Shown here: positions 1 through 64,000 of the stretch, one piece after another | Position numbering within the stretch: position 1 is the first letter of the stretch | How the letters are laid out: every line of letters starts with the position of its first letter | Assembly: GCF_027012695.1 (NCBI RefSeq) | Contig: NZ_JALUYR010000047.1 | Span: forward strand, 1 to 64,000 | Origin: Thermococcus sp. | GTDB taxonomy: Archaea; Methanobacteriota_B; Thermococci; Thermococcales; Thermococcaceae | Length of the DNA stretch: 64,000 nucleotides | Direction of reading: 5' to 3' | The notes under the pieces: generated by a model | Told to the model about the DNA's origin: nothing | What the model saw: the letters and a program-made list of their open reading frames with translations, nothing else | Database searches by the model: none | Made by a program: the position numbers and the translations under genes

Positions 1-49
1 CAGGTATCTTTACCATTCCGGGTAGCTCAACAACTATTTTCTTTCCCAT
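1..49 (-). CDS. N-terminus of a leftward gene cut by the window edge
   Basis: Only the first 16 codons are present, beginning MGKKIVVELPGMVK. The ATG at 49-47 is preceded by a GGTGG Shine-Dalgarno-like stretch, so the start is credible. The fragment is too short to assign a family. It is divergent from the gene at 126, and the two share about 75 bp of spacer. Confidence 0.5.
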   Translation of the reverse strand, partial: MGKKIVVELPGMVKIP

Positions 50-125
50 CTTCCCACCGGGTTAGCGATTGGTGTCAGGATATTTAACGCCTTCGCCCAG
101 TATATTACCCTTCGGGAGAAGGGAA

Positions 126-618
126 ATGGAGCTTCGGGACTATCTGATGCCGGGGGAGTATATCCTTACTGTCTTTACAAATCTCGATATTTCCCCTGGG
201 AACTTTAATGGATTAGCAGTAACTAATGAACGGATAATATTGTTCAGCACAAAATCAGGGGTAGGTAAGCTTTCCAGAAAAAATCGCTCTGAGGATACAA
301 AGAATCTTAAGTCCGTATTTTTTAAGAATACCCCTATAATAGAAATGAAAGTCTACGAGGGGGTCATTAGGAAACCTGAAGATTATCTCTTTAAATAAAT
401 ACATCAGGATTATCCGCTACGATGGGTCATTATGGTATGGAGTCGATAGCAGTATAGGAATTATTAAATCCAAACTTGGTGGCCCCCAGCTTTCAGAAAT
501 CAAAGAGGCACTAGAACAGACATTAAGATCTTTGGCCCCAAGGACAGAAATTCATTACTCGGAGAAAGAAAAGGCGTGGGTGTTCAAGTTCATGTTTAAA
601 CCCCTTCAAGACCAATGA
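126..618 (+). pseudogene. PH-like domain protein, broken by a frameshift near 395
   Basis: The first frame starts at ATG 126 behind GGAGAAGGG and reads MELRDYLMPGEYILTVFTN up to a TAA at 396-398. The next frame is open across that point and continues YIRIIRYDGSLWYGV to a TGA at 616-618. Joined by a +1 shift in the A/T-rich CTTTAAATAAATAC stretch, the two give one protein of about 164 residues. Its N-terminus (GEYILTVF, GLAVTNERIILFS) resembles small bacterial/archaeal PH-like domains. It may be a pseudogene, a sequencing error or a recoding site; the sequence alone cannot decide. The region is clearly richer in A+T than the genes after 619, which hints at transfer. It ends one base before the convergent gene at 619. 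Confidence 0.55.
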
Positions 619-1740
619 CTAAACTATCAAACTTCTCCCAACCATATTCCCCGGCTTCTCAACGCCGAAGAAATCAAGTATCGTCGGTGCTATGTCCATG
701 AGCGAGGCGTTCTCAAGATTTATACTCTCAAAGCCCCATAGAATGAGCGGAACTTTAACGACGGGCTTGTTCATTGACCCGTGCATGCCCCTGACCCAGT
801 GGCTTGTCCCTTTTATCCCTTTGCACATCCTGTGGGAGCAGAACCAGTAGCCGGGCTTGGCAGAAACTATTAATTCGCCGCTGTTGGGCGTGTTCAGATG
901 CGGGAGCTCGTCGCGGAAGAAGACCTCTCCAACTCCAGGTGCCCTCCTTAGAATCTCAAAGGCTTTCTCGGCCTCGGTGGGGTTCCTCAAATAGACGTGA
1001 ACTCCGCCGCCGGAGGAAACGCGAAGCGTCTCAACCCCGTGCTCCCTGAGGTAGGTTTTCAGGTTCACCCAGGTGTGAACCTCCTCCTGTCCGTGGTCGG
1101 CGAAGATTATGAAGGCGTATTCCTCTTTAAGCCTCTCCCACAGGGTTCTGACGGCGGTATCAACGGTTTCCACCGCTTTTAAAGCTCCTTCGCTTCCCGG
1201 CCCGTGGTCGTGCTGCATTCCATCGATCGAGGCGAAGTGGACGAGGAGCAGGTCGGGTTTACATTCTTCGTAGAGGTAGAGAGCTGAGTTAAGAACCCAA
1301 ACGTCCTTCCTCCAGTCCCTTCCGTGTTTCCGGTACATTTCATTGCTCGCGAAGAAGGGCGGGAAAATCCTCATGTCCGTTCCGCTGAAGGGCGGCATAG
1401 TATAACCGCTGACCGAGCCCGTTCTAATGCCTCTCCCCCGGAGTATATCAACGATTGTTGGTGCCTTTATGACCTTGTGCGGGTTGAACGCTATTTCATA
1501 GTCGTAGAAGTTCACCTTCCTGTCACTTAGCCTGTCGTAGTAGCCATTCTCAACGACGCCATGATCCTTCGGCCATACGCCGGTCATTACGCTCGTGTGA
1601 ACCAAATCGGTCAGCGTGGGGAAGATGGAATCAACTACCGTGGAGTCACCGCTTTCAGCTAAATCGCTCAGGAAGGGCATGTGTTTGAGGTTGTAGACAC
1701 CATTGCCGTCGAGGCTTATGAGGGCGAGCTTCTTTCTCAT
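619..1740 (-). CDS. Alkaline phosphatase superfamily protein (type I phosphodiesterase/nucleotide pyrophosphatase-like)
   Basis: This 373-residue protein has the marks of the metal-dependent alkaline phosphatase superfamily. The N-terminal LALISLDGNG carries the first metal-binding Asp, followed by a candidate nucleophile Thr in FPTLTDLVHTSVMTG. LLLVHFASIDGMQHDHGPGS and FIIFADHGQEEVHTW supply the second metal site, and GMHGS a final metal His. Members hydrolyse phosphodiesters or pyrophosphates; the substrate cannot be read from sequence. No signal peptide or membrane segment is seen, so it is probably cytoplasmic. The small gene ending at 1759 lies 18 bp upstream on the same strand and may be co-transcribed. 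Confidence 0.8.
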   Translation of the reverse strand: MRKKLALISLDGNGVYNLKHMPFLSDLAESGDSTVVDSIFPTLTDLVHTSVMTGVWPKDHGVVENGYYDRLSDRKVNFYDYEIAFNPHKVIKAPTIVDILRGRGIRTGSVSGYTMPPFSGTDMRIFPPFFASNEMYRKHGRDWRKDVWVLNSALYLYEECKPDLLLVHFASIDGMQHDHGPGSEGALKAVETVDTAVRTLWERLKEEYAFIIFADHGQEEVHTWVNLKTYLREHGVETLRVSSGGGVHVYLRNPTEAEKAFEILRRAPGVGEVFFRDELPHLNTPNSGELIVSAKPGYWFCSHRMCKGIKGTSHWVRGMHGSMNKPVVKVPLILWGFESINLENASLMDIAPTILDFFGVEKPGNMVGRSLIV

Positions 1741-1758
1741 GGTTTAAACCCCATGGGC

Positions 1759-1938
1759 TTAATTCAAACTCCCGTAAATGTCGGGCTCGTCCTCAAGGAA
1801 ATCTTTTAGGGATTTCTCCGAGAGCTTCATTATGGCGTAGCTCTCCTCCGCTTCGAGCAACTCGTAAAGGAGCTTCTCTATATGCTCAAGCTTCTCCTCG
1901 ATCCTCATGAGTTCCCTAACGACATCAACCCCTTCCAC
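1759..1938 (-). CDS. Small coiled-coil protein, orphan antitoxin-like
   Basis: The start is GTG 1938, placed three bases after a strong GGAGGTGAT site; a longer reading to 1974 lacks such a site. The 59-residue product is mostly helical (RELMRIEEKLEHIEKLLYELLEAEE) and ends SLKDFLEDEPDIYGSLN. A heptad-like helix followed by a short acidic tail recalls small archaeal VapB-type antitoxins. No PIN-domain toxin gene lies beside it, so the antitoxin role is only a resemblance. It precedes the phosphodiesterase gene by 18 bp. Confidence 0.55.
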   Translation of the reverse strand: MEGVDVVRELMRIEEKLEHIEKLLYELLEAEESYAIMKLSEKSLKDFLEDEPDIYGSLN

Positions 1939-2004
1939 TTTATCACCTCCAATCGGTGTCAGCCTGACGTGCACTCATCACCCCTCAGTGGGATGGAGTG
2001 GTCA

Positions 2005-3273
2005 TCATCCACCTGCCTTCTCTCCACCGGGGCGGTATATATTCTTTCCGAGCCATTCATCCAGCGTCTTCTGTCTCGCGAGGGTTCCGAGGATGTAGCT
2101 CCTCTGGAGATACTTCTCGAATGGATGATCAAGGCGCCTCCTTATGGCATCAAGTGCCTCGTTAAGGGTCTCAAAGCGGCCTATCGGATTGCTTAGCGCC
2201 TTCCTCACCCCGAGGCGAATCTGCCACACTCCAACAGGGGCGTAGTATTCCGGCGTAACCTCTCTGAAAACAACGGCCCTTGCCTGCCTCCTTCTCCCGC
2301 GAAGCGCTTCGAGGACACTTAAGCGGGCCGCGTGATAGGCACCGGCGGTTTCCTTAACGTACTCCCTCCTTCCCCTGAAGTCCTCGTAGTCGTGGATGAC
2401 GTTGGGTTCCGAAGCGCCGAAGAGCGAGTCCTTCAGCCAGACCTCCAAAAGCTCGAAGGCATAGCTCTCGGGCATCAGCAGTACTGCATAGCGGTTGCCC
2501 ATGAAGCGGTAGAAGTAGACCTCGTAGTCGTTGATGAGCGGGTAGTGGAGAATCTCGCGCCTCAGGTTCTTTCCTATCGTGTCCTGCACCGCTGTGATGC
2601 TCCACCTGGTGGGGACGAGCCTCCTGTCCACGCCGAGAAGTCCGGCAGAGAGGAGTCTTATGATGTAGTACTCGTCGAAGCCCCAGTTATAAAGGCGGGT
2701 TATCGCCTGCTCCGCCTTAAGCTCGTCGTTCACAACATAATCTGTCCTGCGGGGGATTTTTGGGTTCTCGGTCAGCTCGAAGTCGAGGAGTTCCGCCTTC
2801 GGTCCCAGCGGTGGCGCGAACTCGCTCGGGAGAACCTTAAGGACGGGCTTTTTCTTGAGGATTACCTCGCTGTCGACGGGCTTAACGCTCATCGCAAGCT
2901 CCTGAACCTCGCCCAAGATTCTGCCGCTCTTCCTGACGTTCACATCCGCTCTCGTCTCACCCATGACTAGGAGGGAGCGGTAGTAGAGAATGTCCCTTAT
3001 CGTTTTGTCCCCCCATTTGAGAGGGTTGTCGAGGTAGTCGGTCTTCCCCTCAATGGGAGGAACTAGGGGGCCGATTCTAACCTTTGGATAGCCGTACTCG
3101 CCAACGAATATGCTCGGCGGAGAGGAGCCGAAGAGGTGCCGCTTGTTTAACCGCTGCTCAACACTGCGGGCTACCCGGAACCTCTCGAGAATCGGGCAGG
3201 TCGGCCTGCCACAGAGGAGCTTCCTGCCCTTGCATATCGCGCAGAGTTTCGAGTTGAAAACCGGGGCACTCAT
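2005..3273 (-). CDS. nreA: DNA repair protein NreA
   Basis: The 422-residue protein starts MSAPVFNSKLCAICKG. It has the N-terminal Cys cluster of the Nre family (CAICKGRKLLCGRPTCPIL) and the conserved body VGEYGYPKVRIGPL, with the C-terminal Nre domain after about residue 200. Near the end, QKTLDEWL fits a PCNA-interacting (PIP) box. Known archaeal Nre proteins act in DNA-damage repair and bind PCNA through such a motif. ATG 3273 is chosen because an upstream TATA-like box at 3294-3306 implies a nearly leaderless mRNA, and because the family begins just before the zinc motif; the extra upstream frame is spacer. Confidence 0.88.
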   Translation of the reverse strand: MSAPVFNSKLCAICKGRKLLCGRPTCPILERFRVARSVEQRLNKRHLFGSSPPSIFVGEYGYPKVRIGPLVPPIEGKTDYLDNPLKWGDKTIRDILYYRSLLVMGETRADVNVRKSGRILGEVQELAMSVKPVDSEVILKKKPVLKVLPSEFAPPLGPKAELLDFELTENPKIPRRTDYVVNDELKAEQAITRLYNWGFDEYYIIRLLSAGLLGVDRRLVPTRWSITAVQDTIGKNLRREILHYPLINDYEVYFYRFMGNRYAVLLMPESYAFELLEVWLKDSLFGASEPNVIHDYEDFRGRREYVKETAGAYHAARLSVLEALRGRRRQARAVVFREVTPEYYAPVGVWQIRLGVRKALSNPIGRFETLNEALDAIRRRLDHPFEKYLQRSYILGTLARQKTLDEWLGKNIYRPGGEKAGG

Positions 3274-3622
3274 CAAGGGCAGGTACGTGGGGTGGTATTT
3301 ATGGTTTGTTCCGGTGAAAACTTTGCTCAGTAAAGTTCTGGGGGGTGTGGAGGCGTTAGCCTCCCGGAGGATTAATGGATAAGGAAGGTGGGGAAACGTA
3401 GTTTCCCAGGTTTGAGAGAAAACGGGGTTGTGGGGCGAAACCCCACTCCTGGGGTTTGAGAGCACAGGAAACTTTGCATTGCAAAGTTTCATCAAAGTTC
3501 GTGATTCCTCGTTAATACCCCCCTTTCAAGGATTTCACGCGGAATTCATAGCATTAATGAGTGGATTGTCTGGAAGGGGCTCTTTTCAGAAGGTTCCTCC
3601 CACTGCGCTCCGAAGGAGCGCT
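3274..3622. repeat. Gene-free spacer filled with short perfect hairpins
   Basis: No credible gene is seen here. The stretch carries several inverted repeats: AACTTT/AAAGTT at 3318-3336, GGGAAAC/GTTTCCC at 3391-3407, GTGGGG/CCCCAC at 3430-3446, GAAACTTTGCA/TGCAAAGTTTC at 3468-3490 (11-bp arms, one-base centre) and GCGCTCC/GGAGCGC at 3605-3621. The phrase GGTTTGAGAG follows two of them, at about 3409 and 3453. The AACTTT pair occurs twice with different loops, which suggests a small repeat family. The spacing is irregular and there are no constant repeats, so it is not a CRISPR. Confidence 0.6.
3294..3306 (-). promoter_or_regulatory. TATA box of nreA
   Basis: The minus strand reads AACCATAAATACC, ending 21 bases before the nreA ATG. 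That spacing places transcription start at or next to the start codon, so the message is probably leaderless. Confidence 0.5.
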
Positions 3623-3670
3623 AAAAAGTCGATAATTTTCCGCCAGCGCTTGCGCAAGCAGGGGCTGTTA
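3623..3670 (-). other. Conserved tRNA-trailing element, copy 1 (behind tRNA-Cys)
   Basis: Directly after the CCA of tRNA-Cys the minus strand shows CAGCCC, ten variable bases, AAGCGCTGGCGGAA, then AATT, a GACT and a T run. The same order and spacing occur behind tRNA-Leu at 51669-51716. In this copy the variable part contains a self-complementary GCTTGCGCAAGC (3648-3659). It could be a 3' trailer or terminator element, a small RNA, or a trace of integration at tRNA genes. Confidence 0.6.
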
Positions 3671-3745
3671 TGGAGCCGGGAGGGGGATTTGAACCCCCGT
3701 AAAGCGGATCTGCAGTCCACCGCCTCACCTCTAGGCTATCCCGGC
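3671..3745 (-). tRNA. tRNA-Cys (GCA)
   Basis: The minus strand begins GCCGGGATAGCC and folds to a full cloverleaf. The acceptor GCCGGGA pairs with TCCCGGC, the anticodon arm GTGGA-CTGCAGA-TCCGC has anticodon GCA, the T arm is GGGGGTTCAAATCCCCC, and CCA is encoded. It lies 19 bp behind tRNA-Ser(GCT) on the same strand and probably shares its transcript. Confidence 0.96.
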
Positions 3746-3764
3746 GTGGACCCAGAGAAATTAA

Positions 3765-3850
3765 TGGCGCCGCGGCGGGGATTTGAACCCCGGTGGGCAC
3801 CGCCCACCGGCTTAGCAGGCCGGCGCCCTACCAGGCTAGGCTACCGCGGC
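3765..3850 (-). tRNA. tRNA-Ser (GCT)
   Basis: The acceptor GCCGCGG pairs with CCGCGGC. The anticodon arm CCGGC-CTGCTAA-GCCGG gives GCT. A long variable arm (TGGGC-GGT-GCCCA) marks a class II tRNA, and CCA is encoded. It is the first gene of a Ser-Cys tRNA pair read leftward. Confidence 0.96.
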
Positions 3851-3876
3851 ACGCCCGTGGTATATGAGCGGGAGAG

Positions 3877-3890
3877 GGTTTTTAAGTTTT
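3877..3890 (-). promoter_or_regulatory. TATA region of the tRNA-Ser/tRNA-Cys unit
   Basis: The minus strand reads AAAACTTAAAAACC about 27-40 bases before the tRNA-Ser 5' end, the expected place for a TATA/BRE pair. Confidence 0.55.
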
Positions 3891-3973
3891 TTGGAGCCCG
3901 GAAGCGTGTTCTCAACGCCTTCCAGACCGGTGGATTTTATAAGGGGGTGTGGGTAGGCCATCCGGTGGTGACC

Positions 3974-4177
3974 ATGATAAGGATTAAGGTGCTCGGCAGG
4001 GGTGTTGAGAAGGAACTGGAGTGGAGGAAGGGAATGAAAGTTGCGGACGTCCTCAGGGAGGTCGGCTTCAACACGGAGAGCGCAATAGCGAGGATCAACG
4101 GGAGGGTTGCTCTGGAAGATGAGGCCGTGAAGGACGGGGACTACGTCGAGGTCATACCTGTGGTTTCTGGGGGGTGA
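3974..4177 (+). CDS. Ubiquitin-like MoaD/ThiS family protein with Gly-Gly tail
   Basis: The 67-residue protein starts MIRIKVLGRGVEKELEW at ATG 3974, after a GGTGGTGACC site and a TATA-like GGATTTTATAAGG at about 3932-3944. The pattern of short beta strands, the KVADVLREVGF helix and the final VVSGG are those of the beta-grasp fold with a di-glycine tail. Such proteins serve as sulfur carriers for molybdopterin/tungstopterin or thiamine, or as small archaeal modifiers (SAMPs). No E1-like activating gene lies beside it. A role in tungstopterin supply for the AOR at 26380 is possible but only inferred. Confidence 0.82.
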   Translation: MIRIKVLGRGVEKELEWRKGMKVADVLREVGFNTESAIARINGRVALEDEAVKDGDYVEVIPVVSGG

Positions 4178-4221
4178 TCGGCTTTAACCGAAGTGTGTAA
4201 TCGAAATGAATGGGGAAGGGC

Positions 4222-5418
4222 TCACGGAGTGAGCCTCTTTCTCATGAAGGCCTCGAAGTTGTCCATGGCCTCCTCGAGGATTTCCATTGGCGGGAGGAAG
4301 ACTATCCTGAAGTGCCAGGCACCGGCCCGTCCAAAGCCGGAACCGTGGACGAAGAGCACGTGCGCCTCGTGGAGGACGTCCATGACGAAGTCAAAATCGT
4401 TCTTCCACTTCCTCTCCTCAATGCGAGGGAAGATGTAGAAGGCCCCCCTTGGTTTAACTGCACTGATACCGGGGATCTCTTCAAGCCGCCCTTGGACGTA
4501 GTCCCTTCTCTTACGGAGCTTTTTCATGTATTCCTTCAGATAGTCCATCGGACCGGTCAAACCGGCTATGGCCGCGAACTGGGCTGGTGTGTTCGGGCAT
4601 ATCCTTATCCTGGCGAGCTTGTCTATGGTCTCCCGGATCTCGGTGAGCTTATCCTCCGGATCCACATAGTAGAAGTAGCCCAGGCGCCATCCCGTGGCGA
4701 AGTAAACCTTGGAGAGACCGTTCATAACTATTACCGGGACGTCCCTGGTGAGCGAACCTGGGGAAACGTGCTTCCCCTCGTAGGTCATGAGGTCGTAGAT
4801 CTCGTCGCTTATCACGGGCAGATCGTACTCTCCAGCCAGGTCGAGGATTTCCTTTACCGTTTTCTTCTCGTAAAGAGCCCCCGTAGGGTTGTTGGGATTT
4901 ATGATCGCTATGGCCTTCGTCCTGTTGTCAATGAGCTTTCTCATATCATCAAGATCCGGCTGCCAGCCGTTCTCCTCCTCGGTAAGGTATTCCCTTGGCT
5001 CGGCACCGTAGAACTTGACGAGGCCGGTATAGGGCGGGTAGCTGGGGCTTGGAACGAGGATGTTATTGCCGGGATCGAGGATTCCACCAAAGATCAGCTG
5101 AAGGGCTTCCGTGACCGCGGCGGTAACCCGAACATCCTCCGGGCCTATCTCCACGCCGTTCTTCCACTTCTCCCTCTTCACAACAGCCTCCCTCATCTCC
5201 GGAATGCCCTCGCTCGGTCCGTAGTAATTGTGGCCCTCCTGGATGGCCCGGCAGTATGCGTTCCTCATATGTTCCGGCGGCTGAAAGTCGTACTTCCCAG
5301 GATCGCCTATGTTGAGCCGGATGACCCTTATCCCCTTCTTTTCAAGCTCTCTGGCGGGGAGAACAACGTCCCTAATGGCATACTCAATGGCCATCGCCTT
5401 TCTGGACGGACTTATCAC
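4222..5418 (-). CDS. Alanine aminotransferase (class I/II PLP aminotransferase)
   Basis: The 398-residue protein closely matches the Pyrococcus alanine aminotransferase as I recall it, from SVEYAIRDVVLPARELEKKG-like beginnings to HFRIVFLPPMEILEEAMDNF. The fold I PLP marks are present: INPNNPTGALY, SDEIYDLMTY and NGLSKVYFATGWRLGY with the Schiff-base Lys, then HVLFVHGSGFG. The enzyme moves the amino group between alanine and 2-oxoglutarate; in Thermococcales this makes alanine as an electron sink. The start is taken as GTG 5418, four bases after GGTGAT and matching the family length; further upstream codons extend into a TATA-like region. Confidence 0.87.
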   Translation of the reverse strand: MISPSRKAMAIEYAIRDVVLPARELEKKGIRVIRLNIGDPGKYDFQPPEHMRNAYCRAIQEGHNYYGPSEGIPEMREAVVKREKWKNGVEIGPEDVRVTAAVTEALQLIFGGILDPGNNILVPSPSYPPYTGLVKFYGAEPREYLTEEENGWQPDLDDMRKLIDNRTKAIAIINPNNPTGALYEKKTVKEILDLAGEYDLPVISDEIYDLMTYEGKHVSPGSLTRDVPVIVMNGLSKVYFATGWRLGYFYYVDPEDKLTEIRETIDKLARIRICPNTPAQFAAIAGLTGPMDYLKEYMKKLRKRRDYVQGRLEEIPGISAVKPRGAFYIFPRIEERKWKNDFDFVMDVLHEAHVLFVHGSGFGRAGAWHFRIVFLPPMEILEEAMDNFEAFMRKRLTP

Positions 5419-5603
5419 TGGGATCACCGTTTGAATGATAAGAGTTTCATCATAAAAACCTTCGCCCACACCTTTAAAAGGGCGACATCAAAGAACGTCG
5501 GGGCGATGACGATTAGCAAGCAAACTGAGGGCTCACGGATGATGACGTGAACACCCTCCGAGCCCCTCGATAAGCTTATTAACCTTCAGACAAAGACTGG
5601 TCC

Positions 5604-5846
5604 ATGAAAATATTCATCGCACTTCTGGTCGGGATTCTGATCGGGCGCCTGATCGAGAGGGGGCGGAAGCTTGAAATGGAACGCCCAATGAACGTGATCC
5701 TGCTTCTCATGGTGTTCTTCATGGGTGTCGAGACCGGTAAGGTTGAGGTAAACGCCATCTGGCTCGTGGTCTCTTCCCTTGTCTTCGCGGTGTTCAACAT
5801 GGCCGGAAGTCTGGGAGCCGCCCTGCTACTGGGGGGTGGAAAATGA
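5604..5846 (+). CDS. LysO-like exporter, small N-terminal subunit (DUF340)
   Basis: This 80-residue hydrophobic protein has about three membrane segments and corresponds to the N-terminal part of bacterial LysO (YbjE), where both halves form one chain of about 300 residues. GILIGRLIERG and FFMGVETGKVEV fit the first repeat of the family. Its stop overlaps the next start (ATGA at 5843-5846), so the two halves are translated together. LysO exports L-lysine in Escherichia coli; the archaeal substrate is not established. A TATA-like GCTTATTAACC lies about 30 bp before the start. Confidence 0.75.
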   Translation: MKIFIALLVGILIGRLIERGRKLEMERPMNVILLLMVFFMGVETGKVEVNAIWLVVSSLVFAVFNMAGSLGAALLLGGGK

Positions 5847-6424
5847 GGTTCTCCGTCCACGTCCTGGTTTCCCTTCTGCTGGGGGTTGCGGTCGGAAGAG
5901 TGTACGGCCCGGACTTCGGAAACCTCTACGAGATTATGCTATACGCCCTGATACTCCTCGTGGGTATTGACATCGGACAGAGCTTTAAACCGGAAGAGCT
6001 CGGGAAACTCGGGGGGACGGCCCTAAAACTGCCCTTCGCAACCCTCGCCGGTTCTCTGCTCGGGGGTCTGGCTGCGTCCCTTCTCCTTGGGATCGAACTC
6101 CGGTGGGGTCTGGCGATCTCCGCGGGCTGCGGCTGGTACTCGCTGACGGGTCCGCTGATCGGACGGTATTCACCCACCTACGGGACGCTGGGCTTTCTGG
6201 CCAACCTGATTAGGGAGCTGCTCACCGTTCTGTTCTACCCCATCGTGATTAGAATAATCCCCGGGGAGCTGGCGGTGTCCATGGGGGGTGCGACGACGAT
6301 GGACACGACGCTGCCTGTGATGGCCATGTTCGGGGGGAGGGACGTTGCCCTCGTTGCCTTCGTTCACGGCTTCGTTCTGACGGCGGTCGTGCCCTTTCTG
6401 ATCCCGCTTTTTCTCAGCCTATAG
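5843..6424 (+). CDS. LysO-like exporter, large subunit (DUF340)
   Basis: The 193-residue integral membrane protein carries the LysO/DUF340 signature ISAGCGWYSLTGPLIG and a later segment ATTMDTTLPVM. About six membrane segments are predicted by eye. It overlaps the small subunit gene by four bases. The pair adds up to 273 residues, close to the length of one-chain LysO, so the gene is naturally split rather than broken. The likely role is export of lysine or a related amino acid, possibly useful during peptide fermentation. Confidence 0.8.
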   Translation: MRFSVHVLVSLLLGVAVGRVYGPDFGNLYEIMLYALILLVGIDIGQSFKPEELGKLGGTALKLPFATLAGSLLGGLAASLLLGIELRWGLAISAGCGWYSLTGPLIGRYSPTYGTLGFLANLIRELLTVLFYPIVIRIIPGELAVSMGGATTMDTTLPVMAMFGGRDVALVAFVHGFVLTAVVPFLIPLFLSL

Positions 6425-6447
6425 CGAGAAAAGGGGAAAGGAAAACA

Positions 6448-7005
6448 TTACTCGCTGTACTTCTTTTCGAGGCCCTTCAGCAGTGCCAGGTGCTGCTCCT
6501 CGTTTCTCTTTATCTCCTGGGCCAGCGTCCTGACTATCGGGTGGAAGGCCCTCTTCGAGATGTCGTCGTAGAGCCTCTCCATCCGCTCCTCGTCCTCGAG
6601 GTATCTCTTTATCAGGTCCAGTATCTTCTCGTCGTCCGGGATAACGACCTCGGCCGGGAAGTCGCGGAGGAACACCTCCACTATCTCCTCGGGTGGAACC
6701 CTCGCCCCTATCTGGCCGAAGCCGAGGGGCATTGCTATGGTCGGAACTCCCGGAATGAGGGCCACTGCCTCCTCGCCTTCCTCCGGGCCGTATTCAGCGA
6801 CCAGCTTTATGGCATCCTCGTAGGCCTTCTTCAGCGCCTCCATCAGGTGTTTGTGGAAGGCGGTGTCTATCGCGAGCCTGAGGATGAGGTTCCTCAGATC
6901 GGCGTACTCGGGATCCTTCAGCTTCTTCAAAAGCTTTCTGTACTCCTTCTCGGTCTTCTCCTCTATCCTCTTGAGTTCCTCGACCCTGCTTATCAAACTC
7001 ACCAT
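6448..7005 (-). CDS. Ferritin-like four-helix protein, uncharacterised
   Basis: The 185-residue product is almost wholly helical. Two pairs of possible metal ligands are spaced like ferritin-like helices: DTAFHKHLMEAL in the first half and RNEEQHLALLKGL at the end, separated by a conserved-looking loop (GVPTIAMPLGFGQ). I infer a ferritin/rubrerythrin-like bundle but cannot name the family. ATG 7005 is chosen because GGTGACC sits at the right distance; the GTG three codons upstream overlaps that site. No signal peptide. It stands alone, convergent with lysO. Confidence 0.6.
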   Translation of the reverse strand: MVSLISRVEELKRIEEKTEKEYRKLLKKLKDPEYADLRNLILRLAIDTAFHKHLMEALKKAYEDAIKLVAEYGPEEGEEAVALIPGVPTIAMPLGFGQIGARVPPEEIVEVFLRDFPAEVVIPDDEKILDLIKRYLEDEERMERLYDDISKRAFHPIVRTLAQEIKRNEEQHLALLKGLEKKYSE

Positions 7006-7066
7006 AATGGTCACCCCGGGATTTTAGTAACCTAGCGTGTTTTAAAGCTTTTGGTTCAAGCGCAAA

Positions 7067-7178
7067 ACTTTTTTAAAGCCTCCCGGCTACGGAGACCGAA
7101 GGCACAGTCATGCCTCACGGCTCGGGGGTGTCCGAAGCACGAGTAGGAACCCACCGGGCCTCTCTTGGGGGTGAGAAG
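7067..7178 (+). promoter_or_regulatory. Promoter and long leader of the L44e-S27e genes
   Basis: A TATA-like ACTTTTTTAAAGCC lies at 7067-7080. Transcription should start near 7105, leaving a leader of about 75 bases before the L44e ATG at 7179. This is long for an archaeon, where many messages are leaderless. AGGCA (7100-7104) and TGCCT (7111-7115) can form a small stem, and GGGGGTGAG supplies the ribosome site. Confidence 0.4.
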
Positions 7179-7469
7179 ATGAAGTATCCAAAGAGGATAA
7201 GAACCTACTGCCCGTACTGCAAGAAGCATACGATCCACAAGGTCGAAAAGGTCAAGAAGAGGCCGAGAAGTGAACTCAGTCAGGGTCAGAGGCGCTTCAG
7301 GAGGATCCTCAAGGGCTACCGCGGTTTCCCGAGGCCGAACCCCGCTGGCAGAGAAAAGCCCGTCAAGAAGCTCGACCTCCGCTTCCGCTGCACCGTCTGC
7401 GGCAAGGCCCACACCAGGGGGCAGGGATTCCGCGTTAAGAAGTTCGAACTGGTAGAGGTGGAGGTGTAA
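7179..7469 (+). CDS. rpl44e: Large-subunit ribosomal protein L44e
   Basis: The 96-residue basic protein starts [20 protein letters not shown]. The zinc finger is visible as CPYC near residue 11 and CTVC near residue 75, the arrangement typical of archaeal/eukaryotic L44e. Start ATG 7179 follows GGGGGTGAGAAG. Three bases separate its stop from the S27e start. It is the first gene of a conserved archaeal L44e-S27e-aIF2alpha-Nop10-PAC2 order. Confidence 0.97.
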
Positions 7470-7472
7470 TCA

Positions 7473-7670
7473 ATGGCCCTGCCGAAGAACCTCATACCCA
7501 TGCCGAGGAGCCGGTTCCTCCGCGTCAAGTGCATCGACTGCGGTAACGAGCAGATCGTCTTCAGCAACCCCGCCACCCGGGTTCGCTGTCTGGTCTGCGG
7601 TGCTACCCTCGTCGAGCCCACCGGAGGGAAGGGGATCGTCAAGGCAAAGATACTCGAGGTTCTCGAGTGA
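7473..7670 (+). CDS. rps27e: Small-subunit ribosomal protein S27e
   Basis: The 65-residue zinc-ribbon protein reads [18 protein letters not shown] and [19 protein letters not shown], the two CxxC pairs of S27e. Length and motifs fit the family exactly. It follows L44e almost without a gap and belongs to the same operon. It binds the 30S subunit. Confidence 0.97.
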
Positions 7671-7689
7671 ACCTCTTCTTCTTTTCTAC

Positions 7690-7702
7690 CTGCTAAACTT
7701 TA
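7690..7702 (+). promoter_or_regulatory. TATA box before aIF2-alpha
   Basis: AACTTTAAATACC lies about 55-65 bp before the aIF2-alpha ATG, followed by a GAGGTGGT ribosome site. It suggests that the aIF2-alpha, nop10 and PAC2 genes can be transcribed apart from the ribosomal genes. Confidence 0.45.
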
Positions 7703-7754
7703 AATACCTCCTCCCGTAACTTAATCCGGCAGAGAAAATTTTGAGGTGGTTGCA

Positions 7755-8582
7755 ATGCCGAGGAAAGCCAAGGAGTACCCCGAAGAGGGAGAGTTCGTGG
7801 TCGCCACAGTTAAGAACATTCATCCCTACGGTGCGTTTCTGAAGCTCGACGAGTACCCGGGCAAGGAGGGCTTCATGCACATAAGCGAGGTCGCCTCGAG
7901 CTGGGTGAAGAACATCAGGGACCACATCAAGGAGGGTCAGAAGATAGTTGCCAAGGTCATCCGCGTTGACCCGAACAAGGGACACATTGACCTGAGCCTT
8001 AAAAGGGTCAACCAGCAGCAGAGGAAGGCCAAGCTCCAGGAGTATAAAAGGGCGCAAAAGGCCGAGAACCTGCTCAGGATGGCGGCCGAGAAGGTAGGTA
8101 AAGACTTCGAGACCGCCTGGAGGGAGGTCTGGGTTCCGCTCGAGGAGGAGTACGGCGAGGTTTACGCCGCTTTTGAAGATGCAGCTCAGAACGGCATGGA
8201 CGTCCTCCAGGGGCTCATAAGCGACGAGTGGATAGAGGCGCTCAGACCGATAATAGAGGCCTACGTCGAGATTCCGACGGTAACCATTGACGCCGAGTTC
8301 GAGATAACCGTTCCCAAGCCGAACGGCATCGAAATCATCAGGGAGGCCCTCATCAGGGCGCGCGACAGGGCCAACGAGGAGAAGGAGATTGACGTCAAGT
8401 TCTCCTACCAGGGGGCGCCGCGCTACAGGATAGACATAACCGCCCCGGACTACTACAAAGCTGAAGAAGTCCTTGAAGACATAGCCGAGGAGATACTTCG
8501 CGTCATCAAGGAAGCGGGCGGCGAGGCGACCCTCATAAGGAAGGAGAAGCGCATAAAGAAGGTCAAAAAGAGGGGTAAGTGA
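7755..8582 (+). CDS. Translation initiation factor aIF2, alpha subunit
   Basis: The 275-residue protein opens with an S1 RNA-binding domain (residues about 10-85: GEFVVATVKNIHPYGAFLKL, GFMHISEVASSWVKNIRDHIK, DLSLKRV). The helical middle domain and the alpha-beta C-terminal domain (FSYQGAPRYRIDITAPDYYKAEEVL) follow, as in the alpha subunit of the archaeal/eukaryotic initiator-tRNA carrier. The end is strongly basic. ATG 7755 follows GAGGTGGTTGCA. The stop overlaps the nop10 start (TGATG at 8580-8584). Confidence 0.96.
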   Translation: MPRKAKEYPEEGEFVVATVKNIHPYGAFLKLDEYPGKEGFMHISEVASSWVKNIRDHIKEGQKIVAKVIRVDPNKGHIDLSLKRVNQQQRKAKLQEYKRAQKAENLLRMAAEKVGKDFETAWREVWVPLEEEYGEVYAAFEDAAQNGMDVLQGLISDEWIEALRPIIEAYVEIPTVTIDAEFEITVPKPNGIEIIREALIRARDRANEEKEIDVKFSYQGAPRYRIDITAPDYYKAEEVLEDIAEEILRVIKEAGGEATLIRKEKRIKKVKKRGK

Positions 8583-8758
8583 TGCGCTTCAGAATAAGGA
8601 AGTGTCCCAGCTGCGGGCGCTACACCCTGAAGGAGGTCTGTCCCGTCTGCGGGACAAAGACGAAGGTGGCCCATCCGCCGCGCTTCTCCCCCGAGGACCC
8701 CTACGGGGAGTATCGGAGGAGGCTGAAGCGCGAAAGACTTGGGATTGGGGGGAAGTAA
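8582..8758 (+). CDS. nop10: Ribosome biogenesis protein Nop10
   Basis: This 58-residue gene lies in the short space after aIF2-alpha. The product begins MRFRIRKCPSCGRYTLKE and has two CxxC pairs (CPSC, CPVC) forming the zinc ribbon, then the conserved AHPPRFSPEDPYGEYRRR. Nop10 is a core subunit of the H/ACA ribonucleoprotein that makes pseudouridine in rRNA. The ATG overlaps the aIF2-alpha stop, and the next gene begins one base after its stop. Confidence 0.96.
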   Translation: MRFRIRKCPSCGRYTLKEVCPVCGTKTKVAHPPRFSPEDPYGEYRRRLKRERLGIGGK

Positions 8759-8759
8759 G

Positions 8760-9560
8760 ATGAAGGAAACGATTGTTCATGTCCTTGAGAGGCCCAGGTT
8801 GAGGGATCCCGTCTTCATCGAGGGACTCCCGGGGATAGGTCTCGTTGGAAAATTAGCAGCTGAGCACCTCATCCAGGAGCTCAACGCCGTCAAGTTCGCA
8901 GAACTTTACTCACCGCACTTCATGCACCAGGTTCTCATCAAGAAGAACTCCGTCGTCGAGCTGATGAAGAACGAGTTCTACTACTGGAAGAACCCCGATG
9001 AAAAAGGCAGGGATCTCATCATCATAACCGGCGATCAGCAGGTCGCTCCAACGGACAGCCCTGGCCACTACGAGGTAGTTGGCAGGATGCTGGACTTCGT
9101 GAGCGAGTTCGGAACCAGGGAGATCATCACCATGGGCGGCTACCAGGTCCCGGAGCTCCAGGGCGAGCCGAGGGTTCTGGCGGCGGTTACCCACGAAGAA
9201 CTGGTTGGCTATTACCAGGAGAAGCTCAAAGACTGCTCGGTTGAGGTCATCTGGAGGGAGGACGAGGGGGGCGCGATAGTAGGAGCGGCTGGACTGCTCC
9301 TCGGCATGGGCAAGCTCCGCTCGATGTACGGGATAAGCCTTCTCGGTGAGAGTCTCGGTTACATCGTTGATGCAAAATCCGCCAAGTCCGTTCTCCTCGC
9401 GGTGACCAGGATCCTAGGCCTTGAGGTTGACATGACCGCCCTCGAGGAACGCGCCCGGGAGACGGAGGAGATACTACGGAAGGTTCAGGAGATGCAGAGG
9501 GCAATGCTCGAGCAGACGATGCCACCGGCCCCCGAAGAGGAGGACAGGGGTTATCTCTGA
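8760..9560 (+). CDS. PAC2-family protein, proteasome assembly chaperone homologue
   Basis: The 266-residue protein contains the PAC2 core: DPVFIEGLPGIGLVGKLAAEHLI near the N-terminus, IIITGDQQ, and EIITMGGYQVPE. Archaeal members (PbaA/PbaB group) form oligomers and assist proteasome assembly, using a C-terminal HbYX-like tail in some. This one ends EEEDRGYL with an acidic, helical C-terminus. ATG 8760 is preceded by GGGGGGAAGTAAG. It is the last gene of the translation block. Confidence 0.88.
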   Translation: MKETIVHVLERPRLRDPVFIEGLPGIGLVGKLAAEHLIQELNAVKFAELYSPHFMHQVLIKKNSVVELMKNEFYYWKNPDEKGRDLIIITGDQQVAPTDSPGHYEVVGRMLDFVSEFGTREIITMGGYQVPELQGEPRVLAAVTHEELVGYYQEKLKDCSVEVIWREDEGGAIVGAAGLLLGMGKLRSMYGISLLGESLGYIVDAKSAKSVLLAVTRILGLEVDMTALEERARETEEILRKVQEMQRAMLEQTMPPAPEEEDRGYL

Positions 9561-9912
9561 CTCCCCTGTCCCTGTACTTTTGCGATTCTTCTTTCCAATC
9601 CCGTTCCCGGCTTCGTTTCTGTTGAAGACCGTCTCAAACTTTTGGCCGGCAATGGGCGGTTTTATTTGCGTAATTGATGGCATCGGTCATTGTAGTGTTC
9701 GATTGCACGTACCCGATGGACTGCTGAACATCCCCGTGATGATAACCATCGGGTGATAACGAGGGGTGGATGGGGGAGAACAGGGGCTGGAATGATACCT
9801 TGAAACTCCGGTCTTTTGACGGACACAACTTCGATAACCGTCCCGGTGGAGCTCTTCCTGGATCTTCCATTTCCCCAAGAGAGCGTGGAAGAGGTGGAGG
9901 AGTGGGGAGGGG
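9561..9912. other. 350-bp spacer between convergent genes with one strong hairpin
   Basis: No convincing gene is seen; the open frames on the minus strand here have no start signals and no recognisable content. The most striking feature is an inverted repeat, ACCCGATGG (9711-9719) against CCATCGGGT (9746-9754). Its loop holds CTGA (9724-9727) and GTGATGA (9736-9742), the D- and C-box words of kink-turns. A small structured RNA is possible. Confidence 0.4.
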
Positions 9913-11283
9913 CTAGGTCCTCATCGCCTCCTCCAACAGCCCAAGTCCCAGCTCGAGGTATTCCTTAGCTTTCTCCTCGCTTTTAGCTTCGCTGAAGACC
10001 CTGATTATGGGTTCGGTTCCGCTGGCCCTCACGAGAACCCAGCCATCGCTGAAGAGGATTTTGGTTCCGTCGGTCGTGTCCGTTCTGTAACCCCTCTTCT
10101 CAGCCAGTTCGGCGACCTTGGCAACTATCGCCTTCCTGTCGCCCTCCACCTTTCTCTTCGTCTTGAACTGGTAGTACTTCGGAAGCTCATCGATAAGCTC
10201 GCTGAACCTCTTTCCGCTCTTGGCGAAGATCTCGACTATCTTCGCTGTCGTCATCGCCCCGTCCCTGCCGAGGACGAAGTCCGGGAAGATAACTCCCCCG
10301 TTCTCCTCGCCGCCGATGGTTCCGCTGTTCTCGAGGAGCGCGCGGGCAACGATGAGATCGCCGACCTTTGTTCTCATCACTTCGGCGTTGTTCCTCTTCG
10401 CTATGTCGTCGAGAAGGTTGGAAGTCGCTACTGTGGTGACGAGCAGTCCTCCGCCGTTCTCCCTCAGAACGGCATCGGCAACCAGCGCGAAGGTCTTGTC
10501 GCCCTGTATGAAGCGTCCGTTTTCGTCTATGAAGACAGATCTGTCTGCATCACCATCCTGAGCAACGCCAAAGTCCGCCCCAAGGGCCTTCACCATCTCC
10601 CTGAACTCCCTCAGGTTCTCCTCGTTCGGCTCGGGGTTTCTCGCTGGAAAGTGACCGTCGGGATGGGCGTTAACGCTGACGACCTTGCAGCCAAGCTCGC
10701 GGAGGAGGTAGGGGAGGGTTAGTGAGCCAGCACCGTTGGAAGTATCAACTACAACGAAGGGCCTTCTAGCCTTTATCGCTTCGACGTCCACTCTGCTCTT
10801 TATCGCCTCGATGTAGGGCTTTATGATGTCCTCATCGCGGACCTCACCTATTTCGTCCCATTTAGCCCTGTCGAAGTCCTCGTTGAAGAAGACCTCCTCA
10901 ACAACCGCTTCCCTCTCCTTCCTGAGGCCCATGCCGTTCGGCTCAAGGAGCTTTATGCCGTTGTATTCGGGCGGATTGTGGGAAGCTGTAATAACCGCCC
11001 CGCCATCGGCGTTGAAGTGAGCTGTTGCCCACTGTATGGCGGGCGTTGGGGCGATGCCGACATCGATGACGTCGCAGCCCACACTCAGTAGACCGCTTAT
11101 CAAAGCGTCCTTGAGCATCTCACCGCTTACTCTTGTATCCCTGCCGACAACGACGAGGGGCTTTTCTCTCCCTTCCCTTTTGAGCATCGTCCCGAAGGCC
11201 ATGCCCATTTTAAGGGCGAACCCCGGCGTTATCTCCTCGTTCGCTATTCCGCGGACGCCAAAGGTTCCAAAGAGCCTTCCCAT
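9913..11283 (-). CDS. Phosphoglucomutase/phosphomannomutase family enzyme
   Basis: The 456-residue alpha-D-phosphohexomutase has all four family loops: the phosphoserine loop TASHNPPEYNG (Ser at about residue 101), the metal loop QDGDADRS, the sugar-binding GGEENGG and the phosphate-binding RASGTEPIIRV. It interconverts hexose 1- and 6-phosphates; mannose, glucose or glucosamine cannot be told apart by sequence. Next to ManC, making mannose 1-phosphate for GDP-mannose is the natural role. The start follows GAGGTGGTAGA. It is the last gene of a leftward run with the small membrane protein, ManC and glucokinase. Confidence 0.9.
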   Translation of the reverse strand: MGRLFGTFGVRGIANEEITPGFALKMGMAFGTMLKREGREKPLVVVGRDTRVSGEMLKDALISGLLSVGCDVIDVGIAPTPAIQWATAHFNADGGAVITASHNPPEYNGIKLLEPNGMGLRKEREAVVEEVFFNEDFDRAKWDEIGEVRDEDIIKPYIEAIKSRVDVEAIKARRPFVVVDTSNGAGSLTLPYLLRELGCKVVSVNAHPDGHFPARNPEPNEENLREFREMVKALGADFGVAQDGDADRSVFIDENGRFIQGDKTFALVADAVLRENGGGLLVTTVATSNLLDDIAKRNNAEVMRTKVGDLIVARALLENSGTIGGEENGGVIFPDFVLGRDGAMTTAKIVEIFAKSGKRFSELIDELPKYYQFKTKRKVEGDRKAIVAKVAELAEKRGYRTDTTDGTKILFSDGWVLVRASGTEPIIRVFSEAKSEEKAKEYLELGLGLLEEAMRT

Positions 11284-11292
11284 TCTACCACC

Positions 11293-11703
11293 TCACATCA
11301 GGGAAACGGCGAAGTTCACTATCACCATCACGAAGATGTACAGCCCGTAGACGAACGCTCCGGCCTGGATGAGGGTTATGAGGACTTTGAGAGGTTTCAG
11401 CTTACCCGAAAGGAGCGGCACCGGCAGACCGATAAGGACCGCCCCGAAGAGGTACAGAACCGCGTTCCTTATTGCGGCGTAGTCTATGGGGACCTCTATC
11501 TCGGGAAAGCTGAAGTTCACCTCCTGGCCGTTCACGGTCAGGGTGAAGTTCGCGTTCTCAAGGCCGACCACTATGACGTAGGCCATTATCAGGGTGAAGA
11601 GCAGGGTTGGGAGGAGGCTCAGCGAAAGCGAGGATATCGACCTGCTGAACCTCTCCCAGCCATCGCCACACTCAACGACCTTAACCTTTTCCTCCTTCCC
11701 CAT
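11293..11703 (-). CDS. Small membrane protein between ManC and the hexose mutase, unknown
   Basis: The 136-residue protein starts MGKEEKVKVVECGDGW at ATG 11703, behind GGAGGGATTG. About three membrane segments are visible: LLPTLLFTLIMAYVIVVGL, NAVLYLFGAVLIGLPVPLL and GAFVYGLYIFVMVIVNFAV. A polar loop (VNGQEVNFSFPEIEVP) between the first two should face outward. I do not recognise the family. It starts one base after the ManC stop and ends 10 bp before the mutase, so it belongs to that operon; a link to sugar export or glycan assembly is only context. Confidence 0.7.
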   Translation of the reverse strand: MGKEEKVKVVECGDGWERFSRSISSLSLSLLPTLLFTLIMAYVIVVGLENANFTLTVNGQEVNFSFPEIEVPIDYAAIRNAVLYLFGAVLIGLPVPLLSGKLKPLKVLITLIQAGAFVYGLYIFVMVIVNFAVSLM

Positions 11704-11704
11704 C

Positions 11705-13099
11705 TCAATCCCTCCCAAAATCGTCTTCAAACCTTACTATGTCGTCCTCACCGAGGTACTCCCCTATCTGGGTCTCTATGACCTCCAAAACCACCCTTCC
11801 CGGGTTCTCGAGGCGGTGTATAACTCCAGCAGGGATGAAGGTGCTCTCCCCGGGCCTCAGGAGAATCTCCTCGTCCCCGACGCGGATTTTTGCCGTTCCC
11901 CTCACCACGACCCAGTGCTCCGAGCGGTGGTAGTGCATCTGGAGGGAGAGCTTCTTGCCAGGCAGAACGGTAAGGCGCTTTATCTTGTAGCGCTCGTTCT
12001 CCTCAAGGACGGTGTAGCTCCCCCACGGCCTGTATGCGGTCCTGTGAACGATCGCCCTCTCGTCGTTTATCTCTTTCAAGTGCTTGTAGACCTCCCTGAC
12101 CCTCTGCCCCTCCCCGCGGTGAGCTACTAGGAGAGCGTCGTCGGTGTCGATGATGATGAGGTCTTCCACTCCCACCGTCGCGGTGAGGCGTTCGGCCATT
12201 ATGAGGTTGTTCTTCGAGTTCACGCCGATGTGGTATGCGTTTCTCCCGGAAATCCGGATGGCGTTTCCGTTCTCGTCCTTCTCGAGGACGTCGTAGATGG
12301 CGTCGAAGCTTCCGAGGTCGTTCCAGTAGGCGTTGAGCGGGACGACCGCTGCCTTGTCAGTTTTCTCCATTATCCCGTAGTCGATGCTCAAATCGGGGGC
12401 CAGCTCGTAGGCCTTCTCTACGCTCCCCTCCTCGAAGGCCCTGACAACCTCGGGGGCGTGCTTCCTAGCTTCCTCAAGGAAGAGGGAACTCGAGAACGCG
12501 AACATGCCGCTGTTCCAGAGGTAGTTCTCCTCGACGTAGCGCCTGGCCGTTTCGAGGTCGGGCTTCTCCTTGAACTCGGCGACGGTGTAGCCAAGGAGGG
12601 AGCCCCCTTCCTCAAGTGCCTCACCGGGACGTATGTAGCCGTAGCCGGTGTGGGGCCTCGTCGGACTTATGCCGAAGGTTACGAGGTGGCTTTTGGCGAG
12701 CTTCTCCGCGTTCCTGAAGGCCCTCTCATAGGCCTCTCCAGCATCGATGAGGTGGTCGCTCGGAAGAACCGCCACGATGGAGTCGCCGAAGGTTTCTTCA
12801 ATGGTCTTCGTCCCCCAGTATATCGCCGGGAGGGTGTTTTTGCCTGCAGGTTCGAGAAGGAGGTTCTCCCCTGGCAGTTCAACACCCAGTTCGCCCAGAT
12901 CGTCTAAAACGCGGAACTTGTACTTCCGATTCGTGACCACGAAGATTTCTCCGGGCTTGGAGAACTTAAGCGCCCTCCTAACGGTCTTCTGGAAGAGGCT
13001 CTCTCCGTCGAGGAATCGGACGAACTGCTTGGGCATGAGTTCCCTGCTGAGGGGCCATAACCTGGTTCCCTTCCCACCGGCGAGAATCAGCGTCTTCAT
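11705..13099 (-). CDS. manC: Mannose-1-phosphate guanylyltransferase / mannose-6-phosphate isomerase
   Basis: The 464-residue bifunctional protein has an N-terminal nucleotidyltransferase (LILAGGKGTRLWPLSRELMPKQF) and a C-terminal cupin isomerase (PWGSYTVLEENERYKIKRL, then SLQMHYHRSEHWVVV with metal-binding His). FVEKP-like FKEKPDLETA and NSGMFAF are the sugar-binding loops of the first domain. It joins isomerisation of fructose 6-phosphate with synthesis of GDP-mannose. ATG 13099 follows GGTGGTTGCC; six more codons upstream are less likely. GDP-mannose would feed glycans such as those made by the 40225-44378 genes. Confidence 0.94.
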   Translation of the reverse strand: MKTLILAGGKGTRLWPLSRELMPKQFVRFLDGESLFQKTVRRALKFSKPGEIFVVTNRKYKFRVLDDLGELGVELPGENLLLEPAGKNTLPAIYWGTKTIEETFGDSIVAVLPSDHLIDAGEAYERAFRNAEKLAKSHLVTFGISPTRPHTGYGYIRPGEALEEGGSLLGYTVAEFKEKPDLETARRYVEENYLWNSGMFAFSSSLFLEEARKHAPEVVRAFEEGSVEKAYELAPDLSIDYGIMEKTDKAAVVPLNAYWNDLGSFDAIYDVLEKDENGNAIRISGRNAYHIGVNSKNNLIMAERLTATVGVEDLIIIDTDDALLVAHRGEGQRVREVYKHLKEINDERAIVHRTAYRPWGSYTVLEENERYKIKRLTVLPGKKLSLQMHYHRSEHWVVVRGTAKIRVGDEEILLRPGESTFIPAGVIHRLENPGRVVLEVIETQIGEYLGEDDIVRFEDDFGRD

Positions 13100-13163
13100 G
13101 GCAACCACCCTGAGCACCTGGGATCATTTGGGCATACTGGCTTTTAACGGTAGCGAAAAGAAA

Positions 13164-14558
<1,395 letters not shown>

Positions 14559-14587
14559 TTAATAAGGGTTGTGGTGAATAAAAGAGA

Positions 14588-15160
14588 TCAGTCCTTCCAG
14601 CGCGGGTTGTCTATCAGCTTGATCTCGCCGTTCTCCTCGATAACGAGTTTTGCAAAGCCCCGTTCCTTTATCGAGCCGTAGTCATGGCCCGCATCGGCAG
14701 GATAGATCGCGAGGAATATGAAGGGCTCGTCTCCGGTGTTGACCGTCCTGTGCGCCCAGTAGGGCGGGACGTAGACGACGGTTCCCGCTTTCATCGGTAT
14801 CCACTCGACTTCGCCCTCGGGGGTCTGGAGGAGCATTCCCCCTTCGCCTTTGATTCCGTAGTATATCTCCGCTCTGTTCGGCTTGGCATGATAGTGGCCC
14901 TTCGTGAAGAAGAACTCCTTCCCGACCCTGCCGGGGTAGAGGACGGTTGTGGCGAAGTTAAGGTCGCCTTCCTTCTCCTCCTGCTCCATCGCGTAGACCT
15001 CGTAAACTACCGGATCATCCTTGAGGAGCTCGTTGTAGGCCTCCTCATCGAGGAAGTAGCCCCTGAGATCGCTCAGTCTTCTGACGAGCTTCTTCGCCCC
15101 TGGAATAACGCCGGTTTCGAGATCCACGTTGACTCCGATGGGTCTTTTATAGGCCACCAT
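14588..15160 (-). CDS. pgiA: Glucose-6-phosphate isomerase, cupin type
   Basis: The 190-residue cupin has the metal-binding pattern of archaeal phosphoglucose isomerase: TKGHYHAKPNRAEIYYGIKGEG (His, His, Glu) and VYVPPYWAHRTVNTG (His). It interconverts glucose 6- and fructose 6-phosphate and is unrelated to the classical enzyme. ATG 15160 follows GGGGTGATA. It directly precedes glkA, so two consecutive glycolytic steps are neighbours. Confidence 0.96.
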   Translation of the reverse strand: MVAYKRPIGVNVDLETGVIPGAKKLVRRLSDLRGYFLDEEAYNELLKDDPVVYEVYAMEQEEKEGDLNFATTVLYPGRVGKEFFFTKGHYHAKPNRAEIYYGIKGEGGMLLQTPEGEVEWIPMKAGTVVYVPPYWAHRTVNTGDEPFIFLAIYPADAGHDYGSIKERGFAKLVIEENGEIKLIDNPRWKD

Positions 15161-15178
15161 TATCACCCCGCGAGGGGA

Positions 15179-15358
15179 TCACTTTCCCCTGACCTCTATC
15201 TTCTTCCCTATGACCAGCTCGGCCGCCTTAACCGCCGCTCCACCGCTTCCAACCGCTATCCGCACCTGATCCTCGGGGACGTAGACGATCACCCTGTCCT
15301 CGAGCTCCTCCATGTCCAGTATTTTCACGTTGAGCATCCTCTCAAGCCTGTCCTTCAT
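15179..15358 (-). CDS. Small KH-domain protein
   Basis: This 59-residue gene fits the gap between the TraB-like gene and pgiA. The product begins MKDRLERMLNVKILDMEELE and continues VIVYVPEDQVRIAVGSGGAAVKAAELVIGKK; the GSGG turn stands in the place of the GxxG loop of NusA-type KH domains, between a strand and a helix. A single KH domain suggests RNA or single-strand binding. A stop 18 bases before the pgiA start makes co-transcription likely. No detailed function is known to me. Confidence 0.75.
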   Translation of the reverse strand: MKDRLERMLNVKILDMEELEDRVIVYVPEDQVRIAVGSGGAAVKAAELVIGKKIEVRGK

Positions 15359-15385
15359 GGTGATCCCCTGCGTAAGTTGGCGGCA

Positions 15386-16075
15386 TCAAATATAAACGTA
15401 ACGACCGGTTCCCGTCTTCCAGCGGTCGAGGAGGTGTTCTATGCCCTGCTTGTGGCCCAGGCCGACTATCGCTACCACCCGGGGTTTCCTCACCCCCGCA
15501 GCCCGCAGACTGTCCACGATTGAGATCAGGTTTCGGGCCATGATCTCGTTTCTCTCCTCGACCAGAACGCGGTAAAGGTAGGGGTAGCGCCGCCTGAAGG
15601 CCGCCATCATGAACCTGTACTCCTCCAACGGATCCGGCATTTCATCGCCGGGTTTCACTGGCAGGAAGACCGCGAGGGACTCCAGGGCCATGAGGAGCTT
15701 TTCCCTCCCCGGAGCGGCCGCTATCTTCCCAATGATAACGTCTATGTTCTCGTCGATGAGGAAGAGGGGAATCCCGAAGCGCCTGGCCACCTCCACTGCC
15801 GCCCGCATATCCCCGCCGGGCCTCATCCCAAACTCCTCCCCGAGTCTCTCCTCGAGCTTCGCTAGGGCGTAGTTTATCAGTCCCCCCTTTCCGAGGCGAA
15901 TGGCATCCCCGAGGGTCGCCTTCCTTTCGCCTTCCATTGCCAGGAACCTCGCCCTATCAAGCTCCACAGCTATGGCGTTGGGCCTTTCCTTGAGTATCGT
16001 TCTGACGACATCCTCCCTGCTTCTCGGGGAAACGTGCATCGTGCCTATAACCCTGACGTAGCGCAGATAGCTCAT
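15386..16075 (-). CDS. TraB/PrgY-family protein
   Basis: The 229-residue protein opens YVRVIGTMHVSPRSREDV, the family hallmark G(T/V)xHxS, and repeats related words near the end (VVAIVGLGHKQGIEHLLD). AVELDRARF and NEIMARNLISIVDSL also fit. The family is related to erythromycin-esterase/Tiki-type metal hydrolases. Some bacterial members inhibit pheromone signalling, but the archaeal role is unknown. No signal peptide is seen. Its start overlaps the stop of RNase Z by four bases (16072-16075), so the two are translated together. Confidence 0.8.
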   Translation of the reverse strand: MSYLRYVRVIGTMHVSPRSREDVVRTILKERPNAIAVELDRARFLAMEGERKATLGDAIRLGKGGLINYALAKLEERLGEEFGMRPGGDMRAAVEVARRFGIPLFLIDENIDVIIGKIAAAPGREKLLMALESLAVFLPVKPGDEMPDPLEEYRFMMAAFRRRYPYLYRVLVEERNEIMARNLISIVDSLRAAGVRKPRVVAIVGLGHKQGIEHLLDRWKTGTGRYVYI

Positions 16076-17016
16076 CCTCTCTCCTCCAGGAGGTTCCTCA
16101 GCTCCCAGGAGCCGGATTTGAAGGTTACCACGTCGAAGTCCCCTGGAATGATAAAGTTAACGCCGAGGACCTCGCATATCCTCGCCGCTTCCCTTGCGTA
16201 TTCCTCGTAGGTGTAGCGGAAGGCCCTGTGGAAGAGCGCGAGGAGCTTTGCCCTGGCCTTTTTCGCTGTCTCACAGGCATCCTCAACGGTGGAGTGGTAG
16301 CCCTCTCCCCTGTCCTCAGGGCTGAGGTACGTCGCCTCATGGATCAGCAGGTCGGCCCTCTCGGCGAAGAGCCTCACCCTCTCCGTCGGTGCTGTGTCGC
16401 CTGTGTAAACCACCTTCAGCCCCTTCCTCCGCGGCCCGGTGACGTCTTCGAGGCGGATTATCCTGCCGTTCCACTCGATTTTGCCTTCCCTCTCAATCTT
16501 CCCGAGTATCGGCCCCTCGCTCAGGCCGTACTCCCTCAGCTTCTCGGGCAGGAACTTTCCGCGCTTGTCCCTCTCCTTGAAGACGTAGCCGAGGGCTGGA
16601 ACACCGTGCTCAACCCTGAAGGACCAGATTTCGTAGTCACCGAACTTTAATCGGGTCTCACCGAGCTCATGGACGTGGATGTCGAAGCCCGGCCTAAAGA
16701 ATCCACTGTTCAAGAGGTTCTCAACGAACCGGAAGGTGTACTTCGGCCCGTAGACGTGGAGCGGCTTTTCCCGGTTCCAGAGGTTCATCGTCTGGATTAA
16801 CGCGGCCAGTCCGAGGTAGTGGTCGCCGTGAAAGTGGGTTACGAATATTTTATCGACCTTCATCGGGCTGAGCTTCGCCGTGTTCATCTGACGTATGGTC
16901 CCCTCTCCCGTATCAAAGAGAATTATCTCTCCCCTGTACCTGAGCGCTATCGCCGGGACGTTCCTCTCCTTAGTGGGCATTATCCCACCGGTTCCGAGGA
17001 AGAACAACTCGAGCAT
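16072..17016 (-). CDS. rnz: Ribonuclease Z
   Basis: The 314-residue metallo-beta-lactamase protein contains the zinc motif FVTHFHGDHYLGL (about residue 60), the early LGTGGIMPTKERN and DTGEGT strands, VYTGDTAPTERV, HEATY, and a late histidine in ALFHRAFRY. These are the RNase Z marks. The enzyme removes the 3' trailer of tRNA precursors, of interest given the trailer elements described at 3623 and 51669. It heads the leftward run that continues into TraB, KH and pgiA. Confidence 0.94.
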   Translation of the reverse strand: MLELFFLGTGGIMPTKERNVPAIALRYRGEIILFDTGEGTIRQMNTAKLSPMKVDKIFVTHFHGDHYLGLAALIQTMNLWNREKPLHVYGPKYTFRFVENLLNSGFFRPGFDIHVHELGETRLKFGDYEIWSFRVEHGVPALGYVFKERDKRGKFLPEKLREYGLSEGPILGKIEREGKIEWNGRIIRLEDVTGPRRKGLKVVYTGDTAPTERVRLFAERADLLIHEATYLSPEDRGEGYHSTVEDACETAKKARAKLLALFHRAFRYTYEEYAREAARICEVLGVNFIIPGDFDVVTFKSGSWELRNLLEERG

Positions 17017-17098
17017 GGTCTGAGTTGGAAGCCGGGTTTAAAAACCCGTCCCTAAAGCGTTAAATACCCCGGCGCGGTAAGGGGGGTGAGGTGTTGTT

Positions 17099-18058
17099 AT
17101 GGAGGAAATACTGAAGGCCATCGAGGAGAAGGACTGCAAACGGGTCGCGAAGCTCCTCTACACCAAGGTCGATCAGCTCGATGATGATGAGCTCAAGGAG
17201 GTTCTCGAGAAGGCGGAAAAGCTGGCCCTCGAGTGCGAGGATTACGAGCTCTACAAGATAGTCGTCTACTACTTCCACGAGCTTCTGGGTATTAACAAAG
17301 TTCCCGAGTTCGAGAAGCTTGCCGAAGAAAAGGACACCTTCGAGGTAAAGTACCACCTCGCCGACCTCTACTACCTTATAGGTGAGCTCGAAAAGAGCCT
17401 CGAGCTCTACCGGGCGCTCCTCGAGGAGGAGGCTGCCAAGGGACACCTCGAGCACGTGGGGAAGATCTACTACGCAATGGCCATGATATACGAGGAGCTC
17501 CAGGAGTACGACAAGGCCCTTGAGCTGATGAAAAAGGCAGAGGAGGCCTTCGAGAGCCTTGGCAACGAGGAAGAGCTCCTTAGGGTCAGGATCCACAGGG
17601 CCTACGTGATGTTTGAGGCGGGTCACCCCTACGAGGCGAAGGCGATGCTCGCCGGACTTCTGCCCAAGGTTCTTGACAAGAAGGACCTCCACGTGGAGGT
17701 ACACCTCAGTTTTGAGGAGATATTCGAGGACGACGAGAACTACGATGCCGCCCTTCAGGAGTGCCTCTACGCCATGATCCACGCGAAGGGTACTGACTAC
17801 GAGGATATAGCCTTCGGTTCGCTGATGGACGTCCTGTGGCAGCTCTTCCTTGATGACGAGTTCGAGACGGTTTATCTCAACATCGATATGTTCGCGGAGG
17901 CGTTCCCCGACATGAGGAACTTCTTCGAAGCGGTCAAGGCAATAGCCCTGTACAAGGACGGCAAGATGGATGCGGAAGAGGTCAGCAAGTACCTGGAGAA
18001 GGTAACGGACGAGAGGCAGATCGAACTCCTGGAGCTCCTGGGTGAGGCGGAGCTCTAG
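17099..18058 (+). CDS. TPR-repeat protein
   Basis: The 319-residue protein is acidic and helical throughout, with tetratricopeptide repeats between about residues 80 and 230, for example ADLYYLIGELEKSLELYRALLEE and AMIYEELQEYDKALELMKKAEEA. No catalytic motif, signal peptide or membrane segment is present. TPR arrays bind other proteins; the partner is unknown. The start ATG 17099 follows GGGGTGAGGTGTT. Its stop overlaps that of the convergent CDF transporter by four bases. Confidence 0.75.
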   Translation: MEEILKAIEEKDCKRVAKLLYTKVDQLDDDELKEVLEKAEKLALECEDYELYKIVVYYFHELLGINKVPEFEKLAEEKDTFEVKYHLADLYYLIGELEKSLELYRALLEEEAAKGHLEHVGKIYYAMAMIYEELQEYDKALELMKKAEEAFESLGNEEELLRVRIHRAYVMFEAGHPYEAKAMLAGLLPKVLDKKDLHVEVHLSFEEIFEDDENYDAALQECLYAMIHAKGTDYEDIAFGSLMDVLWQLFLDDEFETVYLNIDMFAEAFPDMRNFFEAVKAIALYKDGKMDAEEVSKYLEKVTDERQIELLELLGEAEL

Positions 18059-18957
18059 TTCCCCTCCCCCTTCTTATCCCGACAGATGACGTCTTTGTCC
18101 GGGCACCGATTTGCCTCCAGCTGCACGGTAACATGGCCGATTCCGCGTTTGCCGAGGACGGCCGCGACCCGGTCAATTATGGACTGGGCTTCGCTTATAG
18201 GCATGTCGTCAACTTCCACATGGCACTCGAAGTGAACCTCCTTTTCCCCTATGCGCCAGACGTGGAAGTGGTGGGCGTTTTTAACGCCGGGGATGGATTC
18301 TATTTCGGCCTTTATCTCCTCAAGGTCAAGCTCTGGAGAGGCCTCCATCAAAACCTCAACGCTCTCCCTCAGTATCTCGTAGCCCTCCCTCAAAATGTAG
18401 AGCGAGATGAGAACCGTTATGAGGGAGTCAATCCACCCGATGCCCCACCGGATTATCAAAAGCCCGCCAACAACGACCGCCACCGAGGAGAGGGTGTCGC
18501 TCATGAGATGGAGGTAAGCGGAGCGGACGTTCATGCTCTCGTGTGCATGACCGTGGAGGAGAAAAACCGAGAGGAGGTTCGCCAGGAGCCCAATCATGGC
18601 AACCGCCAGCATCAGCGGGCCGTCTATTGGTTCAGGGTTTTTGAAGCGCCTGTAGGCCTCAACCAGGAGGAAGAGCGAAACACCAACGAGAACGGCGGAG
18701 TTTATGAAAGCCACGAGGATTTCAGCTCGCTTGTATCCGAAGGTGTACTTCTCGTTGGCCTTTCGCTCACCGATTTTTATCGCGAAGTAGCTCGCGAGTA
18801 AGCTCATCGAATCGCTGAAGTTGTGGAGGGAGTCGCTTAGCAAAGCCAAGCTCCCCGAGAGGATTCCGCCGATTACCTCTGCAATCGTGATGACCAGATT
18901 GAGAACTATCGAGAAGGCCATCCTGCCCTTAAGCTCGCCGTGGTGATGATGTCCCAT
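18055..18957 (-). CDS. Cation diffusion facilitator (CDF) metal transporter
   Basis: The 300-residue protein begins MGHHHHGELKGRMAF with a His-rich metal-binding start. Six membrane segments follow, with the CDF metal-site words LLSDSLHNFSDS (helix II) and HLMSDTLSSVAVVVGG (helix V). The cytoplasmic C-terminal domain (HHFHVWRIGEKEVHFECHVEVDD) is the usual metal-sensing dimer domain. The pattern is that of zinc/cadmium/cobalt exporters such as CzcD. ATG follows GGGTGAAGA. Metal specificity cannot be fixed here. Confidence 0.9.
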   Translation of the reverse strand: MGHHHHGELKGRMAFSIVLNLVITIAEVIGGILSGSLALLSDSLHNFSDSMSLLASYFAIKIGERKANEKYTFGYKRAEILVAFINSAVLVGVSLFLLVEAYRRFKNPEPIDGPLMLAVAMIGLLANLLSVFLLHGHAHESMNVRSAYLHLMSDTLSSVAVVVGGLLIIRWGIGWIDSLITVLISLYILREGYEILRESVEVLMEASPELDLEEIKAEIESIPGVKNAHHFHVWRIGEKEVHFECHVEVDDMPISEAQSIIDRVAAVLGKRGIGHVTVQLEANRCPDKDVICRDKKGEGN

Positions 18958-19023
18958 TCTTCACCCACCGATTTCAGGTGAAGCGAGGAACTTAAAAAGA
19001 TTTTGAGCGTTAAAATTAGCATC

Positions 19024-19344
19024 TCAACGAAGCCCCTTCAACGCATCCCCAACCTTAATGGCATCATCAACGATGACCATCTTAACTCCAGCGGAATCTA
19101 GGATCATCTTGCCCTTCGGGCAGTCCGTCCTTGATATTATGGCGTTAACGCCGAGGTTGACCAGGAAGAGGGCAACTTTTGAACCCGCGCCGTAAGGCTC
19201 CCGCCTGTAGGGGTTCTCGATAACCTTGACCCCATTAACTTTCCCGTCCTCAAGCTCGACCAGGGTGAAGGTTGGGGCCCTCACCGGGCTCTCGTGAACC
19301 TCGTCATCGAGACCACCCTTTGATGTAGGAATCGCGACCAGCAT
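19024..19344 (-). CDS. NifX/NafY-type dinitrogenase iron-molybdenum cofactor family protein
   Basis: The 106-residue protein begins MLVAIPTSKGGLDDEVHESPVRAPTFTLVE and continues NPYRREPYGAGSKVALFLVNLGVNAIISRTDCPKG, typical of the small alpha-beta domain (Pfam PF02579) that binds iron-sulfur or iron-molybdenum clusters in nitrogen-fixing bacteria. Archaea without nitrogenase carry many such proteins of unknown role. There is no nif gene nearby. ATG 19344 follows a weak GGGTAACC site. Much longer readings in this frame run opposite the transporter gene and are not real. Confidence 0.8.
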   Translation of the reverse strand: MLVAIPTSKGGLDDEVHESPVRAPTFTLVELEDGKVNGVKVIENPYRREPYGAGSKVALFLVNLGVNAIISRTDCPKGKMILDSAGVKMVIVDDAIKVGDALKGLR

Positions 19345-19434
19345 GGTTACCCATTCCAAAGGGGGGGAACAACCTTTTAACTCCTCGCCCGGCTCCATAT
19401 AACGTATGGAAAAGATTTCAGGTGAGGTGAGGGT

Positions 19435-20436
19435 ATGGAGCGAATCAGGAACTTCAACCCCGCGGCTTTCGCGAGTGTTATGGGGACCGGAGCAGTAGCG
19501 ATAGCGACGTACAGGTACTCGGGCTACTGGGATCCCCTCAGGGGGCTCGGGATAGGACTCACCTACCTCAACGCGGCACTGTACTTTATGCTCCTCGTTC
19601 CCTGGCTGCTCAGGTGGATTCTTTATCGAAAGGACGCACTCGAGGACCTGAGGCACCCCTCCCGGGGGCACTTCTACGGGACGAGCGGCGCCGCTACCAT
19701 CGTTCTCGCGGCCCAGTTTCTCTTCGTTCTCGGAAAAGAAACCATCGCATGGTACCTCTGGCTCTGGGGGGCCGCTTTGACGATTCTCTTCGCCTTCTGG
19801 ATGTCCTACGAGGTCTTCATAGCCGGAGAGGTAGACCTGAGGCACCTCTCGCCGGCGTGGTACATACCGCCGGTGGCTCTGATAATCCTCCCCTTCGGCG
19901 CGGCCTTTATGAAGGCCACAACGGGATACACGAAGGAACTCGTTACGGTAATCAACTACATGGGGTGGGGAGCCGGATTCTTCCTCTATCTGGCCCTCTA
20001 CGCCGTCGTCACGCTCCGCTTCATCAGGCACGAACTCATGCCGCCCCAGATGGCCCCGCTGATATGGATGAACCTCGGTCCGATAGGGGCTGGGATTACA
20101 GCGCTCTTCGCGCTCCTCAATAACTCTCCAATGCCTGGTAAGGAGCCGCTCTTCGTATTCGCGTTCTTCCTCTGGGGACTCGGCTTCTGGTGGCTGGTGA
20201 TGGCGGCCGCGATGACGCTCCACTACATCAGGAACATCAGCCTGCCCTACAGCAGCTCCTGGTGGGCGTTCATCTTCCCGCTAGGAGCGTTCACCAACGC
20301 TACAAGGGACATAGGGGCGGTCTTCGGCCTCAAAATACTCGATCTCTTCGGCTTTATGCTCCTATGGGTTCTCCTGGCGATGTGGCTGATTGTCGTCCTC
20401 AAGACGGCCGTTCTTCGGAAGGATACGCGCGCCTGA
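19435..20436 (+). CDS. TDT-family transporter (TehA/Mae1/SLAC1-like)
   Basis: The 333-residue protein has about ten membrane segments. It opens with RNFNPAAFASVMGTGAVA, the TDT signature in which a small conserved helix lines the channel. Later words (LRHLSPAWYIPPVALII, GWGAGFFLYLAL, WMNLGPIGAGI) are also typical. Family members carry malate, tellurite/sulfite or act as anion channels. Substrate here is unknown. The start ATG 19435 follows AGGTGAGGGT. It is divergent from the NifX-like gene and is followed by OsmC. Confidence 0.82.
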   Translation: MERIRNFNPAAFASVMGTGAVAIATYRYSGYWDPLRGLGIGLTYLNAALYFMLLVPWLLRWILYRKDALEDLRHPSRGHFYGTSGAATIVLAAQFLFVLGKETIAWYLWLWGAALTILFAFWMSYEVFIAGEVDLRHLSPAWYIPPVALIILPFGAAFMKATTGYTKELVTVINYMGWGAGFFLYLALYAVVTLRFIRHELMPPQMAPLIWMNLGPIGAGITALFALLNNSPMPGKEPLFVFAFFLWGLGFWWLVMAAAMTLHYIRNISLPYSSSWWAFIFPLGAFTNATRDIGAVFGLKILDLFGFMLLWVLLAMWLIVVLKTAVLRKDTRA

Positions 20437-20500
20437 TCCTTTCGTTCTTTCCTCCGGGAAACTCTTTAAACCCGTGAAATCACCCCCATCCGGTGATAAT

Positions 20501-20914
20501 ATGGAGCGGCTCGAGTACATTGTCGAGCTTGAGTGGGACGGCAACGTTGGGAGCTTCGCAAGGGTCAGGGAGTTTGCCTTTACCATCGATACCAACACAG
20601 ATGGTGGTTATAAAGGGCCGAATCCAACGGAGTACCTCCTTTCGGCCATAGGCGGCTGTCTGACCGTCAACTGGGGAAGACTCATCAAGAAGATGCACCT
20701 CAACGTCGAGGAGATGAGCATCGAAGTCAGGGGCTGGAGAAACCTCAAGGAGCCCCAGCTCCAGGAGATAACCTACCGCGTGAGGATTGTGACGGATGCA
20801 CCGGAGAAAAAGATACTCCGCATCAAAGAACTGTCCGAGAAGTACGGGACGGTCTTCAACACGGTCGGAAAGGAGAAGATAAATGGGGAAATCGAGATAG
20901 TCCACCCGGAGTGA
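20501..20914 (+). CDS. OsmC-family protein
   Basis: The 137-residue protein reads GPNPTEYLLSAIGGCLTVNWGRLIKK, the central OsmC/Ohr helix with its reactive Cys, and ends with SEKYGTVFNTVGKEKINGEIE. Classic OsmC enzymes reduce organic hydroperoxides with two Cys. Here the second Cys position near KYGTVFNT is not a Cys, so peroxidase activity is doubtful. ATG 20501 follows GGTGATAAT. It stands 65 bp after the TDT gene. Confidence 0.85.
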   Translation: MERLEYIVELEWDGNVGSFARVREFAFTIDTNTDGGYKGPNPTEYLLSAIGGCLTVNWGRLIKKMHLNVEEMSIEVRGWRNLKEPQLQEITYRVRIVTDAPEKKILRIKELSEKYGTVFNTVGKEKINGEIEIVHPE

Positions 20915-20921
20915 TGTCTGC

Positions 20922-21948
20922 TCAGGCGGGAACGCCGCCTTCTTCTTTCAGGGCCCTGCACTTCCAGAGGGTCGCTCTTTTCTTCAACGCCTTGACGTAG
21001 CCGACCAGGAAGGTATCTGGACGATTGGGGTTATCGCGGGCGCTATGGCCATAAGGTCGATTCCAGCGGCGAGGGCTATTGCCATGGCCGTTCCCTCGTT
21101 CTTTCCAACGGAGGTGAAGATTATATAGCCATATGGCCCCTGTAGGGTATTCCAACTGCCCTGTCCACGAAGGTCATGAAGAGGAGGGCGATGGTGTAGT
21201 AGAGGACCAGCAGGATTAAAGCTACTCCCACGATGCCTGGCTTGCTGGCTATGAGCTTCGCCTTCTCCATGAAGATGAGGAAGACGATGGTGTACATGCC
21301 GAGGAGCGAGATTGCTGGAAAGGCCGGCTTGATCCTGAGGAAGCCCTCCGGGCCGAGCTTGCCCATGAGGTAGGCCCTGGTTAGAACTCCAAGTATCATC
21401 GGCGTTATGACGACGATGAGGATGGTCTTGACGAGGAGCCAGACCGGGATCGCTACATGGTAGCTCGATGCAAAGACCTTGAGCCACGCCGGAACGGTGA
21501 CGATAGCTAAAGTGAAGCTCAAAGCCACGACGATGGTCGCAAGCTCGATGTTGCCCTTGGTGAAGCCCGTGTAGGCTATGCTCATCGAGGAGCACGGGAC
21601 GACTACCGCCAGGAGGAGTCCGAGGGCGAGCATGCGGTTAACCGGGTGGAAAAGCTCGGTCAGCCATATCGCGCCGTACATGATGAGCGGGGAGATCACA
21701 AGGCCCATCGTGAGGGCTATAGTTAACTGTTTCCCGAGCTTGGCGCTGTTCTTAAGCTCGCCGAGGCGGAGGTTTATCATCATCGGGTAGATCATGCTGA
21801 TGACGACGGGCATGTTGAGAGCCTTGAGCGTTTCGTGGTAGGGCTTGCGGTTGGCGTGCGTTCCAACGTAGAAACCTGCCAACATCGCCAGCGTAACGTA
21901 AACCGGAATGTATTTTTCGAGGTGGTTCTTAAACTTCAGCCAGTTCAT
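20922..21948 (-). pseudogene. ACR3/SBF-type arsenite permease, broken by two frameshifts
   Basis: The first 275 codons (MNWLKFKNHLEKYIPVYVTL to VGIPYRGHMAI) form a polytopic membrane protein of the bile-acid:sodium symporter/ACR3 superfamily, including PCSSMSIAYTGFTKGN. The frame then stops at TAA inside a TATATA run (about 21124). The following sequence IIFTSVGKNEGTAMAIALAAG, typical of the next helix, continues in another frame. A second break near 21015 (PIVQIP to FLVGYVKALKKR) shifts frame again before a stop at 20922. One two-base gain and one single-base loss would explain both. The start overlaps the Usp stop (ATGA). Confidence 0.8.
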
Positions 21949-22384
21949 TCCTCATCGCCACACCTGCACTTTGGCTTTATGATCAGAACGGGGCGGTAAG
22001 TCTTCTTCAGCACGCGCATTGCGGTTGAGCCGATGAGTTCCTTGGAAAAGCCAAGCTTCCCGTGGGTCGGGAGGATTATGAGCGAAACGTCCTCCTCTGC
22101 AACTTTAACTATCTCCTCCCACGGAAAGCCGAAGCGGACGACGGGCTTGACTTTGTCCGTTCTGAAAGTCTTCTTCACATCCTCGACCTTCGCCTGAGCC
22201 TCTCCATGACCTTCTCTTCAAGCTTCTTCTTTACCGCCTCAAGCTCAGGCTCCTCGGGTTCGTAGAGGAGCGAGTAGCCGTTTATGAGGTTCTCCATTGT
22301 CCCTTCGTCGATGACGTGGAGGAGAATAACCTCTTCCCCAGGGACTTCGTTTGTCCTTATGTTATCACGAGTAGCCCTATCGGC
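21945..22384 (-). pseudogene. Universal stress protein (UspA) remnant
   Basis: VILLHVIDEGTMENLINGYS and VSLIILPTHGKLGFSKELIGSTAMRVLKKTYRPVLIIKP are the first strand and the C-terminal ATP-binding half of a Usp domain. They lie in two frames, broken near 22190 where one base is missing (LRRR in one frame, KVEDVKKTF in the next). The normal N-terminus (M-x-LFPTD-type strand) is absent: at about 22384 the frame runs straight into ArsC-like sequence, so a deletion has joined the two genes. Confidence 0.75.
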
Positions 22385-22600
22385 CATCTCCCCGGTGTAG
22401 AACTTCGGCTTCTGCCCTTCGAGGGAGATGTCGACCACCTCCATAGCCTTTCTCGCGAGCGGGTCTATTTCTTTGGCCGGTTAGGTTCCGGCGCTCATGG
22501 CCCTAAAGCGCGGGCCGTCGTTGAAGCGGTTGAAGAAGGTCTCCGCCATCTGGCTTCTAGCGGAGTTCTTGACGCAGACGAAGAGGATGAGCTTTTCCAT
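22385..22600 (-). pseudogene. ArsC-type arsenate reductase remnant
   Basis: The minus strand from ATG 22600 reads [20 protein letters not shown], the low-molecular-weight phosphatase/arsenate reductase P-loop (CVKNSARS). The frame is cut by TAA at 22483-22481, within MSAGT-stop-PAKEIDPLARKAM where the family continues without a break. After QKPKFYTGEMADRA the homology ends and Usp-like sequence begins, so the C-terminal half is deleted. ArsC, Usp and the ACR3 gene together look like a former arsenic/stress operon. Confidence 0.78.
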
Positions 22601-22758
22601 CGTCTCTCACCATGGAATGCTCGAGAAAGCTTTTAAAAATCCCTCCCCTCGCCACGGAGTCTCGTTGTGGCAGGTCTGTCCAGAACCAACGGTTGAAAAC
22701 AGAAACATATGAAAAATAATTTAAATGAGATGCTTTAGCTGTAATTGGGGTGAGTGAG

Positions 22759-23193
22759 ATGCCCAACGTTGAAGCTCCCATCATCGGGAAGGACGCCCTT
22801 GGGAGACCGGTTAAGGACCTGAGTGTTATTCCGTGGTGGGGCGTTGATAGGAAGGAGATAGAGTGGTATCCCAAGATAAACTACGACGTCTGCGCCGGCT
22901 GTGGAATCTGCTTCGTCACCTGCGGGAGGCGCGTTTTCGACTGGGACGTCGAGAGGAGCGCGCCCATAGTTGCGAGGCCCTACAACTGTATGGTCGGCTG
23001 CAACACCTGCGCCATGCTCTGCCCCTGCAACGCCATAGAGTTTCCGCCGAAGGAGTACCTCAGGAAGTGGGTGGCGAGGGCGAAGGTTACGAAGAAGGCC
23101 TTTGAGATAGTCGACAGTATAATGCCCAAAAACCACATGAGCGATGGGGAGATAACCTCAACGCCGGAGCAGGACCCGCCGAAGAAAGGATAG
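22759..23193 (+). CDS. Two-cluster [4Fe-4S] ferredoxin-like protein
   Basis: The 144-residue protein has two four-Cys motifs: CAGCGICFVTC near residue 45 and CMVGCNTCAMLCPC near residue 78, enough for two [4Fe-4S] clusters. The flanks (about 40 residues before, 55 after) are longer than in plain ferredoxins. It probably passes electrons to or from an unidentified redox enzyme. ATG 22759 follows GGGGTGAGTGAG, and AATTTAAATG about 35 bp upstream may be its TATA box. It converges with the TauE/SafE gene two bases away. Confidence 0.85.
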   Translation: MPNVEAPIIGKDALGRPVKDLSVIPWWGVDRKEIEWYPKINYDVCAGCGICFVTCGRRVFDWDVERSAPIVARPYNCMVGCNTCAMLCPCNAIEFPPKEYLRKWVARAKVTKKAFEIVDSIMPKNHMSDGEITSTPEQDPPKKG

Positions 23194-23195
23194 GC

Positions 23196-23930
23196 TTAAA
23201 GAACGTTCAGAAGCGTCTTGAAGGCGATGGCGTAGATTATCAGCCCTATGACCTTCTTTACCCCCTCGGAGCTCATTTTGAAGTGCATGAGATGCGTCCC
23301 GATCCAGCCGCCGGCTATAGCAGGAATCGAAACCCAGAGAAGAAGCATCCAGTCGAGGGTCCCCATACCCCAGTAGGTTAGAAAACCGCTAAGCGAGGAG
23401 AAGAAAACAACGAGGGCCGTCGTTGAGGCGACCTTCTTCGGTTCGTAGCCGAGAACTATCAGGGCAGGGCTTATTATCCCACCGCCGCCCACTCCGAGGA
23501 GACCGCCGAGGAAACCCGCTATTCCCCCGATTATAGAGCCTTCAACGATGTGGTTGCCAGTATTTGGGTGCCTCCGCGGCTTGAAGAATATCATGACCGT
23601 TCCGGAGTAGAGCAGAAAGCCCACGAAAACCCACAAAACGTAAACCTTGGGGATGAACTTACCGGCGTAAGCACCAACCGGGGCCATGGCCGTGGCAACG
23701 AGCAGGATTGGAAGGCCGAAGCGGTGGTCGAGCTTGCCGTGTTTGAGGTTCTTGAGCGTTGCCGAGAGCATGGAGAGGGTGTTTATGAAGAGGCCGGTTG
23801 GCTTCGCCGTCATCAGCGGAATTCCGAGCCAGCCCATAGTTGGAACTATCGCTATCGCGCTCCCGACACCACCTATCGAGAACACGACGCTGAGGATGAA
23901 CGCTATTAGGGCCAGCTCCGGGTAGTTCAT
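23196..23930 (-). CDS. TauE/SafE-family anion exporter
   Basis: The 244-residue protein has about seven to eight membrane segments and the repeated family motif: GGVGSAIAIVPTM near the start and GGLLGVGGGGIISPALIVLGYEPKKVASTTALVVFF in the second half. The family exports or imports sulfite, sulfoacetate, taurine products or other organic anions. ATG 23930 is used; a GTG one codon upstream is possible. A TATA-like CTTTTTAAATG lies about 50 bp upstream on the minus strand. Confidence 0.85.
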   Translation of the reverse strand: MNYPELALIAFILSVVFSIGGVGSAIAIVPTMGWLGIPLMTAKPTGLFINTLSMLSATLKNLKHGKLDHRFGLPILLVATAMAPVGAYAGKFIPKVYVLWVFVGFLLYSGTVMIFFKPRRHPNTGNHIVEGSIIGGIAGFLGGLLGVGGGGIISPALIVLGYEPKKVASTTALVVFFSSLSGFLTYWGMGTLDWMLLLWVSIPAIAGGWIGTHLMHFKMSSEGVKKVIGLIIYAIAFKTLLNVL

Positions 23931-24036
23931 CACTCCTTCACCCCATTCGTGGACGGTTGGGTGAAGGGAATGTCATTTAAAAAGATTTTGATACGTTAGA
24001 GATGCCGATAAAAGTTGTAAAGAAAAGACTCGAGGA

Positions 24037-24513
24037 TCAGCCAGTTCCGATACACTCGCTTTCCTGCTCCTCCAGTTCGATTATCCTCCTGAGGACACAC
24101 TCAAGAACGGAGAGGTCTTTGAGAATGTCCTCGAATCTGGCCCGGGCCTCCTCCGAGTCGGTCCTTTCTGCGAGTTGACTGACTATGTCCTTCAGCGGCC
24201 TGACCTCCCTCTCCAGTATGTCCCTGGGCTGCTGGAGGAACTTCTCGAGGAAGGCCGGAACGGCGGAAAAGTATTTTGTCTTGCCCTCCTTGCGGTAGGT
24301 TACCAGGTAGTCCCGGGTGAGACGGGAGAGGGAGACGGAGACCGAGGACCTGCTGAGGTTGGTTGCTTCCGCCAGCTCGGATATTGTTAGGGGTCTGTCG
24401 CTGAGGAGGAGATGGCCGTATATCCTGCCGTCGGTATGGGTATAACCCCACCTGCTCAGGAGTTGGGCAACGATCTCGACGAATTGCCTGGAGTCCCTCT
24501 TCGATGACGCCAT
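24037..24513 (-). CDS. GbsR/MarR-type winged-helix regulator
   Basis: The 158-residue protein has a winged helix-turn-helix at about residues 35-75: LTISELAEATNLSRSSVSVSLSRLTRDYLVTYRKEGKTKYFSA. A long helical tail follows, as in GbsR-type regulators that dimerise through it. A C-terminal CVLRRIIELEEQESEC holds two Cys that might sense metal or redox state. The palindrome at 25012-25027 and the similar half site TTTTGATA near 23983 are candidate operators, by position only. Confidence 0.75.
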   Translation of the reverse strand: MASSKRDSRQFVEIVAQLLSRWGYTHTDGRIYGHLLLSDRPLTISELAEATNLSRSSVSVSLSRLTRDYLVTYRKEGKTKYFSAVPAFLEKFLQQPRDILEREVRPLKDIVSQLAERTDSEEARARFEDILKDLSVLECVLRRIIELEEQESECIGTG

Positions 24514-24578
24514 TAAACCATCCCCGGGAGCGTGCCTTAAAAACTAAAAGAAAGGGGGGGCTTAAAAAAGTTTTGAAT

Positions 24579-24946
24579 TCACGCCGTCGTTCTTTTGGAG
24601 GTTCCGGGGGAGGAGACTTCACCGGTGGCTATCATGACGCCGCCGATCAGTGCGATCCAAGCGCCGAGTGTCCAGAAGCCACCGTCAAAGGGCATCGTTA
24701 TCAGGGCAAGAATTGCGATTGTCCATCCGACGAGGCTCCTGTTGCTCTTGTAGTAGTAGGCAAGGATCATTATCGTCAGGCTAATTATTATCTCGATCCA
24801 ACCGACGGTGCTGACGCTTCCGTAGTGCCAGCCGTAGAATGTCTTGTTTGCCAGTACCAGTATGCCGTCCGTCAGTATCAGGAGGGCACCAGTATCAGGA
24901 GGGCACCCAGGATGGCGGTCCACATTCCGCTCTTTGCGGAGACCAT
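24579..24946 (-). pseudogene. Small four-helix membrane protein broken by a 17-bp duplication
   Basis: Translation from ATG 24946, behind GGAGGTGAGAAA, gives MVSAKSGMWTAILGALLILVPS and stops. The 17-bp unit that encodes GALLIL is present twice in tandem (24874-24907), which shifts the frame. After the second copy the protein continues LTDGILVLANKTFYGWHYGSV with about three more membrane segments. With one copy the gene would encode an intact protein of about 117 residues. The family is unknown to me. Confidence 0.82.
24874..24907. repeat. 17-bp tandem duplication
   Basis: AGTATCAGGAGGGCACC occurs twice head to tail (24874-24890 and 24891-24907) with no difference. Seventeen is not a multiple of three, so the second copy throws the overlapping membrane-protein gene out of frame. 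The perfect identity points to a recent event, or possibly a reversible on/off switch. Confidence 0.93.
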
Positions 24947-25011
24947 TTTCTCACCTCCCGAAGGTTCGTCAATGGTATCTCCTCACGGGATTATCTAAAT
25001 TTTACGGATTA

Positions 25012-25027
25012 TTTTGATATATCAAAA
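25012..25027. promoter_or_regulatory. Perfect 16-bp palindrome, possible operator
   Basis: TTTTGATATATCAAAA is fully self-complementary and sits in the A+T-rich spacer about 65 bp upstream of the broken membrane-protein gene start. Its centre GATATATC could double as a TATA box. The HTH gene at 24037-24513 is the nearest regulator. Confidence 0.45.
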
Positions 25028-25128
25028 ATAATTAACATATTTTTCACATCAGCCGATACCGGCATCATGGGTAGGCCAGGCTGGAACCCGCAAAAGAAAA
25101 ACTCCAGAATAAAGGAATAAGTTCAGGG

Positions 25129-26307
25129 TCAGTAGAACTTTCCAAAGTTGTACTGAGGTATGGGACACTGGACTATTCTCCTGGACCAGAGGCAGTCGGC
25201 GCAGCTTGGCTCGTTGCCCCAGCAGTCTATATCGGTTGTCTTGACAAAGTCGCAGGCGTTCACGAGTTCGCAGTCGGTACAGGAGGGGTACATATAGTTC
25301 TTCATGGTAAAGCGGAACCAGGTGTACTTCTCGCTCGTCCAGATGTCGGCGAGGCTCTTCTCTCTCACGTTGCCAAAGGAGTAGGCGTTGACCTTCTTCT
25401 TCCTGCCGAAGATATATTCGTAATAGCTGTGGAGGAAGCGGTAGCAGGGCGCAACTTCCCCGTCCCATCTGACGACGGCAACGTTGTTCTCATCAAAGTC
25501 GCAGGCCCTTTCGGTCTTCAGTTCGAACTTGGGGAGTTTTATGTAGAGGCCATTGTGAGCTATCTTGTAGAGCTCGTCAAGAATGGGCTTCATGTCAACG
25601 CTTCCGTCGTAGACTATGTCCTTCGTCTGCTCCTCAGTAAGCGGTAGGAGGTTTGAGACGAGCATCGAATCAACACCGAGGTCGAGAAGGAAGCGCGCCA
25701 TGTCAGGCAGCTGTGTGTAGTTCTCCTTCGTGACAACTACTTCAACGCCTATGCTCGGCCTGTGCGTCCCGTACTCCTCACGGTACTTTACCAGCTTTCT
25801 TATTTTATCGGCCGTTACGGCGGCTGCTATGTGCCCCAGGGTTATGGCGTTTTGGGCGGTCGGAACAGAGTCCATCGAGAAGTACATGAGGTCAACGCCG
25901 AGCTTCGCGAACTCGCGGAGCATCTCATCCGTAAGGAGGGTTCCATTGCTGCTTATCCCGAGGGCAAAGCCCCTCCTCTTTACCTCGCGCACCATGTCCA
26001 TAAAGCGGGGGTGGACGGTTGGCTCACCGATGCCGCCGAAGTATATCATCCTCAGCTCGGGAAACTCCTCGGCGTCGTCGAGGATCTTGAGGAACAGCTC
26101 CCAGTCCATATCCCCCTCGGTATCTTCCCAGTACTGCTTGAAGCACATCTCACACTTCAGGTTGCAGCGGCTGGTGACCTCGATGTAAAGGTACTTCATA
26201 TCGAGTTTTGGCTTCACTATAACCTTTCCGTCCCAGAGGGTGAAAGTGTACTCCCTGTCCAGTTCCCTGGCCTTTCTTGAGCCCGAAAGCGAGAACGAAT
26301 GCCCCAT
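25129..26307 (-). CDS. Radical SAM/SPASM protein next to AOR, probable tungsten-cofactor modifying protein
   Basis: The 392-residue protein has the radical SAM motif CNLKCEMCFKQ (CxxxCxxC, about residue 48) and FGGIGEPTVHP, plus a Cys-rich C-terminus (CTDCELVNACDF, CWGNEPSCADC) typical of a SPASM domain holding extra iron-sulfur clusters. In Pyrococcus furiosus a gene of this kind (cmo) is co-transcribed with aor; the present gene lies directly downstream of aor, separated by about 70 bp. The likely role is maturation of the tungstopterin cofactor or of AOR itself. Confidence 0.85.
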   Translation of the reverse strand: MGHSFSLSGSRKARELDREYTFTLWDGKVIVKPKLDMKYLYIEVTSRCNLKCEMCFKQYWEDTEGDMDWELFLKILDDAEEFPELRMIYFGGIGEPTVHPRFMDMVREVKRRGFALGISSNGTLLTDEMLREFAKLGVDLMYFSMDSVPTAQNAITLGHIAAAVTADKIRKLVKYREEYGTHRPSIGVEVVVTKENYTQLPDMARFLLDLGVDSMLVSNLLPLTEEQTKDIVYDGSVDMKPILDELYKIAHNGLYIKLPKFELKTERACDFDENNVAVVRWDGEVAPCYRFLHSYYEYIFGRKKKVNAYSFGNVREKSLADIWTSEKYTWFRFTMKNYMYPSCTDCELVNACDFVKTTDIDCWGNEPSCADCLWSRRIVQCPIPQYNFGKFY

Positions 26308-26379
26308 GATCTCACCTTAATCCCCGTCTTTGGCCAGCGCCGATAAAAAACTTGCTGGGCAAAAATGGGTAGAAAAGGA

Positions 26380-28203
26380 TCAGGCGAATTCCTTAAGACC
26401 GAGTTCTTCCAGCTTCTCATCCTTGATTGCCCTTCCATCCTCCGTCCAGCCGCGCATCCTGTAGTATCTCGGCAGCATCTCCTTCAGGCGAACAACGTGG
26501 CCCTTGTTTGGTCCCTCGGGCATGGGCTCCTCGAGGAATCTCTTCGGCAGGGTATCGTCCCTCTCCGGAACGAGTCCGGCTTTGAGGTTAAACAGACGCT
26601 CGGCGTTCCAGATGCGCTCGCCTATCTTGAGATAATCTTCCGTGCTGAAGTCCCAGCCCAGAGCTGCGTTGAGCATGTCGCGGAAGTCGTCTCCTCCGAG
26701 GCCGAAGGTCGTAAACAGACAGAGACCGGCCGCATCTATGACCGCGCTGAGATCCTGGAAGAGGATGAGCATCTTTATCTTCTCGTCGCTTATGTCGTGC
26801 GGATCCATCTTGTACGGATAGCCGAGTATCTCCGGGCTTATCATATAGTTCTTGATGTGACAGCCGCCACGGTTGTTGGTGGCGTAGCCGAGACCGTGGC
26901 CTTCGGCACCACGCGGATCATAAGCCGGAAGCTCGAGCTTCTTGACGCTCATTGAGTACTCCGGGTGGCCGTACATCTCGGCGAAGCGATAGCTTCCCTC
27001 GGCGAGCTTGTCACCTATGCCCTTCCTGTAGGCTATCTTCTCGATGTAGTAGTGGAGAACCTCGGTGTTGCCCCACCTGAAGGGCGGCGCCTCCTCGCCG
27101 AGATCCTCATCCTTGAGGTAGCCCTTCTCGTAGAGCTCCATCGCGGCGGCCAAAGTTCCGCCGGTTGAGATGGTGTCGAGGCCGAACTCGTCGCACTGGT
27201 GGTTGGCCTCGATTATGCTCGCGAGGTCGTTTATGCCGAGGTCGGCTCCGAGCGCCCAGATGCTCTCGTACTCCGGCCCCTCGGTGACTCCGACCGTGGT
27301 CAGCTTGTTGACCCTTCCACAGCCTATCGGACAGGCATAGCAGGGCTGGTTCCTTATGAGGTATTTTGCCGTCATGGCTTCGCCGCTCTGCTCCTCTGCG
27401 TACTCGAAAACGCCGGTCTGGAAGTTTCTCGTCGGGTAGAGGCCGTTCTGGTTGATTATGTTAACGAGAACCGCGGTTCCGTAGTTGGGCAGACCTCCTC
27501 CTGCCACCGGGTCGTTCTTGAGCTTGTTTATCTTCTCCCTCACCGTGAGCATGAACTTCTGTCTGTCCGCTATGGGAACGCGCTTGGTTCCTTCAACGGC
27601 TATCGCCTTGAGGTTCTTACTTCCCATAACGGCACCAACCCCAGCCCTCCCGGCGGCGCGGTGACCGTCGTTGACTATGGCAGCAAACTTGACGAGGTTC
27701 TCACCTGCCGGCCCAATGCTCGTTATGTGGAGCTTTTTGCTTCCGATCTCTTTCTTGATGGTCTCCTCGGTTTCGCTCACGAGCTTGCCCCAGAGGTGGC
27801 CCGCGTCGCGGATCTCAACGTTGTCGTCCTTGATGTAGATGTAGACGGGGCTTTCGGCCTTTCCTTCGACTATTATCCCATCCCAGCCCGCGAACTTCAG
27901 CTCTGCACCAAAGTAGCCACCTGAGTTTGACATCGTTATGAAGCCCGTCTGCGGGCTCTTGGTAATCACGTTGTACCTGCCGCCTGTTGGGGCACTCGTC
28001 CCACTCAGTGGACCGGGGGTTATTATGAGCAGGTTCTCAGGCCCGAGGGGATCCGCCGTGGGATCCATGTCCCTGAGGAGGAAGTATATCCCAAGTCCCC
28101 TGCTGCCGAGCCACTTCTTGGCCAGTTCCTCGTCGTATTCCTCAACCTTTACCTCTCCGGTGGAGAGGTTCACGCGCAGAAATCTACCCCAGTTGCCATA
28201 CAT
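26380..28203 (-). CDS. aor: Tungsten-containing aldehyde:ferredoxin oxidoreductase
   Basis: The 607-residue protein starts MYGNWGRFLRVNLSTG and aligns by eye along its whole length with Pyrococcus furiosus AOR (605 residues). Marks are GPLSGTSAPTGGRYNV, the tungstopterin loop, the cluster ligands CYACPIGC and a later Cys in AGLCLFTTFG, and AYDPRGAEGHGLGYATNNRGGCH. It oxidises aldehydes from amino-acid breakdown to acids and reduces ferredoxin. ATG 28203 is used by family match; an ATG two codons upstream is possible. AAATTTATATGC about 35 bp upstream is the TATA box, so the mRNA is nearly leaderless. Confidence 0.96.
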   Translation of the reverse strand: MYGNWGRFLRVNLSTGEVKVEEYDEELAKKWLGSRGLGIYFLLRDMDPTADPLGPENLLIITPGPLSGTSAPTGGRYNVITKSPQTGFITMSNSGGYFGAELKFAGWDGIIVEGKAESPVYIYIKDDNVEIRDAGHLWGKLVSETEETIKKEIGSKKLHITSIGPAGENLVKFAAIVNDGHRAAGRAGVGAVMGSKNLKAIAVEGTKRVPIADRQKFMLTVREKINKLKNDPVAGGGLPNYGTAVLVNIINQNGLYPTRNFQTGVFEYAEEQSGEAMTAKYLIRNQPCYACPIGCGRVNKLTTVGVTEGPEYESIWALGADLGINDLASIIEANHQCDEFGLDTISTGGTLAAAMELYEKGYLKDEDLGEEAPPFRWGNTEVLHYYIEKIAYRKGIGDKLAEGSYRFAEMYGHPEYSMSVKKLELPAYDPRGAEGHGLGYATNNRGGCHIKNYMISPEILGYPYKMDPHDISDEKIKMLILFQDLSAVIDAAGLCLFTTFGLGGDDFRDMLNAALGWDFSTEDYLKIGERIWNAERLFNLKAGLVPERDDTLPKRFLEEPMPEGPNKGHVVRLKEMLPRYYRMRGWTEDGRAIKDEKLEELGLKEFA

Positions 28204-28299
28204 GGACATCGCCAGTGAATGATGCACAGTAGCGCATATAAATTTAGCGAAAATGAATGGTCTTGTCCCGCCCAGGAGGATTAAACTTTTCCGTTTAAC

Positions 28300-29436
28300 T
28301 CAGAGAACTCTCACAACGCGCTCTCGCCAGGGACTCACCCGGACCCTCAGGTACCCCCTGAGTCTCGCGTCCACCTCGGGATCCCCCGTGTAGACCCTGA
28401 TAGCGCCATTGGCTATCTTTGACGGGGTTGCGACCACGAGGATGTTCTCCTTCGGGATATGCCTCAGCACCTCGGCTGAGAACTGCTGGTTTCCCCTGCC
28501 GAAGAGAAAGTTGAGACCTCCTATAACCGTGACAACGATCTTAGGATCCTTATCAGCAAACCGCAGGAGATCCTTCTCTGTTGCATCCTTCACTAGGAGC
28601 CGGACCTTCCCATCCATGACCTCGACAACGTCAACCCCGAGAAGCGTTCCGTCTATTCCAAGCCTGTCCTTTATCCGCTTTATTGTCGAGCCTGAGCCGA
28701 GGAAGTAGATACCATCGTTCTCAAGTATCTCCTCCGCAACGGCCTCAGTCATCGCCTCAAGCTCTTCCTCCTCATCGAGGGGGATTCCTTCCTTGCTACC
28801 CTGCACAAGGGTCTCGACGACGGGGACGATCGCTTTTTCATAGGTTCTGGCCCTAACCTCGTCGTGTCTGTAAGATTCCTCGTCAATGTCCCTCACTTCC
28901 CTCTCCTCGAGTCCTGCCCTCCCCCTGAGGAACTCCACGAGGAGCTTCGCCGCGTCCTCGGGTGACGTTGCAAAAACCCCGGAGTACATTTTAACGCCCG
29001 TTGGAATGCCAAGGATCGGGAGCTTTCTGTCAACGGCATCAACCACGTCCCTGGCGGTTCCGTCGCCGCCGGCAAAGAGGAGCAGCTCGACCTTTCCAAC
29101 CATTCTCCTTGCGAGCTCCTTTGTGTCCTCCGGGGTCGTGTCAGGGATCCTGATGCCGTCAACGAGGCGATAACCTATCTCCCTGTGCCGGATGACATCG
29201 TAGGGAAAGTTGAACTCCCTCAGGATGTCCTCTCCGAGAGGCCCTGGGCCCGTTATGAACTCGATCCTTCTCGCTTCCGGGTACGTGCTCAGCTCCCGCA
29301 GGAACAGTTTGACCAGTTCAGGGGCCACTGGCCTCGCCCCGCGTTTTATGGCCTCCTCAACGACACCATCGGTTCCCTTCAGGGCCACCCTGCCCCCCAT
29401 TCCGGCGATTGGGTTGACAATGAGCCCGACCCTCAT
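28300..29436 (-). CDS. ATP-NAD kinase family protein
   Basis: The 378-residue protein starts MRVGLIVNPIAGMGGRVALKGTDG and carries LLFAGGDGTARDVVDAV, the GGDGT diacylglycerol/NAD kinase loop, and ILGIPTGVKMYSGVFA. The length and the C-terminal IGGLNFLFGRGNQQFSAEVLRHIP fit the ATP-NAD kinase-like group related to AcoX rather than the short NAD kinases. Its substrate in archaea is not settled; NAD phosphorylation is possible. It follows the K+ channel gene by four bases, in the same direction. Confidence 0.85.
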   Translation of the reverse strand: MRVGLIVNPIAGMGGRVALKGTDGVVEEAIKRGARPVAPELVKLFLRELSTYPEARRIEFITGPGPLGEDILREFNFPYDVIRHREIGYRLVDGIRIPDTTPEDTKELARRMVGKVELLLFAGGDGTARDVVDAVDRKLPILGIPTGVKMYSGVFATSPEDAAKLLVEFLRGRAGLEEREVRDIDEESYRHDEVRARTYEKAIVPVVETLVQGSKEGIPLDEEEELEAMTEAVAEEILENDGIYFLGSGSTIKRIKDRLGIDGTLLGVDVVEVMDGKVRLLVKDATEKDLLRFADKDPKIVVTVIGGLNFLFGRGNQQFSAEVLRHIPKENILVVATPSKIANGAIRVYTGDPEVDARLRGYLRVRVSPWRERVVRVL

Positions 29437-29440
29437 CGGT

Positions 29441-30880
29441 TCACCTCATGTACTTTCTCGCGAAGACCGTTAGGAACACCGCCCACATGAACATTCCGAA
29501 GAGGGCCTCGACGGAAGCTATGGCCCTTCCCACGCCTATTGGATGGTAGTCACCGTAACCGAGGGTTGTAGCGGTTACGATGCTGAAGTACTCGTAGTCA
29601 AGGAGAGTCATGATCCTTGAAAAGCCCTCCACGCTTCCAGTAATGAGGTAGAGAACCGGGAAAAAGAGGTTAACCGCGGCGAGCCATATGAGGATGGGCC
29701 TCTTCCAGTCGGTACCGTACTTGCAGGTCAGATCCGCGAAAAGCCATTCGAAGAGCACCTCGACCTTGAGCACGAGCGAGCGCAATCCTCCGGTCCTGCC
29801 GGAGAGACGGGAGTTCCTCTTGGCAACCATCTCCAGGTAATAGTACTCGTCGGCTTTCTCAAAGTCGCCGTTCCGCTCCCAGCTTATCCTGGCGAGCCGG
29901 TAAAAGACCTCCGCCGCTCTGGGGCTGTTAAACCTGCAGCCCTCCACCTCAACAAAACCGTTCACCATCAGTTCAACCGGAATGTTCGGGAGAACCGTGG
30001 AGTTCCATGTAAGGTCCCCATGGATGGACGTTCTCCTGAAAATCATGTTGCCCATGACGGTTATGTGGACGAACTCAGGGTTCTTGAGCCTGCTCCCCGT
30101 TATCTCCGCGTGGCCAAAGATGTTCATGTCCTCGATTATCAGACTCCCATGGAACCGGCGGATGCTCAATCGCACCTGCCTCTTGAACCGGGTGGACTGG
30201 TCAAACTCTATCTCCTTGATGACCATGCTGGAAACCTTTACGCTCCGCTCCGGTGAAGCCGAGGGCTTTAACCCGTGCTCCTCGAGGATCCTTCTCATCA
30301 GAGGGTAGCGAACGTTTATCCCTATTCTCCTCACGTCCCTGAGCCCGCTGAGTTCGATCCTGCCGACGATCCTCCTCTCTCCGTATTCGTCCCTGTTCTC
30401 ACCCTCACCGGAGTATTCGACGGAGTTTATCATAACGTATCTAATGCTCGAGTTTCGGATGAAGAGGGAGTTGGAGAACCTGAGCCGGAGGAGGTTGAGT
30501 CCGAAAACTGTTGAACCGTGGAGGAGGAACGTCCCCACATCGCTCTCAAAGAGGATTATCCTGCCCACCTGGGAATTGAAAAACGTAATTCCCGGGACGC
30601 TGACGGAGTCGAGGAGTATGGCTTTTATAGTTGAATTTTTGAAGGTGAGGGGGTTTTCTGCCTTGAAGTCTTTGATCCTCGTTTCATATAGGTAGATGCC
30701 CTCGAAGTACGTTTGCCCCTGCTTCAGCCTCCTCTGGAAGGTTTCTTCCTTGATCTCCTTTATCCTCTCACCGAGCAGCTTCTCGCCCTCCTCGAAGGGG
30801 ATGTGGAGGGCGCAGTACTTTGAACCCTCTACCGGTTTGAGCCTGCACTTCTTCCCGTTCTCGTAGGTGTACTCGCACAT
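29441..30880 (-). CDS. Potassium channel-like protein with Cys/His motif and beta-strand repeats
   Basis: The 479-residue protein has three parts. The N-terminus MCEYTYENGKKCRLKPVEGS with CALH forms a Cx9Cx10CxxH metal-like motif. Residues about 55-320 are a series of short beta strands with N, S and F/I in register (FKNSTIKAILLDSVSVPGI, FFNSQVGRIILFESDVG), resembling a beta-helix. The last 100 residues hold two membrane segments around a pore with the filter TATTLGYGD (about 439-444). Many channels have TVGYGD; TLGYGD is a close variant. The mRNA seems leaderless (GCTTATTAG about 30 bp upstream). Confidence 0.78.
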   Translation of the reverse strand: MCEYTYENGKKCRLKPVEGSKYCALHIPFEEGEKLLGERIKEIKEETFQRRLKQGQTYFEGIYLYETRIKDFKAENPLTFKNSTIKAILLDSVSVPGITFFNSQVGRIILFESDVGTFLLHGSTVFGLNLLRLRFSNSLFIRNSSIRYVMINSVEYSGEGENRDEYGERRIVGRIELSGLRDVRRIGINVRYPLMRRILEEHGLKPSASPERSVKVSSMVIKEIEFDQSTRFKRQVRLSIRRFHGSLIIEDMNIFGHAEITGSRLKNPEFVHITVMGNMIFRRTSIHGDLTWNSTVLPNIPVELMVNGFVEVEGCRFNSPRAAEVFYRLARISWERNGDFEKADEYYYLEMVAKRNSRLSGRTGGLRSLVLKVEVLFEWLFADLTCKYGTDWKRPILIWLAAVNLFFPVLYLITGSVEGFSRIMTLLDYEYFSIVTATTLGYGDYHPIGVGRAIASVEALFGMFMWAVFLTVFARKYMR

Positions 30881-30943
30881 CGGAGGGGCTTCCCCGGGAG
30901 ACTAATAAGCTTTTCCTCCCGGACCTGAAAATGAAAAAGGGGT

Positions 30944-32272
30944 TCAGAACTTTAGAACCCTCGCCAGAACTATCAGCGGGTCCCAGACGGGAGCGAAGGG
31001 CGGTGCGTAAGCTAAGTCCGTGAAGAAGGCATCCCTTGTGGTAAAGCCGGCCGTAAGCATTGCCGCGGCGGTGTCTATCCTCGGAAGGATTTCAGCGCCA
31101 ACCGCCTGAAGTCCGAGGAGCCTGTTCGTTTCGTTGTCAACAACACCTTTGAGCCATATCGGTCTCGCACCCGGATAGTAGTGGGGTCTGGTGCTGGCCT
31201 TTATGAACGCCGTCCTTATGTCGTAGCCCTCTCTTATGGCATCCGCCTCGGTGAGACCGGTCTTTCCAATCTCCACCTCAAAGAACTTGGTAACGCTCGT
31301 TCCAAGCACTCCCGGAAAGTGGATCTCCCTCCCGGCTATGTTGCTACCGGCCACATAACCCATCTTGTTTCCGGGCGGTGCAAGGGGAACCCAGACGCGC
31401 CTTCCGGTTATTATGTGCTTCGTTTCGGCGACATCTCCAGCCGCATAAACGTTCTCCACGCTGGTCTCCATTTTCTCGTTCGTCCATATGGCCCCGGTTT
31501 CACCTATTCTGACACCTATCTGTTTGGCCAGCTCGACGTTGGGCCTTATGCCGGTCGCGATGATGACGAGGTCGGCCTTGTACTCGCCGGCGTCCGTGAT
31601 GACCTTCTCGACCCTCTTCTTACCCTCGATGCGGAGCGTTATCTCCTGCGTCCTTAGGTTGATCCTCTTTCTCATCTCCTCTTCAAGGATATCGGTGACT
31701 TCCCTGTCGAAGGCCCTGGCCATGACCCTCTCATTCCTCTCTATCAGCGTGACCTTCTTGCCCTGAGCCGCGAAGGCCTCCGCCATCTCAACTCCAATGT
31801 AACCGCCGCCGATGATAACGACGTCCTCAACTGGATTCTTCTCCATGTACTCCCTAATCGCCACGGCATCCGGCGGGAGGTCCGCGGTGAAGACTCCTGG
31901 AAGGTCTATGCCCTCTATCGGCGGAACCCTCGGCGAGGCACCGTTCGCGAAGACTAGGTAGTCCCACTCGTAGGTGTGCTCTCCATCCCCTTCCCTGACG
32001 TGAACCTTTCCCTCCTCGACTTCAACGACCCTGGCCTTCAGGTGGAGATCTATCCCGCGCTTCTTTATGAAAACCTCGGGGGGATAGTGCATCAGCTTTT
32101 CAATTGGTGAGATGCCCTCGACGACATAGGGGATGCCGCAGGGCGCGTGGCTAACCCATTCTGTTGCCTCAAAGACCTTGACGTCCCACTCGGGTCTCAG
32201 CTTCTTGACCCTCGATGCCGCACTCATTCCCGCGGCGCCGCCACCGATAACGACGACCGTTTTCCTCTCCAT
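30944..32272 (-). CDS. NAD(P)H:sulfur oxidoreductase / CoA-disulfide reductase
   Basis: The 442-residue flavoprotein starts [23 protein letters not shown] within four codons and has the single active Cys in [13 protein letters not shown], the NAD(P)H site [17 protein letters not shown] and the FAD site [15 protein letters not shown]. It resembles Pyrococcus NSR closely from end to end. The enzyme uses CoA to reduce elemental sulfur with NAD(P)H and also reduces CoA disulfide. ATG 32272 sits four bases after GGTGAT. Confidence 0.92.
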
Positions 32273-32319
32273 TGCCATCACCGGATAGAGTTGGGCTGAC
32301 GGTTAAAAAGGTTGGCGAA

Positions 32320-33486
32320 TCACTCCTTTTTGGAGCGGAAGTACTTCCTTCCGCCCACCCCAACCATTCTGTAAACCTCACCCTCGCGGATTTCCCCCGC
32401 CGGTTTCTCCAGTTCGTATACCTCGTAGGTCTTCATGTCCATCATCTGAACCTCCCCCGGTCTCAGGCTGGTTACCATAGCCTCGCTCTCCTCATGCTCT
32501 ACTGTATCAACCCCTTCCCTCTTCGCGGTTTTCCAGTCGAGGTGCTCGCTCTTCCCCGTGACCAGGTTCCTCAGCGAGAGGCCCCTCCCGTCTACCCTCT
32601 CGACCTCGTAGACGTTGCCGCGCTTATCTGCCACTATGTCGCCCCTCCGGAACTTCGGAATCCTTACGCTCACGCTCGTCCTGTAGGTTTCCCTGCTCGT
32701 CTGTCTATCAACGCCAACCAGCTCGTAGGCCTCGCTTATCGTCCCTCCAAACTTCTCCTTTATCGCCTGGGCGAGTTTTCTGGCGCTCGAGGTCGAGCCC
32801 ATGTAGAAGTCCAGACCTTCCTCCTTCTCTATCGTGTCCTGGATGAAGCCCATCCTGTCCCTGCGCATTATCTCGTCGACCTTCTCCTCCACGAGCTTTC
32901 CTATAGCCTTTCTCTCGTCCTCGGCCAGCGGCCTGCCCTCGGCGCGAACCTGCAGAATAGCCTCGAAATAGCCCCCGAGGAACTTTGAACAGCGCGGGCA
33001 GACGGTCTGGCGAACGTAGACTGTAACGCGCTTCCTTTCGTCGTGGAGCTCCCGCTGGAGCTCGTGCGTTCTGGCCTTGACGCGAACCTCGTAGGTTATT
33101 ATCGCCGGGAAGTACTCGATGTGCCAGTCGACCGGCTGGAAGGCCACAATTGCTTTTCCAACCGGGAGTTCATCCACTTCCTCAAGCTCCTCCATCGAAA
33201 CTACCTCGTACTCCCGGATTTTATCGCTCAGCGAGTCCTCAAGCGTCTCGAGAAGCGCGTTGTCGGCGACTTCAAAGATAAGCTCGTCGAGCTCGTAGCT
33301 GTGAGGATCAACCCATACGCCCCTCTTCTTATAACTTCCACAGTTCTGGCAGAGTTCTGTGTTTATCTCGCTTTCAATGAGGAGCACGGGGTTCTCCTTG
33401 CGGTAGCACACCTGACAGAGCCCCTCGATGAGAGGACCTCCTTCTTCCTCGCTTATTCCACACCGGTAACAGAACCTCTCGCTCAT
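32320..33486 (-). CDS. NMD3-family ribosomal 60S-export/biogenesis protein
   Basis: The 388-residue protein starts MSERFCYRCGISEEEGG. Two N-terminal zinc pairs (CYRCG with LCQVCYR, then LCQNCG) and a later VCPRCSKFLGGYFEAILQVR are typical of NMD3. The C-terminal half (RRGDIVADKRGNVYEVERVDGRGLSLRNLVTGK) is a small beta-barrel, as in eIF5A-like domains of NMD3. In eukaryotes NMD3 is the nuclear export adaptor of the large subunit. Archaea have no nucleus, so a role in large-subunit maturation is inferred. ATG 33486 follows GGGTGAGATC. Confidence 0.9.
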   Translation of the reverse strand: MSERFCYRCGISEEEGGPLIEGLCQVCYRKENPVLLIESEINTELCQNCGSYKKRGVWVDPHSYELDELIFEVADNALLETLEDSLSDKIREYEVVSMEELEEVDELPVGKAIVAFQPVDWHIEYFPAIITYEVRVKARTHELQRELHDERKRVTVYVRQTVCPRCSKFLGGYFEAILQVRAEGRPLAEDERKAIGKLVEEKVDEIMRRDRMGFIQDTIEKEEGLDFYMGSTSSARKLAQAIKEKFGGTISEAYELVGVDRQTSRETYRTSVSVRIPKFRRGDIVADKRGNVYEVERVDGRGLSLRNLVTGKSEHLDWKTAKREGVDTVEHEESEAMVTSLRPGEVQMMDMKTYEVYELEKPAGEIREGEVYRMVGVGGRKYFRSKKE

Positions 33487-33538
33487 GATCTCACCCGGAG
33501 TAAGAGGGAGCGCATGCTTAAAAACGTTAGAGTCTCCC

Positions 33539-33838
33539 TCACAGGAACATCTTGGCCATCTGGGCGTGGGGAATGCCATCTATCCTGAGAACCCTGTTCT
33601 CGTCCACGTAGCCGAGCTCTATGGCCTTTGAGACGCATCTCTCACCAGTCAGGTTGGCTATCGTCGCCTCCTCCAGAAGTTCCCCGAGCCTGTCCTCCTC
33701 AACGAGTTCACCTTTGTAGAATCGCTCCTTTACCTCAAGCTTCAGCTCGCCCTCGCGAAAGGTCTTTCCGAGAAGCTCCTCGTCGCATGCCGCTAAAAGA
33801 ACCTCCCCCTGGACGCGGTAGACCTTGGTGTATATCAC
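33539..33838 (-). CDS. DUF424 protein
   Basis: The 99-residue protein starts at GTG 33838 after GGTGAAACCC and reads VIYTKVYRVQGEVLLAACDEELLGKTFREGELKLEVKERFYKG; with GERCVSKAIELGYVDENRVLRIDG it fits DUF424, a small archaeal family of unknown function. It lies 52 bp upstream of NMD3 in the same direction, and DUF424 genes are often seen near translation genes. Longer readings to 33916 overlap the protease stop and lack a ribosome site. Confidence 0.82.
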   Translation of the reverse strand: MIYTKVYRVQGEVLLAACDEELLGKTFREGELKLEVKERFYKGELVEEDRLGELLEEATIANLTGERCVSKAIELGYVDENRVLRIDGIPHAQMAKMFL

Positions 33839-33915
33839 GGGTTTCACCGGTGAAAGAAGGGCACGGACTCTTAAAAGGTTGGCGATGGTACAAAAGGAGA
33901 AGAAAGGAGAGGGCA

Positions 33916-36900
33916 TCAGCCCTCAGAACCCTCGACTTCCTCTATCGCGGCCTCGAGGATGGTGTAGGCCTTGAGGATGTTGAGGTAGGCCTTGCGGATG
34001 TTCGGAAGTGCGGCTATGGCGAGGTTGTCCCTGCCGGGCGTTATGTACTTCTCGGCCTCCTCGTAGTACTTGTCGGCGAGCTCCTTGTAGTGCAGCGCCT
34101 CCTGGAGGGTCTCGTTGTCCACTCCGAGCTCAAGGGCCTTCTTGTAGAGCTCATCGAACTTCTGGTCGTACCTCCAGTAGAGCATGTACCAGACGTAGTT
34201 TAGCGTTGAGATCCTCATTATGTCGGACTTGGTGATGTAGTCAACCCTGATCTCTCCTGGGGAGTGGAGCCTCATCCTTATGTGGAGCAGCGTTCCTCCC
34301 TTGGCAGTGTCCTTCTTGACATCCAGGAGGTCGGCGTTCTTGACGCTGACGTAGTAGCTGGTGGTGTCTGCCGGGAGCTTGAGGACAACCGTGACTATGG
34401 TTCCGTGATCGCCGTTGACGGTGAGGTAGTAGATCCTGCCTGCGTCTATAAACCTGGTGATTGAGGCCTTTCCGCCAATGCTCTCCTCGATGTCGTACGT
34501 TTCCTGGACGTTCTCCTTGTCAACCCCCTTGACGTAGATCGTTTCCCTGTTGTTGTCCGGTACCAGGTCGTCCAGTGCATCAACTACGAACCTGTACTCG
34601 TGGAGCTTGGTATCAACTACCGGTATCTCTATGCTAACCTTGTAGACATCCTTGGGTGACATCACCGGGATCGTGGCCTGAAGGTCTGTGGGTACGTCGT
34701 CCTTCACGAGGAGGATCCTGACGTTGGAGACGTTTATGAGCCCGTCGTTGGTGATGTAGGCGGTTATGTTGTAGGTCTCCCCGACGTAGGCGACGCCGCT
34801 GGTTTCAATGCCCGATATCCTGACGTCCACGGCGCTCGGCAGTATCTTCACCGGTACCTGGAACATCATTGGGAACTTACTGGTTCCGATGAAGATCATT
34901 CCCATGAGTGGTCTGTCGCTGGCGAGATGCTCCTCGGTGAGGTTGTAGCCGGCGGTAATCATGTAGATATCGCCGCTCTTCTCGATGTTCTTGATCGTCA
35001 GCTCAGTGCCGTCTATCGTGGTTATGCTGAGGTCGTAGGTGGCGACTCCCTCAGCCGGGTTGCTCCAGGAGTAGACCTCGACTTTGTACTGCCCTGCCTT
35101 CGGGTTGTTGATGGTAACCCTCTCATCAGCGCGGAAGGATGTCGAAGAGCCGACCATAACCCAGGTTCCGTTGTTGTTGTAGTATACGTACAGGTCGAGG
35201 TCCACGCCAGCTATGTCGTCCCAGTCGCTCCTGAGCTCCACGTCGAGTATCGGTGAGTTGGTCACGTTGACGAAGTAGTAATCCGACTCGCCCGTCTCCG
35301 GAGCAAGGATGTTGTGGTACTCGATGGGTTCGCTGAATCCGAAGGCCTCGGCGGTGAGATCACCGGCCCATTCAGGCACCTTCACCGTGAAGACCTGCTC
35401 GTTGCTCTGGCTCTTTACCTCGACCCACTTGTTCGGACTTAGCTTGGCTAGGTCAACCCTGCCGGTGAAGGGTATCACGGGGGTCAGTCCGAAGGGCGTG
35501 TAGACCCACATCGCGTTGAGGCCTGGGACAGCCTTGGCCATGACCACGCTCTCGCCGAAGCGGATCCTGTGGCCCCTGGCGCTGTCCACCATGCCGTAGG
35601 GTCCGAAGATGTCCGGGTACTCCATGCTCCAGAAGTCAACCTTCGGCTGGAGCAGGGACGGGTAAACCGCAGCAAATCCGTCCCAGGTTACGTCCGCCAG
35701 TATGTAGCCGTCTTCGGCGTCCTCCGTCGGAACGTTGAAGTAGTAGAGCCTCGCGTCCTTGACGTAATCGGAACCCTGGGTGCTGTATAGGTGGGAGTTG
35801 TCGTAGAGTCCGCTTGCCTCATCCGAACCTCCGAAGCTGAAGCTCGGCGATGGCGATGCAACAATCACGCTGACCGGCAGGGTAACGATGTCCTTGCCGT
35901 AGTCCACGTAGATCGCTCCCTCGTAGAGTCCGTAGGAGGCGTTCTCCGGGACCTTCAGGGTGGCCTTGAAGGTACCGCTGGACTTGGCGCCAAGGATGAA
36001 CTCTCCGGGTGTAACCTTGACCCAGTCCCACGGGGTGATCCTGTAGAACTCCAGCTTGATTGTTCCGTTGAACGTGGCATCACCGTACTGCCTGACCTGG
36101 AGCAGGAGCAGAGGGGACCTCTCAAGCGGCTCCCTGACGGTGAACGAGACGACGGCACCTACTCCACCCTGCTGGATGAGACCGCCGATTCCATAGAGTC
36201 TTACGAGCATGCGAACGCCAAGTGTTGGAACGTTCGGGTAGACGGTCACCTTCATCATCTGCGTGTCGTTGGGTATGAGGTCGTTTATCCTCACCAGTGG
36301 CCAGTTGGTGGAGTTGACGTTCTCTATTGGTATCTCCGTCTCGCCGATCTTCTTGAGAACGCCGGCCTCGACTTTGACTTCAACGTCCTCGTTGTAATAG
36401 TTGGTCAGCTTGAACTCCTGACTGTCGCTTTCTCCAGGATAGAGGATGTTCGGGAAAGCCTCGTGGTCACTGCCCTCGTACGAACCCGCCTGCCACTTGG
36501 TGGGACTGGCCAGCACTCCTCCTTCTTCAAGAGCTATCTCAACCGCCTTGGTGGCGTTGAGGTAACCTGAACCCTGCTGGAAGACGTCGTTGTAGACGTT
36601 CTCCGCCGCAGACATGAGGATCTCTCTCATCTCTTCGGTGGTCGGGTACCTTCCGTGGGCCCGGTAGAATGCCTCAGCAACCAGGGCGCCAACACCGGCC
36701 GCCATCGGGGTGGCGAGGCTGGTTCCGGCCCAGACCTCGTTGGCGTACTTTCCACCGATTATTGGTTCTGCCCTCCATGCCTGCATGTTGAGTGTTGTAC
36801 TTCCCAGGGCGAACATTCCGGGGGTGAGCACATCTGGCTTGACCTGTCCGAGGGCGTTTGGTCCCCTGCTCGAGAACTCAACGACGTCCCCATGTGGATC

Positions 36901-39900
36901 GAGGGCGTTCCATCCAACCGCTATGCGGTAGCCCCACTCTGTGGCTGCACCTATGGTTATGGCTCCAGGTGAAGCGCCCTCGCTGGGATCCGTGGCGTAT
37001 CCCGGACCCTCGTTGGCCGCCGCGAAGAAGTGAACTGTTTCGGGCCTTATCTTGGTGAGATACTCCAGGAACCTGTCCTCGAAGCTGAATCCTCTGTCAA
37101 AGGAGTAGTACAGACCCCTACCGTAGCTGTTGCTCGTCAGCTGGGCCTCATCACCCGTTCCGGGCTGTCCGTCGTAGCCCTCGGTGGAGAAGTACATCAT
37201 GTCTATCCAGTTGGACGTGGGCGTGTAGAGGTCTCCCTCGGCTATTATCTTGGATTCGATGGCGTTTCCAACGACCGGGTAGAAGTCCCCGGGTATTCCG
37301 AACGAGGCCGGTCCAACGGTCCTGCCCCTCGCGGCTATCGCTGCGGCACAGAGGGTTCCGTGCTCGAGACCGCCTGCGAAGATCGTTCCCAGCATGAAGG
37401 CAACGAGTGAGCCATCCTCCGGGGTAAGCTTCTCCTCGCTTATTCCGTGCTGTCCAAGGTTCCACCTCTCGTAGACCTGCTCAGCATAGGGAATCGGGGT
37501 CTTGCCGTCGGCTATGAAGTAGATCATTCCTCCCGAAAGGTCGGCGTAGCCGTCCCTGCCCGGAACGCTGAACTCTCCGTAGTCTGGATCGAAGTCCGTC
37601 CTGAAGAGGTCCCAAGCTATCACGGGGTTGTCTTTGGTGTGGCCGGTATCCTCGTTGAAGTCAACGAAGTAGCCCCAGTCGGTGGTGAGATCCACGTAAA
37701 CCTTGTCCGAGGTACCGTCTCCGTCGGAGTCAACAACGAGAACGAAGCCTAGGTTGAGGTACTCAGCGTCGGGTGGAGTGTTAACAACCGCCAGTGCAAG
37801 GTCCGGGTGGAGACCGATGTGGACGACGTTGCCCTCGAAGGGGAGTGTTAGGTTGGTGTTGAGTGGGAGCCTCACGGGCAGCGGGCCCATTCCATCGATG
37901 TAGGGCATGGCCATGAAGCCTAGGCTGATGGCGGTGGCGTTGGGATCTGGAATGAGCGGGTCTGCCAGGAAGTCGGTCGTGGATGGCAGGAGGTAGTAGT
38001 AGGGTACCCCGATGTTGCCCATTCCAAGTCCGACGGCACCCTTGTTTATCGCGCTGGCGCGGAAGGTGACGCCGTCAACGCCGACGACGCTGGGTATTCC
38101 CAGGTTGAGCAGGTCGTAGGTGCGGGTGTCAATGTGCAGGTAGTTCTTGGTGAAGTTGAGGGGTATCGGCGGGAGGTACTTCACCGTATAGGCATCTATG
38201 TTGTAGGTGGTGTTGCCCGGGTTGTCGAAGCTGTGGACGATGATGAGATAGTCGCCGGGCGCGGGGTTGTCAAGCTCGACTCTCTCATCGGGACCGATCT
38301 TAAATGATCTTCCCACGATTGATCCGTTGTAAACCACATAGATATCAATGTCAAGGCTCTCGTTGACGCTAGATGTCTCGACAACGAAGGTGTCAACGGT
38401 GTCGTTTATTGTTACGGGGTATACGGTGAAGTTCCCATCGGGGGGAGCCGGAACGTTGGTCTCGTTGAGGAGCACGTTGGTCTCGGTGGGAATGTAGAAC
38501 CCGTTGGTATCGAGGAAGTTCGTGCTTATGAGGAAGAGCCTGCCGCCGTTGTCGAGATACGTGCTTACGTTTGCAAGCTCATCGTCGGTAAAGGGCTCAT
38601 AGTTCATGCCGGTAAACCAGATAACCGCCTGATAATCGGCCAGAACTGTGGTGTTGGGCCGTGGCCCGTCAACTCCAACGCGGTAGAGGGTGAAGTTGTA
38701 GCCGAGCTTTTCAAGGGCGGTCACGTAGTACTTGTCGAAGTCGTACCACATTGTACCGTTGTTGTCGGGGCCATTGTCATCGTCCACGAGGAGTATCTTC
38801 CCGCTCGGGGTTCCGTTGAAGAGGAAGTAGAGGGCGTTGGCCATGAGGATTGCCCGGTAGGTCTCGTTGGGCACGTTGGCAAGGCTCATTCCCGAGAAGA
38901 CAAGGGAGAAATTGTCCCCCGTATAGCCGGTTATGTAGGGCGCGTAAACCACCACGGGAACGCCGGTGACAAGCGAGGTGTTCGTGTACCACGGGATGAT
39001 TCCGAACAACGGTATGGCCTGGGGGAACACCATGTTAAACTGGAGGTAGTCCATCATCGAAGCGCTGTCAAAGGCTATGGGCCAGCCGTAGTAGGGCGAC
39101 TCGGGGTTGGTTTCGATGGCGTAGGCATCCTGGAGATCCGGGTTTCCGAAGTCAACTCCGCTGTCGATTACCGCGACGTTTATGTTATTGCCGGTCACGT
39201 TGTACTTTTCCCAGACGTCCATCGAACCGAGGTTGTGCACGGCGAAGATGTCCTGCGGCTCCGGTATCGGGTAGGCCTTCCTCATCTGGCGGGCGAGGGC
39301 CATCTTGCCCTTGAGGACCGGCAGAACGCGGGGGATCGCGAGGTTGTTCCTTGAAATCACATTCTTGATGGGAACAACTTTCTTGCCGTTCACCATCATG
39401 GGGTCATGGAGCATCGCGGGGTAGACGTTGCTGAGTCCCGGTGAATTGTGCTCTTTAAGATATCTGAACACAGCCTTCAGGGATGTATCGTCCCCTGCGT
39501 TCCTAAGGGTTTCTATCATCGGCCTGACGTCGCTCATGGGGGCTATCTCGAGGACGCCCTTGATCTTTGCCAGACTCTGGAGGCTCCGGAGAGAATCCTC
39601 CGATATCTTGATGCCGACGATGTAGACGTTGGTACCGCCGATGTTGGCGTGTCCCATTATCTTAACTCCACTGATCCTCACGTTCTCGAGAGGGTACTGG
39701 GAAACGACCCTAACAGGAAGCCAGAAGTCTTCCGAAGACTTGGCCTTCTGGAGCTCCTTCACAACCTCCAATAGGTCGGGAGTGATAATCTCCTCTGGCC
39801 TCACGTACTTTTCCTCGGGCGAGACGGTAGTCCCGGGGGATACTTTCTCCACTGATATCTTACCGGCCGCCGAATCTCCGTGTGGATAATCTGTAGCGGC

Positions 39901-39984
39901 CACTCCTGGAGTTGGTAGTACCGCTGGCACCACTGAGAGCAGCATTACTACCGCGATCAAAAGGCTTAAAGCCTTCTTATTCAT
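33916..39984 (-). CDS. Giant secreted subtilisin-like (S8) serine protease
   Basis: The 2022-residue protein has a signal peptide (MNKKALSLLIAVVMLLSVVPAVL) and the S8 triad: Asp about 274 (NVAVIDSGVDFG), His about 875 (LEHGTLCAA) and Ser about 1089 (WAGTSLATPMAAG), with oxyanion Asn about 991 (AAANEGPGYA). About 600 residues separate Asp and His, where typical subtilisins have tens. This insert includes a ThuA/glutamine-amidotransferase-like fold (GKILLVDDDNGPD, DYQAVIWFTGM, GGRLFLIST) and a PPC-like beta domain. A second PPC-like domain lies near residue 1600. The end is a helical stalk (YEEAEKYITPG) without a membrane anchor. Likely an S-layer-associated or released protease. Confidence 0.88.
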   Translation of the reverse strand: MNKKALSLLIAVVMLLSVVPAVLPTPGVAATDYPHGDSAAGKISVEKVSPGTTVSPEEKYVRPEEIITPDLLEVVKELQKAKSSEDFWLPVRVVSQYPLENVRISGVKIMGHANIGGTNVYIVGIKISEDSLRSLQSLAKIKGVLEIAPMSDVRPMIETLRNAGDDTSLKAVFRYLKEHNSPGLSNVYPAMLHDPMMVNGKKVVPIKNVISRNNLAIPRVLPVLKGKMALARQMRKAYPIPEPQDIFAVHNLGSMDVWEKYNVTGNNINVAVIDSGVDFGNPDLQDAYAIETNPESPYYGWPIAFDSASMMDYLQFNMVFPQAIPLFGIIPWYTNTSLVTGVPVVVYAPYITGYTGDNFSLVFSGMSLANVPNETYRAILMANALYFLFNGTPSGKILLVDDDNGPDNNGTMWYDFDKYYVTALEKLGYNFTLYRVGVDGPRPNTTVLADYQAVIWFTGMNYEPFTDDELANVSTYLDNGGRLFLISTNFLDTNGFYIPTETNVLLNETNVPAPPDGNFTVYPVTINDTVDTFVVETSSVNESLDIDIYVVYNGSIVGRSFKIGPDERVELDNPAPGDYLIIVHSFDNPGNTTYNIDAYTVKYLPPIPLNFTKNYLHIDTRTYDLLNLGIPSVVGVDGVTFRASAINKGAVGLGMGNIGVPYYYLLPSTTDFLADPLIPDPNATAISLGFMAMPYIDGMGPLPVRLPLNTNLTLPFEGNVVHIGLHPDLALAVVNTPPDAEYLNLGFVLVVDSDGDGTSDKVYVDLTTDWGYFVDFNEDTGHTKDNPVIAWDLFRTDFDPDYGEFSVPGRDGYADLSGGMIYFIADGKTPIPYAEQVYERWNLGQHGISEEKLTPEDGSLVAFMLGTIFAGGLEHGTLCAAAIAARGRTVGPASFGIPGDFYPVVGNAIESKIIAEGDLYTPTSNWIDMMYFSTEGYDGQPGTGDEAQLTSNSYGRGLYYSFDRGFSFEDRFLEYLTKIRPETVHFFAAANEGPGYATDPSEGASPGAITIGAATEWGYRIAVGWNALDPHGDVVEFSSRGPNALGQVKPDVLTPGMFALGSTTLNMQAWRAEPIIGGKYANEVWAGTSLATPMAAGVGALVAEAFYRAHGRYPTTEEMREILMSAAENVYNDVFQQGSGYLNATKAVEIALEEGGVLASPTKWQAGSYEGSDHEAFPNILYPGESDSQEFKLTNYYNEDVEVKVEAGVLKKIGETEIPIENVNSTNWPLVRINDLIPNDTQMMKVTVYPNVPTLGVRMLVRLYGIGGLIQQGGVGAVVSFTVREPLERSPLLLLQVRQYGDATFNGTIKLEFYRITPWDWVKVTPGEFILGAKSSGTFKATLKVPENASYGLYEGAIYVDYGKDIVTLPVSVIVASPSPSFSFGGSDEASGLYDNSHLYSTQGSDYVKDARLYYFNVPTEDAEDGYILADVTWDGFAAVYPSLLQPKVDFWSMEYPDIFGPYGMVDSARGHRIRFGESVVMAKAVPGLNAMWVYTPFGLTPVIPFTGRVDLAKLSPNKWVEVKSQSNEQVFTVKVPEWAGDLTAEAFGFSEPIEYHNILAPETGESDYYFVNVTNSPILDVELRSDWDDIAGVDLDLYVYYNNNGTWVMVGSSTSFRADERVTINNPKAGQYKVEVYSWSNPAEGVATYDLSITTIDGTELTIKNIEKSGDIYMITAGYNLTEEHLASDRPLMGMIFIGTSKFPMMFQVPVKILPSAVDVRISGIETSGVAYVGETYNITAYITNDGLINVSNVRILLVKDDVPTDLQATIPVMSPKDVYKVSIEIPVVDTKLHEYRFVVDALDDLVPDNNRETIYVKGVDKENVQETYDIEESIGGKASITRFIDAGRIYYLTVNGDHGTIVTVVLKLPADTTSYYVSVKNADLLDVKKDTAKGGTLLHIRMRLHSPGEIRVDYITKSDIMRISTLNYVWYMLYWRYDQKFDELYKKALELGVDNETLQEALHYKELADKYYEEAEKYITPGRDNLAIAALPNIRKAYLNILKAYTILEAAIEEVEGSEG

Positions 39985-40033
39985 CCTGACACCTCCTAAC
40001 CATAATGGTCATCTATACTGTGAAGGCCGCATG

Positions 40034-40046
40034 AATATAAATATTT
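40034..40046 (-). promoter_or_regulatory. TATA box of the giant protease gene
   Basis: On the minus strand GAAATATTTATATTC lies about 50-60 bp before the ATG. The start is preceded by GGAGGTGT, so this message has a leader of about 25-30 bases with a strong ribosome site. Confidence 0.5.
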
Positions 40047-40224
40047 CGTTCTGTTGAGTAGGATAACGACCCCGGGAGTCGCTATACCACCGTCAGTGGC
40101 TATTTTGGAGCGCAGGGGACATATTTGCTTCCTAACCGGTACTGAAAAACCCCTGAAGGTCAAAAACTGTGAACCGCAACACATAAAACCTGTTTATCAG
40201 GAGGAATTGCCGGACGGTGAAACA

Positions 40225-40890
40225 ATGGAGTGGAGGAGAGTCGCACTTATAATCCTCATTGTGGCGGTGTTCGGTTTTCTCCTCAACCAGTACGTCCCCC
40301 ACTATCAGGGCGGGGAGGTGTATGAGGCTGCCAACAGGGCCTACGGCCTCCTCGTGAAGGGCTTCAACGTGACGATCACCGTTGAGACCGTTGACGGAAA
40401 AACCATTACAGGGACCCTGTTGAGCGTAAGGGGTTCCACCATAAACATTGTGGTCAACGGAACCGTCCTGAGTGTCGGTGGCCCGAGTGCCACCAAGGAA
40501 GACCTCAGGGCCCGGCTCATAAGGGTGCACTATCGGGGAAAGGTCTACGTCTACGAACTCCCACCCCAGCTTGGTAGAATGGATGAAATAGCGGACAACC
40601 TGACGGTCAACGCCTACTCGGAGAGATTCAGCGGCATGGTGTACATAGACGGGAACATAACCCCGATCAGACTCGGAATGCTCAAGTACAAAGCTGATTA
40701 CCTCTCTTACGGGTCGGTGACGATAAACCAGGTGAGCTCCAGTGGGGCAATCATAAGCACCAACATGGTTCCGCTGGGGTTTCTGAGGGAGTACTTAGGT
40801 AACTACTCGGTTTACATTTACGGCGTCCTCTACGTCAACTCGGAGGAGAGAAATCTGCCCCTGAAGCTGGTCGAGGTGAGGACGGGATGA
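40225..40890 (+). CDS. Membrane-anchored protein with Sm-like beta segment, first gene of a glycan operon
   Basis: The 221-residue protein starts MEWRRVALIILIVAVFGFLL, one membrane anchor at the N-terminus with the rest probably outside. The stretch ITVETVDGKTITGTLLSVRG and INIVVNGTVLSV has the strand-turn-strand rhythm of Sm-like folds, but this is only a resemblance. ATG 40225 follows GGTGAAACA; the open frame before it is spacer. The stop overlaps the next start by four bases (ATGA). I know no family name. The three overlapping genes that follow suggest a part in surface glycan assembly. Confidence 0.7.
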   Translation: MEWRRVALIILIVAVFGFLLNQYVPHYQGGEVYEAANRAYGLLVKGFNVTITVETVDGKTITGTLLSVRGSTINIVVNGTVLSVGGPSATKEDLRARLIRVHYRGKVYVYELPPQLGRMDEIADNLTVNAYSERFSGMVYIDGNITPIRLGMLKYKADYLSYGSVTINQVSSSGAIISTNMVPLGFLREYLGNYSVYIYGVLYVNSEERNLPLKLVEVRTG

Positions 40891-41888
40891 GGGGCCTGCC
40901 CCTTCTCATTCCCCTCGCTTTCGTCACATTCATAGCCCTCGGTCTGGCCCAGCCGAAGACGATGGTCGTCGGAACGGCCTTCGCCCTGGCAATAGTTCTG
41001 GGCATTTACCGGGGGGACAGGATCAACTGGCTTGACGGTGGATTAAAGCTGGAGGACAGGCACGTGATCATCGCCTTCTGGGGGGCGGTTGGAATTATAG
41101 CTCTTCAGCTGTTCCTCCTTCGCGATGTTCCCCTCCTTCACCCCGCGATAAGGACCCAACTGAACCCCCGCCTGACGGCTTTAACATACTTTCTCGGCGT
41201 TCCGTCGAGTGTTTACCTGTTCCTCCGCGGAAAAAGGTATTCCCTCCTCTATCCCCTGGCGGTTTCCCTCTACGCTTACAGAACGCCCGTTCTTGTCAGC
41301 CTGGTGGCCATCGGTTCCGCCTACTGCGGGAACCTGCGTGCCGGAAACAGGTCCAGGATAACGGGCGTGGCACTTTTGATGGCGTTCCTCGGACTTCTCG
41401 GCATTGGAATGACCCTCGCCAGGGGTGAGGCCCTCTCCAACCTCTGGGTGAGGATTCAGAGCTCCACATCGGTGCTGGATATTATAGTCTGGCGCGCCGG
41501 CTGGAAGGGTTTCTACCACGGCTACCTCCAGTGGAGTGGGCTTAAATCTTACATAACTGGTGGTTATTCCCCCAGGGGACTCGTGGCAAAGTTCCTCTAC
41601 GTCAGGACGGGCTCAACTATAACCCCAACACTGCTGGGGGGAATGTACCTGGACTTCGGGATCTTCGCCCTGCTTGAGGGCTTCCTCCTAGGGATGTACT
41701 ATGGAATGATCTCAAGGGCAACACACCCGGTTACGCTGTCCCTCTACTACTCCACCCTTGCCTATGGGCTCATCGGCGTGGAGACAGGAATACTGGATCT
41801 CCCCGTCTACCTGCTCTTCGGACTCGGGGCTTACGTGGTCCTCTCGGGCTGGAAGAAATTGAAGCACGGGGTTGACCATGCGGATTAG
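40887..41888 (+). CDS. Polytopic membrane protein, Wzy-like oligosaccharide polymerase candidate (1)
   Basis: The 333-residue protein has about ten membrane segments. A short motif SLYAYRTPVLVSLV and a larger outside loop ending GSTITPTLLGGMYLDFGIFALLEG are typical of Wzy/O-antigen-polymerase-like proteins, in which an Arg near the RTP turn and the loop are needed for activity. The next gene encodes a relative with the same two landmarks. The product overlaps its neighbours at both ends. Polymerase or ligase function is inferred from topology, not from a named family. Confidence 0.6.
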   Translation: MRGLPLLIPLAFVTFIALGLAQPKTMVVGTAFALAIVLGIYRGDRINWLDGGLKLEDRHVIIAFWGAVGIIALQLFLLRDVPLLHPAIRTQLNPRLTALTYFLGVPSSVYLFLRGKRYSLLYPLAVSLYAYRTPVLVSLVAIGSAYCGNLRAGNRSRITGVALLMAFLGLLGIGMTLARGEALSNLWVRIQSSTSVLDIIVWRAGWKGFYHGYLQWSGLKSYITGGYSPRGLVAKFLYVRTGSTITPTLLGGMYLDFGIFALLEGFLLGMYYGMISRATHPVTLSLYYSTLAYGLIGVETGILDLPVYLLFGLGAYVVLSGWKKLKHGVDHAD

Positions 41889-42984
41889 CGCGCTCTTCTG
41901 GATCGCTACGGTATTCTACCTCCTGCTCGCAATGCTCTCGAAGAGTCTGTACCGGGGTCTCCTCCCGCCAGTGGAAACCGCACCGCTGCTCTATGCCCTG
42001 GCATTCCTGGGTATCATGTGGATCTCTCACCGTCTGGAACCTGGGCTCGACGGGAGAGAAAGGGCCCGGTTGTATCTCCTCACGATCTTCCTGGTTCTCT
42101 CAGCCCTCGGCCTTTTCGGTTTTCTGGTCTCCCTGGTGGTCATCGGAATCGCGTTCCTGCTCACCCAAAGGGCGAAGAAGATGGATCCGGCGGCTTTTAT
42201 GGGGAGAGTGGAGAGGTTACTGCTGGTGCCAGCGGTTGTCCTCCTTGCAGTCCCCCTGCTGGCCGGTTCCGTACCCCTCTTTGATCCTGTGGAAAGGTAC
42301 TCGGACTTCAGGTTCTTTTATCTCGCCGCTGGCTACCTGACCGTTGCACTCATCTCCATCCGACCCCATCTGAGGTTCTTCCTTCTCGGGGAGGTTATAG
42401 CGCTTCTCTCGACCTTCAGGACGGTTGGTCTTTCGGTGGCACTGGCCTACGTCCTCGGAGCCGTTGGTCGAGGCAATTCCGGTCGCGGTGGATGGAGGGG
42501 GCATCTGCCCCTTCTCATCGCGGTGGCGGCGGGTGTTCTGGTTCTCGCGGTCAGGTACCTGGCGACCCTCGGGACCTATCCTTCCTGGCACCTCGGTTTC
42601 CTGGAAACACTTCTCTATCGTCCGGGGTTCACATATACGGTCTACGAACGGCTCTTTGAGATGGGTATGCCCCTGGGGAGACGCGGGATACTGTTCTCCA
42701 CCGATCCCAAGGGCTACGTCGGTTCCCTCTTTGGCAGCGATGTCGGTTACACCTACACCATCTTCGGTCAGCCCGCCTACGATTTCGGAATACTCGGGCT
42801 GCTGGAGGCGGGTTTCCTGGGGCTGGCGCTGGCCGATTCGGAGAGGACCCGGCCAACGGGGATCCTTGCGGTTACCTTCCTGATTCTGATGATTCCGATC
42901 GGAATGGATGCGTTTTTCCTCTCGGCACTCTCCCTGTTCGCGTACATCTCCCTGGAGGTGGGAATGTGGGCAGAAAGTGGCTGA
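41878..42984 (+). CDS. Polytopic membrane protein, Wzy-like oligosaccharide polymerase candidate (2)
   Basis: The 368-residue protein begins MRISALFWIATVFYLLLAML at ATG 41878, eleven bases inside the previous gene. About ten membrane segments are seen. LLSTFRTVGLSVALAYVLG and the loop SLFGSDVGYTYTIFGQPAYDFGILGLLEAG match the RT and DFG landmarks of the gene before, so the two look like tandem paralogues. Its C-terminus overlaps the GT39-like gene by 19 bases. The role is probably in joining or exporting glycan units. Confidence 0.6.
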   Translation: MRISALFWIATVFYLLLAMLSKSLYRGLLPPVETAPLLYALAFLGIMWISHRLEPGLDGRERARLYLLTIFLVLSALGLFGFLVSLVVIGIAFLLTQRAKKMDPAAFMGRVERLLLVPAVVLLAVPLLAGSVPLFDPVERYSDFRFFYLAAGYLTVALISIRPHLRFFLLGEVIALLSTFRTVGLSVALAYVLGAVGRGNSGRGGWRGHLPLLIAVAAGVLVLAVRYLATLGTYPSWHLGFLETLLYRPGFTYTVYERLFEMGMPLGRRGILFSTDPKGYVGSLFGSDVGYTYTIFGQPAYDFGILGLLEAGFLGLALADSERTRPTGILAVTFLILMIPIGMDAFFLSALSLFAYISLEVGMWAESG

Positions 42985-44378
42985 TCCCGATCCCCCTTGC
43001 CGTTGCCTTCCTTCTTGGTACCCTCACCTTTCCACCCTGGGATACGCTCACGTACGATGGCGCGCTCTATATAGACATCGCCAGGAACCTTGCCGTCAAT
43101 CCAACCAACTTCACCTACCAGGGGGTCTACGTGATGTACCGTCCACCGCTCTACCCCTACACCCTTTCCGCTTTCTACCGCTTTATCCATGCTCCCCTGG
43201 ACCAGTTAACGGTCGCGAGGCTCGTCTCCCTCCTGGCCTTTTCCCTGACGGCTTCCCTGGTCTTCCTCCTCGCCCGGGAGCTCTTGGAAGACGATGAAGG
43301 AGCCCTCCTAGCGAGTCTGTTCTACATCTTCAACGCCCTGGCCTTCACCATGGGAACCAGGGAACTGGTTCACAGCGAATTTACGCTCTTCTACACCCTC
43401 GCGATTTATCTCCTCTACACGGGAAGAAAAAGGGGAAATCCCACAAGGATTTACCTGGCCTTCGTCTCAGCCGGCCTAGCAATACTGACGCGCTACACTG
43501 GACTCTCCCTAATAGCGGTCTTTATCGCCTACCTCTGGTTCACGGAGTGCTGGGACTGGGCCAGAAAGAGGGAATACTGGGTTGGCTTTGCCCTGCTCCT
43601 CCTGACCCTGAGCCCATGGCTGTACCTGGGCCATCTTCACTACGGTGGAGCCCTGAAGCCCTTTGAAATAGCGAGCAGGACCGTTACAGCAGACAGGCCC
43701 GTTTCGGTCTCAGATTACTTCAAACTGCTTCGCAGAGATATGGGCGCGGTTCTTCTCCTCCTCACCGCCTTGGGCATCCTCGGACAGAAGAAGAACATGA
43801 AGGGCTGGCTTCTCCTGAGCTGGTTTTTTGTGGGTCTGATGGGTATCCTGACGGTCACCCATAAGGAAACGCGCTTCATAACGTTCCTTGCCCCGGTCAT
43901 GGGAATACTGGCCGTTGAAGGAGTTTCGCTAATGGTAGACTGGGTTGAGAAAGTCCTTGAACTCGCTGGAAGGCCGGTAGAATCATGGAAAAAGGCCGTC
44001 ACAATAGGCATCGCCCTTCTCCTCCTCGTTCCGGTGGGTAGGAGCGCCTTTGCCCTGAAGGAGAAGTGGGACGTAACGGGTAAGTACGACTCCCACGTGC
44101 TAAGGTATGCGAGCGAGCATTATCCGGGCGAAAAGCTCCTCGTGTCCCCCTACCTCTACACGATGGCGGGGTTCTACTATCCCGGCGCAAGGGTTGAGAT
44201 GATACTCCGCCGGGAAGACGTCCAGAGGAAGATAAGCGAAGCCTACTACGACGTGATAATCCACAAGGAGCCAAACACATACCTTAACATCATAACGAGT
44301 GGGAACTACAAGCTCGTCAAGGAGTTTTACAACGGGAAGTTCAAAATCTTTATAAGGAAGAACCTCGGGGCGAATTAG
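42966..44378 (+). CDS. GT39-like (ArnT/PMT-type) membrane glycosyltransferase
   Basis: The 470-residue protein starts at GTG 42966 behind GGAGGTGGGAAT and has about ten membrane segments. The first outside loop has the acidic motif DTLTYDGALYIDIARN, like the DE/DD motif of lipid-phosphate-sugar-dependent transferases, and RPPLYPYTLSAFYRF follows. The middle has PTRIYLAFVSAGLAILTRYTG, typical of the family. A soluble tail of about 80 residues is at the end. Substrate and acceptor are unknown; protein or lipid glycosylation at the outer face is expected. It closes the four-gene operon. Confidence 0.78.
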   Translation: MGRKWLIPIPLAVAFLLGTLTFPPWDTLTYDGALYIDIARNLAVNPTNFTYQGVYVMYRPPLYPYTLSAFYRFIHAPLDQLTVARLVSLLAFSLTASLVFLLARELLEDDEGALLASLFYIFNALAFTMGTRELVHSEFTLFYTLAIYLLYTGRKRGNPTRIYLAFVSAGLAILTRYTGLSLIAVFIAYLWFTECWDWARKREYWVGFALLLLTLSPWLYLGHLHYGGALKPFEIASRTVTADRPVSVSDYFKLLRRDMGAVLLLLTALGILGQKKNMKGWLLLSWFFVGLMGILTVTHKETRFITFLAPVMGILAVEGVSLMVDWVEKVLELAGRPVESWKKAVTIGIALLLLVPVGRSAFALKEKWDVTGKYDSHVLRYASEHYPGEKLLVSPYLYTMAGFYYPGARVEMILRREDVQRKISEAYYDVIIHKEPNTYLNIITSGNYKLVKEFYNGKFKIFIRKNLGAN

Positions 44379-44476
44379 GGCGCCCTATTTTCAAATGGAC
44401 ACATCCCCTCTCCTTTTCAATCATATACACTGACGAACAGGCCTGGATAGTTAATTTTAAAAATGACCGCTCGATA

Positions 44477-44493
44477 TATCACCCGCAGTAATT
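44477..44493. promoter_or_regulatory. TGM-like site in front of PEP synthase
   Basis: TATCAC-CCGCA-GTAATT keeps the first half of TATCAC-N5-GTGATA fully and the second half in four of six positions. It is 18-34 bp before the ATG, just after a TATA-like TTTTAAAA (44455-44462). Tgr is known to act on pps genes in Thermococcales, but the second half site here is weak. Confidence 0.4.
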
Positions 44494-44510
44494 AAACGGA
44501 GGGAATCGCC

Positions 44511-46862
44511 ATGAGCGAGTACAGGTTTATAAAGTGGTTTGAGGAGCTCAGCAAGGAAGACGTCCCCCTCGTTGGGGGAAAGGGCGCGAACCTCGGTGAG
44601 CTCACAAGGGCCGGAATCCCGGTTCCGCCCGGGTTCTGCGTTACCGCGGAGGCTTACAAGTACTTCGTCGAGAACGTCCGCGTTGAGGATGGGAGAACGC
44701 TCCAGGAGTGGATTATGGACATCATCAGCAAGACCAACGTTGATGACTCAAAGCAGCTCCAGGAGAACACTGCCAAGATCAGGGAGAAGATAATCTCCCT
44801 TCCGATGCCCGAGGAGATCGCCAGTGAGATCGAGGATGCCTACAAGAAGCTCAGCCAGAGGTTCGGCAAGGACGCGGTTTACGTCGCCGTCCGCTCTTCT
44901 GCTACCGCTGAAGACCTTCCCGAGGCTTCCTTTGCCGGCCAGCAGGAGACCTACTTGGATGTTTACGGCGTTGAAGACGTCATAGACAAGGTCAAGAAGT
45001 GCTGGGCCTCACTCTGGACTGCCAGAGCTACCTTCTACCGGGCCAAGCAGGGCTTCGACCACAGCAAGGTCTACCTCTCGGCGGTTGTGCAGAAGATGGT
45101 CAACAGCGAGAAGAGCGGTGTCATGTTTACAGCGAACCCGGTCACCAACGATAGGAACGAGATAATGATCAACGCCAGCTGGGGCCTCGGTGAGGCCGTC
45201 GTCAGCGGTGCCGTTACTCCCGATGAGTACATCGTTGAGAAGGGCACCTGGAAGATAAAGGAGAAGTTCATCGCCAAGAAGGAGGTTATGGTGGTCAGGA
45301 ACCCTGAGACCGGCAAGGGAACCGTTCTCGTCAGGGTTGCAGACTACCTCGGCCCGGAGTACGTCGAGAAGCAGGTTCTCACTGACGATCAGATAATCGA
45401 GGTAGCCAAGATGGGAGCAAAGATAGAGGATCACTACGGCTGGCCGCAGGACATCGAGTGGGCCTACGACAAGGACGACGGCAAGCTCTACATCGTTCAG
45501 TCAAGGCCGATAACCACCCTCAAGGAGGAGGCAAAGGCTGAGGAGGCCGCCGAGGTTGAGGAGGCGGAGGTCATCCTCAAGGGACTCGGTGCCTCGCCGG
45601 GCATCGGCGCCGGTAGGGTTGTGGTTATCTTCGACGCCAGCGAGATCGACAAGGTCAAGGAAGGCGACGTTCTGGTCACAACTATGACCAACCCGGACAT
45701 GGTTCCGGCAATGAAGAGGGCCTCAGCGATCATCACCGACGAGGGCGGAAGGACCAGCCACGCCGCTATCGTTAGTAGAGAACTCGGCATTCCAGCGGTT
45801 GTCGGAACCAAGGTCGCAACCAAGGTCCTCAAGACCGGCGACTACGTCACCGTTGACGGAACCAGGGGTGTCGTTTACAAGGGCATAGTCAAGAGCCTCG
45901 TCGAGAAGAAGGAGGAAGAGAAGGCCGGCGGACAGGTCGTCGTTGCAGGCGCCCCGCTCGTCACCGCCACCAAGGTCAAGGTCAACGTCTCAATGCCGGA
46001 AGTGGCTGAGAGAGCTGCAGCAACCGGTGCCGACGGTGTTGGACTGCTCCGCGCTGAGCACATGATACTCAGCATCGGCCAGCACCCGGTCAAGTTCATC
46101 AAGGAAGGTAAGGAGGAGGAGCTTGTAGAGAAGCTCGCCGACGGAATAAGGACCGTTGCCTCTGCCTTCTATCCGAGGCCGGTCTGGTACAGGACGCTTG
46201 ATGCTCCTACCAACGAGTTCAAGGAGATGCCGGGTGGAGAGGACGAGCCGGACGAGAGGAACCCGATGCTCGGCTGGAGAGGAATCAGAAGGAGCCTTGA
46301 CCAGGTCGAGCTCCTCAAGGCAGAGTTCAAGGCCATCAAGAAGGTTGTCGAGGAGGGCTACGACAACATCGGTGTCATGCTCCCGCTGGTAGCCAACCCC
46401 GACCAGATAAGGAAGGCCAAGGAGATAGCCCGCTCAGTCGGCCTCGAGCCGCACAAGGACGTCGAGTGGGGCATCATGATCGAGGTCCCGGCGGCTGCGC
46501 TAATCATCGAGGACCTCATCAAGGAGGGACTTGACTTCGTCAGCTTCGGTACCAACGACCTCACCCAGTACACACTGGCAATCGACAGGGACAACGACAG
46601 GATTGCCTACCTCTACGACGAGAAGCACCCGGCCGTGCTCAAGCTCATCGAGAACGTCATCAAGGTTGCCAAGAAGTACGGCGTCGAGACCAGCATCTGC
46701 GGACAGGCGGGCAGTGACCCGAAGATGGCGAAGATACTCGTCAGGCTCGGAATTGACAGCATCTCAGCGAACCCCGATGCCGTCGAGCTCATCAGGAAGA
46801 CCGTCGCCCAGGAAGAGCAGAAGATCATCCTCGAGGCTGCTCGCAAGAGGCTCTTCGAGTGA
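44511..46862 (+). CDS. ppsA: Phosphoenolpyruvate synthase
   Basis: The 783-residue protein has the N-terminal ATP-grasp part (VPLVGGKGANLGELTRAGIPVPPGF, VRSSATAEDLPEASFAGQQET), the swivelling domain with the phosphorylated His in DEGGRTSHAAIVSRELGIPAVVG (about residue 417), and the C-terminal PEP barrel with the catalytic Cys in SICGQAGSDP. It makes PEP from pyruvate and ATP for gluconeogenesis; in Thermococcales it may also work in the glycolytic direction. ATG 44511 follows GGAGGGAATCGCC. It is transcribed alone; a motif for Tgr lies upstream. Confidence 0.96.
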   Translation: MSEYRFIKWFEELSKEDVPLVGGKGANLGELTRAGIPVPPGFCVTAEAYKYFVENVRVEDGRTLQEWIMDIISKTNVDDSKQLQENTAKIREKIISLPMPEEIASEIEDAYKKLSQRFGKDAVYVAVRSSATAEDLPEASFAGQQETYLDVYGVEDVIDKVKKCWASLWTARATFYRAKQGFDHSKVYLSAVVQKMVNSEKSGVMFTANPVTNDRNEIMINASWGLGEAVVSGAVTPDEYIVEKGTWKIKEKFIAKKEVMVVRNPETGKGTVLVRVADYLGPEYVEKQVLTDDQIIEVAKMGAKIEDHYGWPQDIEWAYDKDDGKLYIVQSRPITTLKEEAKAEEAAEVEEAEVILKGLGASPGIGAGRVVVIFDASEIDKVKEGDVLVTTMTNPDMVPAMKRASAIITDEGGRTSHAAIVSRELGIPAVVGTKVATKVLKTGDYVTVDGTRGVVYKGIVKSLVEKKEEEKAGGQVVVAGAPLVTATKVKVNVSMPEVAERAAATGADGVGLLRAEHMILSIGQHPVKFIKEGKEEELVEKLADGIRTVASAFYPRPVWYRTLDAPTNEFKEMPGGEDEPDERNPMLGWRGIRRSLDQVELLKAEFKAIKKVVEEGYDNIGVMLPLVANPDQIRKAKEIARSVGLEPHKDVEWGIMIEVPAAALIIEDLIKEGLDFVSFGTNDLTQYTLAIDRDNDRIAYLYDEKHPAVLKLIENVIKVAKKYGVETSICGQAGSDPKMAKILVRLGIDSISANPDAVELIRKTVAQEEQKIILEAARKRLFE

Positions 46863-46945
46863 AGCCTTTTCGGCTTCCTCTTTTCTACTTCGTTTTCTCC
46901 GCTTATGTGACACAACTCATTAAGGCTGGCCCTTCCATTCACCCC

Positions 46946-46978
46946 AAGCTTTTTATACCAACGTTTCGACAGCCATCT
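46946..46978 (+). promoter_or_regulatory. Promoter of MATE gene 1, duplicated at gene 2
   Basis: AAGCTTTTTATA followed by CCAACGTTTCGACAGC lies directly before the start at 46981. The same arrangement with few changes occurs at 49223-49255 before the second MATE gene. The TATA box CTTTTTATA is close to the start, with a leader of only a few bases. Confidence 0.55.
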
Positions 46979-46980
46979 CA

Positions 46981-48378
46981 ATGAAGCGAGTCGAAGCGAT
47001 GCGCGAGCAGATCCTCAGCGGACCGATGGTTAAGACACTCCTCCTGTTAGCGTATCCCCTCATTATAAACCGTCTCGTTCAGGTCCTCTACAACCTGACC
47101 GACACCTACTGGCTTGGCAAACTTGGAAGGGAGGAATTGGCCGCTCCCGGAACGGCCTGGCCCCTCGTCTGGTTCTTCATGAGCATGGGGATGGGTTTTG
47201 CAACGGCAGGCTTTGCCTTCGTTAGCCAGTACGTCGGGGCGGGGAAGTACGGGAAAGCCAACAGGGCGGCTGGAGCGCTCTACTCGCTCATGACCTTCTT
47301 CGCAATTGGCGTCGGGGTATTTGGTGTTATCTCGGCTCCCTATCTCCTCAGGTTCATGAACGTGAGCGATACGGTTTACCCCCACGCCCTGGCCTACACC
47401 CGGGTTATCTTTGCAGGGATACCCTTCTCCTTTACCCTCTTCGCCTTCAACTTCCTCCTTAGGGCTATAGGGGACACTAAGACGCCGGTCAAGATAAACA
47501 TAGCGACGGTTCTGCTTAACCTCGTCCTCGATCCCTTCCTGATCTTTGGCTGGGGTCCGTTCCCCGAGATGGGTGTCGTCGGAGCGGCGGTTGCGACGAT
47601 GTTCTCCAACAGCCTGGGCTCGGCCATCGGCGGCTACCTTCTCTTCAGGGGCAGGGTGGGGATTCACCTGACACCCGAGGCCCTCAAACCCGATTGGCCC
47701 TTCTACCGTCGGATCTTTCGCGTTGGGATCCCCTCGAGTGTGGGCTCATCAACGACGGCCCTTGGCTTCGTAATCCTCACCAGGATAATCTTCACCCTCG
47801 GGGCGCGGTACGGTGATCCCGACGTGGCCTTTGCCACGTACTCCATAACCAATCGCCTTACAAACTTCATGTTCGCCTTCTCCGACGGGATAAGCATGGC
47901 AATGGGCACGATGGTTGGGCAGGCGATAGGGGCGGGGCTCTATGATCGGGCAAGGGCAATCGCCGAGAGGACAATGGCAATAAACTTCACGATCCTCGGC
48001 GCTGGAACGCTTCTCTTTGCCCTCTTCCGCGTTGAGATATTCAGCTTCTTCATCAACGACCCCGCCATAATAGCGGAAAGCGCCAAGGTGGTGAAGTACT
48101 TCTCGGCCTCGCTACCCTTCTTCGGCATCTTCTCTGCGGTGAACAACGTCTTCCAGAGCGCGGGGCACACGAAGAAGAGCATGCTCCTCAGCATGTTCCG
48201 GCTCTGGGGACTCAGACTGCCCCTCAGCTACGGTCTTGGCGTTCTGATGAGGGACACGGCGGGCATATGGCTGGGCATGGGGCTGAGCAACGTCCTGGGA
48301 GCTTTAGTTGCCCTCGCCTGGTTCCTGCGCGGCAGCTGGATGGTGGGCATAATCGAGGGGCACTCCGGAAAAGGGTAA
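46981..48378 (+). CDS. MATE-family multidrug/metabolite exporter (1)
   Basis: The 465-residue protein has twelve membrane segments in the usual two-lobe MATE arrangement. Marks include LAYPLIINRLVQVLYNLTDTYWLGKLG in the first helix pair, GMGFATAGFAFVSQYVGAG, and in the second lobe MAMGTMVGQAIGAGLYDRARAIAERTM. MATE proteins expel drugs or metabolites using sodium or proton gradients. It is a close paralogue of the product of 49263-50693, and both begin with the same MREQIL motif. The substrate cannot be told; the deacetylase between them could point to a glycan-linked role. Confidence 0.9.
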   Translation: MKRVEAMREQILSGPMVKTLLLLAYPLIINRLVQVLYNLTDTYWLGKLGREELAAPGTAWPLVWFFMSMGMGFATAGFAFVSQYVGAGKYGKANRAAGALYSLMTFFAIGVGVFGVISAPYLLRFMNVSDTVYPHALAYTRVIFAGIPFSFTLFAFNFLLRAIGDTKTPVKINIATVLLNLVLDPFLIFGWGPFPEMGVVGAAVATMFSNSLGSAIGGYLLFRGRVGIHLTPEALKPDWPFYRRIFRVGIPSSVGSSTTALGFVILTRIIFTLGARYGDPDVAFATYSITNRLTNFMFAFSDGISMAMGTMVGQAIGAGLYDRARAIAERTMAINFTILGAGTLLFALFRVEIFSFFINDPAIIAESAKVVKYFSASLPFFGIFSAVNNVFQSAGHTKKSMLLSMFRLWGLRLPLSYGLGVLMRDTAGIWLGMGLSNVLGALVALAWFLRGSWMVGIIEGHSGKG

Positions 48379-48420
48379 GTCTTTTATACTGGTGGCGTTA
48401 ACCTCTCACAGGTGCCACCG

Positions 48421-49224
48421 ATGAAACGCTGGATCCTCCTGTCGGTGATCCTCCTTCTCCTCCTTCTGCCGATCGGTACCTTCCACAGGGGAGAAACATC
48501 CGTTCCCGGGGAAGATTCTCCCAAGGCTCCGGGATCCCTCCACAGGGTAAAAACCGACTTTCGTCACGAAAGGCCAACGGTTCTGGTCCACGACGTCACG
48601 CCCTACTACTTCGAGGAGATACGCGAGATAATCGGAGTGCTCGACGAATACAACTATTCGAACTCCACGATTCTCTTCGTCATTCCCGTTTTCGACACCA
48701 CCCACTACGGGGACGAATGGGATCTGAGGAAGCACCCGGATTTCATTAGATACCTCAACGAGCTCCGTGGAAGGGGCTACCGGATAGAGCTTCACGGCTA
48801 CGCCCACACCTACCATGAGTTTAACTGTTCCTACGAACTCGCCAGCGGGAAGCTCGACAAAGCCATTTCCCTGATGACATCGCTGGGCTTCAAAAACCTG
48901 AGCCTCTTCCTACCACCCGCCTGGGCCATCAACAACGAGTCCCTGCGGGCGATCCTTGAACACAACCTGACGGTCATAATGGTCGATTACATGATACTTC
49001 CAAAGGGGAGCAGGGTGAGGATAGTGAACAGAGAGTACACCTGGTACATTAACGAGAGCCAGGTTCCGGACAGGCTGCGCGTTGCGTTACACGACTACAG
49101 GATGGCCTCAAGGGAGGGGGTGCCCTTCTGCCTCTCCGTTCATCCCGGGGTCGTCAACTACGGGGGCGGACTTGACTTCCTGAGGAAGTTCTTGGAGGAG
49201 GTTGGGACGCCGGGGAGGTCATAA
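48421..49224 (+). CDS. Polysaccharide deacetylase-like protein (DUF2334), secreted or anchored
   Basis: The 267-residue protein starts MKRWILLSVILLLLLLPIGT, an N-terminal signal or anchor. VLVHDVTPYYFEEIREIIG carries the first metal-binding Asp, and GYRIELHGYAHTYHEF has the His pair of the NodB-like fold; SVHPGVVNYGG is the final motif. DUF2334 proteins are thought to remove acetyl groups from sugars. ATG 48421 follows AGGTGCCACC. It lies between the two MATE genes, with the second MATE promoter overlapping its stop codon. Confidence 0.8.
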   Translation: MKRWILLSVILLLLLLPIGTFHRGETSVPGEDSPKAPGSLHRVKTDFRHERPTVLVHDVTPYYFEEIREIIGVLDEYNYSNSTILFVIPVFDTTHYGDEWDLRKHPDFIRYLNELRGRGYRIELHGYAHTYHEFNCSYELASGKLDKAISLMTSLGFKNLSLFLPPAWAINNESLRAILEHNLTVIMVDYMILPKGSRVRIVNREYTWYINESQVPDRLRVALHDYRMASREGVPFCLSVHPGVVNYGGGLDFLRKFLEEVGTPGRS

Positions 49225-49255
49225 GCTTTTTATATCAGCGTTTCGATTGCTGTCT
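49223..49255 (+). promoter_or_regulatory. Promoter of MATE gene 2, copy of the gene 1 promoter
   Basis: AAGCTTTTTATA, then TCAGCGTTTCGATTGC. It begins inside the stop codon of the deacetylase gene. TTTCGA at 49241-49246 and TCGAAA near 49258-49263 could form an inverted repeat just before the start. The likeness to 46946-46978 is higher than expected for two unrelated promoters. Confidence 0.55.
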
Positions 49256-49262
49256 GATCGAA

Positions 49263-50693
49263 ATGAATGGCGAGAAAATCCAGAGGATGCGGGAGCAAAT
49301 ACTCCACGGGCCTATCGAGAAGACCCTGCTCGTTCTCGCGGGCCCCCTCATCGTCAACAATCTCGTCCAGGTCGTTTACAACATAACGGACACCTACTGG
49401 CTCGGTAAACTCGGAAGGGAGGCACTATCCGCCCCCGGTACCGTGTGGCCGATAATAGGAACGCTCATGGCCCTCGGCATGGGGTTTGCAACGGCGGGCT
49501 TCGCCTTCGTGGGCCAGTACATCGGGGCGGGAGAATACGGGAAGGCCAGTAGATCCGCCGGGGCCCTCTACTCGCTCATGCTGCTCTTCTCCGTGGCAAC
49601 GGCGATGGTGGCTCTCCTAGTACTTCCCCTTGCGCTCCGCTTCATGCGGGTCAGCGACAACGTCTACCCCTACGCCCTCACCTACGCGGCGATAGTCTTC
49701 CTCGGGCTGCCCTTCAGCTTTGCCTTCATGTCCTTCTCCGCCCTGATGCGCGCCGCGGGGGATACCAGAACACCGGTTAAGATAACCCTTCTCACCGTGA
49801 CGATAAACACAATCCTGGACCCCTTCCTCATTTTCGGCTGGATGGGATTTTCCGGGATGGGGGTGGCCGGAGCTGCCCTTTCCACGGTGGTCTCGAACAT
49901 CGTAGGTGCCCTCACAGGTTTCTACCTGATGTTCCGGGGTAAGGTAGGAGTCCATCTAACCTGGCAAAATCTGAGGCCCGACAGGGAATTCTACGGGAAA
50001 ATCTTCCGCGTTGGCCTGCCTTCAAGCATCGGTCAGTCCGCCAACAGCTTCGGCTTCATCGTCCTCACTAGAATAATCTTCGGCTTTGGGGATGTTACAT
50101 ACGCGGCATATGTCATAACGACCAGGCTGGTCAACTTCCTGACGAGCATCTCCAGGGGAATAACCATGGCGATGGGAACGATGATAGCTCAGAACGTCGG
50201 GGCCGGGAACTACGGGAGGGCTAAGGGAATCGCGGAGCGGACGATGGCCGTGAACTTCGCCATAGCAACCCTTGCGGTTGTTGTAATAGCACTCCTCCGC
50301 GAGGATGTCTTTCGTTTCTTCCTCAACGATCCTGCGGTGATAGGGGAGAGCGGGGTGGTTCTAAAGTACTTCCTGATATCCGTGCCATTTTTCAACGGCA
50401 TATTCATGGTTGTGAACAGGACCTTCAGCGCAGCGGGTCATACTAAGAAGAGCATGCTTCTCGGGATATTTCGCCTGTGGGGGCTTAGAATACCCCTGAG
50501 CTACGCCTTCGGTTACGTTGGAGCCATAACCATCCTCGGTCTTACCATACCGCTCGCGAGCCTCTTCGACTTCACGAGCAGGGGGGTTTTCTTCGGGATG
50601 GGGTTGAGCAATTTCATAGCCGCGATGATTGCGCTGGCCTGGTTCCTGCGCGGCAGCTGGATGAGGCGCATCATAGATGAGTCAAAAGGATAA
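49263..50693 (+). CDS. MATE-family multidrug/metabolite exporter (2)
   Basis: The 476-residue protein starts MNGEKIQRMREQILHGPIEKT and repeats the helices of the MATE gene at 46981 (LAGPLIVNNLVQVVYNITDTYWLGKLGREALSAPGTVWP, MGFATAGFAFVGQYIGAG, TRTPVKITLLTVTINTILDPFLIFGW). One difference is an insert before the last helices (FGYVGAITILGLTIPLASLFDFTSRGVFFG). The gene seems to come from a tandem duplication that kept the promoter too. Export function is probable; the cargo is unknown. Confidence 0.9.
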   Translation: MNGEKIQRMREQILHGPIEKTLLVLAGPLIVNNLVQVVYNITDTYWLGKLGREALSAPGTVWPIIGTLMALGMGFATAGFAFVGQYIGAGEYGKASRSAGALYSLMLLFSVATAMVALLVLPLALRFMRVSDNVYPYALTYAAIVFLGLPFSFAFMSFSALMRAAGDTRTPVKITLLTVTINTILDPFLIFGWMGFSGMGVAGAALSTVVSNIVGALTGFYLMFRGKVGVHLTWQNLRPDREFYGKIFRVGLPSSIGQSANSFGFIVLTRIIFGFGDVTYAAYVITTRLVNFLTSISRGITMAMGTMIAQNVGAGNYGRAKGIAERTMAVNFAIATLAVVVIALLREDVFRFFLNDPAVIGESGVVLKYFLISVPFFNGIFMVVNRTFSAAGHTKKSMLLGIFRLWGLRIPLSYAFGYVGAITILGLTIPLASLFDFTSRGVFFGMGLSNFIAAMIALAWFLRGSWMRRIIDESKG

Positions 50694-50762
50694 CCGGTCG
50701 CCCCACAAATCGTCAGGCGGAAATCTAATAAACCAGGTACCGAAGGTTCGCCGGTGAGGTCT

Positions 50763-51431
50763 GTGAAGAGGGACGAACGCTGGAAGGGTGTCTACTCCTT
50801 CGAGGACAGCCCCTTCATCATGGAGATTCTGACCGAATTGAGAGACGAAAAAACCGGACCGATAGCCTTTAGGAAGGGTCTCGTGAGACTCGGTCGCTAC
50901 ATGGCCTACGAACTGACCAAAACGATGGATGTGGAGAAAGTCCGGGTGAAAACGCCCCTCGAGGAGACGAAGGGGATGATCATAAAGGACCGGCGCAACG
51001 TGGTAATAATAACCGTCCTCCGCGCGGCAATACCGTTGATGGAAGGTTTGATAAAGGTCCTCGAGCATGCGCGCGTTGGTATCGTCTCGGCATCGCGCGG
51101 AAAGGCACCGAAGTTCGAGATAGAGATGAAGTACGTTAAGGTTCCGCAGGTGAAGGCAGAGGATACGGTCATCGTGGCTGACCCGATGATAGCGACCGGT
51201 TCGACGCTCATCAGGGTTCTCGACGAGGTCAAGCGCTACGGGAAGCCGAAGAGGCTCGTTGTCCTCGGCGTTCTCGCGGCCCCGGAGGGGATAAGCAGAA
51301 TAAAGGAGGCACATCCGGACGTTGAGATTTTCGTGGCGGCCATAGACAGGGAGCTCAACGAGAAGGGCTACATTCTGCCGGGTCTTGGGGACGCTGGAGA
51401 CAGGGCCTTCGGGGAACCGGTGCGACCCTGA
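50763..51431 (+). CDS. upp: Uracil phosphoribosyltransferase
   Basis: The 222-residue protein begins [27 protein letters not shown], as in Pyrococcus Upp, and has the PRPP loop [36 protein letters not shown] and the uracil-binding [24 protein letters not shown]. It salvages uracil to UMP. GTG 50763 is chosen because the family starts two residues before DERW and GGTGAGGTCT precedes it. CTP synthase is encoded 1.9 kb downstream. Confidence 0.95.
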
Positions 51432-51533
51432 TTCTCCTTTATTGATTTTACCCCCTTCCTGGGATTACTCCGGCCTGTCAGGGGTTGAGCGGCAAAGTCT
51501 AAACTGTCCAATTCACAGGGCTTTCAGGCTAAA

Positions 51534-51544
51534 AATTTATAAAG
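51534..51544 (+). promoter_or_regulatory. TATA box of tRNA-Leu
   Basis: AATTTATAAAG lies about 37-47 bp before the tRNA-Leu 5' end, somewhat far from the mature end, so a short 5' leader is expected. Confidence 0.5.
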
Positions 51545-51580
51545 TATCTTGGGTGTTCCCGTCATGGTGAACTGTCCGGC

Positions 51581-51668
51581 GCGGGGGTTGCCGAGCCTGG
51601 TCAAAGGCGGTGGACTCAAGATCCACTCCCGCAGGGGTTCCGGGGTTCAAATCCCCGCCCCCGCACCA
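51581..51668 (+). tRNA. tRNA-Leu (CAA)
   Basis: GCGGGGG pairs with CCCCCGC in the acceptor. The anticodon arm GTGGA-CTCAAGA-TCCAC gives CAA. The long variable arm (TCCCGCAGGGGTTCC) marks a class II tRNA. CCA is encoded at 51666-51668. Confidence 0.96.
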
Positions 51669-51716
51669 TTCAGCCCTTTCTGACGAAAGCGCTGGCGGAA
51701 TATTGCTGACTGTTTC
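51669..51716 (+). other. Conserved tRNA-trailing element, copy 2 (behind tRNA-Leu)
   Basis: Two bases after the CCA: CAGCCC (51671-51676), ten variable bases, AAGCGCTGGCGGAA (51687-51700), TATT, TGACT and GTTTCTT. Order and spacing agree with the element behind tRNA-Cys at 3623-3670. Unlike that copy, the ten-base part is not self-complementary here. It is followed by about 100 bp without any gene. Confidence 0.6.
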
Positions 51717-51795
51717 TTAGGTCATATATAACTCGGATTTCCATCTTAGGAAGTGCAAAGTTCGATTGGTGAAGTTGAGAAAGCCCGTGGGATAA

Positions 51796-51806
51796 GGTTT
51801 ATAAGA
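51796..51806 (+). promoter_or_regulatory. TATA box of the DUF357 gene
   Basis: GGTTTATAAGA ends 14 bp before the ATG at 51820, so transcription probably starts at or very near the start codon. Confidence 0.45.
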
Positions 51807-51819
51807 CGGCCTCCCAACG

Positions 51820-52125
51820 ATGGCTGAGGCGAGACCGGTGGGACGAGAGATAACCGAGGAAAAGCTCCTGAAGTATTTTAAAATAACTGAAGAGGCCCTT
51901 AAAACCCTCGAAGTTGCCGTTCACGAGAAAAGCCTCCTCTGGGTTGCCGCTCAGGATTTTCTGACCATGGCCAAGAGCTATTTTGAGGACGCAAAATACT
52001 ACTACGGGAAAGGTGACTACGTGACCGCTTTTGCTGCCCTGAACTACGCCCATGGCTTCATTGATGCAGGCGTAAGACTCGGGGTTTTCAGGGGAGAGGA
52101 TGACAGACTCTTTGCCTTCGGCTGA
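51820..52125 (+). CDS. DUF357 protein, HEPN-like helical bundle
   Basis: The 101-residue helical protein reads [62 protein letters not shown], the signature of DUF357, a small archaeal family resembling TPR or HEPN bundles. Its function is unknown. The message seems leaderless. The next gene starts 10 bp after its stop, so the two probably form an operon. Confidence 0.82.
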
Positions 52126-52135
52126 GGTGAGGACC

Positions 52136-52516
52136 ATGGGGGACTACGTCGTTGTTTTGGAGGCTCCGATAATAGTGAGGGACGTTGAGACTGGGGAGGA
52201 TGCAATAAACGTCGCCGTTTCCAAGGTCGCCAAGGCCCTGAACAGGGAAAAGCTCGATTTCGTTCGGGTGGAGATCGGCTACTCCCGGTGTCCTGTCTGC
52301 GGTGCCCACTTTGAGAGTGCCTTTGTAATCGGCTCCGTGGGACTCGTCGGGATGTACCTCACCATAAAGGTCTACAACGCGCAGACGGTGGAGCATGCCG
52401 AGAGGATAGCCAAGGCGGTGATAGGGAAGGCACTTAAGAAAGTCCCCCTCAAGGTCTATGAGATCCATGAGCTGACGGGAGAGGATGAGGGTAACGGTTT
52501 GGAGCTGGATGGATGA
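52136..52516 (+). CDS. DUF555/UPF0212 protein
   Basis: The 126-residue protein starts MGDYVVVLEAPIIVRDVETGEDAINVAVSKVAKALN and contains YSRCPVCGAHFESAFVIG, the CxxC pair of the UPF0212 (DUF555) archaeal family. ATG 52136 follows GAGGTGAGGACC; a start at 52100 would overlap DUF357 and lacks family support. A possible zinc ribbon is the only functional clue. It is followed by CTP synthase after 120 bp. Confidence 0.82.
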   Translation: MGDYVVVLEAPIIVRDVETGEDAINVAVSKVAKALNREKLDFVRVEIGYSRCPVCGAHFESAFVIGSVGLVGMYLTIKVYNAQTVEHAERIAKAVIGKALKKVPLKVYEIHELTGEDEGNGLELDG

Positions 52517-54238
<1,722 letters not shown>

Positions 54239-54241
54239 GGA

Positions 54242-55120
54242 CTAAAAGCTCATTTCCACCCCGATCGAACCTTCCTTTCCCTCTTCGGGTTCATCTCTTT
54301 TTCGGAGCTCCACGTAGAAGGAAACCCCCGCAACCCAGAGGAACTCGTAGAGGAGCGCGTTGAGGGGGGTCTGGAGGAAAGCGGATACGTAGGCCCCAGT
54401 TTTTCCGCTGAAGATCAGCGTCGAAAGAAAGGATAGGGGGGAGGAGGCAACTGAAATCCCCAGAATTCCCGCCCAGACGAGCAGTCCGAAACCAATACTC
54501 TGAAGTACGCTTCCCAGAACAAGGTTGATGGCTTTAAAGGATGCACCGATGTGACCCTTCTCGACGTAAATTGGAACCGCGAGAAGGCTGAGAACCGTGG
54601 CGAGGGCCCCAAGGGGTATCAACAGGATGAAACCGACCACAAGGAGGATGGCACCCGTGGGCAGGGTCATCAGGCCCACGCCGATGGGCACCAGGGCTAC
54701 GCCGATCAGGAGCAGGGCCACAACGGTGTAGAGCAGGTTAACCGCGATAACCCCGGGGGATCTCCTGATGCCCTCCAATATCAGCCCGGATAACCGTATC
54801 TCACCGCCCCTGAGGTGCTCAAGGGCCCCCTTCACGATCCCATACTGGAAGATGGAGCTCAGCACAAAGGCTATGACCATGTAGAGGCCCATATTTTTAA
54901 GGAATTCATGGGGATGTGCCCCTTCCACCCCGGGACTGCCGTAGTGCTCCACCAGGATGTTTCCGGTCACGGATTCGTCTCCACCCGCGGGAAGCCCGGT
55001 CAGGAGGAGCTGGGCCTCGAGGGGTGCCAGGAGGAGTGCCAGGATTAGGGCCAGAAGGTACAGCCGTCTGCTCTCCAGCAGGATGGAGAAGGTGCGCGCG
55101 AATGATTCCACCGCTCCCAT
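54242..55120 (-). CDS. Integral membrane protein, unknown
   Basis: The 292-residue protein has about six membrane segments (LYLLALILALLLAPLEAQLLL, VIAFVLSSIFQYGIVKGALEHL, VIAVNLLYTVVALLLIGVALVP and more) and a charged cytoplasmic tail. Between them is ILEGIRRSPGVIAVNLLY. The arrangement is like the DUF4013/glycerophosphoryl diester membrane-domain proteins common in archaea, but I cannot fix the family. It converges with pyrG three bases away and is divergent from S8e. Confidence 0.65.
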   Translation of the reverse strand: MGAVESFARTFSILLESRRLYLLALILALLLAPLEAQLLLTGLPAGGDESVTGNILVEHYGSPGVEGAHPHEFLKNMGLYMVIAFVLSSIFQYGIVKGALEHLRGGEIRLSGLILEGIRRSPGVIAVNLLYTVVALLLIGVALVPIGVGLMTLPTGAILLVVGFILLIPLGALATVLSLLAVPIYVEKGHIGASFKAINLVLGSVLQSIGFGLLVWAGILGISVASSPLSFLSTLIFSGKTGAYVSAFLQTPLNALLYEFLWVAGVSFYVELRKRDEPEEGKEGSIGVEMSF

Positions 55121-55254
55121 GCCACCACCGGGAGGAGTAAAGCTTCCACCTTTAAAGTCTTTTCCATCCGTCCCTCCCAGAAAAGCTTATAAACGAACCT
55201 CCGAAAGTGGCGATGGGTTGTAAAGGCTGATATCAATCTCATGAGGTGAGAAGA

Positions 55255-55647
55255 ATGGCTATCTGGCAGGGAAGATCACTCAAGAAGCCCTCAGGCGGAA
55301 GGATCATCCTCGCACGGAAGAAGCGGAAGAGGGAGCTCGGAAGGGAGCCTGCGTTTACAAAGGTCGGAGAGGACAGGGAGAAGATGAAACTGATAAGAAC
55401 CCACGGCGGCAACCAGAAAGTCCGCCTGGTTGAGGCCCTCTACGCCAACGTCTTCGATGGCGGGAAGGGTAAGAGGGTCAAGATACTCGGTGTCGTGGAG
55501 AACCCGGCCAACAGGCAGTACGTCAGACGTGATATCATCACAAAGGGCGCCATAATAGAAACCGAGCTCGGGAAGGCCGTGGTAACCAGCAGGCCCGGGC
55601 AGGATGGCGTCGTCAACGCCGTTCTCATAAAGGAAGAGGGCGCCTGA
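55255..55647 (+). CDS. rps8e: Small-subunit ribosomal protein S8e
   Basis: The 130-residue protein starts [32 protein letters not shown], the family opening, and has [19 protein letters not shown] and [26 protein letters not shown]. It binds the 30S subunit. ATG 55255 follows GAGGTGAGAAGA. Confidence 0.97.
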
Positions 55648-55686
55648 TTCTCTTTTCCCTTCTTCGAAAATTTGAACCGGGAACAT

Positions 55687-56766
55687 CTAGAGCCCGGACT
55701 CTTCCCGATACCGTTTTAGTTCCCTCTCCATCACCTTCCTCGCCTGCTCCTCGACCATCGGTTTAACGAGTTCGATGACCCTTCTCTTAAGCTCCTCTAG
55801 GCCCTCGCCCGTGGCAGCGGATACCCTGAGGGGTTCCAGACCCTTCGAGCGGAGAAACTCCTCCACCGCTTTCACCTTCTCTTCATCGGCTATATCCACC
55901 TTGTTGAGCACCGCTATGAAGGGGAACTCTCCGAACTCACGGTGGATCTCCTCGAAGAGGTGTATCTGCTCCTCTATCGGGTAGCCGCAGTATTCACTCG
56001 GATCAAAGACGTAAACGATAACGTCCCCCAGGTGCTTCAGGGCGAGTATGGCCTGCCGCTCAACCTCGTTCCTCTCGCTGAGCGGCCTGTCGAGAAGGCC
56101 CGGGGTGTCTATGACCTGATACTTGAGGTGGTGCTCCTCGAACTGGCCGACGTTTATGCCCTTTGTGGTGAAGGGGTAACTAGCGACCTCGGGCTTCGCG
56201 TTGGTTAATGCCCTCAGCAGAGTGCTCTTGCCCACGTTCGGGTGGCCGGCTATGACCACAGTGGGAAGCTCCAGATCGACAACCGGAAGGTCTTTCAGGA
56301 CGTTTCTGGCCTGGTTGAGGTACTCGAGGTCATCGGCGATGCTCTTTATGACGTCCGCAACGCGACCATAAAAGCTCTTCCTGAGCTTTGCGATCTCCTC
56401 CGGGTTTCTGGAGTAACGTATCTTCTCGGCGTAGCGCTGCTCGAGGTTCCTTATCGTCTTAATTGCCCAGTTGACATGAGCCAGGGAGCGATGGAACTGG
56501 TCGCGGTCCACGAGAGTGTCTACCAGCTCGCGGTAGAACTCGGGCAGCTCGGAAACGCCGGGCGTTCGATCGAGGATCTTTTTCAGGTTGTCCCTGACAA
56601 CGCTTGAGACGGTTCTAACGCGGAGCTCTTCCCTCTGTCTGGCCTTTGCCCTCGGTCCACCCCTGGGTGTGGAGGCGGACGCCGCCCTCTCCGCCCGCCT
56701 GAAGGCCTTATCTATGAGTTCGTCAGCGGTAAGAACAGTTGGCATCTTCTCAAAGGGATTCTTCAT
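55687..56766 (-). CDS. NOG1-family GTPase (ribosome biogenesis)
   Basis: The 359-residue protein has a helical N-terminal domain (about 1-165) and then a G domain: P-loop VIAGHPNVGKST (about 171-182), switch VASYPFTTKGINVGQ, DTPGLLDRP, and NKVDIAD. This order is that of NOG1 in archaea and eukaryotes, required for large-subunit assembly. The N-terminal helices contact rRNA in eukaryotic NOG1. It shares no operon; the gene downstream of its stop is the convergent S8e. Confidence 0.92.
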   Translation of the reverse strand: MKNPFEKMPTVLTADELIDKAFRRAERAASASTPRGGPRAKARQREELRVRTVSSVVRDNLKKILDRTPGVSELPEFYRELVDTLVDRDQFHRSLAHVNWAIKTIRNLEQRYAEKIRYSRNPEEIAKLRKSFYGRVADVIKSIADDLEYLNQARNVLKDLPVVDLELPTVVIAGHPNVGKSTLLRALTNAKPEVASYPFTTKGINVGQFEEHHLKYQVIDTPGLLDRPLSERNEVERQAILALKHLGDVIVYVFDPSEYCGYPIEEQIHLFEEIHREFGEFPFIAVLNKVDIADEEKVKAVEEFLRSKGLEPLRVSAATGEGLEELKRRVIELVKPMVEEQARKVMERELKRYREESGL

Positions 56767-56820
56767 GGTCTCACCTGCATCTAGAAAGGGAAAGGGAGTG
56801 CTTAAAAAGTTATTCGGGGG

Positions 56821-57021
56821 TCAGTCGAGGGCCTTGTTTATCTCGTAACCTATCAGTGAGGCCAGCAGGACGATGAAGAACATTATGAGGGTCATCAACT
56901 TGCCGGCTTCCGAGGTACTTGTCAGCCCGGCCAATATCATCAGCAGGAACACCACCACGAGCAGGACCCCAAGCTTCTCGAAGAGTCCCTCATATCTGTT
57001 CAGGACGCTGTTGAAACTCAT
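56821..57021 (-). CDS. Small two-helix membrane protein, unknown
   Basis: The 66-residue protein reads MSFNSVLNRYEGLFEKLGVLLVVVFLLMILAGL with a second helix LIMFFIVLLASLIGYEIN. ATG 57021 follows GGGGTGGGAAG. I do not know the family. It is between the NOG1-like GTPase and the MBL-fold gene, all leftward, with 54 bp of spacer to each side. Confidence 0.6.
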   Translation of the reverse strand: MSFNSVLNRYEGLFEKLGVLLVVVFLLMILAGLTSTSEAGKLMTLIMFFIVLLASLIGYEINKALD

Positions 57022-57078
57022 CTTCCCACCCCCTTTGTTTTCTAAACTAGAATGGTGCGGAGATATAAAAAAGTATCG

Positions 57079-57885
57079 CTAGATTTCGAATGACCTGCCG
57101 ACGTGAAGCAATCCCATCCCATCCCCCAATCGGGATTTCAGGTATGCGTAGGAATCCACACCGGTGCAGTGACCTGCGTAGATTTTCCCGGCGGGGGGGT
57201 TGTTCACGATGTCATCGAGGAGTTCTCGGCCCACCCCCAGCAGGTGGAGGCCTCCCATCAGGACCCCAACTGGTCTGTCTAGAAGGTTCCGGGCATGCTG
57301 GACGATGTTCAGAACTCCCGAGTGGCCGCAGCCGGTTATCACGACACTTTCCTCACCGGAATCAATGATCAAGGCCACGTCATCGGGGACTGTGTCCCTC
57401 ACGAGGTTTCCATTCTCCTCAATGTACCCAACGGCCCGGTCCCAGGTGCGTCTCGGTATCTCTCCGGAGCTCCAGATACCCGGGGCGAACTCGAAGGGCT
57501 CCCTCTTCAGTACGAACCTCGCTCCAGCGTCTTCCAGTTCCTCCCTGGTGAAGGGCATTCCGATGTTCCTCCTGAAGGGTTTGATAGCTATCCTGTGCCT
57601 GAAGATTTCCGGGTGTGCGATGACCTCCACGGGATTTCTCCTCGCCTCTAGGAGGGCCTTCAGTCCACCTGTGTGATCGTAGTGACCGTGGGTGAGAAAG
57701 ACATAATCGATCTCCCCTGGGGAGACCCCGAGCTTCTCCATGTTGCCCAGCAAAACCTCACCGTCCGCCCCGGTGTCAACGAGGACTCCCGTTCCATCAA
57801 CCTCAACGAAGACCGAGAAACCGTGGGCACCGAGGGGACCCTTTCTGTATCCGGCGTGGTTGTCGTAGATAACGGTGACCCTCAT
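57079..57885 (-). CDS. MBL-fold metallohydrolase, DHPPS-like
   Basis: The 268-residue protein starts MRVTVIYDNHAGYRKG and has the zinc motif FLTHGHYDHTGGLKAL (HxHxDH), VVITGCGHSGVLNI, and a final histidine in IYAGHCTGVD. FSVFVEVDGTGVLVDTGADGEVL precedes. This fits the group of 7,8-dihydropterin-6-yl-methyl-4-aminobenzene 5'-phosphate synthase in archaeal methanopterin-like pathways, though many relatives have other roles. ATG 57885 is the third of three in-frame starts (GTG, ATG, ATG); the ribosome site GGGGTGA supports it. Confidence 0.8.
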   Translation of the reverse strand: MRVTVIYDNHAGYRKGPLGAHGFSVFVEVDGTGVLVDTGADGEVLLGNMEKLGVSPGEIDYVFLTHGHYDHTGGLKALLEARRNPVEVIAHPEIFRHRIAIKPFRRNIGMPFTREELEDAGARFVLKREPFEFAPGIWSSGEIPRRTWDRAVGYIEENGNLVRDTVPDDVALIIDSGEESVVITGCGHSGVLNIVQHARNLLDRPVGVLMGGLHLLGVGRELLDDIVNNPPAGKIYAGHCTGVDSYAYLKSRLGDGMGLLHVGRSFEI

Positions 57886-57940
57886 CATCACCCCTCGAAA
57901 GGTTTATCTTTTCCAGGTTTAAATCCCTTTGTGATCGGCC

Positions 57941-58750
57941 ATGGTGGTCCCCTCAGACTACCTGTCATCCCTGACATCTGGTGCGATCCTGGGGTTCGTG
58001 TCCTGGTTCCCCGTGGGACCGGGCGGAAGGGCGGTGACATCCCTGCTGGAAGCCCTGGCCCCCGGTTACTCCAGCTACGTTGTTCCCGCTTACCTGGGGA
58101 TCGTCTTCTCCCTCATCTTCCATCTCCGGGACTGGATAGCCCGGGCGGTTCAGGGTGTTCTTACCGGTAGATCTGGATCCGAGGTAAGGTACTTTCTCTA
58201 CGCCTCTGCCTTCACAGTTCTCGTGGGCTATCCGATTATCCGGGGACTGGAGACTGTTCTGAACCCCGGGAGCTCGGACCTTCTGAACGCGGCGGTGGGG
58301 GCCGTCTTAGTAATCACAGGTGTTTTCGGCGGAAGGGTCATGTCCCTACTGGCCGGTGTCGAGGACCGTCTCAGGGAGGATCCGGATGAGCCCACCTTTC
58401 TCGACTCCCTCATCTCGGGGTTGCTCCAGGGCCTCTCCTTTGTCGGGGACGTCTCTCGAAGCGGCCTGGTGCTACTCGGCCTATCCGGAACTGGCATTGA
58501 TGTGGAGAGGGCCCTGGAACTCAGCTTCCTGATAGCACCAACCTACCTCGTGATGAAGCTCGTCTCCCTTGGCCGGTGGGAGCCGGGGCTTGGGGTTACC
58601 CTTCTCTTTGCCGCGTTTCTCTCCTCCTTCGCCGTCAGCCTGCTCACCATCAGGCTTCTTCTCAGGGGGGCCAGAGCACTGGGGAGGGGCTTCCTCGTAC
58701 CGTACGGTTCAGTGGCGATAGTCTTCTATCTGATGGGGGTGATGATGTGA
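57941..58750 (+). CDS. Divergent UppP/BacA-like membrane protein
   Basis: The 269-residue protein has about eight membrane segments in the two-repeat form of undecaprenyl-diphosphate phosphatase. The usual motifs are altered: the first, normally ExxxExxPxSSxGH, appears as SWFPVGPGGRAV, with both catalytic glutamates missing; the second, PGxSRSG, appears as GDVSRSG with the Arg kept. The enzyme is therefore probably not an ordinary phosphatase; a lipid carrier or flippase role is possible. The mRNA seems leaderless (GGTTTAAATCCC about 25 bp upstream). Its stop overlaps the next start. Confidence 0.72.
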   Translation: MVVPSDYLSSLTSGAILGFVSWFPVGPGGRAVTSLLEALAPGYSSYVVPAYLGIVFSLIFHLRDWIARAVQGVLTGRSGSEVRYFLYASAFTVLVGYPIIRGLETVLNPGSSDLLNAAVGAVLVITGVFGGRVMSLLAGVEDRLREDPDEPTFLDSLISGLLQGLSFVGDVSRSGLVLLGLSGTGIDVERALELSFLIAPTYLVMKLVSLGRWEPGLGVTLLFAAFLSSFAVSLLTIRLLLRGARALGRGFLVPYGSVAIVFYLMGVMM

Positions 58751-60006
58751 AGGGTGTAATACTGGCTGCCGGGAGGGGCGAGCGACTCCGTCCCCTCACT
58801 GACGACCGGCCGAAGGTCATAGTGAAGGTTGCGAACAGGCCGATAATCGAGTACGTCATGGAGAACCTGGACCCCTTCGTGGACGAGTTCATAGTGGTGG
58901 TCCGCTACGAAAAGGAGAGGCTGATGAAAGCACTTGGAGACGAGTTTGGGGGCAAGCCAATAACCTACGTCGAGCAGCTTCCCGGAGAGGGAACCGCCAA
59001 GGCCATCGAGTCTACCAGAGACCTCATAGGGAATGAGGAGTTTATAGCAGTCAACGGCGACATCTACTTCGAGGAAGAGGCCGTGAGGGCACTGATAGCC
59101 ACCTTCAGAAGGGAGAACGCGGACGCGGCACTCGTTGTCAAGCACTTCGGGGATTTAAGCCATTTCGGCAGGATAGAGGTGAAGGGAAACCTCGTTAGAG
59201 CGGTCCTCGAAAAGCCGGGAAAGGTTCCAGGCTACGCAAACCTTGGAATCTACGCCTTCAAGCCGGATGTGTTTGATTTCATATCCCGGACCCAGCTCAG
59301 CAAGAGGGGCGAGTATGAAATCACCGACACGCTGAACCTCATGATCGAAGCGGGGAAGAAGGTTGCCTATGCCGTTTACGACGGCTACTGGAATGACATA
59401 GGAAGGCCCTGGAACATGCTGGAGCTGAACGAATACCTCCTCAAAACCAAGCTGAAGCACGACGTCAGGGGAGAGGTGGAGCCTGGGGCGGTGCTCATCC
59501 CCCCCGTCGAGGTCGGTGAGGGAACCGTGATAAGGAGCGGCGCCTACATAATCGGCCCCGTCAAGATCGGCAAAAACTCCCGTATAGGGCCGAACTGCTT
59601 CATAAGGCCCCACACGAGCATAGGCGACAACTGCCACGTTGGAAACGCCGTCGAGGTGAAGAACTCCATCATAATGGACAACAGCAACGCGCCGCACCTC
59701 AACTACGTGGGCGACTCGATAATCGGCGAGAACTCCAACCTCGGGGCAGGAACCATAACTGCGAACCTGAGGCATGACCGGGGCAACATCAGGGTAGAGA
59801 TCAAAGGAAAGCTGGAGGACAGCGGCAGACACAAGCTCGGGGCCATAATAGGCCATGGAGTTAAGACGGGCATAAACGTGAGCATCTACCCCGGCAGGAA
59901 GATAGGGAGCGGCTCCTTCATAGGGCCTGGCGCGATAGTGGACAGGAACGTCCCTCCAAGGAGCCTCCTCATCGTTAAACAGGAGAAGGAGGTCCGGAGG
60001 CTTTGA
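58747..60006 (+). CDS. Bifunctional sugar-1-phosphate nucleotidylyltransferase/acetyltransferase (GlmU/ST0452-like)
   Basis: The 419-residue protein starts at GTG 58747 with KGVILAAGRGERLRPLTDDRPKVIVKVANRPIIEYV, a nucleotidyltransferase. After about residue 250 it has left-handed beta-helix hexapeptide repeats (VIRSGAYIIGPVKIGKNSRI, VKNSIIMDNSNAPHLNYVGDSIIGEN). The NAPHLNYVGDSIIGENSNLGAGT part is typical of the acetyltransferase half of GlmU-like enzymes. The likely product is UDP-GlcNAc or a dTDP/UDP-sugar. The start overlaps the previous stop, linking it to the UppP-like gene. Confidence 0.9.
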   Translation: MKGVILAAGRGERLRPLTDDRPKVIVKVANRPIIEYVMENLDPFVDEFIVVVRYEKERLMKALGDEFGGKPITYVEQLPGEGTAKAIESTRDLIGNEEFIAVNGDIYFEEEAVRALIATFRRENADAALVVKHFGDLSHFGRIEVKGNLVRAVLEKPGKVPGYANLGIYAFKPDVFDFISRTQLSKRGEYEITDTLNLMIEAGKKVAYAVYDGYWNDIGRPWNMLELNEYLLKTKLKHDVRGEVEPGAVLIPPVEVGEGTVIRSGAYIIGPVKIGKNSRIGPNCFIRPHTSIGDNCHVGNAVEVKNSIIMDNSNAPHLNYVGDSIIGENSNLGAGTITANLRHDRGNIRVEIKGKLEDSGRHKLGAIIGHGVKTGINVSIYPGRKIGSGSFIGPGAIVDRNVPPRSLLIVKQEKEVRRL

Positions 60007-61127
60007 ACGGTATCTATCTCCTCAACGTGCTCTCCCGCTGGATACTCCTTGGTGTGGCCTCCTACAAGGCATACCGTGAGAGGAGCATGGGCTGGGTACT
60101 CCTTTCAATGGCTTTCCTCCTGGCGGCAGTGGATCCTGAGAGGGTCCTCCTGGAACCCCTGGGTCTCAAACTCGATCCCGAGGTTTCCCGGGTTCTCGAC
60201 CTTGTGGGAACTGCCCTGGAAGGGACCCTCCTGATAGTGGCGGGGGGCTACATAAATCCGACGGGTTCCCCCCTGCAAAACACTGCCATCGGCCTTTTTC
60301 TCGGTGTTCTGGCCTACATCTGGATTGTTGTTACCAGTGTCGTGGGGTCAGGGGTGGGCTTCACCGTTAGGACCTTCTTCCCCTCCCTCCTGTACGCGGG
60401 TAGCTACATATACGTGGGAATGCTCCTCTATAGATACGTGGTTTCGAGGGGTGTCCAGCTCCTCCTTCCCGCGGGGATGGTACTGCTCGGAATTCTCAAC
60501 GCCACATACCCAATAACGGCCCGGTGGGAATGGTTCCTTCCCTACGGCTTCCTCATGGGAACACTTTTCAGAATAGCGATGGCGATAGGTGCTCTTGACT
60601 TCGCTTTCTGGCCCCTCCTGGTCTCCAGCGTCAGGACATTTCCCCCATACTCCCCGGTGGTTTCGGTCTTCCCGACGTTTGAGGATTTTCTCGAGCACAT
60701 CGGCGATCTGCGTCGAATTCCCAATCTCCTCCTCGTGACTAGGCGTGACGTAGGATCCCTGAAGAGTGTCCTTCATCCAAACGCGCTCGTTTTCTGGGTG
60801 ACGAGGGTAAAGGAGGGGGATATCTCCGACTCGCCGAGGATCTACGCCATAAGCCCGACTAAAATAGATATACTCACCCACCTCATTGCCGGGGCCGTGG
60901 ACAGAAACTACAACTTCGTGGTGATTGACGGCGTTGAGTATCTCATCCTTGAGAACGGCTTCGAAAGAACCCTCAAGTTCCTCCTCAACATCAAGGACAG
61001 GGTTCTCCTCAGGGGCGGGCGGATGGTTCTCATAGTTGATCCGGACGCTCTGGAGAGGCACCAGTGGAGAATAATAGAGGCGGAGTTTAGGGGGAGGGGC
61101 CTCACCAGAGGCCCATTTTCTCGATGA
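60003..61127 (+). CDS. Membrane protein with C-terminal DUF835 domain
   Basis: The 374-residue protein starts at TTG 60003, overlapping the previous stop. About seven membrane segments fill residues 1-225. The cytoplasmic C-terminus has NYNFVVIDGVEYLILENGFERTLKFLLNIKDRVLLRGGRMVLIVDPDAL, the DUF835 domain of archaeal proteins thought to act in signalling. The membrane part could sense an envelope signal. Its last 26 bases overlap the 3' end of the convergent CBS gene (61102-61127). Confidence 0.82.
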   Translation: MNGIYLLNVLSRWILLGVASYKAYRERSMGWVLLSMAFLLAAVDPERVLLEPLGLKLDPEVSRVLDLVGTALEGTLLIVAGGYINPTGSPLQNTAIGLFLGVLAYIWIVVTSVVGSGVGFTVRTFFPSLLYAGSYIYVGMLLYRYVVSRGVQLLLPAGMVLLGILNATYPITARWEWFLPYGFLMGTLFRIAMAIGALDFAFWPLLVSSVRTFPPYSPVVSVFPTFEDFLEHIGDLRRIPNLLLVTRRDVGSLKSVLHPNALVFWVTRVKEGDISDSPRIYAISPTKIDILTHLIAGAVDRNYNFVVIDGVEYLILENGFERTLKFLLNIKDRVLLRGGRMVLIVDPDALERHQWRIIEAEFRGRGLTRGPFSR

Positions 61128-62277
61128 AGCGCTTGTAGTATCTCGTGTCCTTTTCGAGCTCCGCCTTCTGGAGTATCTGGCGTTCTATTGCCCTCAGCGC
61201 ATCGTGAACTGCCTGTATGGCGCCCCACGTTTCACCCGTGGCCACGAAGACGCCCCTGTCGGTCACTACGCGCATCCTGGCCTGGTAGAGGTGCACTCCG
61301 CGGAACTTCTCCGGGAAGCGCCTTATGTGGAGGTAGATTATTCCCTCCTGACCGAGCAGATCCTCATAGCCGTCAACGAAGCGCCTTATGTCTTCGATTA
61401 TTCTCTCCCTTGTGAAGTCGCTGAGAATGTCCGCATCACCGCCGAGCTGGAGGTAGAAGCGCGCCTCCTTCTCGACCATCCTCGATATCGGCAGGAGCAG
61501 GTCCTTTACGGTGAGGACTCCAACGACCTTGTCGTTCTCGTTGGTCACGATGAGACCGTCTATGTCGTTCTCCATCATTATCTGGACGGCTTCCTTTACC
61601 CTGGTGTCGGGGCGGACGGTGATGACACCCCTTATCATTACATCGCGGAGCGGCATGCTGAAGGGTGGTATCTTCTCTCCAGCGACCTCACCGGCCTGCG
61701 CCCTGAAGCGCGGTTTGATGAACCTTATGATGAGATCATGGAGAGTGACGAGCCCCTCGAGCTTGCCCTCCTCGTTCACTATGGGTATTCTCGATATGGC
61801 GTGGTCGCGCATTGTGGCGAAGGCCTTGGCGACGGTGTCGTCCGGCTTGAGGGTGATGACCTCCCTCGTCATGAACTCCTCGACCTGTTTATTACCGAAG
61901 TCGCCCTCCGCGACCCTCTTTAGGAGCTCCAGGTCGCTTATAACCCCGATTATTTCAGCCTTACTCTCCCCGACGGGGAGAGAGCGCAGGTCGACCTCCA
62001 TCATGAGCTTGGCGGCCTTGCTGAGGTCGTCGTCCGGTTTTACCACGGGTGCGGGCTTGTAAACGTCCCTCACCTTGGCCCGGGTCGGGTCCCATTTCAG
62101 GTGGGAGCGAATTATAAGGTCCTGGGTCAGGACTCCCTTGTACAGGTTCCCGTCGAAGACAAGAATCAGGTCGGGGTCTTCCTTTTCAAAAATCCCGATC
62201 GCCTCAGAAAGCGGGGCATCTATGTCTATCTTCTGGAACTTGTCCGTCATGACTTCCTGCACGGTAATACCGACCAT
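61102..62277 (-). CDS. Four-CBS protein with C-terminal HPF/RaiA-like domain
   Basis: The 391-residue protein has four CBS domains in about residues 1-275 (MVGITVQEVMTDKFQKIDID, VEEFMTREVITLKPDDTV, LRDVMIRGVITVRPDTRV and the one between them). The last 110 residues (FTRERIIEDIRRFVDGYEDLL, YLHIRRFPEKF, YQARMRVVTDRGVFVATGETWG, AVHDALRAIERQIL) have the beta-alpha-beta pattern and TDRGVFVA of ribosome hibernation factor HPF/RaiA. CBS pairs bind adenine nucleotides, so the protein may couple energy state to ribosome storage; this is inference. GAGGAGGTGACGGC precedes the ATG, TATA-like GGTTTAAATCC lies upstream. Confidence 0.75.
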   Translation of the reverse strand: MVGITVQEVMTDKFQKIDIDAPLSEAIGIFEKEDPDLILVFDGNLYKGVLTQDLIIRSHLKWDPTRAKVRDVYKPAPVVKPDDDLSKAAKLMMEVDLRSLPVGESKAEIIGVISDLELLKRVAEGDFGNKQVEEFMTREVITLKPDDTVAKAFATMRDHAISRIPIVNEEGKLEGLVTLHDLIIRFIKPRFRAQAGEVAGEKIPPFSMPLRDVMIRGVITVRPDTRVKEAVQIMMENDIDGLIVTNENDKVVGVLTVKDLLLPISRMVEKEARFYLQLGGDADILSDFTRERIIEDIRRFVDGYEDLLGQEGIIYLHIRRFPEKFRGVHLYQARMRVVTDRGVFVATGETWGAIQAVHDALRAIERQILQKAELEKDTRYYKRFIEKMGLW

Positions 62278-62364
62278 GCCGTCACCTCCTCAACGTTTGT
62301 TCCTACGGCACCGGAGGATTTAAACCTTTTCAGGGGTCCGGCGCTTTTTAGTTACCAGAACTTA

Positions 62365-62389
62365 ATAAATCTTTCGCGGAAAGATTTAT
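62365..62389. promoter_or_regulatory. 25-bp palindrome over the tRNA-Ser TATA box
   Basis: Arms ATAAATCTTTC (62365-62375) and GAAAGATTTAT (62379-62389) are exactly complementary about a GCG centre. The right arm is part of the TATA region GATTTATAAG (62384-62393), which is about 27-30 bp before the tRNA. A protein binding the dyad would compete with TATA-binding protein. Confidence 0.5.
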
Positions 62390-62416
62390 AAGACCGGAGC
62401 CGGAACTCAGAAACGC

Positions 62417-62502
62417 GCCGGGGTAGCCTAGCCTGGGAAGGCGCGGGACTCGAGATCCCGTGGGCTCCGCCCACCAGGGTTCAAATCCCTGCCCCGGCGC
62501 CA
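62417..62502 (+). tRNA. tRNA-Ser (CGA)
   Basis: GCCGGGG pairs with CCCCGGC; the anticodon arm CGGGA-CTCGAGA-TCCCG gives CGA; a long variable arm (TGGGC-TCC-GCCCA) marks class II. CCA is encoded. The nuclease gene that follows on the other strand ends inside the T arm (62481), so the tRNA's 3' part is shared by both. Confidence 0.96.
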
Positions 62503-63476
62503 TCTGCCTGGCCATCGAGGGTTTCTTGATCCGAGGAAAACTTCCTTTTAATATCCCTCAGGGACTTTTCGGTTATCTCTTTGAACTCTTCCCGGTTATT
62601 TCGTAGAAACCCTTCAAGATCAAACCCCGTTATGTTCTTCAGGAACTCAAAAGCTTCCTTTCCCTGGAGGACTACCCATCTCTGTTCGAGAGATGAGAGG
62701 TGGTTTGACAGGTTTACCGTGCTGTAGACCAGCATAACGGGCAGGTATCTGTTCTCATCTTTTGGATTCAGTCTCCTTGGATGATGGGGGTCGGTCAATA
62801 CCCCCGCCATGTCCAGATCCGCCTGTTTTCTCTTGGAGTCCCCGATATTGTATGCGTACCTAACCTCAATCCCGATGCCATCAAATTTCTCGTTATAATA
62901 GTCTATGTATTTGTCCGCGTTGGTCTTCTTTTTTCGCCCTGTACTCTGTTTTTCGCGAAGGGAATTAATATCCCGGTGTCTTTTGGCTATCAGGCGTTCA
63001 AGTTCCCTTCTAACGGCTTCTTGTTTTAAGGGGTCTTTTATGCTATCAAGAGGGATCAGTATATCCAGTGTTCGGGTGTGTTCTTTGGCTTTTTGATCCC
63101 CCTTCCTATTCCCCGTCTTCCCTTCCTCTGGTTTTTTGTACCCGAATCCTGTGAGGATCTTCTCATCTATTCCCAGTTTCTCACGGATTATCTCTTTCGT
63201 AATTTTTTTCTCAAATAGGTCTCCCAGCTTTCGGGTTGTACTCTGGACGAGGCCTCCCATTATCCGCCATTCTATAATGGTGGGAGCATCAAGTCCCAGC
63301 GAAGAAAAGACCACATCTTCTCTGTGACGACGAAGTTCCTTATCGAACTCATTAAGCCGTTTGTAGTCTTTGAGGCTCTCTAAGAGGTTGATAATCTCTT
63401 TTTTAATCCTTTCTTCCAGACTCGGTTTTTTGTCATCGGTATCCACTTTGATCCACTCCGCCAGATTGGTCTGCAT
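62481..63476 (-). CDS. Candidate type II restriction endonuclease, ends inside tRNA-Ser
   Basis: The 331-residue protein starts MQTNLAEWIKVDTDDKKPS at ATG 63476 behind GGGGGAGGG, 44 bases inside the HTH gene. The core has a long helical part, then GIGIEVRYAYNIGDSKRKQADLDMAGVL, a possible PD-(D/E)xK-like strand with ExR in place of ExK. Near the end VVLQGKEAFEFLKNITGFDLEGFL resembles the end of ApaLI-type endonucleases as I recall them. The last codons and the stop TGA come from the tRNA T arm. The region is A+T-rich against its neighbours, hinting at transfer. Function is inferred. Confidence 0.55.
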   Translation of the reverse strand: MQTNLAEWIKVDTDDKKPSLEERIKKEIINLLESLKDYKRLNEFDKELRRHREDVVFSSLGLDAPTIIEWRIMGGLVQSTTRKLGDLFEKKITKEIIREKLGIDEKILTGFGYKKPEEGKTGNRKGDQKAKEHTRTLDILIPLDSIKDPLKQEAVRRELERLIAKRHRDINSLREKQSTGRKKKTNADKYIDYYNEKFDGIGIEVRYAYNIGDSKRKQADLDMAGVLTDPHHPRRLNPKDENRYLPVMLVYSTVNLSNHLSSLEQRWVVLQGKEAFEFLKNITGFDLEGFLRNNREEFKEITEKSLRDIKRKFSSDQETLDGQADGAGAGI

Positions 63477-63789
63477 TGCCAAAACCCTCCCCCAGCAACC
63501 CCACTGCTTCCTCAAGTTTCTTTGCAACCTCTATGCCCCGGGATGTTAGCCGATAACTGACCCTGGAATTATCGTTGGTAATCACCTTTGTTATCAACCC
63601 CAGGGACTGAAGTTCCCTTATCCTTTTCATCAAAGTTTCAGGGGATCCACCTACCATCGCCAGAATCTGAGTCAGCGTGTATTTTTTGTGAGGTGTGTTC
63701 TCTTTTAGTACAAGGAGAAGCCTAATTGCACGGGGTCGTTCCAAAAACTTAATAAGCTCCCACTCTGGGGGGATTCTGTTGGAATCCAT
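63433..63789 (-). CDS. Winged-helix regulator of the candidate RM module
   Basis: The 118-residue protein has a winged helix at about residues 15-85: YTLTQILAMVGGSPETLMKRIRELQSLGLITKVITNDNSRVSYRLTSRGIEVAKKL, of the ArsR/MarR kind. It lies between the nuclease gene and the divergent partial gene at 63874. It overlaps the nuclease gene by 44 bases, so their expression is coupled. By position it could be a controller of the restriction module. Classic C proteins are of the Xre type, so this would be a different solution. Confidence 0.72.
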   Translation of the reverse strand: MDSNRIPPEWELIKFLERPRAIRLLLVLKENTPHKKYTLTQILAMVGGSPETLMKRIRELQSLGLITKVITNDNSRVSYRLTSRGIEVAKKLEEAVGLLGEGFGNADQSGGVDQSGYR

Positions 63790-63816
63790 CTCTACCGGCT
63801 CTGATAACCCGTAACG

Positions 63817-63846
63817 CTTAAAAACGTTTATTACGTCTTTCGTAAT
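63817..63846. promoter_or_regulatory. Shared promoter and inverted repeat between HTH gene and the partial gene at 63874
   Basis: ATTACG (63830-63835) and CGTAAT (63841-63846) form a 6-bp inverted repeat about TCTTT; CGTAA occurs again near 63810 and 63859. The A/T core CTTAAAAACGTTT just before could serve as TATA box on both strands. The HTH protein may bind here to control both directions. Confidence 0.45.
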
Positions 63847-63873
63847 ATGCTTCGAAATCCGTAAGGTGAGAGC

Positions 63874-64000
63874 ATGGGACAGGGCACTTTAGACGGGCTT
63901 ATGGTTTATCCCGGGAAAGGCAGGTTTAAAATCGTCTGGAAAAACCTAAGTCCCGAACTGATCACGTTTAAGGGAAAGTTCAACCATCCTGTTCACTCAT
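63874..64000 (+). CDS. N-terminus of a gene cut by the window end, candidate DNA methyltransferase
   Basis: ATG 63874 follows AAGGTGAGAGC. The 42 visible codons read MGQGTLDGLMVYPGKGRFKI and then IVWKNLSPELITFKGKFNHP and VHS. The words KFNHPVHS recall the start of some DNA (N4/N6) methyltransferases, and a divergent methylase is expected next to a nuclease and regulator. No catalytic motif is within the visible part, so the assignment is tentative. Confidence 0.4.
   Translation, partial: MGQGTLDGLMVYPGKGRFKIVWKNLSPELITFKGKFNHPVHS

Follow-up and report, generated by a model that had tools for sequence, protein, structure and literature searches.

The 3′ ends of tRNA genes are classic landing sites of large integrating elements. 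Casposons, archaeal transposons with inverted ends and 14–15-bp target duplications, can insert there without altering the gene; in A. boonei, TCAAATC is the sequence that the casposase recognises, upstream of the target at tRNA-Pro (PMC6614799, PMC4046053). A 2024 review of prokaryotic MITEs records archaeal examples in Sulfolobus, Halobacterium, Haloquadratum and others, Thermococcus and Pyrococcus being unmentioned (PMC10969869). REP/BIME repeats and their RAYTs combine two hairpin types of alternating orientation into mosaics whose stems are kept by complementary change (PMC2817692), while the sRk48 and sRk52 ncRNAs of Pyrococcus abyssi are repeated, structured intergenic sequences related to the 3′ ends of OrfB (TnpB) genes and equipped with a K-loop (PMC3124441). 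Here we describe short palindromic repeats that take the tRNA 3′ address at roughly a third of the tRNA genes in the genomes examined, and the same address at guide RNAs. Our literature search returned no description of this family, although subscription journals were thinly covered, so that its absence from the literature is unproven. The novelty lies in the family and in its tRNA-end address, not in the category.

The element is probably a terminal hairpin of short palindromic, non-coding, non-autonomous mobile DNA repeats that form a family in Thermococcaceae and are similar in kind to MITEs and BIMEs. Like MITEs and ERIC-type repeats, the units are dispersed between genes as short imperfect palindromes that have inverted ends and no coding content; truncated derivatives accompany them, and direct repeats flank some copies. 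Unlike them, they are tied to the 3′ flanks of tRNA and guide RNA genes at near-fixed spacing, end in stem-loops rather than linear inverted repeats and have yielded no parental IS. We file them as MITE-like rather than as MITEs because no autonomous parent with the same ends was found at Y1 or TnpB loci or in plasmid, phage and viral collections. The resemblance to REP/BIME systems covers the two hairpin types, their alternating orientation in mosaics and the complementary change in their stems, but the Thermococcaceae repeats number in tens, not hundreds, Y1 genes are missing from most host genomes and the inner flanks of the hairpins are GCGGAA and ATCAAAG. With casposons the units share inverted ends and a harmless position at tRNA 3′ ends, whereas their 15–20-nt direct repeats occur only at non-tRNA copies; casposons are moreover large and carry cas1 and polB, while these units are gene-less and also occupy non-tRNA sites. 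We take the likeness as a resemblance rather than as membership. The sRk48 and sRk52 ncRNAs are likewise repeated and structured, but our repeats have no link to TnpB and no exact match in genus g3, which is probably Pyrococcus.

The window, by which we mean the whole 64,000-nucleotide stretch of DNA analysed, holds two copies. The first lies behind a tRNA-Cys(GCA) gene with encoded CCA (3671..3745, minus strand; ARAGORN and Rfam), from which a 3-nt linker, TAA (3668..3670, minus), leads to a terminal hairpin that we call L (CAGCCCCTGCTTGCGCAAGCGCTGGCGGAA; 3638..3667, minus), recognised by pattern match and hairpin covariation. There follow an inner flank with a T run that may be an archaeal terminator (3623..3637, minus) and a GC-rich inner stem, GCGCTCC-TTC-GGAGCGC (3605..3621, minus), the counterpart by sequence of the central stem of intact units. 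The unit closes with a second terminal hairpin, R (GAAACTTTGC-AAT-GCAAAGTTTC; 3468..3490, minus), whose R-end motif AAAGTTTCATCAAAG (3483..3497, plus) is the only one that a motif search found in the window. Repeats extend as far as the promoter of the downstream nre gene (2005..3324, minus; Nre_N and Nre_C domain matches), the 3′ end of which overlaps a C/D guide RNA, sR7 (Rfam; 1957–2012, minus). The second copy follows a tRNA-Leu(CAA) gene, also with encoded CCA (51581..51668, plus; ARAGORN and Rfam), after a 2-nt linker, TT (51669..51670, plus). Its L hairpin (CAGCCCTTTCTGACGAAAGCGCTGGCGGAA; 51671..51700, plus; pattern match) is followed by a unit remnant (51701..51785, plus) that, compared by eye with the copy in relative G054 (L417), has apparently suffered an internal deletion, and the promoter region of the next gene (DUF357; 51820..52125, plus) bounds the element.

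These data bear out the first-pass annotation in placing an element 2–3 nt after the CCA of both tRNA genes and in finding it at neither tRNA-Ser gene of the window. The pattern CAGCCC-N10-AAGCGCTGGCGGAA has exactly two matches in the window even when up to three mismatches are allowed, against none expected (100 shuffles), and the core AAGCGCTGGCGGAA has eight exact matches in the source genome. Other details of that description hold more narrowly. A spacer of exactly ten variable bases is correct for both window copies, but across the family, where 6–14 were allowed, the length varies; the tail of (C/T)GACT and a T run belongs to one subtype rather than to the family; and the reported extent of 48 nt is too short, since the element continues to about 250 nt in intact copies.

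The L hairpin is an imperfect structure in which CAGCC pairs with CGCTG around a kept C.C mismatch, and its loop and upper arms account for the ten variable bases. At the fourth variable pair, 20 of 40 distinct L versions have G-C and 19 have T-A; at the fifth, 28 have C-G, four G-C and three T-A. Arm pairing in this set, for which the conserved foot was itself part of the search pattern, reached 163, exceeding all of 2000 re-dealings of the arms (maximum 155). Independently found tRNA-anchored copies show foot changes on both sides with the C.C mismatch kept, as in CAACCC..GCGTTG (by eye). In one genome (G033, locus L432) the hairpin loop behind tRNA-Leu(CAA) contains an insert consisting of two further hairpins.

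The L hairpin is one end of a nested imperfect palindrome with about 250 nt conserved downstream, in which GTGC pairs with GCAC, GGGTTT with AAACCC, GTTTCA with TGAAAC and GGCGYCC with GGRCGCC, and which closes with a second hairpin. There are two kinds of terminal hairpin, L being CAGCCC..GCTG followed by GCGGAA, and R, read inward, a hairpin followed by ATCAAAG; behind other tRNA genes the R end occupies the very spot that L takes. Units measure about 90–300 nt, are non-coding, intergenic and multi-copy, and stand singly or in arrays, their ends inverted (L..R) and their conserved inner flanks found in both orientations. Array L375 is bounded on either side by an L hairpin, the two being inverted relative to each other: one follows tRNA-Val, and the other directly precedes the promoter of the next gene. 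An operon-internal copy in two genomes (L055, 1330–1542; L031, 1498–1689) is read through by an ORF of 63–70 codons, which an ATGA overlap couples to the preceding gene.

We asked at which level this structure is maintained. A unit acting as RNA read through from the tRNA would be expected to fold better in the sense direction and to favour G.U over A.C among its imperfect pairs. For 77 dissimilar units the mean fold z-score was −2.71 on the sense and −2.64 on the antisense strand (P=0.71), and single mismatches comprised 25 G.T against 21 A.C, a share matching the expectation from base composition. The absence of sense-strand or G.U bias points to a structure kept or generated at the DNA level, a statement that applies to the unit as a whole, as its terminal hairpin may still have an RNA role. 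These results bear on the proposal, made in the first-pass annotation, of a small regulatory RNA processed from tRNA read-through transcripts. Strong predicted folds, with a mean z of about −2.7, would suit such an RNA, but the antisense strand folds equally well, G.U pairs are not enriched, core sequences diverge strongly between copies and Rfam covariance models matched only the neighbours (tRNA, Pab160, sR36), not the element. We regard this origin as highly improbable.

The repeats, which the first-pass annotation proposed to look for in other Thermococcales, recur behind tRNA genes in most of the Thermococcaceae sampled. The L hairpin is present in 57 of 61 genomes of the genus, and a stricter L pattern in 65 of 94 Thermococcaceae genomes and five of six genera (reversed control, 0); the stricter pattern was found neither in the nine genomes of g3, where exact matches to the L hairpin and the R motif are also lacking, nor in 21 genomes sampled from the rest of the phylum. 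With one mismatch allowed, the R motif AAAGYTTSAYCAAAG occurs 65 times in G010 and 61 times in G012, both complete genomes (reversed control, 0 and 1). Family genomes G019 and G031 contain R motifs without the L hairpin, and G003 and G060 show nearly the opposite, so that the two ends appear partly independent.

To describe the placement of the element we sampled 95 distinct copies by exact pattern, partly from loci chosen by the search tool, which makes the resulting percentages estimates. ARAGORN tRNAs precede 63 of them, and three more follow the 3′ part of a tRNA by eye (∼66/95). For the 63, the distance from CCA to L is 3 nt in 52, 2 nt in seven, 1 nt in three and 6 nt in one, whereas the linker itself varies (CAA, TAA, TTA, GTA and others) and the tRNAs represent 17 isotypes. 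Position and spacing are non-random, as had been claimed from the two window copies, and a fixed distance combined with a variable linker suggests that distance is gauged from the tRNA rather than copied with the linker. Guide RNAs precede four copies, at about 4 nt for the two at the H/ACA RNA Pab160 and about 2 nt for the two at the C/D RNA sR36, as measured from the Rfam model ends; other L copies sit at gene junctions. Frequent occurrence away from tRNA genes had been named beforehand as an argument against the association: about 30% of copies do lie elsewhere, but largely at other RNA 3′ ends, at gene junctions and in the outer arrays of tRNA flanks. In the complete genomes, R motifs fall within 1 kb downstream of a tRNA in 44 of 65 cases (68%) in G010 and 46 of 61 (75%) in G012, against 1.7 and 1.6% of random positions, and L hairpins do so in 9 of 11 and 8 of 10. 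Of the two L hairpins per genome outside this range, one stands behind a tRNA-Ser with an intron, a gene missing from the Rfam results.

Such placement is also what the main rival, a function at the RNA 3′ end, would lead one to expect. The hairpin might be a signal in the pre-tRNA 3′ trailer that, with the T run, terminates transcription, or that positions tRNase Z or shields the RNA from exonucleases, its copies having spread by usefulness. In its favour are the flush position of the hairpin, 3 nt behind tRNAs and guide RNAs, the strong primary-sequence conservation of CAGCC/CGCTGGCGGAA with covarying arms, and a T4 run, which 67 of the 77 L-type trailers have within 100 nt of the CCA (median position 44) and which R-type trailers have at a median of 8 nt. 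However, only 9 of 44 tRNAs in G010 and 8 of 43 in G012 have a flush L (R adds 4 and 8), the L-carrying subset differs from species to species with losses at orthologous tRNAs, and a T4 run within 30 nt is rarer with L (2/77) than without the element (14/68). Some copies, moreover, are found at the Shine–Dalgarno region of the next gene, in antisense orientation to it, and the whole unit shows no sense-strand RNA bias. We judge an RNA signal unlikely as the explanation of the family.

Comparison of orthologous flanks revealed turnover. Across the sampled genomes the tRNA-Leu(CAA) gene is followed by L, a decayed L, R or nothing, and the tRNA-Cys gene by L in the window and by R in relative G015, after the same TAA linker. 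The spacer between tRNA-Val(GAC) and the promoter of the DUF357 gene ranges from about 80 to 680 nt; there, as read by eye, G004 and G028 differ by one unit sitting inside an R hairpin, and the G002 and G022 sequences look like palindrome deletions. Within-genome copies are mostly 73–93% identical, indicating little recent movement. Different tRNA flanks of one genome have 300–700 nt in common at 75–97% identity, often whole two-unit arrays. This would suit an account without transposition, in which the conserved T-arm/acceptor half and the hairpin seed ectopic gene conversion from one tRNA locus to another and so spread the downstream arrays. Against it, the linkers between CCA and hairpin differ in sequence (CAA, TAA, TTA, GTA) while their length is constant, and the copies at C/D and H/ACA RNA genes and at operon junctions with direct repeats are without tRNA homology. 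Gene conversion as the sole process seems to us doubtful and rather unlikely.

Five copies at operon junctions are flanked by direct repeats: TTCGGGAGGGAGTGA at L033 (15/15 positions identical), TCATTCTCTCACCCCC at L052 (16/16), TCATTCTCTCACCACC at L055 (16/16), TCATTTCTTCCCACCYCCCA at L333 (19/20) and GCCATTCAYARCACCCCCA at L350 (about 18/20). At 15–20 nt they resemble target-site duplications, although all five cover translation-start or stop regions (Shine–Dalgarno sequences, start and stop codons), where selection could act. In a chance control, Shine–Dalgarno/start contexts shared at least 15 nt in 0 of 2346 pairs taken from the window. L055 has a third, 20-nt copy of its repeat further away, at another gene start. 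Copies adjacent to tRNA genes have no direct repeat longer than 9 nt at their far end. Insertion with a 15–20-nt duplication thus appears well supported by sequence comparison at gene junctions, whereas at tRNA genes we only infer it.

A mobile DNA repeat family, our preferred reading, would work as follows. The units would move, or would have moved, by DNA transposition that creates a target duplication; the transposition would recognise something in or just behind tRNA genes, and insertion would for that reason leave the RNA intact; and nested insertion, gene conversion and palindrome deletion would afterwards reshape the resulting arrays. More tentatively, and as a possibility that we hold to be less than probable, the repeats may reflect a tRNA-addressed transposition system of hyperthermophilic archaea, in which gene-less, hairpin-ended units insert with a duplication of ∼15–20 bp at a set distance behind tRNAs of nearly every isotype and behind guide RNAs, with an enzyme that might be Cas1/casposase-like or host-encoded. 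If transposition is the true explanation, the family would serve as a model of how a minimal DNA element targets safe sites, and would indicate what to look for in the search for a recombinase in Thermococcales.

We searched for such an enzyme or a carrier. An IS200/IS605 origin was rejected, as Y1 and TnpB genes searched in 61 genomes gave no shared ends, and no autonomous parent with the same ends was present at 20 Y1 and 30 TnpB loci; at four of the 30 TnpB loci one-mismatch end matches lie at a constant position, with otherwise no ends. Y1 (PF01797) occurs in 15 of the 61 genomes and is absent from G010, G015 and G032, each with 10–12 copies. Copy number is unrelated to TnpB count (Spearman ρ=−0.09, 49 genomes) and correlates weakly with Y1 (ρ=0.28, P=0.048), a relation contradicted by several copy-rich genomes that lack Y1. 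Locus L342 was considered as an autonomous copy and rejected, its downstream gene looking like an ordinary resident gene. Plasmid, phage and viral collections contained no match to the element and no carrier.

The first-pass annotation had also suggested a mark left by integrating elements. This was the best supported of its options where it is taken to mean a short palindromic mobile repeat, but not where it means the attachment-site scar of an integrated plasmid or virus that used a tRNA gene. Two copies could speak for scars. In locus L034 of genome G004 (461–1500) the 3′ part of a tRNA-His overlaps a 345-aa tyrosine-recombinase-like ORF, the first codons of which read through the tRNA on the opposite strand, as in attR; in locus L008 of the source genome (contig C123) the 3′ half of a tRNA-Val, with a hairpin behind it, is joined on its upstream side to unrelated sequence and is probably what an integration left behind. 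However, the L034 hairpin is native flank, common to the intact locus in G020 (91% over 711 nt), most copies stand behind complete tRNAs, and the plasmid, phage and viral collections lack the element. Scars are, in our estimate, the most improbable account of the family. In a third genome (G017, L430), tRNA-Leu(CAA) is followed by very AT-rich, foreign-looking DNA that is likely an integrated element.

Homology shared between tRNA loci makes the arrays likely substrates for rearrangement. They may also interrupt genome assemblies, as several copies are situated close to the end of a contig. Finally, near arrays, in the window at about 3350–3440 (minus strand) and at L309, L313, L348 and L001, a GC hairpin is followed by ACAACCCC or ACACCCCC, a motif that could be H/ACA-like or another repeat family.

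What the first reader, a model, noticed from the sequence alone, without database searches (positions are those of the whole stretch)
62417..64000. Candidate restriction-modification module installed at tRNA-Ser(CGA), with the nuclease stop codon inside the tRNA
The nuclease-like gene ends at 62481, its last codons and TGA lying in the T arm of tRNA-Ser. The stretch after the tRNA is richer in A+T than the rest, has a regulator overlapping the nuclease, and starts a divergent gene with methyltransferase-like first residues. tRNA 3' ends are the usual attachment sites for archaeal integrating elements. The order regulator-nuclease against a divergent methylase is that of controlled type II systems. 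The nuclease is only weakly like a known family, so its specificity may be new.
Basis: partly seen in the sequence, partly recalled or inferred. Interest (0 to 1): 0.65.

Follow-up and report, generated by a model that had tools for sequence, protein, structure and literature searches.

The report
Restriction module borrowing tRNA's stop codon
A hyperthermophile-type archaeal genome has picked up a compact DNA-cutting and DNA-protecting gene pair of a bacterial family, squeezed so tightly between a tRNA gene and its neighbour that the cutting enzyme ends by reading backwards into the tRNA gene, which hints at how such defence units may move without a carrier element.

Summary
Between tRNA-Ser(CGA) and a convergent methionine aminopeptidase gene (map) lies a 2.7 kb, 46.7% GC block of three genes: a nuclease R (-), a winged-helix regulator (-) and, divergent, a full-length DNA methyltransferase M that runs past the window to contig position 65238. 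M and R are a cognate pair: R homologs sit beside M homologs in 18 of 94 fetched loci, almost all bacterial. M groups with the three loci where the genes are convergent (99/97). The site is free of R-M in 29 of 29 relatives examined; R is absent from every other archaeal genome searched. No integrase and no second tRNA 3' end were found, so the tRNA is not shown to be an att site. R's last 14 residues and its TGA are host DNA: the tRNA trailer and antisense T arm. The insert ends at the 3' ends of R and M, which in the nearest relatives touch each other. I therefore infer a circle or tandem array opened at the R/M stop-stop junction (inferred, not shown). The regulator is not a classical C protein. 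It is a new variant of a known kind; specificity is unknown.

The parts
62417..62502 (+). tRNA-Ser(CGA), intact, 3' CCA encoded
   Evidence: ARAGORN; Rfam tRNA; 3 differences from most relatives with an 86-nt tRNA
62503..62525 (.). retained host tRNA trailer (TCTGCCTGGCCATCGAGGGTTTC), read antisense by R
   Evidence: 18 of 23 identical to L043; CTGCC within 12 nt of the tRNA in 24 of 29 relatives; mean alignment score to 29 trailers above all 258 control segments of the insert, by a modest margin
62481..63476 (-). R: restriction endonuclease, 331 aa from ATG (348 aa if from the TTG at 63527)
62481..62525 (-). host-derived tail of R: ETLDGQADGAGAGI + TGA, beyond the C terminus of the family
63433..63789 (-). 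winged-helix regulator, 118 aa, overlapping the start of R
   Evidence: HxlR PF01638 24.9 bits against cut-off 20.8
63829..63847 (.). inverted repeat TATTACG-N5-CGTAATA between the divergent genes, possible operator
   Evidence: a repeat of this kind occurs in 57 of 1000 shuffles, so weak
63874..64000 (+). M: first 127 bases of the DNA methyltransferase gene, which ends at contig position 65238 (454 aa)

Best explanation
A complete type II R-M module of a mainly bacterial family (PD-(D/E)XK-like nuclease + SPPY-type amino-methyltransferase, probably N4-cytosine) was acquired by this archaeon and replaced most of the spacer between tRNA-Ser(CGA) and map. M should methylate host sites and R should cut unmethylated incoming DNA (inferred from the families, not assayed). 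The winged-helix gene, overlapping R and divergent from M, probably times or limits R and/or M expression (inferred). At the left junction the R reading frame was fused to host DNA: R lost its own stop and is ended by 14 host-encoded residues and a TGA supplied by the antisense of the T-loop TCA (sequence shown; the fusion history inferred). At the right junction the M stop abuts the map stop (TGA|TCA; shown). The outer ends are the 3' ends of R and M, which in the three nearest relatives face each other across 3-4 bp or overlap. The simplest route is a circle, or a tandem repeat, of an M> <R unit opened at that stop-stop junction and joined here by end joining or short homology (inferred).
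For: M: PF01555 6.3e-10, PADLOC MTase_II 6.1e-35. R: PADLOC REase_II 3.6e-27; all 17 aligned R proteins match that profile. R homologs lie beside M in 18 of 94 M loci. M tree: the window groups with L082-L084 (99/97) inside a 25-row clade (99/97) that holds all 17 R-bearing rows of the tree. Best solved match of the R model is EcoO109I, Z 8.2 over 193 residues; most of the next rows are PD-(D/E)XK nucleases (that they are of this fold is recalled for most). Site without R-M in 29 of 29 relatives examined. GC contrast. R's C-tail runs beyond the family end and equals trailer + tRNA. M ends at the same residue as L082 and L084. Nearest relatives convergent, stops 3 bp, 4 bp and -11 bp apart.
Against: No activity or methylation data. 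R has E-V-R where PD-(D/E)XK enzymes have a lysine. EcoO109I Z 8.2 is near the background of 7-8 that the tool quotes. The circle is not observed: R and M occur once in the genome. Trailer homology is only 18 of 23 bases to the relative compared base by base. The genome is an unnamed draft of 146 contigs, so the junctions rest on one assembly.
Confidence: 0.8

Rival explanations
1. The module is the remnant of a larger integrase-type element that used the tRNA-Ser 3' end as att site and then lost its integrase and right att copy.
For: It adjoins the 3' end of a tRNA gene, the usual target of archaeal integrases (recalled), and has foreign-like GC.
Against: No second copy of the tRNA 3' end with up to 3 mismatches in 20 kb; no integrase noticed in ORFs to 79 kb. 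The host trailer stays joined to the tRNA, so the break is about 23 nt beyond the tRNA and not in it. Ends coincide with the 3' ends of R and M with no spare DNA.
Confidence: 0.12
2. The module came in by homologous replacement or natural transformation from another Thermococcales-type strain that already carried <R <wHTH M> between the same two genes; the order was fixed earlier and elsewhere.
For: Flanks are conserved in all 29 relatives examined, giving homology for exchange; complete R-M systems usually move in short stretches (passages of PMC4176335).
Against: No donor: R is absent from 395 of 395 other archaeal genomes by family profile and by alignment. It only moves the first insertion to another strain.
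Confidence: 0.3
3. R is decaying: loss of its own stop by a chance deletion left a readthrough tail and an inactive nuclease, so M is in effect solitary.
For: R has a foreign tail and diverges strongly (22-33% identity); E-V-R in place of E-X-K.
Against: The R frame is intact, family-invariant residues are kept, a strong ribosome site precedes the ATG, and E-V-R is shared by nearly all members, so it is not decay.
Confidence: 0.12

Closest known systems
Bacterial R-M loci L082 (Ignavibacteriales), L083 (Burkholderia sp. D-99), L084 (Anabaena sp. 54)
   Same: Homologous M (41%, 36%, 36% identity) and R (29%, 25%, 33%), adjacent genes
   Different: Convergent M> <R; L082 has an HTH_3 gene overlapping the start of M; no winged helix found beside M; R shorter and without the tail
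PvuII-type C-controlled type II R-M systems (passages of PMC3850674)
   Same: Regulator and R on one strand, M divergent
   Different: Regulator is a winged helix, not an HTH_3 C protein; R and M are of other families (recalled for PvuII)
EcoO109I (PDB 1wte), PfoI, Ecl18kI
   Same: Best solved restriction-enzyme matches of the R model, Z 8.2 / 5.2 / 4.4
   Different: 11 / 8 / 11% identity over the aligned residues; the usual active-site lysine position is arginine in R
Haloarcula virus HJTV-2 R-M region (MZ334513)
   Same: Archaeal setting, related M (28.6%), winged-helix gene upstream of and divergent from M
   Different: R is annotated Eco29kI-like, convergent with M; M lies outside the R-family clade
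DraI system of Deinococcus radiodurans (PMC10855626: abstract and passages)
   Same: Related m4C methyltransferase M.DraR1 (CCGCGG)
   Different: R.DraR1 is a GIY-YIG enzyme ten ORFs away; no R relative in the stretch fetched (L074)

Membership tests
Type II restriction-modification system | Methyltransferase gene adjacent to a restriction nuclease gene | tested here: met
Type II restriction-modification system | R and M are a conserved cognate pair | tested here: met
   R homolog beside M in 18 of 94 loci; all 17 R-bearing rows of the tree in one M clade
Type II restriction-modification system | Same-site cleavage and methylation activity | not testable with these tools
   needs enzymes or a methylome
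PADLOC REase_II family PDLC03406 | Profile match | tested here: met
   3.6e-27 for R; 17 of 17 aligned members, best 6.8e-145
PD-(D/E)XK nuclease superfamily | Fold | tested here: inconclusive
   model pLDDT 82.3, pTM 0.81; EcoO109I Z 8.2, rmsd 4.7 over 193; Foldseek none at E<=0.001
PD-(D/E)XK nuclease superfamily | Catalytic D ... (D/E)-X-K | tested here: inconclusive
   D144 invariant and E210 nearly so (model numbering), but R212 in place of Lys in nearly all rows
SPPY amino-methyltransferases (N4-cytosine type) | Motif I and SPPY motif IV | tested here: met
   DPFSGTGTT and TSPPY; that SPPY points to N4-cytosine is recalled
C-protein controlled R-M | HTH_3-type C protein | tested here: not met
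   winged helix, HxlR-like; no HTH_3 hit up to E 1
C-protein controlled R-M | Symmetrical operator before C/M | tested here: inconclusive
   7-bp inverted repeat, but 57 of 1000 shuffles have one
Integrase-borne element in a tRNA gene | Direct repeat of the tRNA 3' end | tested here: not met
   one copy only in 20 kb
Integrase-borne element in a tRNA gene | Integrase gene in the element | tested here: not met
   only R, regulator and M between tRNA and map

The most novel reading that the evidence does not exclude
R-M modules can move as naked circles (or tandem units) made of nothing but the R-M genes, opening at the stop-stop junction of R and M. Here the opened end of R was ligated to a tRNA trailer and rescued by the TGA that the invariant T loop offers on its antisense strand, so tRNA 3' flanks would be permissive landing sites for coding ends without any integrase. 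On entering the archaeon the unit carried or gained a winged-helix controller in place of the bacterial HTH_3 one.
Probability: 0.25. Interest if true: 0.6.

Novelty: new variant of a known kind. Interest (0 to 1): 0.42.

Why it matters
How R-M systems spread so fast while being rare on known mobile elements is an open question raised in PMC4176335 (passages), which suggests autonomous movement and small integration hotspots. Here is a case with an exact empty site in relatives, no carrier DNA at either end and ends that match the R/M stop junction of its nearest kin, so the model can be tested. It is also the only member of this R family found in 396 archaeal genomes searched, with an unusual regulator, and a source of a probably thermostable restriction enzyme of unknown specificity.

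Tried and rejected
R alone found nothing in plasmids, phages, viral contigs or genome contigs, nor in PDB sequences (alignment A3 only chance hits). Folding R without an alignment gave pLDDT 40 and was not used. The L017 ORF (E 0.75) was looked at and dropped. A single-M scan of viral contigs found nothing. Specificity: M.DraR1 and the HJTV-2 M resemble M and are tied to CCGCGG (annotation and PMC10855626), but their nucleases are GIY-YIG/Eco29kI-like and the HJTV-2 M is outside the R-family clade, so I reject predicting CCGCGG from this. Rfam found only the tRNA in seven loci, so no known RNA family was seen in the spacer. The winged helix has only weak matches in relatives (10 of 80 others, best 3.6e-5), and none reached significance beside the M loci. 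Seven rows of the 25-row M clade (L090, L091, L094, L096, L127, L162, L163) gave no R hit and I did not resolve their partners (output was cut). My script misplaced the map stop in 8 of 29 relatives (L048-L052, L055, L064, L065); for these I use the tRNA and match coordinates. M rows under 330 aa were left out of the tree. Paper searches for R-M and tRNA-Ser in Thermococcus, for a nuclease ORF ending in a tRNA, for circle/permutation movement of R-M and for winged-helix controllers listed nothing that I recognised as this arrangement; only titles and abstract starts were seen except for the papers named. In PMC10609329 (archaeal R-M survey; passages) and PMC12707154 (passages) the passages shown do not mention it.

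Full report
Setting. The window is positions 1-64000 of an 80,211-bp contig of an unnamed 1.75-Mb archaeal draft genome in 146 contigs. By gene content I take it for a Thermococcus; that name is recalled and no call gives it. I read on to contig position 79000 (L009).

What is there. tRNA-Ser(CGA) at 62417-62502 is followed by R (62481-63476 -), a 118-aa winged-helix gene (63433-63789 -) and, divergent, M (63874-65238 +). The next base starts the stop codon of map (65239-66126 -; type II methionyl aminopeptidase, TIGR00501, E 4.1e-116). Start sites are chosen from the sequence: GGGGGAGGG before the R ATG, GGTGAG before the M ATG.

M is a DNA methyltransferase. Pfam N6_N4_Mtase 6.3e-10 and PADLOC MTase_II 6.1e-35 over residues 24-441. 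Motif I (DPFSGTGTT, 73-81) precedes TSPPY (291-295). The short Pfam match is to the end of the model, as expected if motif order is permuted (inference).

R is a restriction nuclease. Pfam and NCBIfam give nothing significant, but PADLOC REase_II PDLC03406 matches at 3.6e-27. R searched alone found no relatives in collections. Going through M worked: a three-sequence M alignment fetched 80 loci from species genomes (the best 80 of 276 relatives found) and 14 viral contigs, and 18 of these 94 carry an R homolog next to M (iterative profile, E<1e-4). In 15 of 18 R precedes M on the same strand (two of these, L086 and L098, with R split between frames); in 3 (L082, L083, L084) the genes are convergent; in none are they divergent. 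All 17 aligned R proteins, the window's included, match PDLC03406. The M tree (56 rows; rows under 330 aa left out) puts the window with exactly the three convergent loci (99/97) inside a 25-row clade (99/97) that contains all 17 R-bearing rows of the tree. So R and M are an old partnership, and the window's nearest kin are convergent.

Structure. With the 17-row alignment AlphaFold2 gives pLDDT 82.3, pTM 0.81. Foldseek has no match at E<=0.001. VIA-align ranks EcoO109I first (Z 8.2, rmsd 4.7, 193 residues), then EcoO109I without DNA, with PfoI, Card1, Can2, Cdn1, McrBC, Ecl18kI, EcoT38I and BbvCI below. The tool warns that best Z of 7-8 is common, so the fold is likely but not proven. In model numbering (6 more than numbering from the ATG) D144 is invariant and E210 and R212 nearly so: a D...E-X-R pattern, with arginine where the family name has lysine.

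Acquisition. R is absent from 100 of 100 relatives, 114 of 114 other genomes of the phylum set, and 395 of 395 others by family profile and by alignment; these sets overlap. In 29 of 29 same-genus loci examined (those returned as loci, out of 60 same-genus genomes searched) tRNA-Ser(CGA) lies convergent with map. In 27 the spacer is about 90-280 bp; in 2 it is 635 and 764 bp with a Thg1-type gene or its remains. The insert is 46.7% GC against 56.7 and 56.5% on the sides; 0 of 285 windows of its size on the contig are as low.

Left junction. The relatives' trailer begins CTGCC(GAGCCC...) within 12 nt of the tRNA in 24 of 29. The window keeps TCTGCCTGGCCATCGAGGGTTTC, 18 of 23 identical to L043; over all 29 trailers its mean alignment score (21.4) exceeds all 258 control segments of the insert (highest 20.6), a modest margin, and a single control segment reached 34 against the best observed 35. 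This stretch and the tRNA are read antisense by R as ETLDGQADGAGAGI-stop, which extends beyond the C termini of the aligned R proteins. The stop is the antisense of TCA in the T loop. So R's conserved part is whole and its end is host DNA.

Right junction. M ends at the same residue as in L082 and L084, and TGA of M touches TCA, the antisense stop of map. No spare DNA is left at either end, and most of the old spacer is gone. In L082, L083 and L084 the M and R stops are 3 bp, 4 bp and -11 bp apart. Opening such an M> <R unit at this point, in a circle or a tandem array, gives the window's order <R ... M>. This is inference; R and M each occur once in the genome. R-M plasmids have been seen to enter chromosomes by crossing-over at 1-3 bp of identity in E. 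coli (PMC3031569, passages), which shows that very short homology can suffice.

Regulation. The regulator is a winged helix (HxlR PF01638, 24.9 bits against cut-off 20.8), not an HTH_3 C protein. L082 has an HTH_3 gene overlapping the start of M, while the archaeal virus HJTV-2 has a PadR-like winged helix divergent from its M. The two winged helices are not detectably related (phmmer E about 5). The inverted repeat TATTACG-N5-CGTAATA at 63829-63847 lies between the genes, near a TTAAAAA stretch that I read as a possible TATA box; such a repeat arises in 57 of 1000 shuffles, so it is only a hint.

Verdict. Added here are the cognate family, the empty site, the host-coded tail of R and the permuted order. 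Activity and specificity are untested.

Noticed in passing
L060 1660-2388 (-) and L053 186-820: The same tRNA-Ser(CGA)/map spacer holds a Thg1-type tRNA-His guanylyltransferase gene (PF04446, 5.5e-29), its stop 2 bp from the map stop, in one relative and what looks like a degraded copy in another. The left edge is again just past the trailer start ACTGCCGAGCC: a small insertion hotspot.
   Followed up: partly
L082 3720-4070 (+): HTH_3 regulator overlapping the start of M in the nearest bacterial relative; the regulator differs in type from the window's.
   Followed up: partly
L078 3565-6231: Archaeal virus HJTV-2 carries a related methyltransferase with a divergent winged-helix gene, a Trm112-family gene and an Eco29kI-like nuclease: a second archaeal R-M locus with a winged helix facing M.
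   Followed up: partly
window 62600-63160 (-): R has extra charged stretches in its middle compared with the shorter bacterial homologs (alignment A3).
   Followed up: no
L045, L049, L061, L063, L068, spacer after tRNA-Ser: Several relatives share longer spacers with similar, partly inverted-repeat-like sequence between tRNA-Ser and map; no Rfam family matches.
   Followed up: partly
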